From NCBI GenBank assembly GCA_016932165.1, contig JAFGDK010000089.1, positions 1 through 64,000 of the forward strand: a DNA stretch of 64,000 nucleotides, in the 5' to 3' direction. The position numbers were made by a program, and so were the translations under genes. The notes beneath the pieces are model-generated. The model worked only from the letters and a program-made list of their open reading frames with translations. It ran no database searches and had not been told where the DNA came from. Source of the DNA: Anaerolineales bacterium. Lineage in GTDB: Bacteria > Chloroflexota > Anaerolineae > Anaerolineales > UBA11579. Shown here piece after piece: positions 1 to 64,000 of the stretch; position 1 is the stretch's first letter; every line of letters starts with the position of its first letter.

Positions 1-10
1 AAAAATGTCA

Positions 11-60
11 AGGTACGAAAAGGTGACAAAAGGTTACAAAAGGTTACAAAAGGTTACACT
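11..60. repeat. Tandem 10-bp direct repeat array (consensus AGGTTACAAA, 5 units), probably a promoter/operator array for a minus-strand gene left of the window
   Basis: Units read directly: aggtacgaaa / aggtgacaaa / aggttacaaa / aggttacaaa / aggttacact. On the minus strand the array runs into TTGACA (-35-like). Confidence 0.8.
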
Positions 61-151
61 TTTTTATTATTTCTTGAAAGTTTCAAGTGGGTTGACTAAC
101 GGCAGCCTGGTAACAGTTTATTAGCGATCAGTTCCCGGTTCAACAGCAATA

Positions 152-532
152 TCACCAAGAAGATGCCTTGATGCCAATATGGTGAAGGTTCAATCCTTCC
201 GCAATTCCATTTACATCTCCACCATAAAAGAAGGGTCCAACAGAAAGATTTAACGGGTCTGCACCCAGGAGTAGAATGGCGAGGAAATAGAAAAAACCTT
301 TTGCAAATAGGAGGGGGGATCGGTCAAAGGTTTCAGCCCTCAGCAGGAGAAGATAACCGATCATGAGTGTCACAATGTTGCTCACCCCTGAGATTAATGC
401 CCACTTGAATCCATCTCTCTGTGCAACCGGAGTTCTGGGGAGATGTTCTTCTGGAATATTGGAGAAAAAGCGCCCAGCCAGGAAGCCTATAAACAATCCC
501 GCCCAGTTCCCAGAAGATGGCGGGTAAACCAC
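152..532 (-). CDS. Hydrophobic membrane protein, possibly an M50-like fragment
   Basis: 126-aa ORF with several hydrophobic segments; overlaps the 3' end of the next gene by 46 nt, so the start is uncertain. Motif ADPLNLSVGPFFYGGDVNGIA. Confidence 0.45.
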   Translation of the reverse strand: MVYPPSSGNWAGLFIGFLAGRFFSNIPEEHLPRTPVAQRDGFKWALISGVSNIVTLMIGYLLLLRAETFDRSPLLFAKGFFYFLAILLLGADPLNLSVGPFFYGGDVNGIAEGLNLHHIGIKASSW

Positions 533-1332
533 GCTGCGGCATCATCTTCCATTTCAGGAGTCACCTGATGGCCGGCGGGATAGATGTTTAGTTTCAGGTT
601 CTCCTTGTTACCCTGATATGCTGGAAGCAGTTCCCGGTAACAGTCAATGGCGTAATGCTTCGGCTGATCTGTGTCAAAGTCGCAGTTCATCATCAGCAAT
701 GCCTTTGGGGCGATCTGCTTCAATTTTGAGTAGGGATCGATCTGCTCGATGAATTGGGTCCGTTCATTTGTCTCAGAAGCCTTGTTTTCAATCGCCTGCG
801 CCCAATCAGGGTTGGAGAAGGCACACTCATCCAGCAAATCCTTCCAGCGCCGGGTGAAGTTGGGAATCCCGATCATTGGGACAGCAGCCTTCATTTCAGC
901 AAGATTGGCAAATACCAGATAACTGGCATATCCGCCCATTGAAAGGCCGGTGACTCCGCAGCTGGTCAGATCGGCGCGCCCATCATCCTCAACTGATTTC
1001 AGAAGGGATCGGACATCCTCCAGGCATTGCCAGATGATTCTATTCATTGTGTAAAAAGTGTCCATCCCCATTTCCGGCGGATAGATGCTGCCCAGGTCTG
1101 GGTCGGCGGAGTTACCCAATCTGGGGTCTGATCGCTGGCCATGGTAAAGGGGGTCAAACGCCATGAAGAAAAAACCCTGCCGTGCAAGTTGGCAACCAAT
1201 TGATAAACCGGTTTCCTTGGTGCCGCCGTATCCAGGGATGAATACAATCACTGGACTGTGCTGACCATCAACTGGCACAATTTGCAGTGTCGGGATTTTA
1301 TTGAGGAACAGTGTTTCAACTAAAATTTTCAT
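487..1332 (-). CDS. Alpha/beta hydrolase (dienelactone hydrolase/esterase-like)
   Basis: 281 aa; VIVFIPGYGG near the N-terminus, nucleophile elbow GLSMGG, C-terminal PAGHQVTPEM with candidate catalytic His. Confidence 0.85.
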   Translation of the reverse strand: MKILVETLFLNKIPTLQIVPVDGQHSPVIVFIPGYGGTKETGLSIGCQLARQGFFFMAFDPLYHGQRSDPRLGNSADPDLGSIYPPEMGMDTFYTMNRIIWQCLEDVRSLLKSVEDDGRADLTSCGVTGLSMGGYASYLVFANLAEMKAAVPMIGIPNFTRRWKDLLDECAFSNPDWAQAIENKASETNERTQFIEQIDPYSKLKQIAPKALLMMNCDFDTDQPKHYAIDCYRELLPAYQGNKENLKLNIYPAGHQVTPEMEDDAAAWFTRHLLGTGRDCL

Positions 1333-1350
1333 AACTGCAGAATTCTATGG

Positions 1351-2166
1351 CTAGTTTTGTGGTGGTGGCGAAATGTGTACGGCAAACGGTTCTGATGGCG
1401 GCAGCGTCAGGTCTTCACAAAACACGATGACTTGATAACTGGTATCTTTCTTTACTTGAACCTTGATTCCGGATGGATCAGTGGGGTGGGTCATCTGCCA
1501 TTGGCCTTCTGCTATCTGAGCACAGGTTCCCACCGGGAAGCCTTCTACTACTCCCGTGCCATCAAATAAGATGGGGAAAACGCAGTGTGTATCCGGAACA
1601 GGGGTTTCTCCTGTAATTATCAATGTGCCATCCGCCTCTACTGAAAATGAGCGTATGCGTCCGGCGCTGGACGCTTGAATATTATATTCAGGGGGTTTGG
1701 TGCTAAAGCTTACGGAATTTGCGCGATAAATCCGGCCAGCGTCCTCAACGATAGAGAATATGGTCACATTGCCCCCATATTCTGGCGATCCCCAGGTGAG
1801 GAAATAGACACCAGGGTCGAGTTTCCAGGAGCTGCTGGCAAGCTGGATCGTTTCGTCAGGAGAAATCGCCTGGATGGTATGCGCTTCTATCCTGGCGCGC
1901 GGTTCCCCACCGGCAGTCCAGAGGGTCATTTCCGCATCAAAGTTATCCTTTGCCGGGAAAAGCATCTTCCCGGGGTTTGAGACCATCAGAAAAGCGGATG
2001 TTTCCTGGTCAGCATTGGTCTCAATCGCTGCTGATAATCTTAGTGTGGTACTTACCAGATCGGAGCCAGGTTGTTCAGGTTGATTTGTCCCGCATGCGGT
2101 TAGGACTATGACAAGGACAACAATTAGCAGTAAAGATATTTTTTGGTTTCTGTCTTTAAGATACAT
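1351..2166 (-). CDS. Secreted lipoprotein of unknown function
   Basis: Internal start MYLKDRNQKISLLLIVVLVIVLTACG gives a lipobox signal peptide; start overlaps the upstream stop (TAATG). Confidence 0.75.
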   Translation of the reverse strand: MYLKDRNQKISLLLIVVLVIVLTACGTNQPEQPGSDLVSTTLRLSAAIETNADQETSAFLMVSNPGKMLFPAKDNFDAEMTLWTAGGEPRARIEAHTIQAISPDETIQLASSSWKLDPGVYFLTWGSPEYGGNVTIFSIVEDAGRIYRANSVSFSTKPPEYNIQASSAGRIRSFSVEADGTLIITGETPVPDTHCVFPILFDGTGVVEGFPVGTCAQIAEGQWQMTHPTDPSGIKVQVKKDTSYQVIVFCEDLTLPPSEPFAVHISPPPQN

Positions 2167-2348
2167 TACTTCTCCTTCAGAGACTTTAGGGATGCAATGA
2201 TAATTCCACCACAAATTCCCAAGAGCATCCCTAAAACCAGATTGTTAAACACAATACCCAATAAAGTGCCAAAAATCAAGCCGTAGATGATCCATGGGCC
2301 AATATCAGCAGTTATTTTCTTTTGTTCCTTCTTTTTTTGAGATTGCAT
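2166..2348 (-). CDS. Small membrane protein (60 aa, glycine-rich helices)
   Basis: Two hydrophobic Gly-rich segments between Lys-rich ends; TAATG junction with the downstream lipoprotein gene. Confidence 0.6.
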   Translation of the reverse strand: MQSQKKKEQKKITADIGPWIIYGLIFGTLLGIVFNNLVLGMLLGICGGIIIASLKSLKEK

Positions 2349-2391
2349 GAGAGTTCCTTTTTATCTATTCAGGTATTTCATTGTAAACGAT

Positions 2392-3252
2392 TCATTGAGT
2401 AGTGAGCCTTTGCCCGGGAAATAAGATTACAAGGATGCCAGCATAGATGATTCCGTCTGCCAGCAGTTCCAGACCGTGAAAGAAGCGCAACTGCCAGGGG
2501 AACCAGTAAGCAGTGATCACCGCCATAAACGCGGTCAGGACAAAAAAGGATGCTCCCAGCGATAACCATAAATTCCGGCGTGACCCATGCCAAAAACGGA
2601 TTACCGGCCAACAGATGAGCAAGAAAAGTGCACTCCGGCCCAACTGCAGCGGGATCAACTGTCCCCAGGTGGGGGCGGTGAGTTCGTACTGTCCCTGGGA
2701 GTAAAACTCTATCACGAAGGGTTGCACAAGCAGGCCAAAAATGAAGTACACTGCCGGGTAGGCGCTCAGAGCAGCTGCCAGCTTCCAGCCCCATCCGGAA
2801 AGATCAAGCCCCATCTCCGATTGGTTGGTAGATTCTGCCGGAGGAAAAAACCAGACAACAGCCCCGGTCAGGCATAGGCTGGGCAGCACAAAGTTCAAGA
2901 TGGTGAACAGGGCTGAATTCACGGAGGAGACCGCACCTGTTTCCATAAAGAAATAAGACTCTAGCACCATCCCAACTCCTCCAATTCCCCAAGTCAGTGC
3001 AAATAGGATCAACCATCTTCCAGGTGGTTTGACAGCCAAATTTCTGGACAGGAATGAGAGCGGCAAAGCCAGGATCAGGCTGCCCAGCATAAACCAGAGC
3101 GCAATCGTGTTGGCATCTGTGCCTGCTGGCATTTCCGGGGACTGCAAGCCAAGCATAGGGAGCAAAGCGCCGCTTAACGCCATACCGATGAAAAAAGCAA
3201 TGGCGCTGACAGGCAGCTTCCAGAGGTATTGAAGGATTGATTTTGCGTGCAT
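2392..3252 (-). CDS. Multi-pass membrane protein, unknown function
   Basis: 286 aa with about 7-8 hydrophobic segments; uninterrupted ORF. Confidence 0.7.
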   Translation of the reverse strand: MHAKSILQYLWKLPVSAIAFFIGMALSGALLPMLGLQSPEMPAGTDANTIALWFMLGSLILALPLSFLSRNLAVKPPGRWLILFALTWGIGGVGMVLESYFFMETGAVSSVNSALFTILNFVLPSLCLTGAVVWFFPPAESTNQSEMGLDLSGWGWKLAAALSAYPAVYFIFGLLVQPFVIEFYSQGQYELTAPTWGQLIPLQLGRSALFLLICWPVIRFWHGSRRNLWLSLGASFFVLTAFMAVITAYWFPWQLRFFHGLELLADGIIYAGILVILFPGQRLTTQ

Positions 3253-3392
3253 TTAGTTTTCTCCTAATTGATTTTTAACCTAATCATAAATAAAAACTTG
3301 ACTTGCTACATTCGCCATCTGAAGAGATTATTCCCTGGTCAGGTAGATAGTTTTCATCGGTAGGGAGAAGACCAGACCAGCCGCCTCGGCTT

Positions 3393-4310
3393 TTATTTTT
3401 GGTCATATAAAGTTTCAGGTGTAAAACGGCGAAATCCATACCGTGTCAGGAAGGTGGCTCCCAGCCCAATGGTGCCAAATAAAATATTAGCCAGACCGCC
3501 GACATAAGGTAAGGCCCCAATAGCAGAGAAACAAAATATAGTAACGAAAACGCTCCCAAAAACTTCAGCTTTAGAATAGGCGCGCCCCCATTTCTCTGCT
3601 GCCATTTTCCCAAGAAAAACCGCACCGGAAATCCAACCGAAAACAATAGAGAATCCAAGGAAAAACATGCCAAGCAGTGCAACAGGTATCAGGACCAGCG
3701 TGTATGCCAACAAGACCAAAAGCGTCAGACCGACCACTCCTACCAGGATACCCATCGCAATCGACACCCAGAAATGCTTTATTTCTGTCTCCCCGACCCG
3801 CATGAGCTGGCCTGCCAGATAGTTATTCAGCACCAGTGCGAGTAAACCGATCAGGAATGCATTGAGAATCCAACGTCCAAGGGTGCCAATAATGGTTTGA
3901 TGTTGTTGAGAGCTGACTTCAGGAATCTGAATCCTGGTGCCTGTATTGATTTTTTCGACAGCATTTTCAATCTGACTGCCTTGCAGTTCGCCACCGCCGT
4001 GGTTCAAAACCCCATTGATCTTTGCATGATCCCCCACCTGTAATGTGCCGCCGAGGGCAGAAACATTGCCTTGAATGATTCCATCTAATCTCAATTTGCC
4101 AGCGATGAGGTGGGCATCGCCATCCAGCAATGCGTTTTTTAATATAGTCACACTCCCTCCGAGGATAATTAAATCTCCGGAAAGTGAAGAGTGGATCACA
4201 TGCTCTCCTTCAGTGATAAAACTCACCTGGTAAAAACCATTCCTGCTGCACCCGTTACACAAAAAAGCAAACAAGATGCTGAATATCAGCCAGAACTGTT
4301 TGTCTTTCAT
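3393..4310 (-). CDS. Lipoprotein with bactofilin/polymer-forming-like beta repeat fused to a polytopic membrane domain
   Basis: Signal ...AFLCNGCSRNG; repeats SGDLIILGGSVTILKNALLDGDAHLIAGKLRLDGIIQGNVSALGGTLQVGDHAKINGVL, then about 4 TM segments. ATGA overlap with the upstream gene. Confidence 0.75.
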   Translation of the reverse strand: MKDKQFWLIFSILFAFLCNGCSRNGFYQVSFITEGEHVIHSSLSGDLIILGGSVTILKNALLDGDAHLIAGKLRLDGIIQGNVSALGGTLQVGDHAKINGVLNHGGGELQGSQIENAVEKINTGTRIQIPEVSSQQHQTIIGTLGRWILNAFLIGLLALVLNNYLAGQLMRVGETEIKHFWVSIAMGILVGVVGLTLLVLLAYTLVLIPVALLGMFFLGFSIVFGWISGAVFLGKMAAEKWGRAYSKAEVFGSVFVTIFCFSAIGALPYVGGLANILFGTIGLGATFLTRYGFRRFTPETLYDQK

Positions 4311-5572
4311 ATCAACTTCTCCTGTTTTTTGAAGAATGCGAATAAAACCATGATCAAAAAGGCAAGCATTGCTAAAGAGTCTACTATCTGAATATGCTGT
4401 TCAAGGGTCATGCCGCGCCCCTGCCAGAAGATGGCCAATCCGGTACTGAGGAAGGTGGCTGTCCAGGCAGATGAAGCAACGCCAAGCGCAGAATGCATAC
4501 CGATTGTTTTGGGTGTCGATAGATCTGCCCAGATGGAAAAATTGATAACGGTGTAAAGGCTTACCGTCAGGGCATACATCATTGGCAGGGCAAGAGTCAC
4601 TTTGCCTTCCCCATATGTGCGGAGGTGAAGACTATATTGTAGATGGGTGAGCGCAAACATCCCAAAGATCCAATAAAACAGGTGTCTTTCATTTAGGGAG
4701 CTGTAAAGCACACCCGCAATCAATGCTCCTCCGACATGAACCACTGCGATAAACAGCCGGTCTGAAAATACTGGGGATTGCCAGCTTGAGTGCATCAAAG
4801 CAGGAACTTTCAACATTCGGAGAAACCCCAAACTGTCGATGAAATAAATTAAGAACATCAAAATCAGCATTTGCTGAACGATACGACTTGGTATGCTTTT
4901 ATTATCTGATCTGGTGCGAACAAAACGCCCAATACCATATTCCGAAAGGGTATGCTGGTTTGAAAGAGATCCAATCCAGGGGACTTTCAAAAAGGCTAAT
5001 CCGCCGATACCTGCTGCCCCCAAGAATAGGATCCACAAGAACTGCTGCCGGAAGAACTCGAAGGTCCATTCGCTGGAAAACACTTCAGCAGCGAAGTATG
5101 CGATTGCGGTCACAATTGCCGCAACATATCCTCTATCGCGTACAGGAATCAGATCGATCGTCATCGAGAACATGGCCGGCACGCCAACCCCCAGCGCAAT
5201 TGAGGAAAAAACCACCCAAACCATAAACCCTGCTTCGGTTGTTATCAGTGGAAGGTATAAGGTCAGGAGCGCCTGACTCAAAACCACCCCAAATGAAATT
5301 CTTATTTTGGTTTTGAACTGCTGGCGCCGGCACTGCTGCTCCATCCACCAGCCAAAACCCAAAGCAACCAGGCAGGTGCAGATTGCCAATAAAGCCATAT
5401 CTCGGGCAATCACATCCGCTCCTAAATTCAATTGTGTTGCCGCAAAATCTTCTAACCCTAATTGCACGAATGTCAGGTTGTAGTAGTAGCCGGTGGACAT
5501 CATCCCGATGAACAAGAGATACCCAAACACTGCGTGCCATTTTCGCTGCTGGAGCAATTGGAAGAAATTCAT
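4307..5572 (-). CDS. MFS-like multi-pass transporter
   Basis: 421 aa, about 12 hydrophobic segments. Confidence 0.65.
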   Translation of the reverse strand: MNFFQLLQQRKWHAVFGYLLFIGMMSTGYYYNLTFVQLGLEDFAATQLNLGADVIARDMALLAICTCLVALGFGWWMEQQCRRQQFKTKIRISFGVVLSQALLTLYLPLITTEAGFMVWVVFSSIALGVGVPAMFSMTIDLIPVRDRGYVAAIVTAIAYFAAEVFSSEWTFEFFRQQFLWILFLGAAGIGGLAFLKVPWIGSLSNQHTLSEYGIGRFVRTRSDNKSIPSRIVQQMLILMFLIYFIDSLGFLRMLKVPALMHSSWQSPVFSDRLFIAVVHVGGALIAGVLYSSLNERHLFYWIFGMFALTHLQYSLHLRTYGEGKVTLALPMMYALTVSLYTVINFSIWADLSTPKTIGMHSALGVASSAWTATFLSTGLAIFWQGRGMTLEQHIQIVDSLAMLAFLIMVLFAFFKKQEKLI

Positions 5573-5599
5573 ACCCTCACTCTTTTGGTTTTGAATGTG

Positions 5600-6433
5600 T
5601 TAAAACTCTGTCTTATCCAGCTTGCGTATACCGGCGAGGATGAACACAACAGACCACACCAATGTTGCAGCTGTCGGCGCGAGTATCATTGCTGGCGGTA
5701 TGGATTGAGTTCCATCAATTAAATTTGCCAGTTTCCCAAGCATCCAGGGAGTGAGATAAGCAGCCGGTTGGAGAAATCCCACCAGCACATTACCGCCAAA
5801 TAACACCCCCAGGGAGAGGCCCAGAATGGGAATCCGGGTTTGGAAGACCGCTCCGGCCATCAGCGTCAGAGTGAGGTAGAAGGTGGTGTGGACGGCAATC
5901 ATAGTGACACCGATGAGAAACGGAAGGACCTGAAGTGGACCGCCGGCCCGTAAACTTAGCAATCCATATGCCACGATCGCTGGCAGTGCGATCAAAAAGA
6001 TCAGGATCGCCAACAAGTTTGCGCACAATTTTGCCAGAAGATAAGATCGGCGGGTGACTGGCTTGGCCAGCAGCCATTCAGTCAGCCCGAGCTGCTTTTC
6101 CTGTAGGACGGCATCCTGGCTGAGAACGACCGCTCCAACGGCCATCGCCATTGTGCCCACTTCAAAGAAAACACTTCGCCCCATTTCCAATCCAAAGGCA
6201 ATTGGACCTCCCGCGGCAGCCACATTGGGGTCATCGATTGCTGCGGCGAGCTGGGGAACTATAAAAGCTATCATAGCGATCAGGCCACCCAATGCGCCGC
6301 TCCAGAGGATCATATTGATCCACCATAAATGCGTCCGCCACCAACCGCGGTTCTCTTTCCAGAACAGATTCGAGAAGCCGCGTAGATGGTCCCATTCACG
6401 TACAGGTTGCAATTCTAAGTTCGCTCTCATCAT
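5600..6433 (-). CDS. ABC transporter permease (ABC-2/NosY-like)
   Basis: 277 aa, 6 TM pattern; motif LGLTEWLLAKPVTRRSYLLAKL typical of ABC-2 permeases; 4-nt overlap with the ATPase gene. Confidence 0.85.
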   Translation of the reverse strand: MMRANLELQPVREWDHLRGFSNLFWKENRGWWRTHLWWINMILWSGALGGLIAMIAFIVPQLAAAIDDPNVAAAGGPIAFGLEMGRSVFFEVGTMAMAVGAVVLSQDAVLQEKQLGLTEWLLAKPVTRRSYLLAKLCANLLAILIFLIALPAIVAYGLLSLRAGGPLQVLPFLIGVTMIAVHTTFYLTLTLMAGAVFQTRIPILGLSLGVLFGGNVLVGFLQPAAYLTPWMLGKLANLIDGTQSIPPAMILAPTAATLVWSVVFILAGIRKLDKTEF

Positions 6434-7383
6434 TGTTCTCCTTTGATAATGTCCATGAACACTTCTTCGAGTTCAAATTTTTTCCGAGAATATTCAGCAA
6501 CGATGATCTCAGGGTCGCTCAATATGGTGCGGAGCAGATGCTTTTCAGCTTTCGCTTCATCCAGGATGTTGATATCCAGGACATGGTTTCCATTCAGTTT
6601 TGCATTCGATATCCCGGATATCCAGGGGATCTGATTGAGCTTTTCCACCACGCTCAGGGGATTACCTTTTACGATCACGTTGTAGATCGTCCCGTTCTGC
6701 CCATTTAGGATCTGTTCAATCGCGCCGCTGGCGACAATCTTGCCGCTGTTCAGAATGGCCACCGTATCAGAAACCCGCTGGACATCATCCAGAATGTGGG
6801 TGGAATAAAAGATTGTGGTATGCTCTCGGAGCCGATCCATAATCTCCAGCACGGCCTGACGGCCGAGCGGATCCAGCGCAGATGCGGGCTCATCCAGGAT
6901 CAACAGGTCTGGGTAGTTGACCTGTGCCAGGGCAATTCCCAGGCGCTGCTTCTCACCGCCGGAAAAACCTTTGATCGCCCGGTCGGCTTTAGATTCCAGC
7001 CCGACCATAGCGAGCATTTCGTCACATCTTTCCCGGAGCTTGAATTCTGGTCCGCTGAAGAAGAACTTTGCGGTAAATATCAGATTCTCCCGTGCGGTCA
7101 TGTATTCAATGAAACGCGGGTGCTGGGGCAGATAGCCGATCCTTTCTCGGATTGCCACACTCTCCTTCTGGATATCCATCCCAAAGATGGCAGCTCTTCC
7201 GCTGGTTGGGCGTACCAGCCTAAGCAAAATCTTCATCAGGGTGGTTTTCCCAGCCCCATTGGGGCCCAGAAAGCCATAGATTGAATTCCGGCGAACTTGC
7301 AGATCCACACCTTTTAGGGCTTGGGTTTCCCCATACTTTTTAGTGATCCCATCTATCTTGATAACAAAATCCTGTTGGGCCAT
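6430..7383 (-). CDS. ABC transporter ATP-binding protein
   Basis: Walker A GPNGAGKTT, signature FSGGEKQRLG, Walker B LLILDEPASALDP. Confidence 0.95.
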   Translation of the reverse strand: MAQQDFVIKIDGITKKYGETQALKGVDLQVRRNSIYGFLGPNGAGKTTLMKILLRLVRPTSGRAAIFGMDIQKESVAIRERIGYLPQHPRFIEYMTARENLIFTAKFFFSGPEFKLRERCDEMLAMVGLESKADRAIKGFSGGEKQRLGIALAQVNYPDLLILDEPASALDPLGRQAVLEIMDRLREHTTIFYSTHILDDVQRVSDTVAILNSGKIVASGAIEQILNGQNGTIYNVIVKGNPLSVVEKLNQIPWISGISNAKLNGNHVLDINILDEAKAEKHLLRTILSDPEIIVAEYSRKKFELEEVFMDIIKGEQ

Positions 7384-7406
7384 GGCTTGATGTGCTCCTT
7401 ATAAGG

Positions 7407-7766
7407 TTATTTTTGTACAATCTTTATAAGAGATTGAATGAAGATCTCGGGATTCATCTGTTTGGATAAAAATCCATCGACTGGGTAATCCTGGATGATC
7501 CGTTCATCTTCAGGTTTCACACTCATTGCATACAGGCAAGTAGATGGACAATGGTCTCGAATTATCTGGATCAGCCGCTGGTGATTCGTGCCCGGAAGGT
7601 TCCAATCCATCAGGACAATATCTGGTTGTTTAAGGCAAACCTGGGCTAAGAGGCTCTCAGCGTTTTCCGCTTCTCCAGAGATGACTGCGATTTCCTGATT
7701 CTCAATCGCCAGGCGAACGGCCTTTCGTACATGGTTTTCTCCATCGGCAAGAAATAACGTTTTCAT
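7407..7766 (-). CDS. Stand-alone response-regulator receiver domain
   Basis: 119 aa; phospho-acceptor IVLMDWNLPG, switch YAMS, FLSK lysine; no output domain. Confidence 0.85.
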   Translation of the reverse strand: MKTLFLADGENHVRKAVRLAIENQEIAVISGEAENAESLLAQVCLKQPDIVLMDWNLPGTNHQRLIQIIRDHCPSTCLYAMSVKPEDERIIQDYPVDGFLSKQMNPEIFIQSLIKIVQK

Positions 7767-7783
7767 GTGGCAATCACCTTTGC

Positions 7784-7819
7784 GCTGGCTGCCGCTGGAT
7801 GTTCCCAGCGGCAGCCAGC
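7784..7819. other. Perfect 15-bp inverted repeat (hairpin), loop ATGTTC
   Basis: GCTGGCTGCCGCTGG-ATGTTC-CCAGCGGCAGCCAGC; between the 7836 gene and the receiver gene; no clear T tract. Confidence 0.75.
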
Positions 7820-7835
7820 CAGAAGCTATAGTGAA

Positions 7836-8261
7836 TTACTGACACTCCACTTGATCGATCAACCAATCGTTTCCGTCCAGGATCAGGTTCACACCGAACT
7901 CATGGCCCTCAAAATCTGTGTTGACGACTACGAAGGCTTGGTCTCCATCCTTTTCAACAGTCTTGATGGTGAAGGAGCCTGGCTTGTCCTGTGCACACAG
8001 GATCGGGTCATACATCATGCCGTCCTGGGTAAATTTGTCCAGGAACTGAATGAAATCCGGGCTGAGGTTGCCGTTCCCCTGGTAAATTTTGTCGACCAGA
8101 GGGTTGCCTTCATAACCCAGATAGGCTTGATAGAAATTTTCGACAACTTCATCGGGGCCGGGTGAAGTGAAAGGCGTCTGAGGCCCAAAGATGATCGCGG
8201 CTGAGGTCAGCAAGGCTACGGCCAGGATCAGGATCACACTGAAAATCGTTTTTTTGTTCAT
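7836..8261 (-). CDS. Secreted/membrane-anchored small protein, DUF3828-like
   Basis: N-terminal hydrophobic segment, then DEVVENFYQAYLGYEGNPLVDKIYQGNG... DGNDWLIDQVECQ. Confidence 0.6.
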   Translation of the reverse strand: MNKKTIFSVILILAVALLTSAAIIFGPQTPFTSPGPDEVVENFYQAYLGYEGNPLVDKIYQGNGNLSPDFIQFLDKFTQDGMMYDPILCAQDKPGSFTIKTVEKDGDQAFVVVNTDFEGHEFGVNLILDGNDWLIDQVECQ

Positions 8262-8306
8262 TTTTTTCTCTCCTTATGAGTTGGTTGGTGACTATACTTT
8301 AAAACC

Positions 8307-8340
8307 AAAACTCCCCAGGCACATCTGCTGCCCGGGGAGT
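8307..8340 (-). terminator. Intrinsic terminator of the response-regulator gene (minus strand)
   Basis: Minus strand ACTCCCCGGGCAGCAGATGTGCCTGGGGAGTTTTGGTTTT: GC stem plus T-rich tail. Confidence 0.75.
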
Positions 8341-8379
8341 CTATCAACTAACCCAATGGGGAGTTTTAAACCCTAGCCA

Positions 8380-9018
8380 CTAGACCAGGTTGTTTTGGAT
8401 GGCTACCGCCACGGCCTCTGTCCGGCTGTTTGCCTGCAATTTTGATAGGATGCTGCTGACATGGAACTTGGCTGTTGACACGCTGACCACAAGCCGTTCG
8501 GCAATCTGGGTATTGTTGAGCCCTTCCGCCATTAGCACCAGAACTTCCCGCTCCCGATCGGTAAGATCAAACCCAAGTTTATCTGCCGGTGCTCTGGTGG
8601 CTTCAATCAGCACCTGGGCAGCTTCCGGGGCTAGAGTTGGCTTTCCAGTATTTGCTGAGCGAATCGCATCAGCTAATGCTTCGGCAGTGATATCCTTAAG
8701 CAGGTAACCGATTGCTCCGGCTTTTATCGCTCCTTCCACCAAATTTTGTTCTTTGAAGCTGGTGAGGGCGATCACTTGCACTTGAGGGCAGGATTCTTTG
8801 ATCTTTTGGGTGGCGGTGGCCCCATCCATACCGGGCATTACCAGGTCCATCAGCACTACATCAGGTTTAATTTCGCCACAAAGCCGGACGGCTTCTTCCC
8901 CTCCTGAGGCCTCGCCAACCAGTTCCAGGTCATCAAAAGCGTATAAGAAAGCGCTCAATCCACTGCGAACCATTGCGTGGTCGTCAACCAGCATGACATG
9001 AATTTTTTCATCTTTCAT
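8380..9018 (-). CDS. NarL/LuxR-family response regulator
   Basis: Receiver (VDDHAMVR, VLMDLVMPGMDG) plus LuxR HTH (LTDREREVLVLMAEGLNNTQIAERLVVSVSTAKFHVSSIL). Internal start MKDEKIH preferred over 9108. Confidence 0.95.
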   Translation of the reverse strand: MKDEKIHVMLVDDHAMVRSGLSAFLYAFDDLELVGEASGGEEAVRLCGEIKPDVVLMDLVMPGMDGATATQKIKESCPQVQVIALTSFKEQNLVEGAIKAGAIGYLLKDITAEALADAIRSANTGKPTLAPEAAQVLIEATRAPADKLGFDLTDREREVLVLMAEGLNNTQIAERLVVSVSTAKFHVSSILSKLQANSRTEAVAVAIQNNLV

Positions 9019-10669
9019 TGGTTTGCTCCTCATTGTTTTTACCAGACCAGGTGATATGCAGTGAAGTGCCTTTACCAACCTGGCTGTTAATCTCAATCCT
9101 GCCACCAATGTTTTCGGCGCGTTCTTTCATGATCCCCAGCCCCAGGCCTTCAGTTCCTCCAAGATCAGGATTGAAACCAATCCCATCGTCAACGATCTCC
9201 AGGGACACATCATCTGCCAGACAAAAAAGGGTAACATGCACCTCAGCCGCGTTGGCATGCTTGGCAATATTGTTGAAGGCTTCCTGGGTGATCCGGTAGC
9301 ACATTTCTTTTACCTTTGGCGGCGGGTCTTGCTGGAATTGCGGGTTGAATATCACTGAGACCCCGGTTCTGGCATAGAAAGCATTGACCTGGTGCTGGAT
9401 CAGATCCTTGAGATTGGTATCTGCCAGGGCGGTGGGGCGCAGCTCAACCAGAAGTGTGCGCATCTCGGAGAGCGCCCCCCGAGTGAGCAGACGGAGTTCT
9501 TCCAGACGGCGTTTTCCTTCCTCTGGATCACGCTCCCAAATCTTTGGCAGCACATCCGCAATCAGGCTGGATGAGAACAAAGTCTGGGTTACGGCATCAT
9601 GAAGATCCCGGGCAAGGCGGTTTCGTTCAACGATGATCGCTGCTGATTCCAACTTGTCCATCAACTGAGCGTTTTGGATCGCTACTGAAACTTGCTCAGC
9701 AAAGGACATTCCGATATCGATTTGTTCTTCAGAAAATTCCTGCGGTTCCAAATAATAAAATGCTAAACCACCATACACTTCACCCTGGATAAACAGCGGG
9801 ACGGAAAAGGAGCCGGCGAACTTCTCTCTCAATGCCACGCGCCCCTTTTTTATCTCCTCAGGGATGACAGGATCTTTCTGGACCAAATCGACGCGTTGAG
9901 GCAGCGGGGGAAAATTTGTGTATGTGGGCTTGCCTTCCAGGCAAGCCTGGACATAGAGGTGGGCGCCGTACGGTTCCAGGTTGGAGATGGATCGTTTTTC
10001 CCCCATGATGTAGATGCCTTCCATACCATAGCTAGCTTGGTGGTGAATGAAACCATTTGCCAGATCAAAATGATGCAAAATGCAACCAGCGGCGCCTAAT
10101 TGTTTGGCAGCCAATTCGACTGCGCGTTCTAAAAAGAGATCAATTGGCAGCTTGGTATTGATCATGCCGATAATGTCTCTAAGGCTTTCTGCGATCTTGC
10201 GCTTGTGTTCCAGTTCTTTGGTGCGTTCTATCACCCGCTGCTCTAAGTTTTGCTGCACATGCATCCGTTGTGTGGCATCAACAGAAACATTAAGTATCCC
10301 AATGATCTCATCATCGTGGATTAAAGGAGATAACACTACATCCCAATACGAGGTGATCCCCCCGGCTTCAAGTTTCATTCCGGTGATATGAATGGTCTCC
10401 CCCGCCAAAGCACGTTCATACAGGGGAAGGACCACCGGTTCGGATCCGGGAACATGAGCAAAATAGTTGACACCTGGTTCCAATGGGGCGGAGCTGGGAG
10501 GCGCATAGCGAGAAGAGAATTCAGCCCAGGTAGGATTGTAACGCTGGATGCAATACTCCCTGTCCAGAATGGCGATTCCCATTGGCATCCGGCTGAAGAT
10601 AATTTCTCCCAGATCTAAATCTGCAGTTGAGCCCAGAGATGTGGTTTCACCAGTGTTACGCTCAGCCAT
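9008..10669 (-). CDS. Sensor histidine kinase, PAS-GAF-HisKA_3-HATPase
   Basis: NRLARDLHDAVTQTLFSSSLIA (HisKA_3), GIGFNPDLGGTEGLGLGIMKERAENIGG (HATPase); GAF-like middle. Start MAERNTG preferred. Confidence 0.93.
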   Translation of the reverse strand: MAERNTGETTSLGSTADLDLGEIIFSRMPMGIAILDREYCIQRYNPTWAEFSSRYAPPSSAPLEPGVNYFAHVPGSEPVVLPLYERALAGETIHITGMKLEAGGITSYWDVVLSPLIHDDEIIGILNVSVDATQRMHVQQNLEQRVIERTKELEHKRKIAESLRDIIGMINTKLPIDLFLERAVELAAKQLGAAGCILHHFDLANGFIHHQASYGMEGIYIMGEKRSISNLEPYGAHLYVQACLEGKPTYTNFPPLPQRVDLVQKDPVIPEEIKKGRVALREKFAGSFSVPLFIQGEVYGGLAFYYLEPQEFSEEQIDIGMSFAEQVSVAIQNAQLMDKLESAAIIVERNRLARDLHDAVTQTLFSSSLIADVLPKIWERDPEEGKRRLEELRLLTRGALSEMRTLLVELRPTALADTNLKDLIQHQVNAFYARTGVSVIFNPQFQQDPPPKVKEMCYRITQEAFNNIAKHANAAEVHVTLFCLADDVSLEIVDDGIGFNPDLGGTEGLGLGIMKERAENIGGRIEINSQVGKGTSLHITWSGKNNEEQTNER

Positions 10670-10830
10670 GGGGGTATTATACTCTGGGATAGGGTTGGGG
10701 CAACACCTGGATGCCATGAATGGTTAAATTCTTCAGGATAAGAACTTAAGCAAGTACTGGGATATTACTTTAGTTCTCCCCAATATAGGGAGGTGTTTTC
10801 GTTTAGGATGTTTTGCTTTAGGGGTATGGG

Positions 10831-10855
10831 AAAATCCCGCCAGCAGCGGGATTTT
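10831..10855 (-). terminator. Intrinsic terminator of the SDR gene
   Basis: AAAATCCCGC-CAGCA-GCGGGATTTT, 10-bp perfect stem; T tract on the minus strand. Confidence 0.85.
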
Positions 10856-10887
10856 CTCAATCAGGTTACAAGTTATCTCACGGCTTA

Positions 10888-12354
10888 TTATGGATAGCAA
10901 ACCGTTTCTTCTAAATCGTGCTGGTGGCGCCAAACCTGGGCCAGGAAGGGGCTGCGCTGGGCTTGCTGGCCGATGTTCCATTCAGGTGGGGCGCACTCCG
11001 GGCACCAGTGGCCGCCTTTGAGCACGCTGTTGGCGGTCATCGAGAAATGGTGGTTGAAGGCGCAGCTCCACTGTAAGGGGGTAAACAGGTCCCCTGGCGG
11101 TATGTTTTTTGAGGTGCACTCGCCCCCGCGAAACCGGGCGGCCCCGCGCATATCTGTGAGGTTTAGTTCGCTGGTTGGCTTGCTTTCATCGTAGCCGTGG
11201 TCCAGACGCTGGTATTGGGTCCAGTCAGGAACGTCATCGCCGCCAGTATCCCAGTGGTGGATGCTTTCCATGCTATGGCGACCTTTATAAAACGCGGTGA
11301 TCCGTTTGGGATCTTCTCTCAGCCAGCGCATGGGCGAGTCCTCAAATTTGAAGGCCACCGGTTTAAAGATCATCTCTTTGAGCAGTTTCCGGGGCACCAT
11401 CCTGGCAAAGGACTTTTGGATCCACGGCGTGCGGCGGGTAATTTCATCAAAGTAATCATCCAGCCCCTGTTTCTGGTGATCTAGAAACTGGTGGAGCACA
11501 TCTGAGTCTTCATACCATTGGCAGTGGAAGTTGCGCAGGGCGAACCATTTGCGCTCATAGACCTCTTCTGGCTTCAATCCAAGGATGCCAAGGAAGCGGC
11601 GCAAGAAGTTGAGGTAGATACTGCGCGTGTTGTCCCCGCCGCCAATATTGTAGAACCGGCGCCAGAAATCCTCGGGCAGGTCCTCCCGGGTGGCATTAAC
11701 CAGCACTCTTCCGGCATCGGTGACCCCGATGGCTTCAAAGCAGGTGTTCAGGGGTTGGTGGAACATGATCGGCATGTGGTCCAGAGAAAAGGAGAGGATG
11801 AAGGTCTGGCGCAGGGAAACCCAATATTTTAAACCGGATTCTGCCACGATCCGTTCCGCCTCAGCCTTGGAACAGGCATAGTAGTCATAAGCGCTGGGGA
11901 GGACAGGATCACCAACCCGGCCGATGTGGATCGGCGGCAGGCGATCACCGGTCTGGGCTACCGTGCCGATGTTGACCAGCCGGACAGCATCGGGGTCTGG
12001 CTGGGATTTGACCGCCCGGACAATATTCCGCGCTGCCCCGACATTCACCCGCCAAGCCAGCTCAGGGTGATGATCGGCCAGGGGGGGGATCACGGCGGCT
12101 GCGTGGAGGACATAATCCGCCCCGGTGACGGCTTCAAGCACATCCCCGTAGTTGGTCAGATCGCCCCATACAATCCGTACCGCGTGTTTGTCGGCATATG
12201 GCTGTAACTTTTTTCGATTGGGTTCAGTCGGCAGGTCCAGCAGGGTCAGGTTTACCTGCTGTTTGTGTTCCGGGGTGACAAACAAATCAAGGGCAGCACC
12301 GCCCATGTTCCCCCCGGCGCCGGTCAGCAGCACATTGATCTTCTCTTTTCCCAT
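10888..12354 (-). CDS. NAD-dependent epimerase/dehydratase (extended SDR) with C-terminal Cys/His zinc-ribbon-like module
   Basis: INVLLTGAGGNMGGAAL Rossmann motif, YYACSKAEAE (YxxxK-type); C-terminal LQWSCAFNHHFSMTANSVLKGGHWCPEC. Start MGKEKINVL preferred. Confidence 0.88.
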   Translation of the reverse strand: MGKEKINVLLTGAGGNMGGAALDLFVTPEHKQQVNLTLLDLPTEPNRKKLQPYADKHAVRIVWGDLTNYGDVLEAVTGADYVLHAAAVIPPLADHHPELAWRVNVGAARNIVRAVKSQPDPDAVRLVNIGTVAQTGDRLPPIHIGRVGDPVLPSAYDYYACSKAEAERIVAESGLKYWVSLRQTFILSFSLDHMPIMFHQPLNTCFEAIGVTDAGRVLVNATREDLPEDFWRRFYNIGGGDNTRSIYLNFLRRFLGILGLKPEEVYERKWFALRNFHCQWYEDSDVLHQFLDHQKQGLDDYFDEITRRTPWIQKSFARMVPRKLLKEMIFKPVAFKFEDSPMRWLREDPKRITAFYKGRHSMESIHHWDTGGDDVPDWTQYQRLDHGYDESKPTSELNLTDMRGAARFRGGECTSKNIPPGDLFTPLQWSCAFNHHFSMTANSVLKGGHWCPECAPPEWNIGQQAQRSPFLAQVWRHQHDLEETVCYP

Positions 12355-12510
12355 AATAAGAGCATATGCCAGAACAGTGGGGCAGACCAGATGTCGTTTG
12401 GCAGGAAAACGGTTGAGGATTGTCAGGGGATGATATGACAAATGTCATTTCTAACCTTTCAGAAATCTTAGTATTAAATTTCTTCCTCCGGTATTGACTG
12501 GAAAATATTT

Positions 12511-12558
12511 TGGTATATACTTTATATATATAAAATATTTATATATATAATATTTTTT
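12511..12558. promoter_or_regulatory. AT-rich repeat/palindromic region, candidate MarR operator
   Basis: TATATACTTTATATATATAAAATATTTATATATATAATATTTTTT immediately upstream of the MarR gene; TTTATATATATAA occurs twice. Confidence 0.55.
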
Positions 12559-12564
12559 CGCAGG

Positions 12565-13017
12565 ATGGGAAGTATGCAGACAGAAATCCAATTTTTAGAA
12601 GTTGTTGAGGATTGGGCTAGGCTTTATTTTTTTCGATCGCTGACTGAGTTTTTCAACAACCTGAAAAATTCAGACCTCTCTCTCTTGCAGGCCTATTCGC
12701 TTGCTTATCTGTATTTCAAAGGACCGACCAAGATCACAGAGCTGTGCGAACATATGATGGTATCTCCAGGAGCAGCCAGCCAGATGGTGGACAGGTTGGA
12801 AAAACAGGAGATGGTTAAGCGCGTGGCAGACCTGGATGACCGCCGCGTGCGCAAGGTGGTTTTGCTTGATAAAGGTAAGGAATTTATGCAGGAAAGCTTT
12901 AGATTCAGCCAGAACTGGCTGGGTAAGATCCCCGCCAGCATCACGCCAGATCAGGAAGTGCAGGTTGCTTCCTCTCTTTCCCTGTTAATCCAAAGTTTTG
13001 ACCTGCACAGTCAATAA
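12565..13017 (+). CDS. MarR-family transcriptional regulator
   Basis: ITELCEHMMVSPGAASQMVDRLEKQEMVKRVADLDDRRVRKVVLLDKGKE, typical MarR wHTH. Confidence 0.92.
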   Translation: MGSMQTEIQFLEVVEDWARLYFFRSLTEFFNNLKNSDLSLLQAYSLAYLYFKGPTKITELCEHMMVSPGAASQMVDRLEKQEMVKRVADLDDRRVRKVVLLDKGKEFMQESFRFSQNWLGKIPASITPDQEVQVASSLSLLIQSFDLHSQ

Positions 13018-13029
13018 GAGGAAATATGA

Positions 13030-13653
13030 ATGAAATTAGCAATATTTGGGGTTACCGGTAAAACCGGTCTTGAGATCACCAAACAAGCCCTTGAGCAGGG
13101 GCATCAGATTACAGCTTTCGTGCGTGATCCGTCCCGATTAGGGGTGCAAGACGAGCAGATTAAGGTTGTAGTTGGCGATGTTTACGATCAAGCAAGCGTT
13201 GCCCTGGCGGTTGGGGGGCAAGATGCGGTCATCTGTGTGCTGGGTGCGGGCAGAGAATTGAAGAAAACCACGCTGCGCTCAACAGGCACACAACACATCA
13301 TCAGTGGGATGAAGGCTCATGGTGTCAAGCGGTTGATCGTTGTAACAGCCATGGGAGTTGGTGAAAGTTGGGATACGCTTTCCCCGATGAATAAACTATT
13401 CTTCGCCACTGTGTTGAAAAGTGCGCGGGATGATCATGAAAACCAGGAGACAGCAGTAAAACAGAGCGGCCTGGATTGGACCATCATCCGGCCAAGCGGC
13501 TTGACCGATATGCCGCGAACAGGGGTCTATCAGGTTGGAGAAAAGATCCGGGCGGGCAGCTCTCAAATTGCCCGCGCGGATGTTGCCGATTTGATCCTGA
13601 AAGAATTGGTAGGTAATGCTTTGATTGGCAAAGCGGTGACGATCACCAACTGA
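13030..13653 (+). CDS. NAD(P)-binding SDR-family oxidoreductase (NmrA/HSCARG-like)
   Basis: LAIFGVTGKTGLEITKQALEQGHQITAFVRDPSRL, SGLDWTIIRPSGLTD. Confidence 0.9.
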   Translation: MKLAIFGVTGKTGLEITKQALEQGHQITAFVRDPSRLGVQDEQIKVVVGDVYDQASVALAVGGQDAVICVLGAGRELKKTTLRSTGTQHIISGMKAHGVKRLIVVTAMGVGESWDTLSPMNKLFFATVLKSARDDHENQETAVKQSGLDWTIIRPSGLTDMPRTGVYQVGEKIRAGSSQIARADVADLILKELVGNALIGKAVTITN

Positions 13654-13679
13654 GTCATGACATCACTGAGGAGAGTTGA

Positions 13680-14114
13680 ATGGATATTTTAAAAACGGTT
13701 ACCATCGGCTTCCTGATCCTGGAAAGCATTAATGTGCTGACTCTCTATACTTCCCCTGGGTCTAAATATGCCAATGCAGTTGGGGTTTTCAGCGCCTGGG
13801 AGAAATCGAAGGCACACCCGGAGATGCATGATTTTGTAAAATATCTGGTCAATTGGGTGGCTGGCACCAAGCTGATCTTCATCTCCCTGCTGGTTGTTAT
13901 CCTGGCAGTGGCAGATGAGCATATCCTGCTGTTTGTGGCAGTGGCACTGATATTTTCAATCCACTCCTTTTTCTGGAGGATGTTCCCGCTGGTCAGAAAG
14001 ATGGATCAAGAGGGCCAGGTTGAGCCGAGGAATTATTCCCAGCTTTTGGGGTGGATGATCAGGGCTTTTGTGCTGGTATTTGTGGCGGCTGTTTTGGCCA
14101 CCCTGATTGGTTAA
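13680..14114 (+). CDS. Four-helix membrane protein, unknown
   Basis: 144 aa, hydrophobic segments; co-directional with the MarR/SDR genes. Confidence 0.7.
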   Translation: MDILKTVTIGFLILESINVLTLYTSPGSKYANAVGVFSAWEKSKAHPEMHDFVKYLVNWVAGTKLIFISLLVVILAVADEHILLFVAVALIFSIHSFFWRMFPLVRKMDQEGQVEPRNYSQLLGWMIRAFVLVFVAAVLATLIG

Positions 14115-14152
14115 GTGCAGGGAAAAATCGTATTCCAGACTTGAGGATCGTG

Positions 14153-15727
14153 CTATCCCAATTCCTTGATGACTGAATCAGCGGCCAGTTTGCCCGTCAG
14201 AATCGAGATGGGTAACCCTGATGGGCTGTAGGTCCACTGCCCGGCCTGAAATATTCCAGGGATGGGAGTCTTGGTAGCACTGAAGATCTTTGGCAGCCGG
14301 CTTTCTGCTGGCATCGGCCGGTTGGAAAACGCCCAGCCGGTGATGGCACCGTGGGTATTGCCAGAGATTTTTTCCATCGTCAGTGGGGTGGAGGAGAATT
14401 GCTGCACAATCGCCCCAGCAATGCCCGGATAGATGCTCTCACTCAGGGTTTTGATCATACAGGTTTCCGCATAGGCCTTAAACTCTTCGTACCAGCCGCT
14501 TTCCTGGATATATTTGGTCAGTTGGTAGTCAAATAATACGCTGATCACCAGGCCAGTTTTTCCCTCTGGCGCCATAGAGACGTCCCGTAAAACCGGGCAG
14601 GCGATCTCATAGGTTGTCAGGGACAAGAAATCTGCCAGCCATTGCTTCACGGTTTCTTTATCCTTACCGATGGGAAGCGGTCCGGCAGCAGACTCGCCCT
14701 TTTTGCTTGCGGTATAGAAGAGATGCTCGCTGGCAATCCCGGCAAAATAGGATTTATCCAGATCTACCCCCAGGAACAAGGTAAATATTGAATCGTTCCC
14801 GGTCTTATCCTCAATTTCTGTCCATCTTTTTTTGAACGCTGATTTTATCTGGTTATCCTGTAAACTTGCTGGGTCAATGCTGCGGTAGAGCGCTTTCAGA
14901 TCGGCTGCCCAGATTAACTGTTGATACTCAAGGGTGTCACCTTCGCTGGTAGTCACCAGTTTTTTCTCCGGGTCAACCTTTGTGATCAAAACCTTGTTTC
15001 TGATCTCACCGCCATGTGCTTTAATCAAATGGGTCATTTTCCTAATTAGTGTGCCGGTTCCCCCCAGCGGGTAATAGTAATCCTGGTAGAGCTTGATATA
15101 GCTCAATGCAAAAAATGCCGGTGTTTGTTTGAAAAAGTGCTGGGCAATGATATCCAATAAAGATTGGTTATCGGTGTAGCGGCGTAAAAAGTCTTCAACT
15201 GGCTCGTTGAGCGCTTCTATCTTTTTGAAAGTGAAAGCATACTGGAACATCCAAGGCACGATTTTCTTGAGCATATATTCCCAATCTTCCTTCAGATCCA
15301 GAAAGGCTGGGTTATCAATGCTGTATTGCACATCCATATACTTCATGATCTGCTGAATCTGTTCAACGATCAGATCGATCTCAGCGATGTTCTCTGGATA
15401 TAACTGGTTCAAAAGAGCCTGGTATGCGCTGAGGTCTTCTACGGTGTTGATCGGTATGATGGTGTCTTCTACACCTAATGTGATCTTGTTTTTAACAAAT
15501 TCAATCTCTAGTCCAAGCTGCTTGAGCATTGGGAACAACACCCCTGAATTCTCAGTCGCCCGGATCCCCCCATCGTAGAAAAAGCCATCCCGTTCAAAGG
15601 TGTTAACTAACCCTCCGCAGATCGCCTCCTTCTCGCACAGCAATGTGGAATAGCCAGCCTTCGACAGATAGGCCCCGGCAGTCAAGCCAGCAATTCCTGC
15701 GCCAACAATTATGGCATCATATTTCAT
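14153..15727 (-). CDS. FAD-dependent oxidoreductase (phytoene desaturase/CrtISO-like)
   Basis: YDAIIVGAGIAGLTAGAYLSKAGYSTLLCEKEAICGGLVNTF dinucleotide motif; C-terminal GIFQAGQWTYSPSGLPISILTGKLAAD. Confidence 0.9.
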   Translation of the reverse strand: MKYDAIIVGAGIAGLTAGAYLSKAGYSTLLCEKEAICGGLVNTFERDGFFYDGGIRATENSGVLFPMLKQLGLEIEFVKNKITLGVEDTIIPINTVEDLSAYQALLNQLYPENIAEIDLIVEQIQQIMKYMDVQYSIDNPAFLDLKEDWEYMLKKIVPWMFQYAFTFKKIEALNEPVEDFLRRYTDNQSLLDIIAQHFFKQTPAFFALSYIKLYQDYYYPLGGTGTLIRKMTHLIKAHGGEIRNKVLITKVDPEKKLVTTSEGDTLEYQQLIWAADLKALYRSIDPASLQDNQIKSAFKKRWTEIEDKTGNDSIFTLFLGVDLDKSYFAGIASEHLFYTASKKGESAAGPLPIGKDKETVKQWLADFLSLTTYEIACPVLRDVSMAPEGKTGLVISVLFDYQLTKYIQESGWYEEFKAYAETCMIKTLSESIYPGIAGAIVQQFSSTPLTMEKISGNTHGAITGWAFSNRPMPAESRLPKIFSATKTPIPGIFQAGQWTYSPSGLPISILTGKLAADSVIKELG

Positions 15728-15787
15728 CTCTGCGCCTCCAGGCAGTTGATATTGAATTGACTCGGATAAAAATTTCTCTGCATTTTA

Positions 15788-16723
15788 TCAATTTCCGCCC
15801 ATTTTCATTCTGGGAAGACCGGTCAGTTCTTCGCTGATCTTCCAAACTTGTTTGCCCAAATCGCGGTCGGTTGCATGCGGCATTGGCGCTTCCTCTACCG
15901 TGCGGTTGAAGAACTTGCCGCTCACCAACTGCATTTCAGGGGCTGCTGCCAGGTAGTAAATCGCCTCACCGGAGATTTCTGGCCCTTTCAACAACGGTCG
16001 AACAAATAACTTCTGATAAAACGGGTAGATGAACCCGTTGTCCAGCCCAATATTCGTCCTCACCGCTCCGGGATGTATGGCATTGATACTCACGTCTGTG
16101 CCTTCCAGCAGGTCAGCCAGCTCCCATACAGTGAGCAGTTGAGCCACTTTCGATGCACCGTATCCCTGCAGTCCCCTGTACCTGCGGCGCGCCCAGGTCA
16201 GGTCATCCAGGTCAAGACCGCCGAAGCGGTGGCCCTGTGAATTCACCTGGATGATCCGGGCTGGCGCACTCTCGACAATCCGGTCGAGAAGCAGTCGGGT
16301 GAACAGGAATGAAGCCAGATGGTTCACGCAAAATACGGTCTCATAGCCCTCTTCCGTCAGGGTGCGTTTTGTCCGGTGCAACCCGGCATTGTTGATCAAT
16401 ACATCAATCCTCGGGTAGTTAGCCAGGACATGTTCAGCGGCCTGCCGCACCTCAGGCAATCTGGAAAAGTCTGCCAACACAACATCCACCTGTCCTTTGT
16501 ATTCCTGGGTGAGTTCTTGTCGGACGTTCTCTGCCTTTTCGCCATTCCGGCAGACCAGCACCAGCGCAGCGCCTCCCGCGGCCAACCGTCTGGCAGCCTG
16601 GTACCCCACCCCCGATGTTGCCCCGGTGAGGATGCATACACGCCCGTCCATCCGGGCATCGGTGCTCTTTTGGGGCTTAAGGGCACTGGCAATGAATTGG
16701 AGTTCGTCAGGGAGTGTCGCCAT
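15788..16723 (-). CDS. Short-chain dehydrogenase (retinol dehydrogenase-like)
   Basis: VCILTGATSGVGYQAARRLAAGG, NNAG, YGASKVAQLL. Confidence 0.92.
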   Translation of the reverse strand: MATLPDELQFIASALKPQKSTDARMDGRVCILTGATSGVGYQAARRLAAGGAALVLVCRNGEKAENVRQELTQEYKGQVDVVLADFSRLPEVRQAAEHVLANYPRIDVLINNAGLHRTKRTLTEEGYETVFCVNHLASFLFTRLLLDRIVESAPARIIQVNSQGHRFGGLDLDDLTWARRRYRGLQGYGASKVAQLLTVWELADLLEGTDVSINAIHPGAVRTNIGLDNGFIYPFYQKLFVRPLLKGPEISGEAIYYLAAAPEMQLVSGKFFNRTVEEAPMPHATDRDLGKQVWKISEELTGLPRMKMGGN

Positions 16724-16728
16724 CGATC

Positions 16729-17166
16729 CTATCCGAAATATCTATGCACGAACCTGCGGTAAAGCCGATTGAAACCTGGGATGCCATTGAATATATCTCC
16801 CCAGATGTCAAAATAATCCCGCTGGTGAATGATGCGGTTGTCTTCGCCAAAAGTCAGCTTGGTGGTGCCATACATCGGCGTGCTGGGGAACCTGCGGAAC
16901 ATCATCACCATCTTCCATTGGAGGAAGGCTTCGTTTCCATCTGCCATCACTGATTCGATTTCCATGTTCAATTGCTCGCAGCGCGCCGTCAGGCGGTTGC
17001 ACATGGCTTTGAACTCTTCGATCCCCTCAATGCGTTGGATACTATCCTGGAACACGATTTCCTCGTGGTAATACGGAAAAAGGTGTGACCAATCTGGTTT
17101 GCCTTCGGTATTATAGGTCTTTCCCCAGAGATCTTGGATTCGTTCGGGAGTTAACTTTTCGATCAT
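16729..17166 (-). CDS. SnoaL/NTF2-like protein
   Basis: 145 aa; FPYYHEEIVFQDSIQRIEGIEEFKAMCNRL ... cone-fold NTF2-like pattern. Confidence 0.75.
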   Translation of the reverse strand: MIEKLTPERIQDLWGKTYNTEGKPDWSHLFPYYHEEIVFQDSIQRIEGIEEFKAMCNRLTARCEQLNMEIESVMADGNEAFLQWKMVMMFRRFPSTPMYGTTKLTFGEDNRIIHQRDYFDIWGDIFNGIPGFNRLYRRFVHRYFG

Positions 17167-17368
17167 GTTCTTCTCTCATGCCTTGATATGCAGACAACTT
17201 GTGCTCAGAAAAAAACCCCGGCACAGATAGATTATAAAATGAGTTTGAACTATTTTGGATGGCATCTGCCGATAAATCATATTAAATCAATTCGAGTAGT
17301 TCAGGGCTCAAAGTATCCTATCATTACAACGTGGGAAAGGGTAGGCTGACGCTCTTGTGGGTATGAAA

Positions 17369-17390
17369 AGCCATCCGGTGACGGATGGCT
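17369..17390 (-). terminator. Intrinsic terminator of acnA
   Basis: AGCCATCCG-GTGA-CGGATGGCT followed by TTTT on the minus strand. Confidence 0.8.
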
Positions 17391-17412
17391 TAATTGTTAT
17401 GACGAAATTCCA

Positions 17413-20112
17413 TTACCCTTTCAGGCGCTCACGCAGCACCTTATGCAGGATGCCTCCATGGCGGTAGATCTGCACATCCACGGCAGTATCCAGGCGGGTG
17501 ATGACTTTGAACTCCACCAGCTCGCCATTGACCTTACCGGCGCGCACTTTCAGTTCTGCGCCGGGCGGCATTTCGTTTCGCATCCCGCTGATTGAGATCA
17601 CTTCAGACCCGTCCAGTCCCAGGCTGGCAGCGTTCTGCCCATCCAAGAATTGCAGCGGCAGTACGCCCATTCCCACCAGGTTGGCGCGGTGAATCCGCTC
17701 GTATGATTCGGCGATGACCGCCTTGATCCCCAACAGCAGGGTGCCTTTGGCTGCCCAGTCGCGGCTGGAGCCGCTGCCGTATTCCTTGCCAGCCAGCACC
17801 ACCAGCGGGGTGCCGTCCTGGCGGTAGTGCATGGCAGCCTCATAGATCGAGGTCTGCTCACCGGTGGGCAGGTAGCGGGTATAGCCGCCCTCCACGCCGG
17901 GGACGAGCTGGTTTTTGAGACGGATGTTGGCGAACGTGCCACGGGTCATCACCCGGTCATTGCCGCGTCTGGACCCGTAGGAGTTGAAGTCCTTGGCAGC
18001 CACGCCGTTTCCGATCAGATATTGCCCGGCCGGGCTGTCTGCCGGGATGGCGCCTGCCGGGGAGATATGGTCGGTGGTGATCGAGTCTCCGAGAAACGCC
18101 ATCACCCGGGCGTCTTTGATGTCGGTTATATCCGGCAGCTCAGGGGTCAGGTCGGTGAAGAAGGGCGGCTCCTGGATGTAGGTGGAATCTGGGTCCCAGT
18201 TGTAGATCTGGCTCTCGCTGCCGGGGATCTGGTTCCAGGTGTGGTTCCCGGTGAAGACATTTTGATAGCGCTGGACAAACATCTCCGGGGTGACAGAGGC
18301 AGTGATCAACTCCTGGATTTCGGCCTGGGTAGGCCAGATATGCTTAAGGAAGACCGGTTCACCATCCGTGCCAATCCCCAGCGGTTCAGCCGTCATATCA
18401 ATATTGATCCTGCCGGCCAGAGCAAAGGCGACCACCAGCGGCGGGGAGGCCAGATAATTGGCCAGCGAATGGGGGTGGATGCGGCCTTCAAAGTTGCGGT
18501 TGCCTGAGAGTACCGAGGCTGCCACCAAATCCTGGCTGGTGATGGCACGCACCACCTCGCCGGGCAGCGGGCCGGAATTGCCAATGCAGGTGGTGCAGCC
18601 GTAGCCCACCAGGTTGAATCCCAGTTCTGCCAGCGGGTGCAATAAATCTGCTTTTTCCAGGTAATCGGTGACCACGCGTGAGCCGGGGGCCAGGCTGGTT
18701 TTAACATAGGGTTTCACTTTCAGACCGCGTTCAACCGCCTTTTTTGCCACCAGCCCGGCGCTGATCATCACGGCCGGATTGGAAGTGTTGGTGCAGGAAG
18801 TGATGGCGGCGATCACCAGCGCGCCGTGGCGCATAGTCTCACGATGGCCGTTGGAGCCGAAAGTTGATTGTTTGTCCAGGTCTTCGGGGGCCAGTTCAAA
18901 GCCGCGGGCGCTCTTGGGTGCGGTGAGGGATTGCTGGAAAGCGGTTTTGAGCTCATCCAGAGCAATGCGGTCGTGCGGGCGCTTGGGGCCCGACAAACTT
19001 GGCTCTACCGTGCTGATGTCCAGCTTCAGGGTGCTGGTGAATTTGGGAGTGGGGGTATCAGCGGTGCGGAACAAACCCTGTGCCTTGCAATAAGCCTCCA
19101 CCAGGGCTACTTGTTTCTCATCACGCCCGGTCAGACGCAGGTAGTTCAAGGTCTCAGCATCCACGGGGAAGAAAGTGATCGTGGCACCGTTCTCCGGCGA
19201 CATATTGGCGATCATTGCCCGGTCAGCCAACGGCATGGCATCCAGACCAGCACCGTAGAACTCGACGAATTTTCCCACCACGCCTTGCTGGCGCAGCATC
19301 TGGGTGATCGTCAGGGTCAGGTCGGTGGGGGTCACGCCTTCTTTCAATTTTCCGGTGAGCTCAAATCCGACCACATCTGGGGTGAGCATATCGATGGTCT
19401 GGCCGAGGATGGCGGCTTCGGCTTCGATCCCGCCGACACCCCAACCAACCACGCCCAGGCCGTTGATCATCGTGGTGTGAGAGTCGGTGCCCACCAGTGT
19501 ATCCGGGAAGACAACGATTTCATCCCCCTCTTTTCTGGTCAGCACCACTTTGGCGAGATACTCAAGGTTGACCTGGTGCACGATCCCGGTGGCAGGGGGG
19601 ACCACCCGGAAATTGTCAAAGCTGTTTTGCCCCCAGTGGAGGAATTCATAACGTTCGCGGTTGCGGAGGAATTCAATCTCGGCGTTGCGCTGGAGGGCAT
19701 CTTCGGTGGCAAAGAAATCCACCTGAACGGAGTGGTCGATCACCAGGTCGACCGGAATGACCGGATTGATCTCGGCCGGATTGCCGCCCAGGCGGGCCAT
19801 GGCGGAACGCATAGCTGCCAGATCCACCACGGCGGGGACGCCGGTGAAGTCCTGCATCACCACCCGCCCGGGTTTGAAGGGCATGGCTTCGCGTCCCGAT
19901 ACGTTTGGCTGCCAGCCGGCCAGGTTGATCACATCCTGCCCGGTGATCTCGACACCGTTTTGCTGGCGCAGGACAGCTTCCAACAGTACCCGCACTGAGA
20001 ATGGCAGCTCGTTGAGGGTGGTGTGTCCGGCTTCCTCCAACGCTTTGAGCCGGTAATAGGTGTATCGGCCAAATGGGGTTTCCAGGATATCTTTGGCTTG
20101 AATTTCCGTCAT
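17413..20112 (-). CDS. acnA: Aconitate hydratase A
   Basis: 899 aa; FeS ligands SCTNTSNP and [33 protein letters not shown]. Confidence 0.97.
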
Positions 20113-20241
20113 TTTGATTCCTCCGGACGTAAAAATTTACAGATTGCTATTATATCAGTACAGCCGAATATACGAATATCTTCACATTTCGGGCTGGCTG
20201 GTTTAGATACTGTCCATTTTTTTCTCGTATTGTTTTGAGGG

Positions 20242-21012
20242 CTAAAAAGCTGGCATCTTTTGGTAATAGCTGTATTGGTAAAGATGCTCAAATCCCATCC
20301 GTTGATATAGACGCAGCGCGGGGGTGTTATCTTCCATCACTTGAAGGTAAATCTTCTCTGCTCCCCTGGATTTTCCCCAATCTGCAAGGAGATGCATGAC
20401 CCCAGATGCAAATCCTCTTCGCCGGCAGATGGAATCTGTGACCACACAAAAAACACCCATCCAGCCGCGCTCGAGCACGCCCAATCCGGTTGCAACCTGT
20501 TTTCCGTTTTCGGTAAGGAGAATAAAATTTTTCTCCGGCCCAATTCGATTGAGGATCCCCCGCCGGATGGGCAGACTTTCCTGCATGTATCCTGAGGCGC
20601 GTGTATAGCTTTGGAACCAGGCTTCGGTCAGGGTGGCTGAAGAGGTGATTTTGCAAGCGGATTGTTTTGTGTTTGCCAGAACCGTCTTTACTGGCGCGAT
20701 TTTTACCGCGGTATGTGCGTCGGTGTGGTAGCCGAGGGCGGCAAGCATAGCAGGTAATTCTTGGGGCAGGGAGGCTGGACAAATCTGAAAGCGGGGTATG
20801 GTGTTGTGGCGCTGATAAAATTCCTCGACTGCGGCGAGAGCGGTTTCAATCTGATCGCCTGCAGGCGGCAGGTTAGGCCAGACCGAGTTGACCCGGCGGC
20901 TGCTCCCGCCTGAATAGCGAAGCCGCCACCCACCCAGATGCTGCACAATTTCAGCTGGCCAGGCATTGGCGGCCAGTTCTTCGATCAGGCGGACTAAACT
21001 TGTATCCATCAA
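20242..21012 (-). CDS. GNAT-family N-acetyltransferase
   Basis: C-terminal VVTDSICRRRGFASGVMHLLADWGKSRGAEKIYLQVMEDNTPALRLYQRMGFEHLYQYSYY. Confidence 0.88.
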   Translation of the reverse strand: MMDTSLVRLIEELAANAWPAEIVQHLGGWRLRYSGGSSRRVNSVWPNLPPAGDQIETALAAVEEFYQRHNTIPRFQICPASLPQELPAMLAALGYHTDAHTAVKIAPVKTVLANTKQSACKITSSATLTEAWFQSYTRASGYMQESLPIRRGILNRIGPEKNFILLTENGKQVATGLGVLERGWMGVFCVVTDSICRRRGFASGVMHLLADWGKSRGAEKIYLQVMEDNTPALRLYQRMGFEHLYQYSYYQKMPAF

Positions 21013-21146
21013 TAAATTTTAACCCAAATTAGTACTAATGTACTGTCTGGCATTCTGATAAGATTTAATGGGGGAGTAAACCAGGTGAGATATAATTAAA
21101 TATGTAACTACAATAATGAATAGATATGGACTTTGGGAGATAAATT

Positions 21147-23204
21147 ATGAATAAATTCAAAATATTGTTGTTCATCAGCCTTGTGCTAACATTATTAATT
21201 GCAGCCTGCAGTGCAGTTGAAGAATCTGCCGGTCAGGACATTTATACGCCAAAGAACGAGACTGCTGAACTTTCTGTTGGGGAACCTGAAGTTGCCTCAG
21301 CGCCTGCTGGTCCTTCGGCGGTGATGAGTGAAATTTCTGGCGATGTGGCATTCCGTCTGAACAAGGCGACTGCGTTTGATTCCCCCATGGACGGCAGCGA
21401 ACTTTTCCTGAATGCCCAGGTGCAAACCGGCTCCGACGGCCGGGTGCGGCTGGATTTTGCAGATGGGACACTGGTACGCGTCACGCCTAATTCCCTTTTC
21501 ACCCTCACTGAGATAGAAGAACGGAATGATGGGTTGTTCAAAAGACTCTCCCTGGGTGCGGGACAGATGTGGATTGTGCTCAACGGCGGCAGTCTTGAAG
21601 TGGAGACAGCCTCAGGCGTTGCCTCGGTACGAGGTTCTTATCTAATGGTCACCTTTGACCCGGATACCGGTAATATCCGAATCACCTGCCTGGAAGGCAC
21701 CTGCGCTCTGAAGGTGAACGGCGAAGAGGTCGTTCTCGGTGCTGGTGAGAAGGCAGAATTTACTGGCAGCGGCATTGAAGCTGGTCTGATGAGCCAGGAA
21801 GATATCCAGGCTTGGCTGGACAGTACACCGGAAGCCGAACTGGTTTTGCATCTGGTCCCCGCCGCGGTTGGTGATCGGGTCTGGGAAGACCTGAACGGCA
21901 ATGGTTTGCAGGATGAAGATGAACCCGGCCTACCGGGTGTGACTGTGAGCCTGGTGGATCTCGAGGGCGAGGCGGTGGCCACCACCCAGACTGATGGGGA
22001 TGGCCAGTACCTGTTCACCGATGTGCCGGCGGGTGAGTATAGCCTTGAATTCTTCCTAGAGAACACTTTGTTCACCGTTCAGGATGCCGGCGAGGACGAT
22101 GGTCTGGACAGCGATGTTGATCGGGACGGCAAAACCGGGGTGTTTGCCCTTGAAAATGCCGGATACCTCACCGGGTATGATGCCGGGATGGTCTACCCCG
22201 GACACGCCGGCTGGTGCCCATTGACCGGGCTGCCCACCGATGCTGATTTGCTGCAAAACCGGCCGATCTTCATCTCGATTTCCAAGTTCCCAGCCTGGGC
22301 TACCCGCCCGGCAGTGCTGGCGGCTGCGCCGGTAGTGTTTGAAACCCTGATCGATGAAGGGCAGACCCGACTACAAGCCCTGTATTACTGCGGATATCCG
22401 CAGACAGTCGCGGGCGTTGAAGCGCAAGGCGGCGGGCAGTTTGATATCAGCGGCGTGCGCTCTGGGCGCGTGTTCTACGCTGAACTGGCACAGCTGTTTG
22501 GGGCTGGCTTGATCTTTGGCGGTGCGGATGCCAAGGTCTACCAGACAATTGCTCCCTACCAGTGCGGCGTGGTGGACAATGTGGCGGTGCCGAACAACCC
22601 CGGCGGCCTGGGGATGGATGTTGAGAGCCTCCAGAATGTGGCCGAGAGCTGCAAACACCGGCTGGGGAATCCAGACCTGAATGTCTGGCAGTTTGGCGCC
22701 GCACCTTCTGGCGGACAGGCAGCTGCCAATTTCCTGATGGATTACAACTATCTTAACCAGACCCGTTGGATCTATGATGCCAAAGCGGGTGGTTATGTCC
22801 GTTATGAAAATGATCCGGCTGAACCGAAGCAATTTACATTGAGTACCGACAAGCTGACCGGGGAAGCGATCGTCCGCCAGAATGTGATCCTGCTGGAAAC
22901 CCCGCATGAGGTGTTAAATTCATCTGGCACGATCATTAATTTCGATCTCACCGATGAACGCGGCTATGCCTATCTACTGAGGGATGGGATGATGCACAAA
23001 GCGTGCTGGAGTGCGGTTTTTGATGATTACCCAACCGAATCCAACCGTTACCGGCCCTTCTTGCTCTACGATTGCGACACCAAAGAGCCGGTCAATTTTG
23101 CCTATGGCAGCACCTGGGTAAATGTGGTGGATGCTTCATTCTGGTTTGAGTCCGACGGTGAGTATCTGGTCGCCAAACAGCCCTTCCTCGGCTACGCGCC
23201 GTGA
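21147..23204 (+). CDS. Lipoprotein with FecR-like, SdrD-B/Cna-B-like and DUF3048-like regions
   Basis: Lipobox LIAACSA; FecR-like DGSELFLNAQVQTGSDGRVRLDFADGTLVRV; VGDRVWEDLNGNGLQDEDEPGLPGVTV (SdrD B); CPLTGLPTDADLLQNRPIFISISKFP..RPAVLAAAPVVFETLIDEGQTRLQALY (DUF3048-like). Confidence 0.85.
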   Translation: MNKFKILLFISLVLTLLIAACSAVEESAGQDIYTPKNETAELSVGEPEVASAPAGPSAVMSEISGDVAFRLNKATAFDSPMDGSELFLNAQVQTGSDGRVRLDFADGTLVRVTPNSLFTLTEIEERNDGLFKRLSLGAGQMWIVLNGGSLEVETASGVASVRGSYLMVTFDPDTGNIRITCLEGTCALKVNGEEVVLGAGEKAEFTGSGIEAGLMSQEDIQAWLDSTPEAELVLHLVPAAVGDRVWEDLNGNGLQDEDEPGLPGVTVSLVDLEGEAVATTQTDGDGQYLFTDVPAGEYSLEFFLENTLFTVQDAGEDDGLDSDVDRDGKTGVFALENAGYLTGYDAGMVYPGHAGWCPLTGLPTDADLLQNRPIFISISKFPAWATRPAVLAAAPVVFETLIDEGQTRLQALYYCGYPQTVAGVEAQGGGQFDISGVRSGRVFYAELAQLFGAGLIFGGADAKVYQTIAPYQCGVVDNVAVPNNPGGLGMDVESLQNVAESCKHRLGNPDLNVWQFGAAPSGGQAAANFLMDYNYLNQTRWIYDAKAGGYVRYENDPAEPKQFTLSTDKLTGEAIVRQNVILLETPHEVLNSSGTIINFDLTDERGYAYLLRDGMMHKACWSAVFDDYPTESNRYRPFLLYDCDTKEPVNFAYGSTWVNVVDASFWFESDGEYLVAKQPFLGYAP

Positions 23205-23240
23205 TGCTGGGAGAAGATCCAGCTGACAAGTAAGAATCAA

Positions 23241-23266
23241 AACTCCTGGGAACTTACCCAGGAGTT
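23241..23266 (+). terminator. Intrinsic terminator
   Basis: AACTCCTGGG-AACTTA-CCCAGGAGTT followed by TATT. Confidence 0.8.
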
Positions 23267-23319
23267 TATTTATCAGAGGGAAATTATTAGTTTCTCCGGC
23301 TTGATGCCCATAGATTCGT

Positions 23320-23913
23320 CTAAGGGAAGAGATACAGATCAAAAATTACCCGGTCCAGATCCATTTGGTATTCACGCGCCACAAAAAAGCCGTAAGTGCC
23401 CTGGTTGGTCTGGAAGCATAGGTATAGGTCCGTCTGCACCGCGACAGGGTCTGGCAGCAGGTTGGGGTTGATACAGTAACCTTTTGAGGGCGGTTCCATT
23501 GGCGCAGAGCCGCTGATCAGTCCGCCATTTTGCGGCTCCAGCAAACCGTACTGGGGCATGCAAATATCCCTGGTGAGATCATCCACTGCCACTGGCTGGT
23601 AGGTGTCAAAATTGTAGCAAGCGCCGGTTTCAAAGATCAGCCCGGTGTATTGAGCAGGCAGCGGATCTGGCGCGTAAACAGTGCTGGGATCAGGTGTAGC
23701 AGCGGCAGGGGGGATTGGCGTGTCTGTTGCCGGCGGCAATGGGGTCGCAGTGGGCTGAGGGGCGTTGTGGGTCAGCCGGGCGGAAGTTGTCGCTTCTACC
23801 AGTGTAGCCAGTACGCTTTGATCAGAATCGGGTTCCTGTGGGGAAATTGAGCAGGCCAGTGCCAGGGCAAATAGAATGCCCACGACCCCCAGGATTTTTG
23901 ATTGAGATTTCAT
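23320..23913 (-). CDS. Lipoprotein, unknown, Thr/Pro/Ala-rich linker
   Basis: MKSQSKILGVVGILFALALACSISP lipobox; TATPLPPATDTPIPPAAATPDP linker. Confidence 0.75.
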   Translation of the reverse strand: MKSQSKILGVVGILFALALACSISPQEPDSDQSVLATLVEATTSARLTHNAPQPTATPLPPATDTPIPPAAATPDPSTVYAPDPLPAQYTGLIFETGACYNFDTYQPVAVDDLTRDICMPQYGLLEPQNGGLISGSAPMEPPSKGYCINPNLLPDPVAVQTDLYLCFQTNQGTYGFFVAREYQMDLDRVIFDLYLFP

Positions 23914-24024
23914 CTTACCTCCTCAGATAATTGCCCTCAACGGGCAGTGTAACTATAAGCGATAATTGGATATTTCACTAGCTGATAGGTCTCCTCACTA
24001 GGAAGATTTGGCATGCGCACTTTA

Positions 24025-24666
24025 TCACAGCAAACCCTGCTGGGCAGCGGCAGCAATCGCCGCCCCTCTCGATGAGACGCCCAGCTTGTTGTAAATATTG
24101 GTCAGGTGGGCCCGGACAGTCCGCTCGCTGATTCCCAACTGCAGCGCAATTTGCTGGTTGGTGCCGCCTTCTGCTGCTGCCCGGATAACCTCGATTTCAC
24201 GCTCACTGAGAAGGCTCCCCCCTCCCTTTGCGGCAGGTTGGCTGGCGTAATTTAAAAGCTTTTGCATCACCTCGGGGCTGAGCAGTGTTTCCCCGCGCAC
24301 AGCCGCGTGGATCGTGTTCATCAAAGCCTCGCGCCCGGTATCTTTCAACAGGAATCCTTTAGCCCCCAATTGCAGGCACTGGTACATCAGCTCATCCTCA
24401 TTGAAAGTGGTCAGGATGATGATCTTCTGGCCCGGGTTTTCTGAGAGGATTGCGCGGACGGCGGTCAAACCATCCATCTCAGGCATTTGCAGGTCCATCA
24501 GGATGATATCCGGAGCAAGCTCTCTGGCTTGCTCAACTCCGATGAGGCCGTTTCCCGCTTCTCCCACTACTTCTACGCTGGGTTCGGTTTCAAAGATCAG
24601 CTTCAATCCCTGGCGGACGATCATATGATCATCCACGATCAGGATCCGGACCGGTGTTTCACTCAT
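24025..24666 (-). CDS. NarL/LuxR-family response regulator
   Basis: ILIVDDHMIVRQGL, IILMDLQMPEMDG, LSEREIEVIRAAAEGGTNQQIALQLGISERTVRAHLTNIYNKL. Start MSETPVR preferred over 24840. Confidence 0.95.
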   Translation of the reverse strand: MSETPVRILIVDDHMIVRQGLKLIFETEPSVEVVGEAGNGLIGVEQARELAPDIILMDLQMPEMDGLTAVRAILSENPGQKIIILTTFNEDELMYQCLQLGAKGFLLKDTGREALMNTIHAAVRGETLLSPEVMQKLLNYASQPAAKGGGSLLSEREIEVIRAAAEGGTNQQIALQLGISERTVRAHLTNIYNKLGVSSRGAAIAAAAQQGLL

Positions 24667-25912
24667 TGGAATCACCTGCCTTTTTGAGGGGGATTTCCAG
24701 TTGGAGTCGGGTGCCCCTTCCTGGCTGGCTGTCAATTGATAAATGGCCCTGAAGTAAATCTGCCCGTTCACGGATGCCCAGCAGCCCATACTGACCTTCC
24801 CCCCGATCTTCCCGGGAAAATCCCCGGCCATTATCTTCAATTTCGACCATCAGCCTGTTTGCTTCGCCGGTCACTCGCAGCCAGGCCTGGCTGGCATCTG
24901 CATGCTTGGCAATGTTGTTCAATCCCTCAGTGATAATCTTGAGGATATGGTCTTGGAGCTCCGCTTGCAGGGGGAAATCCATGCGATATTGCAGTTTGCA
25001 GGGAATTTGCGCCACGCTTTCAAAATGGATTGCCTCCTGCTGAACCAAATCTCTCATTGTTTGACCAGCAGCGGGGGATGAACGCAGGCCGTCGATCACC
25101 TTGCGCGCTTCAGCCAGCGTCACCCGGGACTGGAACATGGCATTTTGAAGAATCTCCTGGGCACGAGCATTGTTTTGCTGCTCGATATGTGTGCTGACCG
25201 CTTCCAATTGCAGCACCACACCGGTGAGCTCCTGGGCAAGGGTATCATGCAACTCGCGGGCGATCCGCTGGCGTTCCTCGGCCAGGGTCAATTCTTCCAC
25301 CCGTTTGGCATAGTCTGCCAGTCTGGTATGGGCTTTCTGCAGGTCTTGATACAGCGCTTCTGTTTTCTCGCGAGTCTGAAGCAGACGGCGGAACATGAAG
25401 GCAATGAACCCGGATAGCAGAATCGATGGGATGGCGGTGAAAGACCACTCCAGCACCACTTCCACTCCCGACGATATAACAATTGAGAGCACCCCTAAAA
25501 ACAGATACCCTGGAATGAAGTACAGCAAATCTTTCTTTTCTTGCAAAGCGCCCACCGCATTCCCAATCAGGGAGGCGTACAGGCCAATTGCCAAACCATA
25601 ATCCTCGGCAAAGAAGACGATCACAAATGCCAGCAGTCCCTGGAAAATAAAATACAGCCTTAAGCTGAGCGCATTCCCTAGAAAAAGGAAAATCCCCCAA
25701 TACAACCCAACATGCATTACCATTAAAATAGTAAAAATAACCGCACTCAGAGGATTGTCAATCTGCCGGATGTACACCATGTACATCCAGGCCATTGCCA
25801 CAGTTACCATCAGGTAGAAGGGGAAAATCTCCTGGGCAGCGTGATTGTCTGTCTTCTCGGACGGGAAGATTAAATCTTTTACCTTTTGATTAAAATTATC
25901 CTCTGTTTCCAT
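24659..25912 (-). CDS. Membrane sensor histidine kinase (HisKA_3)
   Basis: N-terminal TM segments; ERQRIARELHDTLAQELTGVVLQLEAV; HADASQAWLRV, DNGRGFSREDRGEGQYGLLGIRERA. Confidence 0.95.
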   Translation of the reverse strand: METEDNFNQKVKDLIFPSEKTDNHAAQEIFPFYLMVTVAMAWMYMVYIRQIDNPLSAVIFTILMVMHVGLYWGIFLFLGNALSLRLYFIFQGLLAFVIVFFAEDYGLAIGLYASLIGNAVGALQEKKDLLYFIPGYLFLGVLSIVISSGVEVVLEWSFTAIPSILLSGFIAFMFRRLLQTREKTEALYQDLQKAHTRLADYAKRVEELTLAEERQRIARELHDTLAQELTGVVLQLEAVSTHIEQQNNARAQEILQNAMFQSRVTLAEARKVIDGLRSSPAAGQTMRDLVQQEAIHFESVAQIPCKLQYRMDFPLQAELQDHILKIITEGLNNIAKHADASQAWLRVTGEANRLMVEIEDNGRGFSREDRGEGQYGLLGIRERADLLQGHLSIDSQPGRGTRLQLEIPLKKAGDSNE

Positions 25913-25944
25913 GCTGTTTTTATTCTACACAGGTTTGTTCAACC

Positions 25945-26006
25945 TGCCATCGGATTTAACGACATTGTCGGAAACGGCAGCCCCGCAGGCAAACCATCCG
26001 ATGGCA
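25945..26006. promoter_or_regulatory. Inverted repeat in divergent intergenic region, candidate response-regulator operator
   Basis: TGCCATCGGAT ... ATCCGATGGCA (11-bp perfect arms, 40-nt spacing) enclosing the palindrome CGACATTGTCG (25960-25970). Confidence 0.55.
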
Positions 26007-26053
26007 AGATTGATTGGAAAGGCTATACTGGAATCGTTACATTAGTCTAAAGA

Positions 26054-27010
26054 TTGGAGAAAACCATGGCAAAAGAATTAGCGATTGAAATCAAAGACCT
26101 GCACAGGTATTACCAAGATATCAAGGCCGTGCAGGGTGTTTCGCTTCAAATTGAAGCCGGCACAGTCTTCAGCCTGCTGGGGCCAAATGGCGCTGGCAAG
26201 TCCACCACCATCTCGGTGATCTCGGGGCTCTTGCGCCCCACGGAAGGGGATGCTGAGATTTTCGGCAAATCGATCATTAGCCAAGCCAATCAGGCCAAGC
26301 AGCATATCGGCGTGGTGCCCCAGGAAGTAGCCCTTTATCAAGACCTCACCGGCCGTGAGAACCTGGCTTTCTGGGGCAAGATGTACGGCCTGCGCGGCGC
26401 AAAGCTGGAAGCACGCATCGGCGAGATACTCGAGATAATCGAGCTGACAGACCGGCAAAAGGACAAGGTGGAAAAATATTCCGGCGGGATGAAACGCCGG
26501 CTGAACATCGGTGTCGCCCTGCTGCACCAGCCGGATATCGTCATCATGGATGAGCCCACCGTGGGGATTGATCCCCAAAGCCGCCGTAAGATCCTCGAAA
26601 GCGTCAAAGCTCTCAATGAGCAGGGCATGACTGTGCTGTACACCACCCATTACATGGAAGAAGCCCAAGAACTATCTGACCGGATTGCAATCATGGATCA
26701 CGGCAAAGTGATCGCTGAGGGAACCCACAACGAGCTGGTTCGGATTGTGGGCGAGTTAGACCGGGTGGAATTGACCTTTGGGGCCGAGATCGACGGAAAG
26801 CTTGACAACTGGTCTCAACTCCCCGGCATAAAATCTGTTACCACCGATACAACCGCGGCCGCCTTGCTGGTGGATGACAGCGACCAGGCACTGCCGCACC
26901 TGTTCGAAGCAGCAGCTCGCGATCACCTCAAGATCATATCGGTTGCTGTGTACGAGCCCAACCTGGAAACTGTCTTCCTGCACCTCACCGGCCGCGCCCT
27001 GCGCGAGTAA
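26054..27010 (+). CDS. ABC transporter ATP-binding protein
   Basis: GPNGAGKST, YSGGMKRRLNIGVAL, IVIMDEPTVGIDPQSR. Confidence 0.95.
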   Translation: MEKTMAKELAIEIKDLHRYYQDIKAVQGVSLQIEAGTVFSLLGPNGAGKSTTISVISGLLRPTEGDAEIFGKSIISQANQAKQHIGVVPQEVALYQDLTGRENLAFWGKMYGLRGAKLEARIGEILEIIELTDRQKDKVEKYSGGMKRRLNIGVALLHQPDIVIMDEPTVGIDPQSRRKILESVKALNEQGMTVLYTTHYMEEAQELSDRIAIMDHGKVIAEGTHNELVRIVGELDRVELTFGAEIDGKLDNWSQLPGIKSVTTDTTAAALLVDDSDQALPHLFEAAARDHLKIISVAVYEPNLETVFLHLTGRALRE

Positions 27011-27019
27011 GGAGCCGAG

Positions 27020-28264
27020 ATGAAAGCGTTAGATATTGCGATCAAAGACCTGAGGCAGTCCTTCCGCAGCTTTTTTGCGATTGCCTTCATGTTCGTTCTC
27101 CCGATCCTGATCACCGGGCTGTTCGCGTTTATATTTGGGGGCGGAAGCGAGGAATCTGAAATCAGCTTTGAGCCCATCCCGGTGCAGGTCTACAATCAGG
27201 ATAGAGGCGAATTCGGTGAAATACTGCTGACTATCTGGGGGAGTGATGCCTTTTCGGACTTGATCGCTCTTACCGTGGCGGAAGATGAAGCCGGTGCCCG
27301 GCAGGCAGTCGATGAAAAGCAAGCCGAGGTGGCGATCCTCCTCCCGGCCGAGTTCACTGAAACCGTGGTCAACCCTGGCAGATACACCGGGATTGAACTT
27401 TATCAGGACCCCACCTTGACCTTGGGCCCAGGGATCATGAAATCGCTGGTCACGCAGTTTGTGGATGCGCTCAATGGCTCCAATATCACCGCCATGGTTG
27501 CCAATCAACAGGCAGGGGAACGCGGCTACACTCTGACACAGGAGCAAAATGAAGCCCTTTCGCTGGCTTATTATTCTGCTGTCAGCGCCAGTGCTCAGCA
27601 AGGCACCTTGGTTAACCTGGAATCCCCCGGCGGCGAGCAGCAGGAAGAGAATGCCGGTATAAAATCGATCCTCGGCTTCATCATGGGGGGCATGATGATC
27701 TTCTATGCCTATTTCACCGGGGCGTATGCCAGCAATACCATCCTGACAGAGGAAGAGAACGGCACCCTGGAGAGACTGTTCGGGACGGCTACCGCGCCGC
27801 ACGTGATCATCACCGGCAAGCTGCTGGCCGCCGCCCTGATGATCTTTGTCCAGCTGGTTGTGCTGACTGCTTTTGGGCGGCTGGTTTTCGGGATCCAATG
27901 GGGAGCGCTGGGGCTGCTGCTGGTCTTCGTGCTGGTCACCACCATCGGGGCGGCCTCCTTTGGGATGTTTGCCATCTCCCTGGCAAAGGACCGGAAGCAG
28001 GCTGGCGTGATCATGGGCGCGGGAATCACCGTGACCGGGATGCTGGGGATGTCAGGCACGTTCATGCTCTCTTCGCCCACGCCAAACGCGGCGATTGACA
28101 GGATCACCCTGCTTGTCCCCCAGGGATGGGCTAACCGGGCGCTGCTCGCCATCATGGAGGGGCTGTCGCCTGAGCGTATCTGGCTCAGCATCCTGGGGCT
28201 GCTGGTTTACAGCGCCGTTCTGGTGGTGCTTGGTTTTGTCCGCTTCCAAAAACGCTTCGCATAG
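27020..28264 (+). CDS. ABC-2 type permease
   Basis: 414 aa; N-terminal TM, large extracytoplasmic region, C-terminal TM block; ENGTLERLFGTATAPHVIITGKLLA. Confidence 0.92.
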   Translation: MKALDIAIKDLRQSFRSFFAIAFMFVLPILITGLFAFIFGGGSEESEISFEPIPVQVYNQDRGEFGEILLTIWGSDAFSDLIALTVAEDEAGARQAVDEKQAEVAILLPAEFTETVVNPGRYTGIELYQDPTLTLGPGIMKSLVTQFVDALNGSNITAMVANQQAGERGYTLTQEQNEALSLAYYSAVSASAQQGTLVNLESPGGEQQEENAGIKSILGFIMGGMMIFYAYFTGAYASNTILTEEENGTLERLFGTATAPHVIITGKLLAAALMIFVQLVVLTAFGRLVFGIQWGALGLLLVFVLVTTIGAASFGMFAISLAKDRKQAGVIMGAGITVTGMLGMSGTFMLSSPTPNAAIDRITLLVPQGWANRALLAIMEGLSPERIWLSILGLLVYSAVLVVLGFVRFQKRFA

Positions 28265-28273
28265 GAGATTGAC

Positions 28274-29500
28274 ATGCGTATCTACCATCTTGCACTAAAA
28301 GACTTGAAACAACTTTTCAAATCCTGGCAGACAGCTTTCTTCCTGCTGCTGATGCCGATCGCGTTCACCTTGCTTTTCGGGTTTATCTTCGGAGGGATTG
28401 GCGGTGATGCGGAAGATCCCCGCCTTTTGATTGGGGTGATGGACCTGGACAAAAGCGAACACAGCCAGGCCTTGATCCAGATGCTGGAGGAATCAGAAAC
28501 CTTGCGGCCGATCATCAATGCGGATTACACCGCAGAGACCTACCGAAAACAGGTCGAGATCGGTGACCTGCATGCGGCTTTGGTGCTTCCTGCTGGCTTT
28601 GGCGAAGCCCTCACTGCCGGGGAACCGCTGCCGTTGACGGTTGTTGCCGATCAAAAAGCTATGGTGGCAAACCAGGCGGTCCGCGCAGATTTGGCAACCA
28701 TCTACTCACGCCTCTTTGGGATCGTACTGAGCGCCTCCCTCAGCCAGGAGACCTTCCAGCAGATCGCAGCCCTCTCTCCCGAGGAGCAGGATGCATATTA
28801 TCAGCAAGCTCTGGAACTGGCTTCATCCTTATGGGAATCGCCCCCTGTAACCGTGCTGAGCAGCTATACTGGCGCTGAATCGGAAGCGCAGGCTGATGCC
28901 CTGGAGCAGAACGCCTTTATCCACTCCTCACCAGGGATGATGGCTCAATTTGCCATTGCCGGGTTGATCGGTTCCGCCGAGATCCTGGTTGCCGAGCGCA
29001 AGTCACGCGCCCTCTCGCGCATGCTGACAACTGGATTCCCGCGCATGGGCATTCTGGTTGGGCATTTCCTGGCGATGAGTGCGGTCATTGTCCTGCAGCT
29101 GCTGGTGCTGGCGGTATTTGGCCAGCTTTTCCTCGATCTGCCGTACTTCGACAGACCAACTGCCACTCTGTTGCTGATCGTGGTCTCGGCGATGGTCAAC
29201 GGCGCGCTTGGCCTGTTGATCGGAGCGCTGGCAAAGTCGTCTGATACAGCGGTGGTCTTCGCTCTGGTGCCGATGTTTGTGTTTTCTGGCCTGGGTGGGG
29301 CATGGACGCCGCTGGAATATACCAGCAAGTCGGTACAGTTTGTTGCCCACTTCACCCCGGTGGCTTGGATGATGGATGGTTTCAAGGACATCCTCGCCCG
29401 CGGTGCAGGGTTGGAGACAGTCTGGCTGCCGGTGGTTGTGCTGCTTGGATTTACGGCATTGTTCTTCTCCCTAGGTGCCTGGCGCTTCAAGTTTGAGTAG
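28274..29500 (+). CDS. ABC-2 type permease (paralogue of the preceding gene)
   Basis: 408 aa; same architecture; ERKSRALSRMLTTGFPRMGILVGHFLA. Confidence 0.92.
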   Translation: MRIYHLALKDLKQLFKSWQTAFFLLLMPIAFTLLFGFIFGGIGGDAEDPRLLIGVMDLDKSEHSQALIQMLEESETLRPIINADYTAETYRKQVEIGDLHAALVLPAGFGEALTAGEPLPLTVVADQKAMVANQAVRADLATIYSRLFGIVLSASLSQETFQQIAALSPEEQDAYYQQALELASSLWESPPVTVLSSYTGAESEAQADALEQNAFIHSSPGMMAQFAIAGLIGSAEILVAERKSRALSRMLTTGFPRMGILVGHFLAMSAVIVLQLLVLAVFGQLFLDLPYFDRPTATLLLIVVSAMVNGALGLLIGALAKSSDTAVVFALVPMFVFSGLGGAWTPLEYTSKSVQFVAHFTPVAWMMDGFKDILARGAGLETVWLPVVVLLGFTALFFSLGAWRFKFE

Positions 29501-29567
29501 ATTAGTGATTGGTGAACGGGGATAGGGGGGAGAAGCAGGTATCTAGATACCAAAACCATTCTTGGCT

Positions 29568-29602
29568 GAGGGTTCTCGATTGCCTAGCAATCGAGAACCC
29601 TC
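29568..29602 (+). terminator. 16-bp perfect hairpin, terminator and/or REP-like palindrome
   Basis: GAGGGTTCTCGATTGC-CTA-GCAATCGAGAACCCTC followed by gtttgttcc. Confidence 0.75.
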
Positions 29603-29719
29603 GTTTGTTCCAAGATCTTGATAATCCCCGCTTGTTCTGGTTTAGCAGCATTTTTACACTTGATTTATAATGGTGCTATCAATCAAAGCAGGATGGAATA
29701 AAGAATAAGGACAGCGCTC

Positions 29720-30604
29720 ATGTCTAATCATGATGCTCAATTGAACCAGGAAGCAACAGAACCCAAGCCAATCGGATATCGGCAGTTGGTGCGCGCCTTC
29801 CGGGAACTGCCAATTCCTCCAGGCAGGCCGGTGCTTGTGCATAGTTCTCTAAGTGCCTTCGGTGAGGTGTTGGGGGGTGCAGAAACAGTCGCCGGTGCCC
29901 TGGCTGAAGTTTTCAATTCAATCGTTGTGCCAACCTTTACCTATAAAACTCTGGTGATCCCAGAATCAGGCCCGCCGGACAATGCGATCACCTACGGCAG
30001 CCAGGCAGATATGAACAAAATGGCCGAATTCTTTTACCCGGATATGCCCGCAGATAAGTTGATGGGTGTTGTGGCTGAGACGGTCCGCAGGCATCCCGAA
30101 GCTCACCGCTCCGGCCATCCAGTGATGTCCTTTGCCGGGCTAAATGCCCGCCAGTACTTAGAGAAACAGCTTCTAACAGAACCTCTGGCTCCGATTGCCG
30201 CTATGTATGACCGGGGCGGCTGGGTGTTGCTGTTGGGCGTGGATCATACTGCCAATACCAGCATCCACCTTGGTGAGCGGCTGGCAGGGCGGAAAATGTA
30301 CACCCGTTGGGCCTTGATGAGTGATCTGATCGTCACCTGTACCAATACCCCCTATTGCTCCGATGGGTTCAACGCGATTGCACCGTTGATCGATCCTTTT
30401 GTTGACAAGGCCAGGATAGGGAAGGCTGAAGTCCAGGCCATGCCGCTCCACGAGCTGATCGAAACTACTCGTCAGCTGATACAAGCCGATCAAACGGCGC
30501 TGCTGTGCAGCCGCACCGATTGCCCCTCCTGCAACACAGTTCGCCGGTTGGTGATCAGGCTGAAGAACGGTATCGTTCCCCCAACAGTCAATTCCCATGG
30601 ATAA
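29720..30604 (+). CDS. AAC(3)-family aminoglycoside N-acetyltransferase-like protein
   Basis: VLVHSSLSAFGEVLGGAETVAGAL, VVPTFTYKT, RHPEAHRSGHPVMSFAGL; the antibiotic_NAT family pattern. Confidence 0.87.
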   Translation: MSNHDAQLNQEATEPKPIGYRQLVRAFRELPIPPGRPVLVHSSLSAFGEVLGGAETVAGALAEVFNSIVVPTFTYKTLVIPESGPPDNAITYGSQADMNKMAEFFYPDMPADKLMGVVAETVRRHPEAHRSGHPVMSFAGLNARQYLEKQLLTEPLAPIAAMYDRGGWVLLLGVDHTANTSIHLGERLAGRKMYTRWALMSDLIVTCTNTPYCSDGFNAIAPLIDPFVDKARIGKAEVQAMPLHELIETTRQLIQADQTALLCSRTDCPSCNTVRRLVIRLKNGIVPPTVNSHG

Positions 30605-32078
30605 ACCTCCATCAGATAAACACCTGCCCAGGAAGGTAGATCCTTCGACTCTGAGCTTCAAGGGAAAAATCGCTTATTACTTTTCGCGCGCCAAGCTGCA
30701 GCTAAAATTCCATGCACGCCGGTTGATGCCGCCAGTGACCAAAAACCGGGTGGCGGATGTGCAGATGCAGCTGCGCGAGTCTTCCACGCCATCCTTTGAT
30801 TATTTTGTACTGGTGGTCCTTTCTACGATGATCGCCACTTTTGGCTTACTGATCGATTCAGCCGCCACAATCATCGGGGCAATGCTGGTAGCCCCGCTGA
30901 TGTCGCCGATCCTGGGGATCGGCCTGGCCTCGATCCGAGGCGATACTACCTTGCTGCGGGACGCTGTGGCAGCATTGCTGAGAGGCGCGCTATTGGCGGT
31001 AGCGCTTTCTGCGTTTATCACCTGGGTTAATACCCTGCTGCCGTTTGTCTCCATGCAAGACCTGTCGGCAGAAGTGCTTTCCCGCACCCGTCCCACCCCG
31101 ATTGACCTGGGGGTGGCGATGGCAGGCGGGTTGGCGGCCACCTTTGCCCTGGTGCAGCCCCATCTCTCGGCTGCCCTGCCGGGTGTGGCGATTGCCACTG
31201 CTCTGATGCCGCCGCTGTGTGTGATCGGGGTAGGGATTGCCCTGGGCGACTGGGAGGTGGCCCAGGGGGCATTGCTGCTCTTTATGACCAACGCGGTGAC
31301 AATTGCAGCTTCTTCTATCTTTCTCTTCTACGTCACTGGCTTCAGTCTTGGTCGCAAGGAAAATGGACATCTGATCCCGCGCAGCCTGCAGATTTCCATT
31401 ATTTCGATGGTCATCCTGCTGGCTCCGCTGGGCTGGCAGAGCTATGTATTTGTGCGCGATGCAGGAGTTACCCGTCAGATCAACCAGGTGGTGGTGGAAG
31501 AGGTGGAGAAGATCGGCGCCAGCCTGGACAAATTCTCATGGAATGAAGATACTGTCAACGATATCCTTGTCATGGAACTGACTTTGCTGGTGCCCGAATC
31601 ACTCAACTATCGGAACAGTGTTGAATTGCAAGATGCGATCGCCCGCCGGCTGCAGCGCACTGTGCAGCTAAAGATCAATCAAGTCAATGTGGCTCAACTT
31701 GACCCGCTGGTACCGCCCACTTTCACACCCACGGCGCGTGTACTTCCCACTTCAACCCCCACCGCCACCGCTACGGCTACCGCTACGGCCACCCTCACGC
31801 CCACCCCGACTGCCACTGTCACCCCCACCCCCACAGCCACATTCACCCCAACTCCGCAGACCGCCATGCTGGCAAGCAGCAATTACCAGATCAAACTGCT
31901 GCTCTATCCCAATGGCCCTGAAATCGGCACCATCCGGCGCAATCAGCCTTTCACAGTGCTATACCAATCACAGATCGTGGATGGATGGGTATGGATCGAG
32001 GTGAGAGACCAGGAAGGGCGGGTTGGCTGGATCCCTGAATTTCAAATGGACATTATCACCTCCACCCCCGAACCGTGA
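30597..32078 (+). CDS. DUF389 (TIGR00341-like) membrane protein with T/P/A-rich linker and C-terminal SH3b-like domain
   Basis: DYFVLVVLSTMIATFGLLIDSAATIIGAMLVAPLMSPILGIGLASIRGD; linker TPTATATATATLTPTPTATVTPTP; C-terminal NGPEIGTIRRNQPFTVLYQSQIVDGWVWIEVRDQEGRVGWI. Confidence 0.9.
   Translation: MDKPPSDKHLPRKVDPSTLSFKGKIAYYFSRAKLQLKFHARRLMPPVTKNRVADVQMQLRESSTPSFDYFVLVVLSTMIATFGLLIDSAATIIGAMLVAPLMSPILGIGLASIRGDTTLLRDAVAALLRGALLAVALSAFITWVNTLLPFVSMQDLSAEVLSRTRPTPIDLGVAMAGGLAATFALVQPHLSAALPGVAIATALMPPLCVIGVGIALGDWEVAQGALLLFMTNAVTIAASSIFLFYVTGFSLGRKENGHLIPRSLQISIISMVILLAPLGWQSYVFVRDAGVTRQINQVVVEEVEKIGASLDKFSWNEDTVNDILVMELTLLVPESLNYRNSVELQDAIARRLQRTVQLKINQVNVAQLDPLVPPTFTPTARVLPTSTPTATATATATATLTPTPTATVTPTPTATFTPTPQTAMLASSNYQIKLLLYPNGPEIGTIRRNQPFTVLYQSQIVDGWVWIEVRDQEGRVGWIPEFQMDIITSTPEP
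31733..31857 (+). repeat. Low-complexity coding repeat (Thr/Pro/Ala linker)
   Basis: Repeated accgcc/acggct/acccccacc hexamer-like DNA encoding TPTATATATATLTPTPTATVTPTPTATFTPTP. Confidence 0.85.
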
Positions 32079-32252
32079 TTCAAACAAATCTCTTACAGGT
32101 TGATATCAATCCACTTACGATCAGAATGTTATAATTTTTTCTGACCTTAGTTACAGTCAAAGGCTGATTGATGGCCTTAAATCTACAACTGATCTATTAA
32201 AAAAGCGAAGAAAACCATTCAGAAAAGGAAATCCTGAAAAAGGACCAAGACC

Positions 32253-34718
32253 ATGATGAGATTTGACCGATTTACAGAGCGCGCCCAGGAAGTAGCCCAG
32301 CGCGCGGCTGAAATCATTCAACGTTACGGACATAACCAGATCGATACTGAACATATCCTCCTTTCGCTGATCGAACAGCCTGATGGGGTGATTTCCCAAC
32401 TGCTGGAGATCATGAGTGTGGATGGCGATATGCTCAGTGAGCGGCTGGATTACATCCTCAAGACCAGCCCGAAAGCCAATATCTACGGCGGCGGAGGCCA
32501 GGGGCAGATCTTTATCACCCCGCGGGTTAAGCGGATCATTGACCTGGCAAATGAGGAGGCTAACCGCCTTAAGGACGACTATATCTCCACCGAGCATATC
32601 TTCCTTGCGATCCTCAGCGAGCGCAGCACCAACGCCGCCAGTCTGCTGGCTGGCGCCGGGGTGACCAAAGACCGCGTCCTGGATGCGATCAACCAGCTGC
32701 GCGGTGGTCAGCGGGTGACCGACCCGCAGGCTGAGACCCGCTATCGCACACTGGAGAAATACTCCCGAGACCTCACCCAGATGGCGCGTGAAGGCAAACT
32801 TGACCCGGTGATCGGGCGCGATGCCGAAATCTTGCGCGTGATTCAGATTCTCTCCCGGCGCACCAAGAACAACCCGGTGCTGATCGGTGAGGCCGGTGTA
32901 GGAAAGACCGCCATCGTGGAAGGTCTGGCCCAGCAGATTGCTTCGAATGATGTCCCTGAGATCCTCAGCGGGAAGAAGGTTATCTCGCTGGACCTGAGTG
33001 CGATGATCGCTGGATCTCGATTCCGCGGTGAATTTGAGGAACGTCTCAAAGCGGCAATTGAAGAAGTCCAGCGCGCTGAAGGAGAGATCATCCTCTTCAT
33101 TGACGAGCTGCATACCGTTGTGGGTGCGGGTGCTGCTCAGGGGGCAATGGATGCCTCCAATATGCTCAAACCGGCCCTGGCGCGCGGCGAACTGCAGGCT
33201 GTCGGCGCCACCACTCTGGATGAGTACCAGAAACACATTGAAAAGGACTCTGCCCTGGAACGCCGCTTTGCCCCCGTCTACGTGGAAGAGCCGAGTGAAG
33301 AAGATACCATTCTCATGCTGCATGGGCTGCGCGATCGTTATGAGGCCCATCACAAGGTAAGATTCTCAGACGAAGCCCTTGAAGCGGCGGTAAAGCTCTC
33401 TTCCCGCTACCTTACTGACCGCCGTCTGCCGGATAAGGCGATCGACTTGATGGATGAAGCCGCAGCCAAACTGCGGATAGCGCTATTCTCGCTGCCGGAT
33501 AATCTTAAGGAACTGAAACAGGACTTGGACCGCACCCTGGCTGAGGAGGAACAAGCTGGTCTGGAACGTGATTATGAGCGTGCCGCCCAGAAAAAAGCCG
33601 AACGCCTGAGAATGCAGGATGAATACCAGCAGCAGCGCTCAAAATGGGAGGCAGAACACGAGCTGGACGAAGTCGTCGATGAGAATGATGTAGCCGATGT
33701 GCTTGCCCAGTGGACTGGCATCCCGGTCAGTCAGATGATGGAGACTGAGGCTGAGAAGCTGCTCAAGATGGAAGACCGCCTGCATGAGCGTATTATTGGG
33801 CAGGATGAAGCCATCTCAGCGGTTTCAGATGCCATCCGCCGCTCGAGATCTGGTCTGAAAGACCCCAAGCGCCCAATTGGCTCGTTCATTTTCATTGGTC
33901 CCTCTGGTGTGGGCAAGACCGAGCTGGCCAAAGCGCTGGCTGAGTTTATGTTCGATGATGAAGATGCCCTGGTGCGTATCGACATGAGCGAATACCGTGA
34001 GCAGCACACTGTCTCGCGCCTGTTTGGCGCTCCTCCCGGATATGTGGGCTACGAAGAGGGCGGCCAGCTGACCGAAGCTGTGCGCCGCCGCCCCTACCGG
34101 GTGGTGCTGTTTGACGAGATCGAAAAAGCCCATCCTGAGGTGTGGAATGCGCTGCTCCAGATATTGGATGACGGCCGCCTCACTGATGGAAAGGGTCGTG
34201 TGGTCAACTTCCGCAACACGGTACTGATCATGACCAGCAACCTGGGGACTGAATTTGTACGGAAATCTGGTTCCCTCGGGTTCTTGCAGCCTGGTGACAA
34301 CAATGAGGACCGCGAGGCACATAAGAAGATCGAGAAAGCTCTCAAAGACACCTTCCGCCCTGAGTTCCTCAACCGGATTGACGAGATCATTACCTTCTCG
34401 CAGCTCAGCCTGGAGGATATGCAGGAGATCGTCAAGCTGCAGATGGGCGAGATCCACGAACGGCTTGCCGATCACGGCCTGGAAGTGACCCTGACTGATG
34501 AAGCCAGTAAATGGCTGGCTGATCAGGGCTATGATCCGGACTTTGGCGCCCGTCCATTGAAGCGTGCCCTGCAGAAATTCATCGAAAGCCCGCTCTCGAT
34601 CAAAATCCTGGAGGGTGAGTTCTCCGCTGGAGATATTGTCGAGGTTGGTGTGGATGAGGAAGGTGAGGAAATAACTTTTACGTTGAAGGGGAAGAAGAAA
34701 AAATCACCAAGTGAATAG
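32253..34718 (+). CDS. clpC: ATP-dependent Clp protease ATP-binding subunit ClpC-type AAA+ ATPase
   Basis: Clp N-domain [17 protein letters not shown]; Walker [17 protein letters not shown] and [19 protein letters not shown]-like middle region; 821 aa. Confidence 0.95.
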
Positions 34719-34754
34719 AAGCTGCTTGATGATTGGGAAAATCAACAAACAGTG

Positions 34755-34785
34755 AACAGGCATCTGATGATTTCGGGTGCCTGTT
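34755..34785 (+). terminator. Intrinsic terminator downstream of clpC
   Basis: AACAGGCA ... TGCCTGTT followed by TT. Confidence 0.65.
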
Positions 34786-34792
34786 TTGGTTC

Positions 34793-34848
34793 CCCTTCCC
34801 CGGCAAACTTGCAACCGCGAACTCATCAACACAGTTGCCGGGGAAGGG
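34793..34848. repeat. Long imperfect inverted repeat (hairpin)
   Basis: CCCTTCCCCGGCAAACT / AGTTGCCGGGGAAGGG, 16 bp with a 1-nt bulge and 23-nt loop. Confidence 0.75.
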
Positions 34849-35005
34849 AGCAGGGGGTTGGGAAGTTTTTTATCATCGCTGACAATTCCTTAGCTTTTCC
34901 AATCGCAATATTAAATTCCTAACTTTGAGAAAGCCATGCTAGGCAACCAATCATAAACCACAATTTTCTAAACAACCGTTATAATTAGATTGTGCAATCT
35001 ATCAC

Positions 35006-36787
35006 ATGGAGAACTATATGATGCTGAAAAGAATCCCCCTGCTTATGACGGTAGTTTTCACAGCTCTCATCGCAGTTGGCTGCAGTCCTGATCCAATCCC
35101 AAATCAGATCCCCGGGCCAACCTTTCCCCCACCCACCAAGCCAGCTGCCCAGCAGCCAGCAGAACAATCCCAACCGGCAGAAGAGCCAAAAGAAGAACCC
35201 GTTCCAACAGCCCGCGCCTTCAATGACCTGACAATAGAACCGCCTGCCCTGGTGCAGGATTCGACCGATCTAGTCTCCGGTTCGGGCAACTGCGCAGTGT
35301 GCCATACCGGCCTGAGTAAAGAGGGCGAAGACCTCTCCTTTGACACCCTCTGGCGGGCTTCCATGATGGCCCACAGCGCTAAGGATCCATACTGGCAGGC
35401 CTCTGTCAGCACAGAAATCAAAGAATTCCCGGAACTGGCGGAGGTGATTGCTGATAAATGCGCCTCCTGCCACATGCCGCTGGCCCATTTTGATGCTGTT
35501 TCGAACGAGGAAATTCCGTTGGTGGTTGGGGATGGCTATCTCAACCCCCAAAATCCGCTCCACGATCTGGCTGCGGACGGCGTCTCCTGCACCAGCTGCC
35601 ACCAGATTTTGCCGGACAATTTTGGGGAAAAGGATTCATACAGCGGACATTATCTGATCGATTCCCAAAACCGGGGCTTTGGCGAACGGATTTCCTTTGG
35701 ACCGTTCCTGGTGTCAAATGGTCTTGCCCAAATAATGTTGTCAGCCAGCGGCTACCAATCCGTGCAGTCTGAGCACATCACCGACTCTGATCTGTGCGGC
35801 ACCTGCCACAACCTTTACACACCCTATCTGAACAGCGCGGGAGAGGTCGCTGGGGAATTTCCGGAGCAAACTATCCACCTGGAGTGGGAGAATAGTGATT
35901 TCGCATCAGGCGCTTGCGCTGACTGCCATATGCCCAGGGTGGACAATGTGAACCTCTCTAATCTGTCCAATACCCCGCAGGAATACCTGCGCAAGCACAC
36001 TTTTGCCGGTGCCAATGCGTTCATGCTCAAACTACTCCAGTCCAATGCCGCCGAGACAGGGATCACTGCAGATGAGGGACAGATGCAGGCAGCTATCGAC
36101 CGGATCACTGCTCAATTGTACGCCCAACCCAATACTGATATCAAAGTGAATGCAGCCAACATCGAGAATGAAATCCTGACCGCGGATGTGACCGTCTCCA
36201 ATAACAATGGGCACAAACGCCCAGCCAGCTTCCCATCCCGCCGTGTTTGGATCCATTTCTGGGTCACCGATGGCAATGGCACGGTGATCTTTGAATCTGG
36301 GGCGGTGGACGAACGAGGTTTTATCGAGGGCAATGACAATGACATCGATGCTGCCCTCTACGAACCGCACTATCAGCTGATCGACAGCCCAGACCAGGTG
36401 CAAATCTACGAAGCGATCATGCATAACACAGAAAACGAGGTCACCACCACCTTGCTTCGTGCAGCCGGCTACCTGAAGGATAACCGTTTGCTCCCACAGG
36501 GCTTCCCATTGGAAAACCCGCCAGCCGATATTGCCCCATACGGCGCAGTGACTGAGGACGATAATTTTATCGGCGGGGGCGATACGATCCAGTATGTGGT
36601 GGATGTCAGCCAGTACACTGGGCCATTCACCCTCAGATGTGAGCTGCTCTACCAGACGATCGCTTACCGCTGGGCAGAAAATCTTCGAGAGTACGGCACT
36701 CCGGAAAGCGACCAGTTCTTCCAATACTTCGATTCTGCTGATCGCGCGCCTGTCGTATTGGGTATTGCCCAATACCCGGAGGAATAG
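35006..36787 (+). CDS. Multiheme c-type cytochrome lipoprotein (5 CxxCH)
   Basis: Lipobox IAVGCSPD; heme motifs CAVCH, CASCH, CTSCH, CGTCH, CADCH. Real start may be ATG 35018/35021. Confidence 0.92.
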   Translation: MENYMMLKRIPLLMTVVFTALIAVGCSPDPIPNQIPGPTFPPPTKPAAQQPAEQSQPAEEPKEEPVPTARAFNDLTIEPPALVQDSTDLVSGSGNCAVCHTGLSKEGEDLSFDTLWRASMMAHSAKDPYWQASVSTEIKEFPELAEVIADKCASCHMPLAHFDAVSNEEIPLVVGDGYLNPQNPLHDLAADGVSCTSCHQILPDNFGEKDSYSGHYLIDSQNRGFGERISFGPFLVSNGLAQIMLSASGYQSVQSEHITDSDLCGTCHNLYTPYLNSAGEVAGEFPEQTIHLEWENSDFASGACADCHMPRVDNVNLSNLSNTPQEYLRKHTFAGANAFMLKLLQSNAAETGITADEGQMQAAIDRITAQLYAQPNTDIKVNAANIENEILTADVTVSNNNGHKRPASFPSRRVWIHFWVTDGNGTVIFESGAVDERGFIEGNDNDIDAALYEPHYQLIDSPDQVQIYEAIMHNTENEVTTTLLRAAGYLKDNRLLPQGFPLENPPADIAPYGAVTEDDNFIGGGDTIQYVVDVSQYTGPFTLRCELLYQTIAYRWAENLREYGTPESDQFFQYFDSADRAPVVLGIAQYPEE

Positions 36788-36922
36788 GCTGCCAGGATAA
36801 GACTGAGTACAGGTGTAAATTTATATCCTCAGGCCAGACCTAGCAAAATTGTATCTTTGCCAGCATATTTCAGGCTGTATAATGAAATCGTGAAGTTGAA
36901 CACAAGGGTGAGGAAAACAACG

Positions 36923-38644
36923 ATGAAAAAAACTTTGTTATGGCTGATCCTGCTTGGATTGCTGACAGGGGGCTGCACCTCAGCCCCGGAAATCATTCAT
37001 GCAAATGCGACCGGGGGGGTGATTGAACAACTCAGCGAACTGACCGTTGATCCCCCCGGACTGGTGCATGACAACACCGACCTGGTGTCTGGTTCAGGCA
37101 ATTGCGCTGAATGCCATTCTGGTCTACAGGCCGAAGCCAGCGCCTGCCTCAGCTGCCATCCAGACTGGGATGATGACAGCATCAACGATATATCCTTTGA
37201 TACCCTTTGGCGAGCTTCGATGATGGCCCACAGCGCCAGAGACCCTTACTTTCAGGCAAGTGTCAGCGCTGAAACCTCGCTGTTTCCGGAACGAAATGGG
37301 GAGATTGCCGAAGAATGCGCCCGCTGCCATATGCCGCTGGCCCATTTTGATGCCACCGCTAATCATGAACCCCCCTTGATTTTGGAGCAGGGCTACTTGA
37401 ACCCGGCCAACGAACTCCATGATCTGGCTATGGATGGTGTTTCCTGCAATCTATGTCACCAGATCGAACGCCAGAACTTTGGCCAGACAGAGTCATTCAG
37501 CGGGCATTATGTGATTGATACCGAACACCGCTCCTTTGGCAAACGCGTCTCCTACGGCCCCTTACCCATTTCCCCTGGATATGCAGAACTGATGCAGTTG
37601 GCAGTCGGTTATCGCCCGGTGCCATCCGGGCACAGTGATGATTCCGAACTCTGCGGCACCTGCCACAACCTCTACACCCCATACATGGACGGTACCGGCG
37701 AATTTATTGGAGAATACCCGGAGCAAACTGTCCACCTGGAATGGCAGAACAGTATACATGCCCAGGACTCATGTGCGGAATGCCACATGCCGCTGTTGGA
37801 AAACGCAAAGATTTCAAGCTTATCAAAAGACATGCAAAGTTATATGCGCTTGCATACCTTTTCTGGCGCAAACAGCTTTATGCTCAATATCCTGAAGGCA
37901 AACGCTCAGCAGACAGGACTGACCGCTGAAGATATCCACATGGATGGTGCCATCGGGCGGATTCATGCCCAACTCACAACTGATGAGAATACCGAGATAA
38001 AATTGGGAGATCTCTTCCTGCGGGATGAGACCCTGCTGGTTGAATTGATCGTCTCCAACGACAACGGGCACAAGCGCCCTACCGGGTTCCCCTCCCGGCG
38101 GATGTGGATCCATTTCTGGATGACAGATGCAGATGGTGTGGTCTTCTTTGAATCGGGCAGAGTGGATCAACAGGGATTCATCCAGGGCAACGATAATGAT
38201 CTTGATCCTGCTCTCTACGAACCCCACTACCAGATGATCGACAGTCCGGATCAGGTGCAAATCTATGAGGCCATCCTGCACAATACGGATAACCAAGTCA
38301 CCACCACCTTACTGCGAGCAGCTGGCTACCTCAAGGATAACCGGCTGCTGCCGGCTGGTTTCCCTGTCAACGATCCTCCCCCAGACATCGCCCCAAAAGG
38401 CGCTGCGCTGGAGGACGAGGACTTTGTTGCCCGCAAGGATACAATTAATTATCTGATCGACCTCAATGGGCATCCCGGACCATACCAGATCCAGGCAGAA
38501 CTGCTATACCAAACGATTGGCTACCGCTGGGCAGAAAACCTGCGCCAGTATGGCACTACTGAAAGCGTCCAGTTCTTCCAGTATTATGACCAGGCCGACC
38601 TCACCCCGATTCTCTTGGCTGCCACGCGTGCAGTTTTCCAGTGA
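36923..38644 (+). CDS. Multiheme c-type cytochrome lipoprotein (6 CxxCH), paralogue of the preceding gene
   Basis: MKKTLLWLILLGLLTGGCTSAP; motifs CAECH, CLSCH, CARCH, CNLCH, CGTCH, CAECH; extensive co-linear identity with 35006-36787. Confidence 0.93.
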   Translation: MKKTLLWLILLGLLTGGCTSAPEIIHANATGGVIEQLSELTVDPPGLVHDNTDLVSGSGNCAECHSGLQAEASACLSCHPDWDDDSINDISFDTLWRASMMAHSARDPYFQASVSAETSLFPERNGEIAEECARCHMPLAHFDATANHEPPLILEQGYLNPANELHDLAMDGVSCNLCHQIERQNFGQTESFSGHYVIDTEHRSFGKRVSYGPLPISPGYAELMQLAVGYRPVPSGHSDDSELCGTCHNLYTPYMDGTGEFIGEYPEQTVHLEWQNSIHAQDSCAECHMPLLENAKISSLSKDMQSYMRLHTFSGANSFMLNILKANAQQTGLTAEDIHMDGAIGRIHAQLTTDENTEIKLGDLFLRDETLLVELIVSNDNGHKRPTGFPSRRMWIHFWMTDADGVVFFESGRVDQQGFIQGNDNDLDPALYEPHYQMIDSPDQVQIYEAILHNTDNQVTTTLLRAAGYLKDNRLLPAGFPVNDPPPDIAPKGAALEDEDFVARKDTINYLIDLNGHPGPYQIQAELLYQTIGYRWAENLRQYGTTESVQFFQYYDQADLTPILLAATRAVFQ

Positions 38645-38718
38645 TGTGCAAGGAAATGAAATGTTGAAGCCAATCCCTGGTTTCACTATCTGACAATCAA
38701 ACCAATCAAGATCAACAA

Positions 38719-38746
38719 AGAAGCGCCCAGACATTCAGGCGCTTCT
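38719..38746. terminator. Bidirectional terminator between convergent genes
   Basis: AGAAGCGCC-CAGACATTCA-GGCGCTTCT followed by CTTT. Confidence 0.75.
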
Positions 38747-38767
38747 CTTTATCTATTATCGTATGGG

Positions 38768-40657
38768 TTAATCCGCTTGTGCGAATTCAAACTGGCTGTA
38801 GTACAGGTCGGCGTAAAAACCATTCATCGCCAGCAGTTCCTCATGCTTGCCCTGCTCCACAATGTCGCCTTCATTCATCACCAGAATCAGGTCAGAAGCG
38901 CGGATGGTAGAAAGGCGGTGGGCAATTACAAAGCTGGTGCGGTTCTCCATCAGCTTATTCATCGCCTGCTGGATCAGCACCTCAGTCCGGGTGTCTACCG
39001 AGCTGGTGGCTTCATCCAGGATGAGGATATCCGGATCCGCCAGGATCGCACGCGCAATTGTCATCAACTGCTTCTGCCCCTGTGAGATATTGGAGGTCTC
39101 CTCATTCAGTTCCATGCCGTAACCTTCGGGAAGCGTTCGCACAAAGTGATCCACATGAGCAGCTTTGGCCGCTTCGATTACCTCGTCATCGGTGGCATCC
39201 TGCCGGCCGTATCGGATATTCTCCATGATCGTACCGCTGTACAGCCAGGTATCCTGCAGCACCATACCAAACATCCTGCGCAGGTCCTGCCGGGTGAAGT
39301 CCTTGATATCATGACCATCGACAGTGATCCTGCCAGCGTTGAGGTCATAGAAGCGCATCAGCAGTTTGACGATGGTGGTCTTACCGGCACCCGTTGGTCC
39401 GACAATCGCAATTCGCTGGCCGGGCTGTACCTCGGTGGAGAAATCCTTGATCACAATCTTGTCTGGCTGGTAGCCAAACTTGACATTGTGGAACTCCACT
39501 TTGCCCTGTACATCTTCCACAGCAATCGGGGTCTCAGTATCTGAAATTTCCTCTTCTTCGGAAAGGAACTCAAACACGCGCTCGGCGGCGGCGGCGGTCT
39601 GTTGCAGTATGTTAGAGATATTGGCAATCTGGCTGATCGGTTGGGTGAACGAACGTACATACTGGATAAAAGCCTGGATATCGCCCACGGTGATCACCTG
39701 GCGCACTGCCAGCCACCCCCCCAGGATGCTGACTGCCACATAGCCCACGTTACCGACAAAATTCATCACTGGCATCATCAATCCAGAAAGGAACTGGGAC
39801 TTCCATGCAGACGAATACAAGGTGTCATTGTATTCATCAAAGGTCTCCACACTTTCTTGCTCACGGTTGAAGGCTTTCATCACAATATGCCCGCCGAACA
39901 TCTCCTCCACATGTCCGTTGACATGACCGAGATAATCCTGCTGCTGCTTGAAATATTTTTGTGATTGGCGCACCACCAGGCTGATGAACCCCATCGAGAT
40001 TGGCAACATCAGCAGTGCCACCAACGTCATCTGCCAGCTGATCGAAAACATCATCACCAGCACGCCGATCACGGTAATCACCGATGTAATCATCTGTGAG
40101 AGGCTCTGGTTCAATGTCTGGCTGATCGTATCCACATCATTGGTCACGCGGGAGAGGACTTCGCCCTGGGTGGTCTTGTCGAAGTAGCGCAGAGGCAAAC
40201 GGTTGATCTTCTCCAAAATCTCCCGGCGGAACTGGTAAGTGATCTTGATGGAAACGCCGGAAATGATCCAACCCTGGATATAGCCGAACAGGGAAGAAAG
40301 CCCATACAGCCCCAGGGTCAGCAGGAGGACATTGCCAATATACTCAAAGTCAATCCCCTCCCCGCTGCCAGTTACCTGGCCCATAACCCCTTCAAATAAT
40401 TTGGTCGTTGCCCGGCCTAATATCTTGGGTCCGACAATTGCTGCCACCGTGGAACCGATCGCAAACAGAAATACAATCAGGATCGAAACTTTATAGGGGG
40501 CCAGGTACTCGATCAGTTTTGCCATCGTGCCGCGGAAGTCTCTGGCTTTTTCCCCGCTGATGATCATATGCCCGCGGCCGGGGCCGCCTCCGCGCGGCCC
40601 AAATCCCGGACCGCGTCTTTCCTGTCTGTCTCTTGAAGTATCGTTTGTCTGATTCAT
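38768..40657 (-). CDS. ABC exporter half-transporter (TMD-NBD)
   Basis: GPTGAGKTTIVKLLMRFYD, ISQGQKQLMTIARAILADPDILILDEATSSVD. Confidence 0.95.
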   Translation of the reverse strand: MNQTNDTSRDRQERRGPGFGPRGGGPGRGHMIISGEKARDFRGTMAKLIEYLAPYKVSILIVFLFAIGSTVAAIVGPKILGRATTKLFEGVMGQVTGSGEGIDFEYIGNVLLLTLGLYGLSSLFGYIQGWIISGVSIKITYQFRREILEKINRLPLRYFDKTTQGEVLSRVTNDVDTISQTLNQSLSQMITSVITVIGVLVMMFSISWQMTLVALLMLPISMGFISLVVRQSQKYFKQQQDYLGHVNGHVEEMFGGHIVMKAFNREQESVETFDEYNDTLYSSAWKSQFLSGLMMPVMNFVGNVGYVAVSILGGWLAVRQVITVGDIQAFIQYVRSFTQPISQIANISNILQQTAAAAERVFEFLSEEEEISDTETPIAVEDVQGKVEFHNVKFGYQPDKIVIKDFSTEVQPGQRIAIVGPTGAGKTTIVKLLMRFYDLNAGRITVDGHDIKDFTRQDLRRMFGMVLQDTWLYSGTIMENIRYGRQDATDDEVIEAAKAAHVDHFVRTLPEGYGMELNEETSNISQGQKQLMTIARAILADPDILILDEATSSVDTRTEVLIQQAMNKLMENRTSFVIAHRLSTIRASDLILVMNEGDIVEQGKHEELLAMNGFYADLYYSQFEFAQAD

Positions 40658-42903
40658 GAGAGTTCCTCCTCGCTGAGCTGGGACCGGGCTATTTCCTGAT
40701 ACGTGCTGCAGGTCTTCATCAGGTCTTGATGCCTGCCCTTGCCTACGATCCGGCCCTCATCGAGCACGAGGATCTGGTCGGCATTTTTCACCGTAGCAAC
40801 CCGCTGGGTCACAATCAATACGGTGCTGTTACCGGTTTTCTCTTTCAGGGTTTTCCGCAGCGTGGCGTCGGTTTTAAAATCTAAAGCAGAGAAACTGTCA
40901 TCGAAAATAAAGATCGGCGGGCGTTTGACCAAAGCCCGGGCAATTGCCAGTCGCTGCTTTTGGCCTCCGGAAACATTTGCACCGCCCTGAGAAATCTCTG
41001 CTTGCAAGCCCTTTTCGCCGCCAAACACAAACTCACCAGCCTGAGCAATCTCAACCGCTTCGATCAAGTCTTCTTCTGGCGCTTCCTCGTCTGCATAGCG
41101 CAGGTTGCTCTCGATCGTACCTGAAAACAGGACCCCGCGCTGCGGCACATACCCGATCTTGGCACGCAGGTCGCTTTGTTTCACCTGGCGGATATCAATG
41201 CCATCAATCAGAATCGCACCGCTGCTGACATCATAGAAGCGCGGGATCAGGTTGATCACCGTGGATTTTCCACACCCGGTTGAGCCGATGATCGCGGTGG
41301 TTTTGCCCGGTTGGGCAGTAAAGTTGAGATCACAGACCACATAGTCTTCCGCCCCGGGATATTTGAAGCCAACATCCCTGAATTCGATCTCGCCCTTGAA
41401 TGGAGCAGCGAATTGCTTCGGCTCTTTGGGGTCTTTGATCTCCACCTCGGTTTCGAGCACATCAGCAATCCGGGCACCAGAAATAGAAGCCCTTGGCAGG
41501 AAAATGAACATCATCGTCATCATCAGGAAGGAGAACACGATCTGCATGGCATACTGCAAGAAGGCCATCATGTCGCCGACCTGCATATTGGCTTCAGCTA
41601 CCTGGTGCGCCCCCACCCAGAGGATCAAAACCGTGAGACCATTCATCACCAGCATCATCACCGGCATCAAGGTCACCATCACCCGGGTGACGAACAAGCT
41701 GACTCTCGTCAGGTCGAGATTGGCTTTATCAAAGCGGTCTTCTTCAAAAGCCTGCTTATTGAACGCCCGGATCACCATCATCCCGGAGAGATTCTCACGG
41801 GTGACCAGATTCAACCGGTCGATCAAATCTTGAATGATCTTGAACTTTGGCAGGGAGATGACGAACACGATCGCGATCAGAGTCAGGATCGCCATCACCG
41901 CGGCGGCGATGATCCAGGACATCTCCGCGCCTTTGCCCATCGCCCGGATCACCGCACCCACCCCCAGGATCGGGGCATAAATCACCATGCGCATCACCAT
42001 AAAGGTGACCGTTTGCACTTGGGTGATGTCGTTGGTCGAACGAGTGATCAGCGATGCGGTGGAAAATTTATTAAATTCTGCCGCTGAGAAGCTCTCCACA
42101 TGGGCAAAGAGATCCCGGCGCAAGTCTCGGGCCACGCCGGCAGCCACCCGGGCCCCCAGGTAACTCACTGCGATCGTGGCTGCGCCCCCAGCCAGAGAGA
42201 TCAGCAGCATGATCGCGCCTGTGCGCAGGATATAACTGGACCGGAGTTTCTCCAGGTCCATTCCAATGGCTTCATATTCGGCTTTCACAGCTTCGATCCC
42301 GATCTGGGTAAGCATATTTGCGTCCAATGAAGCAAATTGCTGATCAAATCCTGCGGTCAGCTGGGCGAGCTGTGCCTCTGGCATGATTGCCAAAGCCTGG
42401 AAGATGTCCATCCCCGGCGGGAGCTGGCCGAACCCTTCTGCCATTTCTGGCGCCAGGGTCTGCATCTGTTCCAGCGCAGCCGGGTCTTCTGTGATGCGGG
42501 TTAGCAGAGAAACAATGATTAAATCCTGCGCCAGACCAGCGTTGAGCTGATCGCTTGTCTCCTGGTCGATCTGATTGAGGACATACACTGGCTCTTCTGC
42601 CAGAATGGGATATCTTTCAACATAATCCTGATAATCAGGCGAATCCTTTTCGACAAGCGTGTAATTTTCTTCAACCAGCCGGGTTTCATCCTCACTAAGG
42701 AAGAGATTTAATTTATCCAGTGTGGAGGCTCGCATGGCTTCTGGGACCGCCTTTTCGATTCCACTTTGCTGGATTCCATTGTTCACAATCCGAGACATAT
42801 AGTCTGGCAGCGCCAGGTCTGCGTTAGCCTGGCCGAACAACAGCACCACGGCGATCACGAACAACCAGAAATACGGTTTCAGGTATCTGATCAGTCTTAG
42901 CAT
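40654..42903 (-). CDS. ABC exporter half-transporter with large loop after TM1
   Basis: GSTGCGKSTVINLIPRFYD, VSGGQKQRLAIARALVKRPPIFIFDDSFSALD; 4-nt overlap with the partner gene. Confidence 0.95.
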   Translation of the reverse strand: MLRLIRYLKPYFWLFVIAVVLLFGQANADLALPDYMSRIVNNGIQQSGIEKAVPEAMRASTLDKLNLFLSEDETRLVEENYTLVEKDSPDYQDYVERYPILAEEPVYVLNQIDQETSDQLNAGLAQDLIIVSLLTRITEDPAALEQMQTLAPEMAEGFGQLPPGMDIFQALAIMPEAQLAQLTAGFDQQFASLDANMLTQIGIEAVKAEYEAIGMDLEKLRSSYILRTGAIMLLISLAGGAATIAVSYLGARVAAGVARDLRRDLFAHVESFSAAEFNKFSTASLITRSTNDITQVQTVTFMVMRMVIYAPILGVGAVIRAMGKGAEMSWIIAAAVMAILTLIAIVFVISLPKFKIIQDLIDRLNLVTRENLSGMMVIRAFNKQAFEEDRFDKANLDLTRVSLFVTRVMVTLMPVMMLVMNGLTVLILWVGAHQVAEANMQVGDMMAFLQYAMQIVFSFLMMTMMFIFLPRASISGARIADVLETEVEIKDPKEPKQFAAPFKGEIEFRDVGFKYPGAEDYVVCDLNFTAQPGKTTAIIGSTGCGKSTVINLIPRFYDVSSGAILIDGIDIRQVKQSDLRAKIGYVPQRGVLFSGTIESNLRYADEEAPEEDLIEAVEIAQAGEFVFGGEKGLQAEISQGGANVSGGQKQRLAIARALVKRPPIFIFDDSFSALDFKTDATLRKTLKEKTGNSTVLIVTQRVATVKNADQILVLDEGRIVGKGRHQDLMKTCSTYQEIARSQLSEEELS

Positions 42904-42915
42904 AGAATTGTGCTC

Positions 42916-43395
42916 CTACGTTTTGGGGAGATTCTGGATCTCTGAATTGGATAACTGTTCTTGCGGTCCAAGTTTACGGACCAGGAGTTCGAAGGCCCGG
43001 TAAACTTGCTCTCTTTCATCGTCTGTAAGCGATTTAATCATCTCTATGAACCAGGCTCTTCGGGCGCTAAAGTTTTCCTTCAATACCTCGCTGCCTTTAT
43101 CTGTCATTCTGATCTGTTTAACCCGCCGGTCGTTGGGATCTTCGGCGCGCAGGATCAACCCTTCGTGCACCATGCGGTCCACCATCTGGCTGGCGGCTGC
43201 GGTGGAAACGTTTAACCCCTCAGCGATCTCAGTAATCGCACTGGCTCCCTTGTGATGCAGGATCATCAAAGTTCTGAGCTGCGGCATCGAAAGGCCGGCC
43301 TCGCGGGAGTGGATCACAGCGCTGTGCATCGAATTGCGCATAAACAGGGCGAATAAATCCAGCAGGGCATCCAGGTTTTTGTCGGGAGCGCTCAT
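42916..43395 (-). CDS. MarR-family transcriptional regulator
   Basis: ITEIAEGLNVSTAAASQMVDRMVHEGLILRAEDPNDRRVKQIRMTDKG. Confidence 0.93.
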   Translation of the reverse strand: MSAPDKNLDALLDLFALFMRNSMHSAVIHSREAGLSMPQLRTLMILHHKGASAITEIAEGLNVSTAAASQMVDRMVHEGLILRAEDPNDRRVKQIRMTDKGSEVLKENFSARRAWFIEMIKSLTDDEREQVYRAFELLVRKLGPQEQLSNSEIQNLPKT

Positions 43396-43507
43396 AATTT
43401 AGCCATATTATTAGTTTCGAAGGGTTAAATATAAAGGAGAGTTATTAAAAAGTCAACACCAGGGATGCAAATATTTTGTTAGAAAACCAATGCCGCAGTT
43501 CAGAGTT

Positions 43508-43527
43508 GGCAGACTGGCCAGTCTGCC
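43508..43527. repeat. Perfect 20-bp palindrome
   Basis: GGCAGACTGGCCAGTCTGCC, just 3' of the 43536-44363 gene. Confidence 0.8.
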
Positions 43528-43535
43528 GCTCAACA

Positions 43536-44363
43536 TCACTCTGATTTTGCGCATGCACGCAGATATCGAACGAATGGGATAAAACAAACCGATCCCATTG
43601 AGGCAACCACCAGGATGTCAACAAATGGGATCGCTGTTTGGTTGATCGCCGCCTGGACCACCAGCAAGGCGATCAGGCCGGCAAACAACATGCTGGCAGC
43701 ATACAACAGCCCCAAACCGGCAGCAGCTCCCATCACCCGGTTGCGGAGCAGCATCACACCCCCGGCAAACAGCAGCACCGACAAGACCATATCAGCGACC
43801 AGCACCCCCACTTCCGATAACGGAATGGCTCTCGATTGGATCAGCGAGCTTGCAAACATCCCCACCGCCCTGAAGAAGAACAACGTGCCAAATCCGGTCA
43901 GTACCCATCCTGAAAATTTAGCCGGGATCACCTCCAGCAGCCGGCCCCTTATTGCTCGAAGGTCTAGCTGGTAGAAAATCCAGAAGGGCCCAAAGGCGCA
44001 TACCAAGATCAGCACCAGGTGGCCAGCGGAGAACAGGTCAAACCGCCGGCCAAACACATAGGCAATTGAGTTATAGAACACATACAGCATAGCTCCCGGT
44101 AAAAGGAGCAAACCGGTGAGCTTACTTCCCCGAATCAGCAGAAAAACAGCTGCCAACACGGGCAGACCAATCAGTAGATTGATCAAATCGTTGGTCATGA
44201 ATGCTTGAATGAACTCCTCGGCAGGATAAAGCTGTTCAGACCAGTTAAGCCCGATGATGGAGAGTCCTGCAAGCAGAACCGCCACAAAAATGATCAACAG
44301 CTGGATACTGGCCAAGTTACCGCTAAAGAAATGATTGCCCGTGTTTTTGGTTGCCATACGCAC
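43536..44363 (-). CDS. Multi-pass membrane protein, unknown
   Basis: 275 aa, several hydrophobic segments. Confidence 0.7.
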   Translation of the reverse strand: MRMATKNTGNHFFSGNLASIQLLIIFVAVLLAGLSIIGLNWSEQLYPAEEFIQAFMTNDLINLLIGLPVLAAVFLLIRGSKLTGLLLLPGAMLYVFYNSIAYVFGRRFDLFSAGHLVLILVCAFGPFWIFYQLDLRAIRGRLLEVIPAKFSGWVLTGFGTLFFFRAVGMFASSLIQSRAIPLSEVGVLVADMVLSVLLFAGGVMLLRNRVMGAAAGLGLLYAASMLFAGLIALLVVQAAINQTAIPFVDILVVASMGSVCFIPFVRYLRACAKSE

Positions 44364-44449
44364 TCCTCTTTCAGATCATCCTCAACCGGATCATGCAGCC
44401 GGTGTATATACTATAACCACAAAATGATAAATTTTATTCGGATGTTTTC

Positions 44450-44477
44450 CTCAACCCAGATTAATCTCTGGGTTGAG
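44450..44477. promoter_or_regulatory. 11-bp perfect inverted repeat upstream of a TATAAT box
   Basis: CTCAACCCAGA-TTAATC-TCTGGGTTGAG; TATAAT at 44487-44492; the repeat lies over the expected -35 region. Confidence 0.55.
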
Positions 44478-44560
44478 AATTGTCTATATAATGGATCTAG
44501 GATCTAAAAAACCAATCTCCTCTGCCAGCATCGAAAAATAAGAAGGGACGGACTATAGTC

Positions 44561-45373
44561 ATGAAAAGCATATTTAATTTCGTGCTGCTCCTTACAGCTG
44601 GATTGGCTGTGTTTGTGCTGGGCAACCCATATTACCGGGTCTTCCCCACAAACTGGAACCAGTCCTTTTACATTGGGTTGTTTGCATTCTTTTTGGGTGC
44701 AGTTGTTGTTTGCCGCTTTGTCCCTGCCCTGTCTGGGTATCAGGCTGCTGCTTACGCTTTTTTGATCGCATCGCTGGCCCTGGTGGTGTTAAAAACAGGC
44801 ATATTCAATCTGCCCGAGTCAGGTTCTGTGTCCAGAAGAATCGCGCTGGATAAACTATCCCAATTCCTGCACATCGTCCCGGTTATTGTGGTGATGACCC
44901 TGCTGTCGAGGAAAAAACTGGGCGAGATCTTCATCCAGAAAGGAAAACTGAGGCAGGGTTTGATCTTTGGGCTAGTTTCCTTCATCTTTTTCGCCATGAT
45001 CAGCTTCTTCATCGCTGCCAGCACCTCAGATTTAGTTAAATCACTCATTGTGGCAGCCCCCTGGCTGCTGATTTTTGTATTTGCCAATGCCACCATGGAA
45101 GAATTGTGGTTCAGGAGCATATTCCTTAACAACTTTTACCCACTGGTTGGAAGATGGGGCGCAATCCTGATTACCTCTCTGGTGTTTGGTATCTCACACA
45201 TCAATGCGACCTATGAATTCCCCGGCGGCGGGTTTGTGTTTGGCCTGGTTGTCTTCTCACTCGGTGTTGCAGGCGCATACACGATGCAAAAATATGACAG
45301 CCTGATCGGTCCAGTGTTATTCCACGCTGGATACGACCTTTTGATCATTGTTCCGATCATAAATTCTGTATAA
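44561..45373 (+). CDS. CPBP-family intramembrane metalloprotease (Abi/CAAX-like)
   Basis: MEELWFRSIFLNNF, LVFGISHIN, FHAGYDLL motifs; 7-8 TM. Confidence 0.85.
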   Translation: MKSIFNFVLLLTAGLAVFVLGNPYYRVFPTNWNQSFYIGLFAFFLGAVVVCRFVPALSGYQAAAYAFLIASLALVVLKTGIFNLPESGSVSRRIALDKLSQFLHIVPVIVVMTLLSRKKLGEIFIQKGKLRQGLIFGLVSFIFFAMISFFIAASTSDLVKSLIVAAPWLLIFVFANATMEELWFRSIFLNNFYPLVGRWGAILITSLVFGISHINATYEFPGGGFVFGLVVFSLGVAGAYTMQKYDSLIGPVLFHAGYDLLIIVPIINSV

Positions 45374-45503
45374 TTGGCACATCAAAACAGGGGATAATGA
45401 CTCAAAAATCTATGCAAAACTCCTAAACTTCAGTGAACTTACCTTGTCCCAGCCAGCATAAAGTACTATCATGCTGGACGATATCCTAAACCTTTCCAGA
45501 CAG

Positions 45504-45528
45504 ATACCCGGGAAATTTCACCGGGTAT
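45504..45528 (+). terminator. Intrinsic terminator
   Basis: ATACCCGG-GAAATTTCA-CCGGGTAT followed by TTGTTT. Confidence 0.7.
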
Positions 45529-45550
45529 TTGTTTATACAATTGCCAGCAA

Positions 45551-45600
45551 GAAACTATCAAGAATCTATAAAAATCTAACAAAATCTACATTTACCTCAC
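45551..45600. repeat. Tandem 10-bp direct repeats (AAAATCTANN), candidate operator array of the PucC-like/MerR-like operon
   Basis: gaaactatca / agaatctata / aaaatctaac / aaaatctaca / tttacctcac in exact 10-bp register; 48 bp upstream of the ATG. Confidence 0.65.
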
Positions 45601-45647
45601 CTAACTTATCCAGTATAGTTTGGTTCATCTAAATCATAGGAGTCAGG

Positions 45648-46955
45648 ATGACCATCAAACGCATTCAACTTGGCCTGATCCACGTAGCAGTGGCGATCTC
45701 GCTGGTGCCGTTCAACAGCACCCTTAACCGGGTGATGATCAAAGAATTGGCCCTCTCCAGCCTGCTGGTGGCAGCGCTGGTGTCGCTTCCTTATCTGTTT
45801 TCCCCGATACAAATCGCCATCGGCGCATTCTCTGATAAACACCCGGTCTTTGGCTACAAACGCTCTGCCTATATCCTGGCCGGATTGCTGTTATGTGTTG
45901 GCGGGTTGATGGCTGCTCCCCACATCGCCTATCTGATTTTGGAGGATCGTCTGCTGGGGATTGCACTCGGTGTACTCGTTTTCGGCGCCTGGGGAATGGG
46001 CTACAACCTGGCCTCGGTCTCTTATTTTTCTCTGGCGACTGAAGTCTCTGGTGAAAAAGGCCGCTCCCGCACAATTGCCGTGATGTTTTTCATGATGATC
46101 GTCGGCATCATCCTGACCTCAATCTCCTTGAGTCAGATGCTGGAAACTTATACCCCCGAAACACTCCAGGGCGCCTTCCGGATGGTCGGTTATGTCGCCT
46201 TCGGATTGGGGATCCTCGGCCTGGCCGGCGTGGAAAAGCGCAGCACACCTTCCCAAACTGATCAAGCCGAAACGCTCTCCTGGGGAGAGATCTTTAAAAC
46301 GCTCTCCAGCAATAAACAGGTCATCCGCTTCTTCTGGTACCTGCTCCTGCTGCTGACCGCCATCTTAGGACAGGATATCCTGCTGGAGCCCTACGGGGCT
46401 GAGGCATTCGGGCTCTCCGTGCAGGCGACCACCCGCATCACGGCTATCTGGGGTGTATTCTTTCTGATCTCACTCTCACTGGGCGCGGCATTGGAGCGCC
46501 AGGTACCCAAAATCGTCCAGGCCCGTATCGGGGCGTACACCGGGATCGCAGCCTTCTTGCTTATTGTTGCCAGCAGCGTTGTGGGATCGGTGTGGTTGTT
46601 TTACACCGGGGTGGTGCTGTTGGGCTTAGCGACTGGCCTGTCAACTGTCTCTAATCTTTCCCTGATGCTGGATATGACCACGGTCGGCAGTGTCGGGTTG
46701 TTCATCGGGGCTTGGGGGATGGCCAGCGCCCTGGCCCGTCTGACAGGCAACCTGCTCAGCGGGGCGATCCGGGAGAGTTTCATCCCCCTGCTGCAAAGCA
46801 GCGTCGGCGGCTATAATGTTGTCTTCATCACTGAAATCCTTATCTTGATCGTATCATTGCTGATCCTGCGCGGCGTGGATGTGCAAATCTTTCAGAAAGA
46901 AAGCGAATCATCACTTTCTTACCTGGAGCGCGCCGCCATCTCAAACGAGGGGTAG
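45648..46955 (+). CDS. BCD-family (PucC-like) MFS transporter
   Basis: VPFNSTLNRVMIKELALSSLLVAALVSLPYLFSPIQIAIGAFSDKHPVFGYKRSAYILAG matches the PucC/bacteriochlorophyll delivery pattern. Confidence 0.88.
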   Translation: MTIKRIQLGLIHVAVAISLVPFNSTLNRVMIKELALSSLLVAALVSLPYLFSPIQIAIGAFSDKHPVFGYKRSAYILAGLLLCVGGLMAAPHIAYLILEDRLLGIALGVLVFGAWGMGYNLASVSYFSLATEVSGEKGRSRTIAVMFFMMIVGIILTSISLSQMLETYTPETLQGAFRMVGYVAFGLGILGLAGVEKRSTPSQTDQAETLSWGEIFKTLSSNKQVIRFFWYLLLLLTAILGQDILLEPYGAEAFGLSVQATTRITAIWGVFFLISLSLGAALERQVPKIVQARIGAYTGIAAFLLIVASSVVGSVWLFYTGVVLLGLATGLSTVSNLSLMLDMTTVGSVGLFIGAWGMASALARLTGNLLSGAIRESFIPLLQSSVGGYNVVFITEILILIVSLLILRGVDVQIFQKESESSLSYLERAAISNEG

Positions 46956-46958
46956 GAT

Positions 46959-47576
46959 ATGCCTGGTAACTGGCTTACACTGAAAGATGTTTCTGAACTG
47001 CTCGGAATTCACCCCAGCACGGTTCGCAACTGGGCAGACCAGGGCGTGCTCCCAGTCCACCGCACCCAGGGCGGCCACCGGCGGTTCTTGCGCGCTGAGT
47101 TGGATCTTTGGATGCAGTCCCAACGAGTTAACCGCCAGGAAAAATCGGAGGGGATGATCCAAAACGCACTCAGCTATGCCCGCTTCCAGATCTCGGAGGC
47201 CCATCTGGAAGGACAAAGCTGGTACCAGAAAATTGACCAGGCGGGGCGGGCCTCCTACCGCCGCAGCGGGCGCACCCTGGTGCAGGGGCTGATCCGCGCT
47301 CAGGCGCTGGACGAGAAAGCCGCGGCGGCCGAAGCCCGGGTGGTGGGGGTCGATTACGCCAACAACGGCCGCCGCTTTGGCCTCACCTTGCTGGAAGCTG
47401 TGCAGGCATTTTTATTTTTCCGCAAAGTGATGCAGGAAGCCGCCTACCATGCCTATGAATCAGCAGCCATCCAGTCCCCATACGCCTGGGGAGATATGTT
47501 CCGGGATATCAACCGCTACACCGACCGGATCCTGCTTACCATCATTGAGACTTATGAAGCCTATCAAAGACAGTAG
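46959..47576 (+). CDS. MerR/BldC-like HTH regulator with C-terminal alpha-helical domain
   Basis: LTLKDVSELLGIHPSTVRNWADQGVLPVHRTQGGHRRFLRAELDLWMQ, then a non-MerR C-terminal helical region (EAVQAFLFFRKVMQEAAYHAYES); 3 nt after the transporter stop. Confidence 0.88.
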   Translation: MPGNWLTLKDVSELLGIHPSTVRNWADQGVLPVHRTQGGHRRFLRAELDLWMQSQRVNRQEKSEGMIQNALSYARFQISEAHLEGQSWYQKIDQAGRASYRRSGRTLVQGLIRAQALDEKAAAAEARVVGVDYANNGRRFGLTLLEAVQAFLFFRKVMQEAAYHAYESAAIQSPYAWGDMFRDINRYTDRILLTIIETYEAYQRQ

Positions 47577-47603
47577 GCAGTCGTTAGTGGGTGGTCTCTT
47601 TTC

Positions 47604-47647
47604 GTAGCGGAGGGTTCTCCGAGCTTTGCGCGGGAACCCTCCGCTAC
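47604..47647. repeat. REP-like palindrome
   Basis: GTAGCGGAGGGTTC t CCG agctttgcg CGG GAACCCTCCGCTAC; 14-bp perfect outer stem. Confidence 0.75.
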
Positions 47648-47770
47648 AGGGGGTTGAACATCATCACCCATCGTTACTGCTCATTTCATCACTTATCAGC
47701 CAGCATATTTGTGTAGAATATCACAAACTGGACTATAATCAGAACCCTGAGAAAAAATTAAACAGGAGCT

Positions 47771-49024
47771 GTGATGACTGACCAGAATTTTGAGAAAAAT
47801 TTACGAAAATATGCTGAAGTTGTAATCAGGATCGGGATAAATGTTCAGCCCGGGCAACGGGTATTGTTAATGCCCTGGACGGAGAATGCCGACTTCGCCC
47901 GCCTGCTGGCTGAAGAAGCCTACAAAGCCGGCGCCAGCTTTGTGGATGTGTTATGGGATGACGAACCCCTCCGGCTGACCCGTTTTGCGCATGCCCCCAA
48001 GGACTCTTTCGACCTGCACTCAAACTGGCCATCTGAGGCTATTGTTGAGGCTGGCAAGCGCGGCGACGCGATTGTGCGCATGGCCAATCCAGACCCGACC
48101 TTACTGCTGGAACAGGACCCGGAAATCGTCAAGGTCTTCCAAAAGACGCAGTACAAGCAGTTGGCGCCGTGGTCGAACCTGGTCCGCAACCGGAGAATAA
48201 ACTGGGTCGGGATAGCGGTTCCAACTTCTCGCTGGGCAGCAAATGTGCTGCCAGATGTGCCGGAAGGGGACCGCATCGAGGCTATGTGGAACCTGATCTT
48301 CAAGATGTGCCGCATCACCACCACAAATGATCCGCTGGCAGAGTGGCAACGGCATATCGCCATACTGGCGGCGCGTTCCCGCTACCTCAATCAAAAGAAA
48401 TACACCGCCCTGAAGTTAAACGCCCCAGGTACAGATCTATGGGTCGGGTTGCCGCAGGGGCAAAAATGGCTCAGCGCCCAAATGGAAAGCCAGGCCGGGA
48501 TCCCCTCTGTGGTCAATATCCCCACCGAAGAGACATTTACCGCCCCACACCGCACACAGGTCAATGGCACCGTTCGTTCCACCAAACCTTTAAATGTGCG
48601 TGGGATGATGTACATTGACAAATTCTCGCTGACTTTCAAGGATGGCAAGGTGGTAGAGGCCAATGCAGAGGTGGGTGAGGAGCACTTGCACAACTTGTTG
48701 GAGACCGATGCCAACGCCAGCTATCTGGGCGAGATTGCCCTCGTGCCGCACAGTTCCCCAATCTCACAATCCGGCCGCTTGTTCCTCAACACCCTCTATG
48801 ATGAAAACGCCTCCTGCCATCTTGCCCTGGGGAGCGCTTATCGCTTCAGTTTCGAAGGTGGGGAAGAGATGACGCCGGAAGAATTCGAGGCCGCCGGCGG
48901 TAACAGCAGTATGATCCACACAGATTTCATGATCGGCTCCGATGCCATCGATATCGACGGTGTCACTGCCGGGGGCAAGCTGGAGCCTGTCATGCGCGGC
49001 GGCGAATGGGTTTTTGAGGTTTAG
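47771..49024 (+). CDS. Aminopeptidase, M29 family
   Basis: 417 aa; GTDLWVGLPQGQKWLSA, NIPTEETFTAPHRTQVNGTVRSTKPL, HTDFMIGSDAIDIDG. Confidence 0.93.
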   Translation: MMTDQNFEKNLRKYAEVVIRIGINVQPGQRVLLMPWTENADFARLLAEEAYKAGASFVDVLWDDEPLRLTRFAHAPKDSFDLHSNWPSEAIVEAGKRGDAIVRMANPDPTLLLEQDPEIVKVFQKTQYKQLAPWSNLVRNRRINWVGIAVPTSRWAANVLPDVPEGDRIEAMWNLIFKMCRITTTNDPLAEWQRHIAILAARSRYLNQKKYTALKLNAPGTDLWVGLPQGQKWLSAQMESQAGIPSVVNIPTEETFTAPHRTQVNGTVRSTKPLNVRGMMYIDKFSLTFKDGKVVEANAEVGEEHLHNLLETDANASYLGEIALVPHSSPISQSGRLFLNTLYDENASCHLALGSAYRFSFEGGEEMTPEEFEAAGGNSSMIHTDFMIGSDAIDIDGVTAGGKLEPVMRGGEWVFEV

Positions 49025-49087
49025 TCCATCCAAAAATCCTGTCAGCTAGATAGCCAACAAAGCAATCCAATAGAAAATTACCAGCAG

Positions 49088-49127
49088 GGGCGGGTTCACC
49101 GAGTGCAAAGCGCTCGGAACTCCGCCC
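49088..49127 (+). terminator. Hairpin with T tract, REP-like relative of 47604-47647
   Basis: GGGCGGGTTCACCGAG-tgcaaagcg-CTCGGAACTCCGCCC followed by TTTT. Confidence 0.7.
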
Positions 49128-49297
49128 TTTTCGCGCCAAAGAGATCGGGGAGGTTCCGCCAGATTTCCACCGGCGAACTGACCGCTTGGCTTAAAGGTCG
49201 GTATCTGCACAATCAATGTGACGTGATTTAGATCAGCAGGGAACCATTCAGCGCTATCAGGCGTTTTATCCTCAGGAGCGATATTCGGAGGAATACG

Positions 49298-49708
49298 ATG
49301 AAGAGAAAAGTTGGATTGATATTCTGGTTTGTGATGCTGTTCCTGGTGCTGGTGTCTTGCATTGGAGACGCAAGCGCCCAATTGGACGGAACCGCATGGC
49401 GTTTGGTCACCTATGGCGGGAAGTATGTGATCCCTGGCAGCAGTCCGACCCTGTTCTTTGAGAACGGAAGTGTTGGCGGAAATGCCAGCTGCAACAACTT
49501 TGGCGGCAATTACCAAGCACGCGGCAGCCAATTGATCATTGGTGAGACTGCCTGGACGCTGATGGCCTGCGCGGACAATCAACTAATGGAGCAGGAAAAC
49601 GCTTATATGCAGCTGCTGGATCAAACAGACAGATTCGAGTTCATTAACGGTCAGTTGGTGATCACCACTGCCGCTGGGGAGAAGTTGATCTTTGATCGGA
49701 TCGAATGA
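49298..49708 (+). CDS. META-domain (HslJ-like) secreted protein
   Basis: LDGTAWRLVTYGGK..PTLFFENGSVGGNASCNNFGGNYQARGSQLIIGETAWTLMAC. Confidence 0.88.
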   Translation: MKRKVGLIFWFVMLFLVLVSCIGDASAQLDGTAWRLVTYGGKYVIPGSSPTLFFENGSVGGNASCNNFGGNYQARGSQLIIGETAWTLMACADNQLMEQENAYMQLLDQTDRFEFINGQLVITTAAGEKLIFDRIE

Positions 49709-49756
49709 GACGACCCCGATGCCCCCGCACCGGTACCGCTGTTAGATCGCTGAAAT

Positions 49757-51616
49757 CTACTTGACCCGGTCAAGTATTTCGGCGGCCAGCTCAAACCGGT
49801 TGAAGGGCGGCATCAGGTAGATGCCCTGCCCCCACGACTTGATCTCTTCAATTTGTTCCACGGCAATCCGGACCCCTTCTTTATCCGACTGGTCTCCAGC
49901 TTTGTCAATCCGATCCAGAAGATTTTCAGGGATGTTGATCCCCGGTACCTCATGGTGCAGGAATCTGGCATGCCGGGTGTTGTACAAAGGCAGCACCCCT
50001 ACCAGGATCGGGTGCGTAAAAGGGCCGAATTCTTCTTCATAGGTCTTCAAAAACTGCCTAGCTTTCTCCAATTCATATACGGGCTGAGAGAGGAAAAAGT
50101 CAGCCCCGTTGGTGATCTTGCGGCGCAGCACCTTGATTTCTCGCTCCGGGTTCTTGGGCGTCAGGTTCAATGCACTGCCGACGAAGAAGTGAGTCGGCTC
50201 ATCAATCTCAACCCCGGCAAGATCCACTCCGCTGTTAAACCCCTGCTTGATCAATTTCACCAGGCCCGATGGCGCCAGATCGTAGTTATCCATTGCCTCT
50301 GGGTAATCTCCAATTTCGGTCGGATCACCCATCACCACAAAGATATTACGCACGCCGATGGCATGGGCAGCCAGCAAGTCACCCTGGACCCGCAGCAGAT
50401 TGCGGCCGCGGGTGGGGAAATGCAGGGTCGTCTCGATGCCCACCTGGTTCTGCAATAGATCACACACCGCCCAGGGACTCATTCGCATGCGCGCCATTGG
50501 GCTGTCTGCCACATTGATCACGTCTGCACCGGCTTCTTTCAGCAGGCTTGCACCAGCCAACACCTTGTGGGTAGAAAGGCCGCGCGGTGGATCCATCTCT
50601 ACGCAAACAGGGAATTTACCCGCTTTGAACTGCTTCGCCAGGTAGGAGAGCTTTTGCTCGGCGGGTGATGGTTCTTCCTTCTTGTCATTACGCAGCAGCG
50701 GCAAACTGATCTCGTCGCCGGGGAGCGTGGTCTCAATGGCGGCACGCATCGCCCGGATATGATCTGGGGTGGTGCCGCAGCAGCCGCCGATGATATCGGC
50801 GCCTGCCTGGCGGAAAGCCAGGGCATAATCCCCAAAGTATTCCGGTCCGGCAGGGTACATGATCCGCCCACCGACCCTTTCAGGCCAGCCGGCATTCGGC
50901 ATCACCGAGTAGTATGCAGCCGGGACTGCTGCCTTCATTTCACGCAGTATCCGCAGCAATTGGGCAGGGCCTTCAGAACAATTAACCCCGATCACATCGG
51001 CCCCGGATTGGTGCAGCCATTCGGCAGCCTTTTTAGGGGAATCACCCAGCAGGGTGCGGTCATCCCGGGTAAAGGTGATCGAGGCGATCACTGGCAGACC
51101 GCAGACCTGTTTGGCCGCCTCGATTGCCGCCCGAATTTCATACAGATCGCTGATCGTTTCGATGATGACCAGATCTATCCCGCAATTGCACATCATCTCG
51201 ATCTGTTCTGCGAAAACCTGATGGGCTTCTTCGCTGGTCACCCGGCCATAGGGGGCTAACCGGACGCCAATCGGCCCCACATCCCCGGCGATCAGCACCG
51301 GTTTGGAGGAGGCTTCCACCACTTTCTGCGCCAATCCTACTCCGGCACAGATAATCTCCTCTTGCTTGTCTCGCAACCCGTGTTCAAGCAGCTTATAGCG
51401 GTTGGCACCAAAAGTGTTGGTCGTGATCACCTGGGCGCCGGCCTCAATATAAGCCCGGTGGATATCTGCCACCATTGCCGGATTGCTGATATTAATTTCG
51501 TCCAGGCAGCTGCTAAAGGATTCTCCCATGCTGTGCAGCATGGTGCCCATCGCCCCATCAAATACCAGTGGGTTCTCCGCTTCTGCCAGTTGTTTCAGGA
51601 AATAAGCCTTCTCCAT
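49757..51616 (-). CDS. Bifunctional homocysteine S-methyltransferase / methylenetetrahydrofolate reductase
   Basis: HMT domain (LVFDGAMGTMLHSMG, ADIIGGCCGTTPDHI) fused to MetF-like domain (PVCVEMDPPRGLSTHKVL, NIFVVMGDPTEIGDYP). Confidence 0.95.
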   Translation of the reverse strand: MEKAYFLKQLAEAENPLVFDGAMGTMLHSMGESFSSCLDEINISNPAMVADIHRAYIEAGAQVITTNTFGANRYKLLEHGLRDKQEEIICAGVGLAQKVVEASSKPVLIAGDVGPIGVRLAPYGRVTSEEAHQVFAEQIEMMCNCGIDLVIIETISDLYEIRAAIEAAKQVCGLPVIASITFTRDDRTLLGDSPKKAAEWLHQSGADVIGVNCSEGPAQLLRILREMKAAVPAAYYSVMPNAGWPERVGGRIMYPAGPEYFGDYALAFRQAGADIIGGCCGTTPDHIRAMRAAIETTLPGDEISLPLLRNDKKEEPSPAEQKLSYLAKQFKAGKFPVCVEMDPPRGLSTHKVLAGASLLKEAGADVINVADSPMARMRMSPWAVCDLLQNQVGIETTLHFPTRGRNLLRVQGDLLAAHAIGVRNIFVVMGDPTEIGDYPEAMDNYDLAPSGLVKLIKQGFNSGVDLAGVEIDEPTHFFVGSALNLTPKNPEREIKVLRRKITNGADFFLSQPVYELEKARQFLKTYEEEFGPFTHPILVGVLPLYNTRHARFLHHEVPGINIPENLLDRIDKAGDQSDKEGVRIAVEQIEEIKSWGQGIYLMPPFNRFELAAEILDRVK

Positions 51617-51656
51617 CAGATTTTCACAAACACCAGAAAGCGAAGGGGATTCGTTC

Positions 51657-52337
51657 CTAGTTTCCTAACTCGGCCTCGATCAAACGGGCAAACTCAGAAA
51701 ACGGCTGCGCACCAGCCAGATATTGGCCATTGATAAAGAAGGTTGGGGTAGAAAGAGGGGCATTCAAGTTCACTAAAATTTGAATATCCCGATCGATTGT
51801 GTCCAGATAGCGGTTCTCTTCCAGGCATTCAACAAAAGCGGGCATATCCAGTTCCAACGAGTTGGCATAGGCGATATACGCATCGAAGCCAAACCCTTGC
51901 TGGTTGCTGAACAGCAGGTCATGATACTCCCAAAAAGAGTCTTGCTCACCGGCACAGTGTGCTGCATTGGCTGCCGGAACTGCCTCCGGATGGAGCTGCT
52001 CCAGCGGCAGGTCTTTATAAACATATTGGACCACATCCCCGTATTCGGCAAGGATCCTGTCAAAGGTCTCGTTATGATACTGGCGGCAGTAGGGACACTG
52101 GTAATCGCTGAACTCTATAATTGTCACCGGGGTATCCGCAGAACCGAGGACTGCATCATCTTCGTAGATCGGAATATCAAACTTCTGCGCAGCCGTGTCC
52201 GCAGCCGCACTTACTTCGATAGTGGGGGTAGCCCAAACCTGGTACCCAACAAATAATCCCGCCAGGAACATGACCGGCAGCAATGCCATCAGGGCAGCTG
52301 TCGATGTGAAAGTTGATTTCTTCTTATTTCGGCTCAT
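51657..52337 (-). CDS. Membrane-anchored thioredoxin-fold (DsbA/Thioredoxin_4-like) protein
   Basis: TM anchor; VTIIEFSDYQCPYCRQYHNETFDRIL; C-terminal STPTFFINGQYLAGAQPF. Start MSRNKKK preferred. Confidence 0.92.
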   Translation of the reverse strand: MSRNKKKSTFTSTAALMALLPVMFLAGLFVGYQVWATPTIEVSAAADTAAQKFDIPIYEDDAVLGSADTPVTIIEFSDYQCPYCRQYHNETFDRILAEYGDVVQYVYKDLPLEQLHPEAVPAANAAHCAGEQDSFWEYHDLLFSNQQGFGFDAYIAYANSLELDMPAFVECLEENRYLDTIDRDIQILVNLNAPLSTPTFFINGQYLAGAQPFSEFARLIEAELGN

Positions 52338-52458
52338 CGCCTTACCTTTCCTAAAAGATATTTGAATAATCGAATACATAAAAAAATATCGCGGTGATTA
52401 TATCATCAATGCTCAACTGATCGGATTAGTTTTATCCAGATTCCCTTATAATACCAGT

Positions 52459-53226
52459 ATGGAAAATCTTCTCCGTCTGCCGCCGGAATTCGATTCCCCT
52501 CTGATGAATGCAGCTGGTACCCTGGGGTTCACGCCTGATCTGCGCCTGCCGTTGATTTGGCAAGAATTCGGCGCGTTCATCACCAACCCGGTCAGCACCA
52601 AACCGCGCAAACCGTCTTTGGGGAGGCGCTGGCAGACCTTCCCAGGCGGGGCACTGATCCACAGCGGGTTCCCAAATCCCGGCTTCAGGCAAGTTGTGCA
52701 GAATTATGCGGCCCAATGGGCCCTATCCCCCATCCCGGTGATCGTGCATTTGCTGGCCGACAGCCCTGATATTCTGCGCAAGACAATCGAGCAACTGGAG
52801 ACGCTCGAAAATATCCGGGCGGTTGAGATCGGCTTTCCCGATGAGATCAGCCTGACTGAGGTGCGAGAAGTGATTGCCGCCTGCATGGGAGAATTAACCC
52901 TGATCGCCCAGATACCCCTCTCCCGGCCGGTGGAGATGGGTGAAACCTGTCTGGATGCAGGCGCTGCTGCCATCAGCCTGGCGCCGCCGCGCGGCACTTT
53001 GCCCGGGGATTCGGGGGGACAGTCTGGGAGGATCTATGGCCCGGCAATATTTCCGCTGGCACTGCAGGCAGTTCGCCAGTTAGTAATTGCCAAAATACCC
53101 GTGATTGGTGCCGGGGGTGTTTACAGCCGTATCCAGGCAGACGCAATGCATAATCTTGGTGCGCTGGCTGTCCAGATAGATCTAGCCATCTGGCGCGGGG
53201 ATTGGTTTGTGAAGGAGGAATTGTGA
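52459..53226 (+). CDS. Dihydroorotate dehydrogenase-like TIM-barrel protein (divergent)
   Basis: SPLMNAAGTLGF, FGAFITNPVSTKPRKP, IPVIGAGGVYSRIQADAMHNLGALAVQI; lacks the usual N-x-S-C-P-N motif. Confidence 0.8.
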   Translation: MENLLRLPPEFDSPLMNAAGTLGFTPDLRLPLIWQEFGAFITNPVSTKPRKPSLGRRWQTFPGGALIHSGFPNPGFRQVVQNYAAQWALSPIPVIVHLLADSPDILRKTIEQLETLENIRAVEIGFPDEISLTEVREVIAACMGELTLIAQIPLSRPVEMGETCLDAGAAAISLAPPRGTLPGDSGGQSGRIYGPAIFPLALQAVRQLVIAKIPVIGAGGVYSRIQADAMHNLGALAVQIDLAIWRGDWFVKEEL

Positions 53227-53897
53227 TGGAGATTATCCCGGGTGTTTATCAGCAAAAGAATGCGATCGTCAATTGGTACCTGATTGTTGAGGACCAAAAT
53301 ATCACCATGGTAGATGCCGGTGTACGTTCAACCTACCGGCAGGTAACAAATCTGATCCACTCATTGGGCAGACGAGTCACCGATCTTAGCAGGATATTGC
53401 TGACCCACGCGGATCTCGACCACGTTGGGGCGGCCCAGGCTTTGAAGCAAGCCAGTGGAGCAAAGGTTTTTGCCAGCCAGATCGCTGCACAAGCCCTGGC
53501 GGCAGGTCATTCCTCCCGCACCCTCAAGATGGGCATTCTGACACCGCTGTTTAGCCGGGTTGAACGCCTGAATGGCAGCATGCAGGTAGAGGTGGATGAA
53601 ATCCTATCAGACGGTCAGATTCTGCCGGTACTTGGCGGTCTGAAGGTGATCAAAACCCCGGGTCATACCCCGTGCCATCTTTCCTATTTTTCCTTAGAAT
53701 ATCAGCTGCTGTTTGCCGGAGATGCAGTCCGCAACCAACCGGATGCAGTTGGGTATAACCAGTCTAAACTGACCAATTGGGATCATCAGGTTATGCGCCA
53801 GTCTGTCAAAATGCTGGCAGACCTGAGACCTGAGATTGTGGCCTGCGGCCATGGACCGGTTGTATTCAATGCCCGGGAGAAATTTCCCCAAAGCTAA
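53226..53897 (+). CDS. MBL-fold metallo-hydrolase
   Basis: LTHADLDHVGAAQAL, TPGHTPCHLSYFS, LLFAGDAV; ATG overlaps the upstream TGA. Confidence 0.93.
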   Translation: MEIIPGVYQQKNAIVNWYLIVEDQNITMVDAGVRSTYRQVTNLIHSLGRRVTDLSRILLTHADLDHVGAAQALKQASGAKVFASQIAAQALAAGHSSRTLKMGILTPLFSRVERLNGSMQVEVDEILSDGQILPVLGGLKVIKTPGHTPCHLSYFSLEYQLLFAGDAVRNQPDAVGYNQSKLTNWDHQVMRQSVKMLADLRPEIVACGHGPVVFNAREKFPQS

Positions 53898-53982
53898 CAG
53901 TTCATCACCCCTCTGTGATAAACTGCAGCACAATCAAAAGCGCAGTGCTTTGACCAAATTGATTTAATACAGGAAGCGTCTA

Positions 53983-56900
53983 ATGAAGAATTTAACCCAA
54001 TATACCCGCAAGGGGTTTATCCAAGCTTTGGAAGAGCGCGTCATGGTGTATGACGGCGCTAACGGTACCATGCTCCAGGCAATGAACCTGACTGCTGACG
54101 ATTTTGGCGGCGAGCAATTTAACGGCTGCTACGATTATCTGGCCATCTCCAAACCAGAAGCTGTCGAAGCAGTCCACCGGGCGTATTTTGAAGTTGGGGT
54201 CGATGTGGTTGAGACCAATACCTTTCGCGCTAACCCGCTGACCCTTGAGGAATATGGTCTTGGCGACCTGGCTTTCGAGATCAATAAAGCCGCCGCTGAA
54301 GTGGCGCGCAAAGCCGCGGAAGACTTCAGCACCTCTGAGCAGCCGCGCTTTGTGGCTGGCTCAATCGGCCCCTCAGGGATGCTGCCCTCGGCAGACGATC
54401 CCACCCTTTCAGACATCACCTATGACCAGCTGGTTGAAATCTTCCGGGTGCAGGCTGGCGGTTTGATTGCCGGGGGCGTGGATGTACTGCTGATCGAAAC
54501 CTCACAGGATATCCTCGAGGTCAAGGCCGCAATTGAGGGTATCCAGAAAGCCTTTGAGGACAGCGGCGAGGTGATCCCAATCCAGTGCCAGGTGACCCTG
54601 GATACCAGCGGCAGGATGCTGTTGGGTACTGATATTGCCTCGGCGCTGACTATTCTGGAGAAATTGCCGATTGCTGTGATCGGATTGAACTGCTCCACCG
54701 GCCCGGAACACATGCGTGAGCCGATCAGCTTTCTGGGCAAGAACGCCGCCCTGCCGGTCTCCGCAATTCCAAATGCAGGGCTGCCGCTGAATGTGGATGG
54801 GCAGGCTGTCTATCCGCTGGAGCCGGTCCCATACGCCGAAGCGATGCATGAATTTGTGACCAAATTTAATGTCAGCGTGGTGGGAGGATGCTGCGGTACC
54901 ACCCCGGCACACCTGGAGAAGCTGGTCGAGAAAGTGCACGGACAGCCCACTCCAGAAAGACCCCACCACAAACTTGCCCGGCTGTCTTCCTCGATTTCGG
55001 CAGTCGATATGGCCCAGGAACCGCGCCCTTTCCTGATCGGAGAACGGCTGAATGCCACCGGCAGTCGGGCTTTCAAACGCATGCTGCTGGCCAAAGATTG
55101 GGATGCGATGGTGGAACTGGCCCGAGACCAGATCAACGGCGGGGCGCACGCCCTGGATATCTCTGTGGCGGTGACAGAAGACCCGGATGAAATCGGCCTG
55201 ATGACCACCCTGGTCAAACGGTTAGCCATGAGCGTGGAAGCGCCCCTGGTCATCGACACGACCGAGCCGGAGGTGATGGAAGCCGCCCTCAAGGTGGCAC
55301 CGGGGCGCTGCCTGCTCAACTCTACCCACCTGGAAGCTGGCCCTGATAAACTGCACCGGGTACTGGAGATTGCCAAACGACACAATGCCGCAGTGTTGAT
55401 CTTGACGATTGATGAAGACGGCATGGCCAAGACAGTCGAGCGCAAGCTTGAGATCGCCAGACGCATCTATGAGTTTGCCGTCAACAAGTATTCTTTTGCC
55501 CCAGAAGACCTGGTCTACGACACACTCACCTTCCCGCTTTCTACTGGTGATCCAGAATTCGCCAACTCGGCTGTCGCCACGATCGACTCCATCCGCCAGA
55601 TTAAAGCTCAACTGCCGGGTGTGTTTACATCATTGGGCGTCAGCAATGTTTCCTTTGGGCTCAGCCCGGCAGCCCGTCCGGTCTTGAACAGCATGATGCT
55701 CCATTTTGCGGTCCAGGCTGGCCTGGATATGGCCATCGTACATGCTTCCAAGGTGCGTCCCTACGTAGAGATCCCGGAAGAAGAACGGAAGCTAATGGAA
55801 GACTTAATCTTCAACAAACGCCCCGATGCCCTGCAGCGGGTGATCGAGTTCTATCAGCATGTGCAGGTCAGCGATGAGACCGGCGCAGACCCAACCGAGG
55901 GGATGACCCCGGAAGAACGCCTGTACTGGAGCATCCTGCACCGCCATAAGGAGGGGGTTGAAGCGGCGATTGACGAGATCATCAACCGCAAAGAGATGGG
56001 CAGCGACCACGAATCGGCAGTCAACATCTTAAATAATACCCTCCTGCCGGCCATGAAAGAGGTCGGTGACCGCTTTGGAGCCGGGGAACTGATCCTGCCG
56101 TTTGTGCTCCAATCCGCCGAGGTGATGAAAAAGACCGTCTCCCATCTGGACAACTATCTGGAAAAACTTGAAGGTATCAGCAAGGGGAAGGTGGTATTGG
56201 CCACCGTATATGGGGATGTGCATGACATCGGCAAGAATCTGGTAAAAACCATTCTGGCCAATAATGGCTATGAAGTTGTTGACCTGGGAAAACAGGTCCC
56301 TGCCGATACCATCATCAGCAAAGCCGAGGAAGTTGGTGCCGATGCAATCGGTTTGAGCGCCCTGCTGGTTAGCACTAGCAAACAAATGCCGCTGATCGTG
56401 AATCAATTGCAGCGCCGGGGAATGGAGATTCCCGTGCTGATCGGCGGAGCCGCCATCAACCGCCGCTTTGGCTGGCGAATTTTACAGACCGAGTCAGGGG
56501 TTCTGTATCCACCAGGCGTGTTCTACTGCGCAGATGCCTTCGAAGGCCTCAGTGTGATGGAAAGGCTTGTGGACGAGGAAAAGCGTCAAGGACTATTGGA
56601 AGAACTTGTCGCCAAAGCAGAAACAGAACTGGATCGAAAACCGAGGGCAAAAAAGGCTGTCGCAGAGGTTGCCAGCCGGGTGCCCCCAGCAAAATCAATC
56701 CCCAACGTGCCTGGGTGGGGACCGCGATTGGTAGCAGAAATGCCGCTCCAGATGGTCTTCGAACACCTCTCAATCAAGGAATTATTCCGTCTCTCCTGGG
56801 GGGCGAAAAACACCCGCGGCGAAGAATGGGAGAGATTGCAGCGAGAGTTCCAAGGCCGTTTGGACCGCATGAAGCGCGAAGCGCAGCAAACCGGCTGGCT

Positions 56901-57489
56901 CAAACCGCAGGGCGTCTATGGGTATTGGCCTGCCCAGGCGGAAGGAAATGATCTCCTCATCTACGCCCCGGATTCACTCTCCGGAACTCCATCAGAGATT
57001 GCCCGTTTCAGCTTCCCGCGGCAGGGGGCAGGAGAAGGGCTGTGTCTGGCGGATTATTTTTCAGCGGCAGATTCAGGCCGGATGGATGTGGTTGCCCTGC
57101 AGGTGGTGACTGTTGGTCAGCAAGCCACAGACCAATTTGATGCCTTGCAGGAAGAAGGCGATTATTCTGCAGGGTATTACGTTCACGGGCTGGCGGTGCA
57201 AACTGCGGAGGCCGCTGCAGAATACCTGCACCGGCATATTAGACGGGAACTAGGCCTGCCTGAGGGTCAGGGGAAGCGCTACTCCTGGGGCTACCCAGCG
57301 ATCCCGGACCTGGACGACCACCGGATTGTCTTCAATCTGCTCCCCGCTGAAGAGCAGTTGGGCATGTCGCTGACCTCTGCTTTTCAGCTTGTTCCAGAAC
57401 AATCCACTGCTGCAATCGTGATCCACCATCCGGAGGCAAAGTATTACAGCACCGGCACCAGCCGGGTAGAACAGCTCATGGGTGAGTAG
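53983..57489 (+). CDS. metH: Cobalamin-dependent methionine synthase
   Basis: 1168 aa; HMT domain, pterin-binding domain (GERLNATGSRAFK), B12 motif DVHDIGKNLV, C-terminal activation-like domain. Confidence 0.96.
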   Translation: MKNLTQYTRKGFIQALEERVMVYDGANGTMLQAMNLTADDFGGEQFNGCYDYLAISKPEAVEAVHRAYFEVGVDVVETNTFRANPLTLEEYGLGDLAFEINKAAAEVARKAAEDFSTSEQPRFVAGSIGPSGMLPSADDPTLSDITYDQLVEIFRVQAGGLIAGGVDVLLIETSQDILEVKAAIEGIQKAFEDSGEVIPIQCQVTLDTSGRMLLGTDIASALTILEKLPIAVIGLNCSTGPEHMREPISFLGKNAALPVSAIPNAGLPLNVDGQAVYPLEPVPYAEAMHEFVTKFNVSVVGGCCGTTPAHLEKLVEKVHGQPTPERPHHKLARLSSSISAVDMAQEPRPFLIGERLNATGSRAFKRMLLAKDWDAMVELARDQINGGAHALDISVAVTEDPDEIGLMTTLVKRLAMSVEAPLVIDTTEPEVMEAALKVAPGRCLLNSTHLEAGPDKLHRVLEIAKRHNAAVLILTIDEDGMAKTVERKLEIARRIYEFAVNKYSFAPEDLVYDTLTFPLSTGDPEFANSAVATIDSIRQIKAQLPGVFTSLGVSNVSFGLSPAARPVLNSMMLHFAVQAGLDMAIVHASKVRPYVEIPEEERKLMEDLIFNKRPDALQRVIEFYQHVQVSDETGADPTEGMTPEERLYWSILHRHKEGVEAAIDEIINRKEMGSDHESAVNILNNTLLPAMKEVGDRFGAGELILPFVLQSAEVMKKTVSHLDNYLEKLEGISKGKVVLATVYGDVHDIGKNLVKTILANNGYEVVDLGKQVPADTIISKAEEVGADAIGLSALLVSTSKQMPLIVNQLQRRGMEIPVLIGGAAINRRFGWRILQTESGVLYPPGVFYCADAFEGLSVMERLVDEEKRQGLLEELVAKAETELDRKPRAKKAVAEVASRVPPAKSIPNVPGWGPRLVAEMPLQMVFEHLSIKELFRLSWGAKNTRGEEWERLQREFQGRLDRMKREAQQTGWLKPQGVYGYWPAQAEGNDLLIYAPDSLSGTPSEIARFSFPRQGAGEGLCLADYFSAADSGRMDVVALQVVTVGQQATDQFDALQEEGDYSAGYYVHGLAVQTAEAAAEYLHRHIRRELGLPEGQGKRYSWGYPAIPDLDDHRIVFNLLPAEEQLGMSLTSAFQLVPEQSTAAIVIHHPEAKYYSTGTSRVEQLMGE

Positions 57490-57508
57490 AGGTAGCAGGA
57501 TAGATGAA

Positions 57509-57551
57509 GATATCAAATGAGGCGCAGTTACGCTGCGCCTCATTTGATATC
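57509..57551. terminator. Bidirectional terminator, 19-bp perfect hairpin
   Basis: GATATCAAATGAGGCGCAG-TTACG-CTGCGCCTCATTTGATATC between convergent metH and helicase genes. Confidence 0.85.
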
Positions 57552-57560
57552 TGGCAAAAG

Positions 57561-58772
57561 CTACCGTGCCCGCTGTATTGAACGGTGTGATTGCTTATTC
57601 TGATTACGCGGCGGCTGTTTTTGGTTATTTTGCGGATTTTCTGGTTTGGGAGCGCTGTAATCAAAATCTTCCAAAGTGCGCCGCGCCAAATCTTGTTTCA
57701 TAATCTTTTCAATCTTGCGGACCAGGTCGCTATCATCCGGCGTGGTCAGGGTAAAGGCGTCACCGGTCCGTTTGGCTCTGCCAGTACGCCCGATGCGGTG
57801 GATGTAAGCATCGGCAGTATCCGGCATGTCGAAGTTGATCACATGCGAGATCGAGTCAATATCCAGGCCGCGGGCAGCGATATCGGTTGCCACCATGATC
57901 TGGAAACTTCCCTGTTTGAAGCTCTTTAGCGCACTGGTGCGCTGGCTCTGACTGCGGTTACCGTGCAGGCTGGTGGCATTGTATCCGGCGCGGGTTAGCT
58001 GTTTGGAAAGCCGCTGAGCCCGGTGTTTTGTGCGGGTGAACACCAGAATAGAATCGGTTTTTGTTTCTTCCAGCAGGCGGAAGAGTAAATCCTTTTTAAG
58101 ATGCTGGGGAACAGGGTAAAGGGTATGAGATACAGTATGTGCCGGACGGACGATACCGATGGCTACCCGTTGGGGGTCATGCAGGGTTTGCTTTGCCAGC
58201 TGCTCAATTTCATTGGGGAAGGTGGCTGAGAAGAGCATACTCTGACGTTTGTTGGGAAGGAAGTTGAGGATCCGGCGGATATCTGGTAGAAAGCCCATAT
58301 CCAGCATTCTATCTGCTTCGTCCAACACCAGTATTTCAATATTGTTCAGAAGGGCGTGGCCGTTGTGAATATGGTCCAGCAGGCGCCCTGGGCAGGCAAC
58401 AACGATTTCAACGCCGCGCCGCAGGGCATCGATCTGCTCACCGGGTTTTACACCGCCATAAACCGCTGCACTGCGCAGATTGGTAGCGCGCCCAAGCTGG
58501 ACGATGCTCTGGTGGATCTGGTCTGCCAGTTCACGGGTAGGGGTGATGATCAGTGCCCGCGTGCGGTTGCGCGGCCCTTTTAGCAGCTTGTGCAAGATCG
58601 GCAGCACGAAAGCGGCTGTTTTACCAGTGCCGGTTTGAGCGGTACAGATCAAATCGTGCCCGGCAAGGGCTAGCGGAATCGCTGATTCCTGGATGGGGGT
58701 AGGGTTTTGATAACCTGCCTGGCGGATTCCGGCATTTAAGCGGGAATCGAGATTGAACTGTTCGAAGTTCAT
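57561..58772 (-). CDS. DEAD-box RNA helicase (RhlE-like)
   Basis: AQTGTGKTAAF, PTRELADQI, VLDEADRMLDMGF, SATFP, HRIGRTGRA. Confidence 0.96.
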   Translation of the reverse strand: MNFEQFNLDSRLNAGIRQAGYQNPTPIQESAIPLALAGHDLICTAQTGTGKTAAFVLPILHKLLKGPRNRTRALIITPTRELADQIHQSIVQLGRATNLRSAAVYGGVKPGEQIDALRRGVEIVVACPGRLLDHIHNGHALLNNIEILVLDEADRMLDMGFLPDIRRILNFLPNKRQSMLFSATFPNEIEQLAKQTLHDPQRVAIGIVRPAHTVSHTLYPVPQHLKKDLLFRLLEETKTDSILVFTRTKHRAQRLSKQLTRAGYNATSLHGNRSQSQRTSALKSFKQGSFQIMVATDIAARGLDIDSISHVINFDMPDTADAYIHRIGRTGRAKRTGDAFTLTTPDDSDLVRKIEKIMKQDLARRTLEDFDYSAPKPENPQNNQKQPPRNQNKQSHRSIQRAR

Positions 58773-58944
58773 GATTTTTCCTCGTATTCAGAAGCCAAGC
58801 GGATGTCAGGGAAATCGGGCGGCGCCCAAAAGATAACAACAACGAAGACTGCTGGGTAGTTTATTAAACGGAGCTAACAATACTTCATAGTGATGTGGCT
58901 GTCAAGCCTTATCTTACCGCTTGAAAGGGCATAACCCCCAAAAA

Positions 58945-58965
58945 AGGCGCAGCAACGCTGCGCCT
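58945..58965 (-). terminator. Intrinsic terminator of the thioredoxin-TPR gene
   Basis: AGGCGCAG-CAACG-CTGCGCCT; minus strand tail CTGCGCCTTTTTT. Confidence 0.88.
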
Positions 58966-58996
58966 CAACTGGCTGCTGCTGTCCAACGACTGCGAC

Positions 58997-59830
58997 CTAA
59001 AACAACACCGAGGCTAGCTCATTGCGATACTGGCGGGTATCAGGGTCGTTCTGATCCATCAGCACCAGCAGGCCGACCATCGCCCGGCGAACCTCACCGC
59101 CGCAGTAATTTTTATTCTGGCGCAGGATACCGAGAAACCCATCCGCCGCGGCAGGCAGATTGCCCTTGGCGACCAGGCTGAGAGACCGCACGAAACCAAT
59201 CATCAGGTCGTGTTCCTCAACGCTCTCCGGGTTTTCAAGATGCAGGCTGATCGAACGGGCCAGGTCGGCTAGTGATTCGGCATCGGAAAGCTGCTTGCTG
59301 GCCGGGAAGTCCATCAAGACCGCCAGCGCATCAACGGTTTCACCCTGCAATAGCAGCGATTTTGCCAGGCCAAGTAAGGCGGCGCCATTGTCGGGATCAG
59401 ATTTTAAGGTTTTCTGGAAAGCCAAAGCCGCCTGCTGGTAGTTTTTCATCCCCAGCAGCCCTTCAGCGCGCTCCAGTTCCAGGTTGCTGGCAGCAGGCAC
59501 CAGGTTCCGGAGGAATGTACGCACAAAGGCCTCGGATTGCAATCCGACGAATTCGTTAACCAGCTGTCCCCGGTAGAAAGCTTTGATCGTCGGCAGGCTG
59601 CGCACGCTCAACTGGATGATTAGATTGGGATTTTCGTCCGCATTTACCTTGGCCAGACGGAACCCACCTTTCATCTCCCGGGCCAGTTTTTCCAGGATTG
59701 GTGTCAGCAGGTGGCATGGCTGGCACCATTGCGCCCAGAGATCCACTACCACCGGCACGGTATTGGAATAGACAATCACATCATTCTGGAAGCTGGCTTC
59801 TGTCACTTCAATTATGTGTTCCGAGGTCAT
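58997..59830 (-). CDS. Thioredoxin domain plus TPR-like co-chaperone (YbbN/CnoX-like)
   Basis: VVVDLWAQWCQPCHLLTPILEKLA; C-terminal TPR-like ALAFQKTLKSDPDNGAALLGLAKSLLLQGE. Confidence 0.92.
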   Translation of the reverse strand: MTSEHIIEVTEASFQNDVIVYSNTVPVVVDLWAQWCQPCHLLTPILEKLAREMKGGFRLAKVNADENPNLIIQLSVRSLPTIKAFYRGQLVNEFVGLQSEAFVRTFLRNLVPAASNLELERAEGLLGMKNYQQAALAFQKTLKSDPDNGAALLGLAKSLLLQGETVDALAVLMDFPASKQLSDAESLADLARSISLHLENPESVEEHDLMIGFVRSLSLVAKGNLPAAADGFLGILRQNKNYCGGEVRRAMVGLLVLMDQNDPDTRQYRNELASVLF

Positions 59831-60097
59831 ATCTAGCTTAATCGTACCAAAAGTTTATTAGAAATGGGTAGGCATTTGTGGCCATTTTCTATGATATTTT
59901 AAATGACAGCAGACAGTTTGCAACAGGGGGAGGGTGGTGATGGAATCAGCGCCATTATAAGTTCAATAATAGCAGCCCGGAACTTAGCAAGGGGATAAGA
60001 CGTTAATCCTATGCGGCAAGGAATCTGGTTGCCTTTATTTCCCCTGCCATTATAATGAAAATGCGCCAAACACTATTGGTAGAAAAGGCGGTTTGAG

Positions 60098-63000
60098 ATG
60101 AAAAAAATTTTCCAAACGTTAGCTCCTCCGATCCTGATCTTGCTGGCCCTTAGCGGCTGCAATTTCCCCACACCAGGCGCGGACGCAACCCTGCTGCCGG
60201 AGGAGAATATCCTCCCGGCAGTTTCAGTCGGCCCGTTAGCGCCAGAAGTAGTAGAGACGGTCCCCGCGGCTGGCAGCCGCATCCCGGTGGCTGGTGAAGT
60301 TTCGATCTATTTCAACCAGCCGATGGACCGCGCCTCAGTAGAGAGTGCAGTGTCTGCCTCCCCCGCACTAAATGGTGTTTTCACCTGGATGGACGACCTG
60401 CACCTGGTGTTTCAACCCGCTCAACCCTGGCAGCCGGCTGCTTCCCAGGAGATCACCATCGGCACCGGAGCTAAATCAAAAGAGGGGTTAGCGCTGCAAT
60501 CACCAGTTTCATGGCACTACCAAACGGCAGACTATCTTCGATTGGTACAGGCTTTGCCACAGGACCAAACCCAAGAGATTGACCCGGAATCGCCCATCGT
60601 CGCTTCATTCAACCAACCGGTGGTGCCATTGGGCGTATCCACTGATGATCTGCCCGCGGGTTTTTCCCTCTCGCCAGCAGCCGATGGGCGCGGCGAGTGG
60701 TTGAATACCAGCACATACATTTTCTACCCAAATCCGGCCCTCACCGGCGGGCAGGAATACACCGCCACCCTCAATCCTGACCTCACCAGTGTCGGCGGGA
60801 CTGCATTGGAGTCCGGCGCCAGCTGGAAATTTGTCACCCTGCAGCCCGGCTACCAAACCTTTTCCCCTGCTTTGAATGAACTCCATGTCCGGTTGGATAC
60901 CCAGGTTGTCGTGACTTTCAATCAAGCGATGAATCCCTCCAGCGTAGAGGCCAATTTTAGGATGTCAGACCTGAGCAACCAGCCAGTTAAGGGGAAATTC
61001 ACCTGGTCGGAGGACCTGACAGAGATGACCTTCATGCCAGACGGTTTGCTGCGGCGTGGGGAACGGTACACCTACACTATCCAGGGGGGTGTGGTCTCAG
61101 CCGGCGGCACCCCGATCAATCAGGACCTTTCTCAAAGTTTTTTTGCCACAGAGGAACTCTTTGTCCTCGAAACCAGCCCGAAAGATGGCGGACAGAAAGA
61201 ATATTACACCAGTGTTGAAATTAAATTTAACGCCCCACTGGATATCCCAAATCCTGACGACCTGGTGGTTGTTACACCGGATGTAAAACCCCGTATCACT
61301 GTAACTGGGGATAGCATCCGTCTTTATGGTAATTTTGAGGCTGAAGAAAGCTACACCGTCACTGTGAACGGCGAGGTCAAAGACATCTGGGGGGATACCC
61401 TGGGATATGAATACAACTTCTCATTCACTGGTGCGCCGCTGCGTGAAGCCTTCAGGCCAGCTACTTATCAGGGCAGCGGGGTTTTGTTTGTCAACCCAGA
61501 CCAGCCTGTTATCTCCGCCCAGGTGGTCAATGTTGAGCAGGTCTTGGTGACGGCCGGGGCAGTAAGCTTTGATGAGTTCCGCCAGATTGAGCATTATGCC
61601 GCTTACGATGACCGGCAGCAATATCAACCAGCCAACCTGACCCGCAATTTGCAAACCCTAGAAATTGAACGCAACCGCAACCAGATCGTAGGCTTGGCAT
61701 TGAACACCGGCCGCGGGTTGCAGCCCGGAATCTACTGGGTTTCGATGGAACCCGTCCCTGCGCTGGAATTTTACCCGGCCGCCACCACCTGGGCAGTGGT
61801 CAGCCACGTGCAAATGGTGCTCAAAGTGAGTGCCACCAATGCATTGGTGTGGGCAGTAGATACGCGCACCGGCGCGCCGGTCAACGGCCAACCAGTGCGG
61901 ATCACCGATCAATCGGGGACACTGCTGGCCTCAGGTATGACCGACGGAATAGGACTGTTCAGCACCGAGTTGGCCCCCAGGGAATCTTACGATGGCCGCA
62001 TATATGCTGAACTGGGTAACCCTGGTGATGACCTCTATTCTCTGGCGATGAGTTCGTGGTCTATGGGTCTCTCTAGGTGGGATTTTGGGTATTATGCCTA
62101 TATTGCCCCTCCGCAAAACGATTATTACCTCTACACCGACCGGCCGATCTACCGGCCTGGGCAAGAGGTCTCATTCAAAGTAATTGTGCGGGAAGAATAC
62201 AACGGGCGATATCGCCTGCCTGGGACGAATGATGTTGAAATCATGGTGCGGGATGGCAGTGGAGTTGAATTGGAGACCCTGGTGCTGCCGCTGTCAGAAT
62301 TTGGCACCGCAAGCGGTACTTATCAATTGCCGGAGGGCGCAATCCCCGGATTTTATGAATTTACGCCCATCGAAGACTATTATGTTCAAGGGGTTACCTT
62401 CCAGGTGGCGGAATATCGCAAACCTGAAATTGATCTGAACCTGGCTTTCAGCCAGGAGAATGTGCTGGCCGGCGACCAGCTGAACGCCGAGATCACCAGC
62501 CTATATTTCTTTGATGCCCCTGCAGCTGGCAGCGAGATCGGCTGGAATCTGTATGCGCGAGATGGATATTTCGCCCTGCCGGGCTATCATGTCGGCCCTT
62601 CCGACGGGTTCCGCTATTCATTCTTGTATCCCGGGATTTCTCAACTCGGAGAACACCTCATCGGCGGGAATGGGGTTACCGGTGATGAGGGGCGTTTTGC
62701 GATCAGCACACCATCCCAGCCGTCAGACCAAACTCAAATTTATACCCTTGAAACAGTCATCCAGGATGAAAGCGGAATGCTGGTTGCCAACCGAGCTACA
62801 ACAACCGTACATCCTGAGCGGATCTATATCGGGTTAAGCGCAGATTCCTGGATCGGTCAAGCCGGTGCTGAAATGGGCTTCGATGTGCGTGTGGTGGATT
62901 GGGAGAAACGGTCTGCCGGCGTACAGAACCTGACAGCCACTTTTGGTACCGTCACCTGGGAACTGGCCTCAGCGGACCTCAGTGGATTTCCGACATATGA

Positions 63001-64000
63001 AAAGGTCGTCACAGTGGTTTCTCAGGGCAATTTTCAGAGCAGCGACAGCGGGATAGCCCGGCTGGCTTTCACGCCTGCCGACCCTGGGGTCTACCAGCTG
63101 GCGGTGACCAGCGGCAATGCAGTCACCGAGTTGCTGATCTGGGTTGGAGGCCCGGGTACCGGCCTGTGGCCTGATCTAGACAGTAAAAAACTGGAACTGC
63201 TGGCAGACGCCGAGAGCTACCAGCCCGGCGAGGTGGCCGCCATCTTTGTGCCCAACCCATTCCCAGGTGAAGCCCTGGCGCTGATCACCTATGAACGTGG
63301 AGAAATCCTGGAAAGCCAGATTTTAAAACTAACTGAGTCGGGAATGAGCATTCCCGTGCCGCTCACGGATGAATCCTCGCCAAATGTGTATTTCAGCGCC
63401 ACCTTGATCGGAACTGAACCAGATGGAGATTTGGGATACCGCTATGGGATCATCAATCTGCCCGTCTCTCCAGATGCTTACTTGCTGCAAGTCGAGGTCC
63501 TCGGCCAGCCGGAACAGGCCGCCCCTGGCGAACCGGTCACGCTGAAAATCCGGGTCTCCGACCGGGATGGCAAACCTGTGCAAGGGGAGTTTTCCCTGGC
63601 TGTGGTGGATGAGGCTGTACTGGCGCTGGCAGACCGCTTTGAAGACCCGATAGAACAAGCCTTTTATGGCGAGCAGGACCTGGGCGTGCTGACCGGCATC
63701 TCGCTGGTGGCAGACGCCGAGTTGTTCTTTGAAATCCCAGGCGGGTTGGGCGGCGGTGGGGGAGATCTCTCGGTGCCAGCGATCCGGTCAGATTTTCAAG
63801 ATACCGCCTACTGGAATGCAGTTGTGACCACCGGCGCCGATGGCACTGCCAGTGTCGAGATCACTCTGCCAGACAACCTGACCACCTGGCAGCTGCTGGC
63901 GCGCGGTCTCAGCCAGGATGCACGCGTGGGTGAAGGGATTTCTCAGGTGGTCACCACCAAACCGCTACTGGTCCGCCCGGTCACACCGCGCTTTGTAGTG
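60098..64000 (+). CDS. Alpha-2-macroglobulin-like lipoprotein with N-terminal Ig-like (Big_5) repeats, truncated by window end
   Basis: ATG at 60098: MKKIFQTLAPPILILLALSGCNFP (lipobox); TDRPIYRPGQEVSFKVIVRE (MG2-like); ends in frame at ...TKPLLVRPVTPRFVV. Not in the ORF track because there is no stop inside the window. Confidence 0.92.
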   Translation, partial: MKKIFQTLAPPILILLALSGCNFPTPGADATLLPEENILPAVSVGPLAPEVVETVPAAGSRIPVAGEVSIYFNQPMDRASVESAVSASPALNGVFTWMDDLHLVFQPAQPWQPAASQEITIGTGAKSKEGLALQSPVSWHYQTADYLRLVQALPQDQTQEIDPESPIVASFNQPVVPLGVSTDDLPAGFSLSPAADGRGEWLNTSTYIFYPNPALTGGQEYTATLNPDLTSVGGTALESGASWKFVTLQPGYQTFSPALNELHVRLDTQVVVTFNQAMNPSSVEANFRMSDLSNQPVKGKFTWSEDLTEMTFMPDGLLRRGERYTYTIQGGVVSAGGTPINQDLSQSFFATEELFVLETSPKDGGQKEYYTSVEIKFNAPLDIPNPDDLVVVTPDVKPRITVTGDSIRLYGNFEAEESYTVTVNGEVKDIWGDTLGYEYNFSFTGAPLREAFRPATYQGSGVLFVNPDQPVISAQVVNVEQVLVTAGAVSFDEFRQIEHYAAYDDRQQYQPANLTRNLQTLEIERNRNQIVGLALNTGRGLQPGIYWVSMEPVPALEFYPAATTWAVVSHVQMVLKVSATNALVWAVDTRTGAPVNGQPVRITDQSGTLLASGMTDGIGLFSTELAPRESYDGRIYAELGNPGDDLYSLAMSSWSMGLSRWDFGYYAYIAPPQNDYYLYTDRPIYRPGQEVSFKVIVREEYNGRYRLPGTNDVEIMVRDGSGVELETLVLPLSEFGTASGTYQLPEGAIPGFYEFTPIEDYYVQGVTFQVAEYRKPEIDLNLAFSQENVLAGDQLNAEITSLYFFDAPAAGSEIGWNLYARDGYFALPGYHVGPSDGFRYSFLYPGISQLGEHLIGGNGVTGDEGRFAISTPSQPSDQTQIYTLETVIQDESGMLVANRATTTVHPERIYIGLSADSWIGQAGAEMGFDVRVVDWEKRSAGVQNLTATFGTVTWELASADLSGFPTYEKVVTVVSQGNFQSSDSGIARLAFTPADPGVYQLAVTSGNAVTELLIWVGGPGTGLWPDLDSKKLELLADAESYQPGEVAAIFVPNPFPGEALALITYERGEILESQILKLTESGMSIPVPLTDESSPNVYFSATLIGTEPDGDLGYRYGIINLPVSPDAYLLQVEVLGQPEQAAPGEPVTLKIRVSDRDGKPVQGEFSLAVVDEAVLALADRFEDPIEQAFYGEQDLGVLTGISLVADAELFFEIPGGLGGGGGDLSVPAIRSDFQDTAYWNAVVTTGADGTASVEITLPDNLTTWQLLARGLSQDARVGEGISQVVTTKPLLVRPVTPRFVV

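Follow-up and report, generated by a model that had tools for sequence, protein, structure and literature searches.

The B12-dependent regulator CarH binds tandem 11-bp repeats of the form nnnnTnnACAn, one of which includes or overlaps the -35 element, and represses transcription (PMC9304148). BldC binds 9-bp AATTnnnnC direct repeats head to tail, with Leu11, Phe21, Val23, Trp31, Ile40, Thr42, Leu43 and Gly44 forming the interface between neighbouring subunits (PMC5859096). The locus compared with these systems here lies in a 64,000-nucleotide stretch of DNA (the window) from a bacterium of the order Anaerolineales, phylum Chloroflexota, and consists of a repeat array and a two-gene operon. 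The first gene encodes a transporter of the PucC family, the role of which in bacteriochlorophyll handling is known from phototrophs. The second encodes a regulator with a C-terminal domain predicted to be globin-like. To our knowledge the described non-heme sensors with folds of this kind, the N-terminal domain of RsbR and the pXO1-118 and pXO2-61 proteins, are not fused to a MerR-like helix-turn-helix (HTH). Comparison of the locus with its relatives leads us to propose, with a probability of about two in three, that the array is the operator of an autorepressor and that this regulator, responsive to heme or another tetrapyrrole, controls a candidate tetrapyrrole transporter.

The predicted operator occupies positions 45550 to 45590 on the forward strand and was delineated by direct reading and comparison with orthologues. 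It comprises four units, each an A-tract with a CTA core: AGAAACTAT (45550-45558, core at 45555), AGAATCTAT (45561-45569, core at 45566), AAAATCTAA (45571-45579, core at 45576) and AAAATCTAC (45581-45589, core at 45586). The spacing of the cores is 11-10-10 bp. The units run into a -35-like TTTACC (45591-45596), a weak element that is TTGAC- in most orthologues, and a 17-nt spacer separates this from a -10-like TATAGT (45614-45619). The gene for the PucC/BCD-family MFS transporter, a protein of 435 amino acids, follows on the same strand (45648 to 46955). The Pfam PUCC profile spans residues 25-411 of this protein (E 5e-79) and scores 266.5 bits against a cut-off of 21. The gene for the MerR/BldC-like regulator, of 205 amino acids, starts 3 nt later (46959 to 47576, forward strand; Pfam HTH_17, E 1e-16). 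An earlier note, made from the letters of this DNA alone, had described units that end at TTTACC, 17 bp before TATAGT, and a BCD-family transporter gene trailed after 3 nt by that of a regulator, and was right on each of these points. The repeat array it reported is also real, although the spacing is not strictly the 10 bp then proposed. Just 3′ of the operon there is a long, perfect and strong hairpin without a T run (47604 to 47647, arms 47604-47617 and 47634-47647, no strand assigned; direct reading), which may mark where the transcript ends or may be a repeat element.

Among 61 relatives, 37 have a homologue of the regulator, as do 175 of 400 genomes searched in the order. Upstream DNA was read for 100 of these homologues and 95 upstream regions were scored for an anchor motif, the unit next to the -35 element, using a weighted threshold of 16 out of 18. 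The motif reaches at least this score in 51 of the 95 regions and in 42 of the 56 with PucC, compared to 0.4% of shuffled sequences. The orthologue consensus is TCTAnTAAAA(A/T)TCTACnTAAATCTACATTGAC. In 63 promoters, which derive from related genomes of many genera and families of the order and are not independent, the other TCTA cores are placed 10 bp (81%), 21 bp (40%) and 32 bp (29%) upstream of the anchor core, with the remaining offsets mostly at 0-8% and at most 18%. Since the cores peak at these distances the phase is helical, with 10 or 11 bp per unit. A strict 10-bp register is ruled out by the 11-10-10 spacing in the window and by some spacings of 9 or 12 bp in other loci (L036, L039 and L038). 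The -35 and -10 elements are 16-18 bp apart in 61 of the same 63 promoters, the -35 elements are mostly good (TTGAC-) and their distance from the array is conserved in the order. Phylogenetic footprinting of the phase had been named beforehand as a check; the phase is conserved and orthologous operons carry the repeats.

In the order, 59 of the 100 loci that were read have PucC encoded directly upstream of the regulator. The array motif also directly precedes regulator genes that have no PucC (L043, L101, L102, L106, L112, L113, L122, L123 and L130) and is absent upstream of 15 PucC genes that have no regulator beside them, where the best score is 14/18 or less. The array therefore goes with the regulator. 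A search of 151 genomes allowing at most one mismatch to the pattern located 25 sites in 25 genomes, one per genome, the control giving 1 match, and a comparison of coordinates with the homologue searches places 22 of the 25 upstream of the regulator gene. The remaining three comprise one at a contig end, one that is apparently unrelated and one before a membrane-protein gene. In this last case (L231, genome G147) the site is near 990 and the open reading frame at 1211-2071, an arrangement that would give the gene its own copy of the operator in trans. The gene belongs to a family of membrane proteins without a Pfam match, which in the order is encoded beside the regulator in 17 of the 100 loci, for instance at L033, L034, L059-L063 and L122.

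A two-unit pattern taken from the window site, AAATCTANNNAAATCTACATT, matches once in the 64-kb window against an expectation of 0.03. The orthologue-derived pattern AAWTCTANNNAAATCTACATTG, with up to three mismatches, gives 1 match in the 3.13-Mb assembly and the reversed control pattern none; no second array site was found in the assembly at this tolerance. The genome-wide scan put forward in the earlier note thus returns the window site as unique. A large regulon in this genome is unsupported, given the single site. Degenerate patterns were employed because a sequence-only covariance model of 52 orthologous promoters holds too little information for genome scans. This model produced no match in its own genome, with 150 of 443 candidates scored; it ranked the window site first, yet only at E 0.52. 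A fixed 22-mer consensus at 3 mismatches missed its own site, and scoring the first loci for simple periodicity gave no discrimination.

Could the repeats be no more than AT-rich promoter sequence, acting as a UP element or through curvature of the A-tracts, with no regulator dedicated to them? A phase of about 10.5 bp would indeed allow A-tracts placed before a -35 element to serve as a UP element. Conservation extends beyond the A-tracts to the CTA cores, however, there is essentially one site per genome and it is at the operon of the regulator, PucC genes without the regulator are also without the array, and outside the order units are found inverted near the start codon. We regard this explanation as very improbable. 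The conserved phase, the linkage to the regulator gene and the unique site together support local autoregulation, most likely by repression, and the comparison of sequences thereby lends support to the idea, already in the earlier note, of an autoregulated transporter-regulator operon with an array-type operator.

That note also saw the same geometry at positions 1-60 of the window, where TTTTGTAACC repeats on the minus strand are followed by TTGACA. The agreement is confined to spacing. The unit is a different one, and a pattern for the element has 20 matches in the window genome, corresponding to about a dozen copies or more, with no matches in 60 relatives. The copies that were read have unrelated genes around them and often continue into TTGACA and a GCACTG...CAGTGC hairpin. 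Two copies are at contig ends. This array is a dispersed multi-copy repeat, apparently noncoding; its dispersal, its distinct unit, its unrelated flanks and its absence from the 60 relatives rule it out as a sister operator.

The N-terminal winged-HTH domain of the regulator (amino acids 5-56, encoded at 46971 to 47126 on the forward strand) was assigned on the basis of profile and structure matches. In addition to HTH_17, the Pfam models MerR and MerR_1 score above cut-off. The closest PDB entries are those of BldC (6AMK/6AMA), next is the cobalamin-binding regulator 8JBS, with CarH further off. Within the regulator family the BldC wing residues His46, Arg47 and Arg48 and the interface residues Trp31, Thr42 and Gly44 are invariant, and hydrophobic residues occupy the positions of Phe21, Val23 and Leu11. 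Such similarities would be expected of a true member of the BldC family that forms BldC-type head-to-tail filaments. Nevertheless HTH_BldC, the nearest NCBIfam model, is matched with 49.3 bits against a cut-off of 77. The position of the key hydrophobic Leu43 is mostly polar, with Gln the commonest residue, that of Ile40 is mostly His, and the contacts made by Lys26 and by Arg30, which reads a C-G pair, are not kept. The repeat spacing is 10 or 11 bp as opposed to 9 bp. Membership of the BldC family is, in our judgement, distinctly unlikely. The BldC-like HTH of the earlier note is borne out by the structural ranking, but not by the family cut-off, by the four residues just mentioned or by the repeat unit and spacing. 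The regulator family is distributed across the phylum: with a threshold of E 1e-20, 147 of 301 genomes have it, nearly always as one copy, and its nearest named members are from metagenome-assembled genomes of Anaerolineales and other Chloroflexota.

In sampled loci outside the order the unit is inverted (GTAGATTT) and there is a clear 10-bp peak: the mean pair score is 18.3 at 10 bp against 14.5 in control upstream regions, with other spacings at 15.7-16.7. The inverted units are mostly near the start codon and in L182, L186, L191 and L200 they come after the putative -10 element. Is the regulator then an activator of the operon, acting from the array in a class II-like fashion and touching the -35 element? 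The position of the array immediately upstream of the weak TTTACC of the window, and the distance to the -35 element conserved in the order, would suit such a role. Against this, most orthologues have a good -35 element and spacers of 16-18 bp, and the arrays of the loci sampled outside the order are inverted, most of them close to the start codon. An operator found both before and after the promoter, and in both orientations, is better explained by blocking of the polymerase than by positional activation, and normal spacers combined with inverted units near the start codon favour repression. We therefore consider activation unlikely, with the weak -35 element of the window genome leaving some room for it there. 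In one family of the order (L082, L083, L090, L092 and L097) inverted GTAGATTT units also overlap the -10 element, so that these promoters have arrays on both sides.

The C-terminal domain (amino acids 68-205, encoded at 47160 to 47573 on the forward strand) was assigned from a structure model and fold matches. A Pfam search with these 138 residues of the window protein gave no significant match. Modelled alone the domain has a pLDDT of 91.4, and Foldseek aligns it with the RsbR sensor 3ZTA (TM 0.67) and with 3PMD and 3PMC (TM 0.63 and 0.61, respectively), ahead of globins and globin-coupled sensors. All of these matches have E-values of 0.09 or worse, none reaching 0.001, so the assignment rests on topology and TM-scores. 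Pfam searches of 57 family members matched Rsbr_N weakly in three homologues and listed no cobalamin-binding (B12) domain among their matches. In the family alignment no histidine of the domain is conserved at 80% or above, which makes classical heme ligation unlikely. The model is that of a predicted globin-like sensor.

What such a domain may sense is suggested by gene context. Forty loci were sampled outside the order, and in 22 of them the regulator has heme or siroheme genes as neighbours, nearly always within about 300 nt downstream; these include hemA, hemC, hemD, hemB, hemE, hemQ and the genes for precorrin-2 dehydrogenase, the siroheme decarboxylase AhbAB and an AhbC/NirJ-type radical SAM protein. 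The exceptions in placement are L176, with heme genes upstream, and L174, with ferrochelatase on the opposite strand. No heme gene was detected near the regulator in the other 18 of the 40. Within the order hemA directly follows the regulator in L066-L069, while hemA-C-D-B in genome G033 and ferrochelatase in G005 are divergent from the pucC-regulator operon; most operons in the order have PucC or a membrane protein without a Pfam match rather than heme genes. No heme gene adjoins the operon in the window itself, and we infer its heme link from family membership. The window genome has a second PucC (L225, G000:C125:11000-14800) between an Amino_oxidase-family gene, which probably encodes protoporphyrinogen oxidase, and ferrochelatase; no array operator is present upstream of this paralogue. 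Among 61 relatives the regulator co-occurs with PucC (p = 0.001), with hemA (p = 0.027) and with any of three heme genes (p = 0.035), values derived from hand-transcribed presence lists in which several genomes are incomplete, that of the window (86%) included. The association with heme genes is modest.

A different signal, such as a lipid, a fatty acid or a redox or oxygen-linked cue, would leave the array as an autoregulatory operator and make the heme genes one of several targets. It would agree with the nearest folds being those of the non-heme sensors 3PMD and 3PMC and the RsbR sensor 3ZTA, with the lack of a conserved histidine, with the predominance in the order of operons that carry PucC or the membrane protein, and with the 18 loci where no heme gene was detected nearby. 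It accounts less well for a regulator that recurrently, and in many families, adjoins genes from several distinct heme and siroheme routes, namely hemA, C, D, B, E and Q and the precorrin-2 dehydrogenase and AhbAB/radical SAM genes, and we consider it rather unlikely. The literature searched for heme regulators of the MerR type, for heme regulons of Chloroflexi and for heme transport by PucC yielded no relevant paper, which is not proof of absence.

Ferrochelatase is present while hemA and hemB were not detected in 13 of 61 genomes, namely that of the window (G000) and those of 12 relatives, all of which are incomplete or draft and were searched for hemA, hemB and ferrochelatase but not for hemC-hemE. 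This suggests partial heme pathways in these organisms, and ferrochelatase without hemA or hemB leans towards tetrapyrrole import. The signal could either strengthen or relieve repression; a co-repressor would go well with biosynthesis genes and an importer, an inducer with an exporter. It is possible, though we advance this tentatively, that the signal of a Chloroflexota regulator family present throughout the phylum, with a MerR-like HTH that binds direct repeats and a histidine-free globin-like domain, is a tetrapyrrole of the heme pathway, and that Anaerolineales without the early heme genes use such a regulator to control a PucC-type importer of porphyrin or heme.

In the autorepressor circuit that we favour, several regulator subunits would bind side by side on the helically phased direct repeats, 10 or 11 bp apart, and the one at the promoter end would cover the -35 element at its upstream edge. 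The bound regulator would keep RNA polymerase off a promoter with the ordinary spacing of 16-18 bp. Since the operon would yield more regulator as well as the PucC-family transporter, a local negative feedback loop would result. The globin-like domain would alter binding in response to a signal, for which heme or another tetrapyrrole of its pathway is the likeliest candidate, and the transporter would most likely move that tetrapyrrole or a precursor, in one direction or the other.

For the Chloroflexota, a large and little-studied phylum, the locus provides a candidate regulator of the heme pathway together with a prediction of where it binds, and PucC-like transporters become linked to heme genes. 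For the 13 of 61 genomes with ferrochelatase and no hemA or hemB detected, the operon is a testable candidate for porphyrin acquisition. The association with the heme pathway shifts the likely function beyond what was read from the DNA of the window by itself, and the regulator suggests a further type of sensor among proteins that read direct-repeat arrays.

How does the locus compare with described systems? The transporter gene is a clear member of the PucC/BCD family of MFS proteins and differs in its linkage, in the order, to a candidate heme-pathway regulator. The non-heme globin-like sensors, the N-terminal domain of RsbR and pXO1-118/pXO2-61, share with the modelled C-terminal domain an all-helical fold, TM-scores of 0.61-0.67 and the weak Rsbr_N matches, at a sequence identity of only 9-12%. 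Classical MerR promoters have a spacer of 19-20 bp, in contrast to the 17 bp in the window and the 16-18 bp in 61 of 63 promoters. BldC, from Streptomyces, provides the closest HTH in the PDB and likewise uses direct repeats, which combine an AT-rich part with a C. It is, however, a winged HTH alone, of 68 amino acids, whereas the window regulator has 205 and a separate C-terminal domain, and its 9-bp AATTnnnnC sites differ from units of an A-tract and TCTA placed 10 or 11 bp apart. With the B12-dependent CarH/LitR regulators of Thermus, Bacillus and Myxococcales the common features are a MerR-type HTH joined to a C-terminal sensor and tandem direct repeats at the -35 element. The last unit of the window array, read as AAAATCTACAT (45581-45591), fits the CarH consensus nnnnTnnACAn exactly and abuts the -35 element, whereas the other units are degenerate; the units are 10 or 11 bp apart where CarH has a uniform 11, and no cobalamin domain was found, the C-terminal domain being predicted as globin-like instead. 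The operator thus appears to resemble the CarH type more than the BldC type. The regulator probably works in the manner of these array-reading proteins and, by the features compared here, belongs to neither family.
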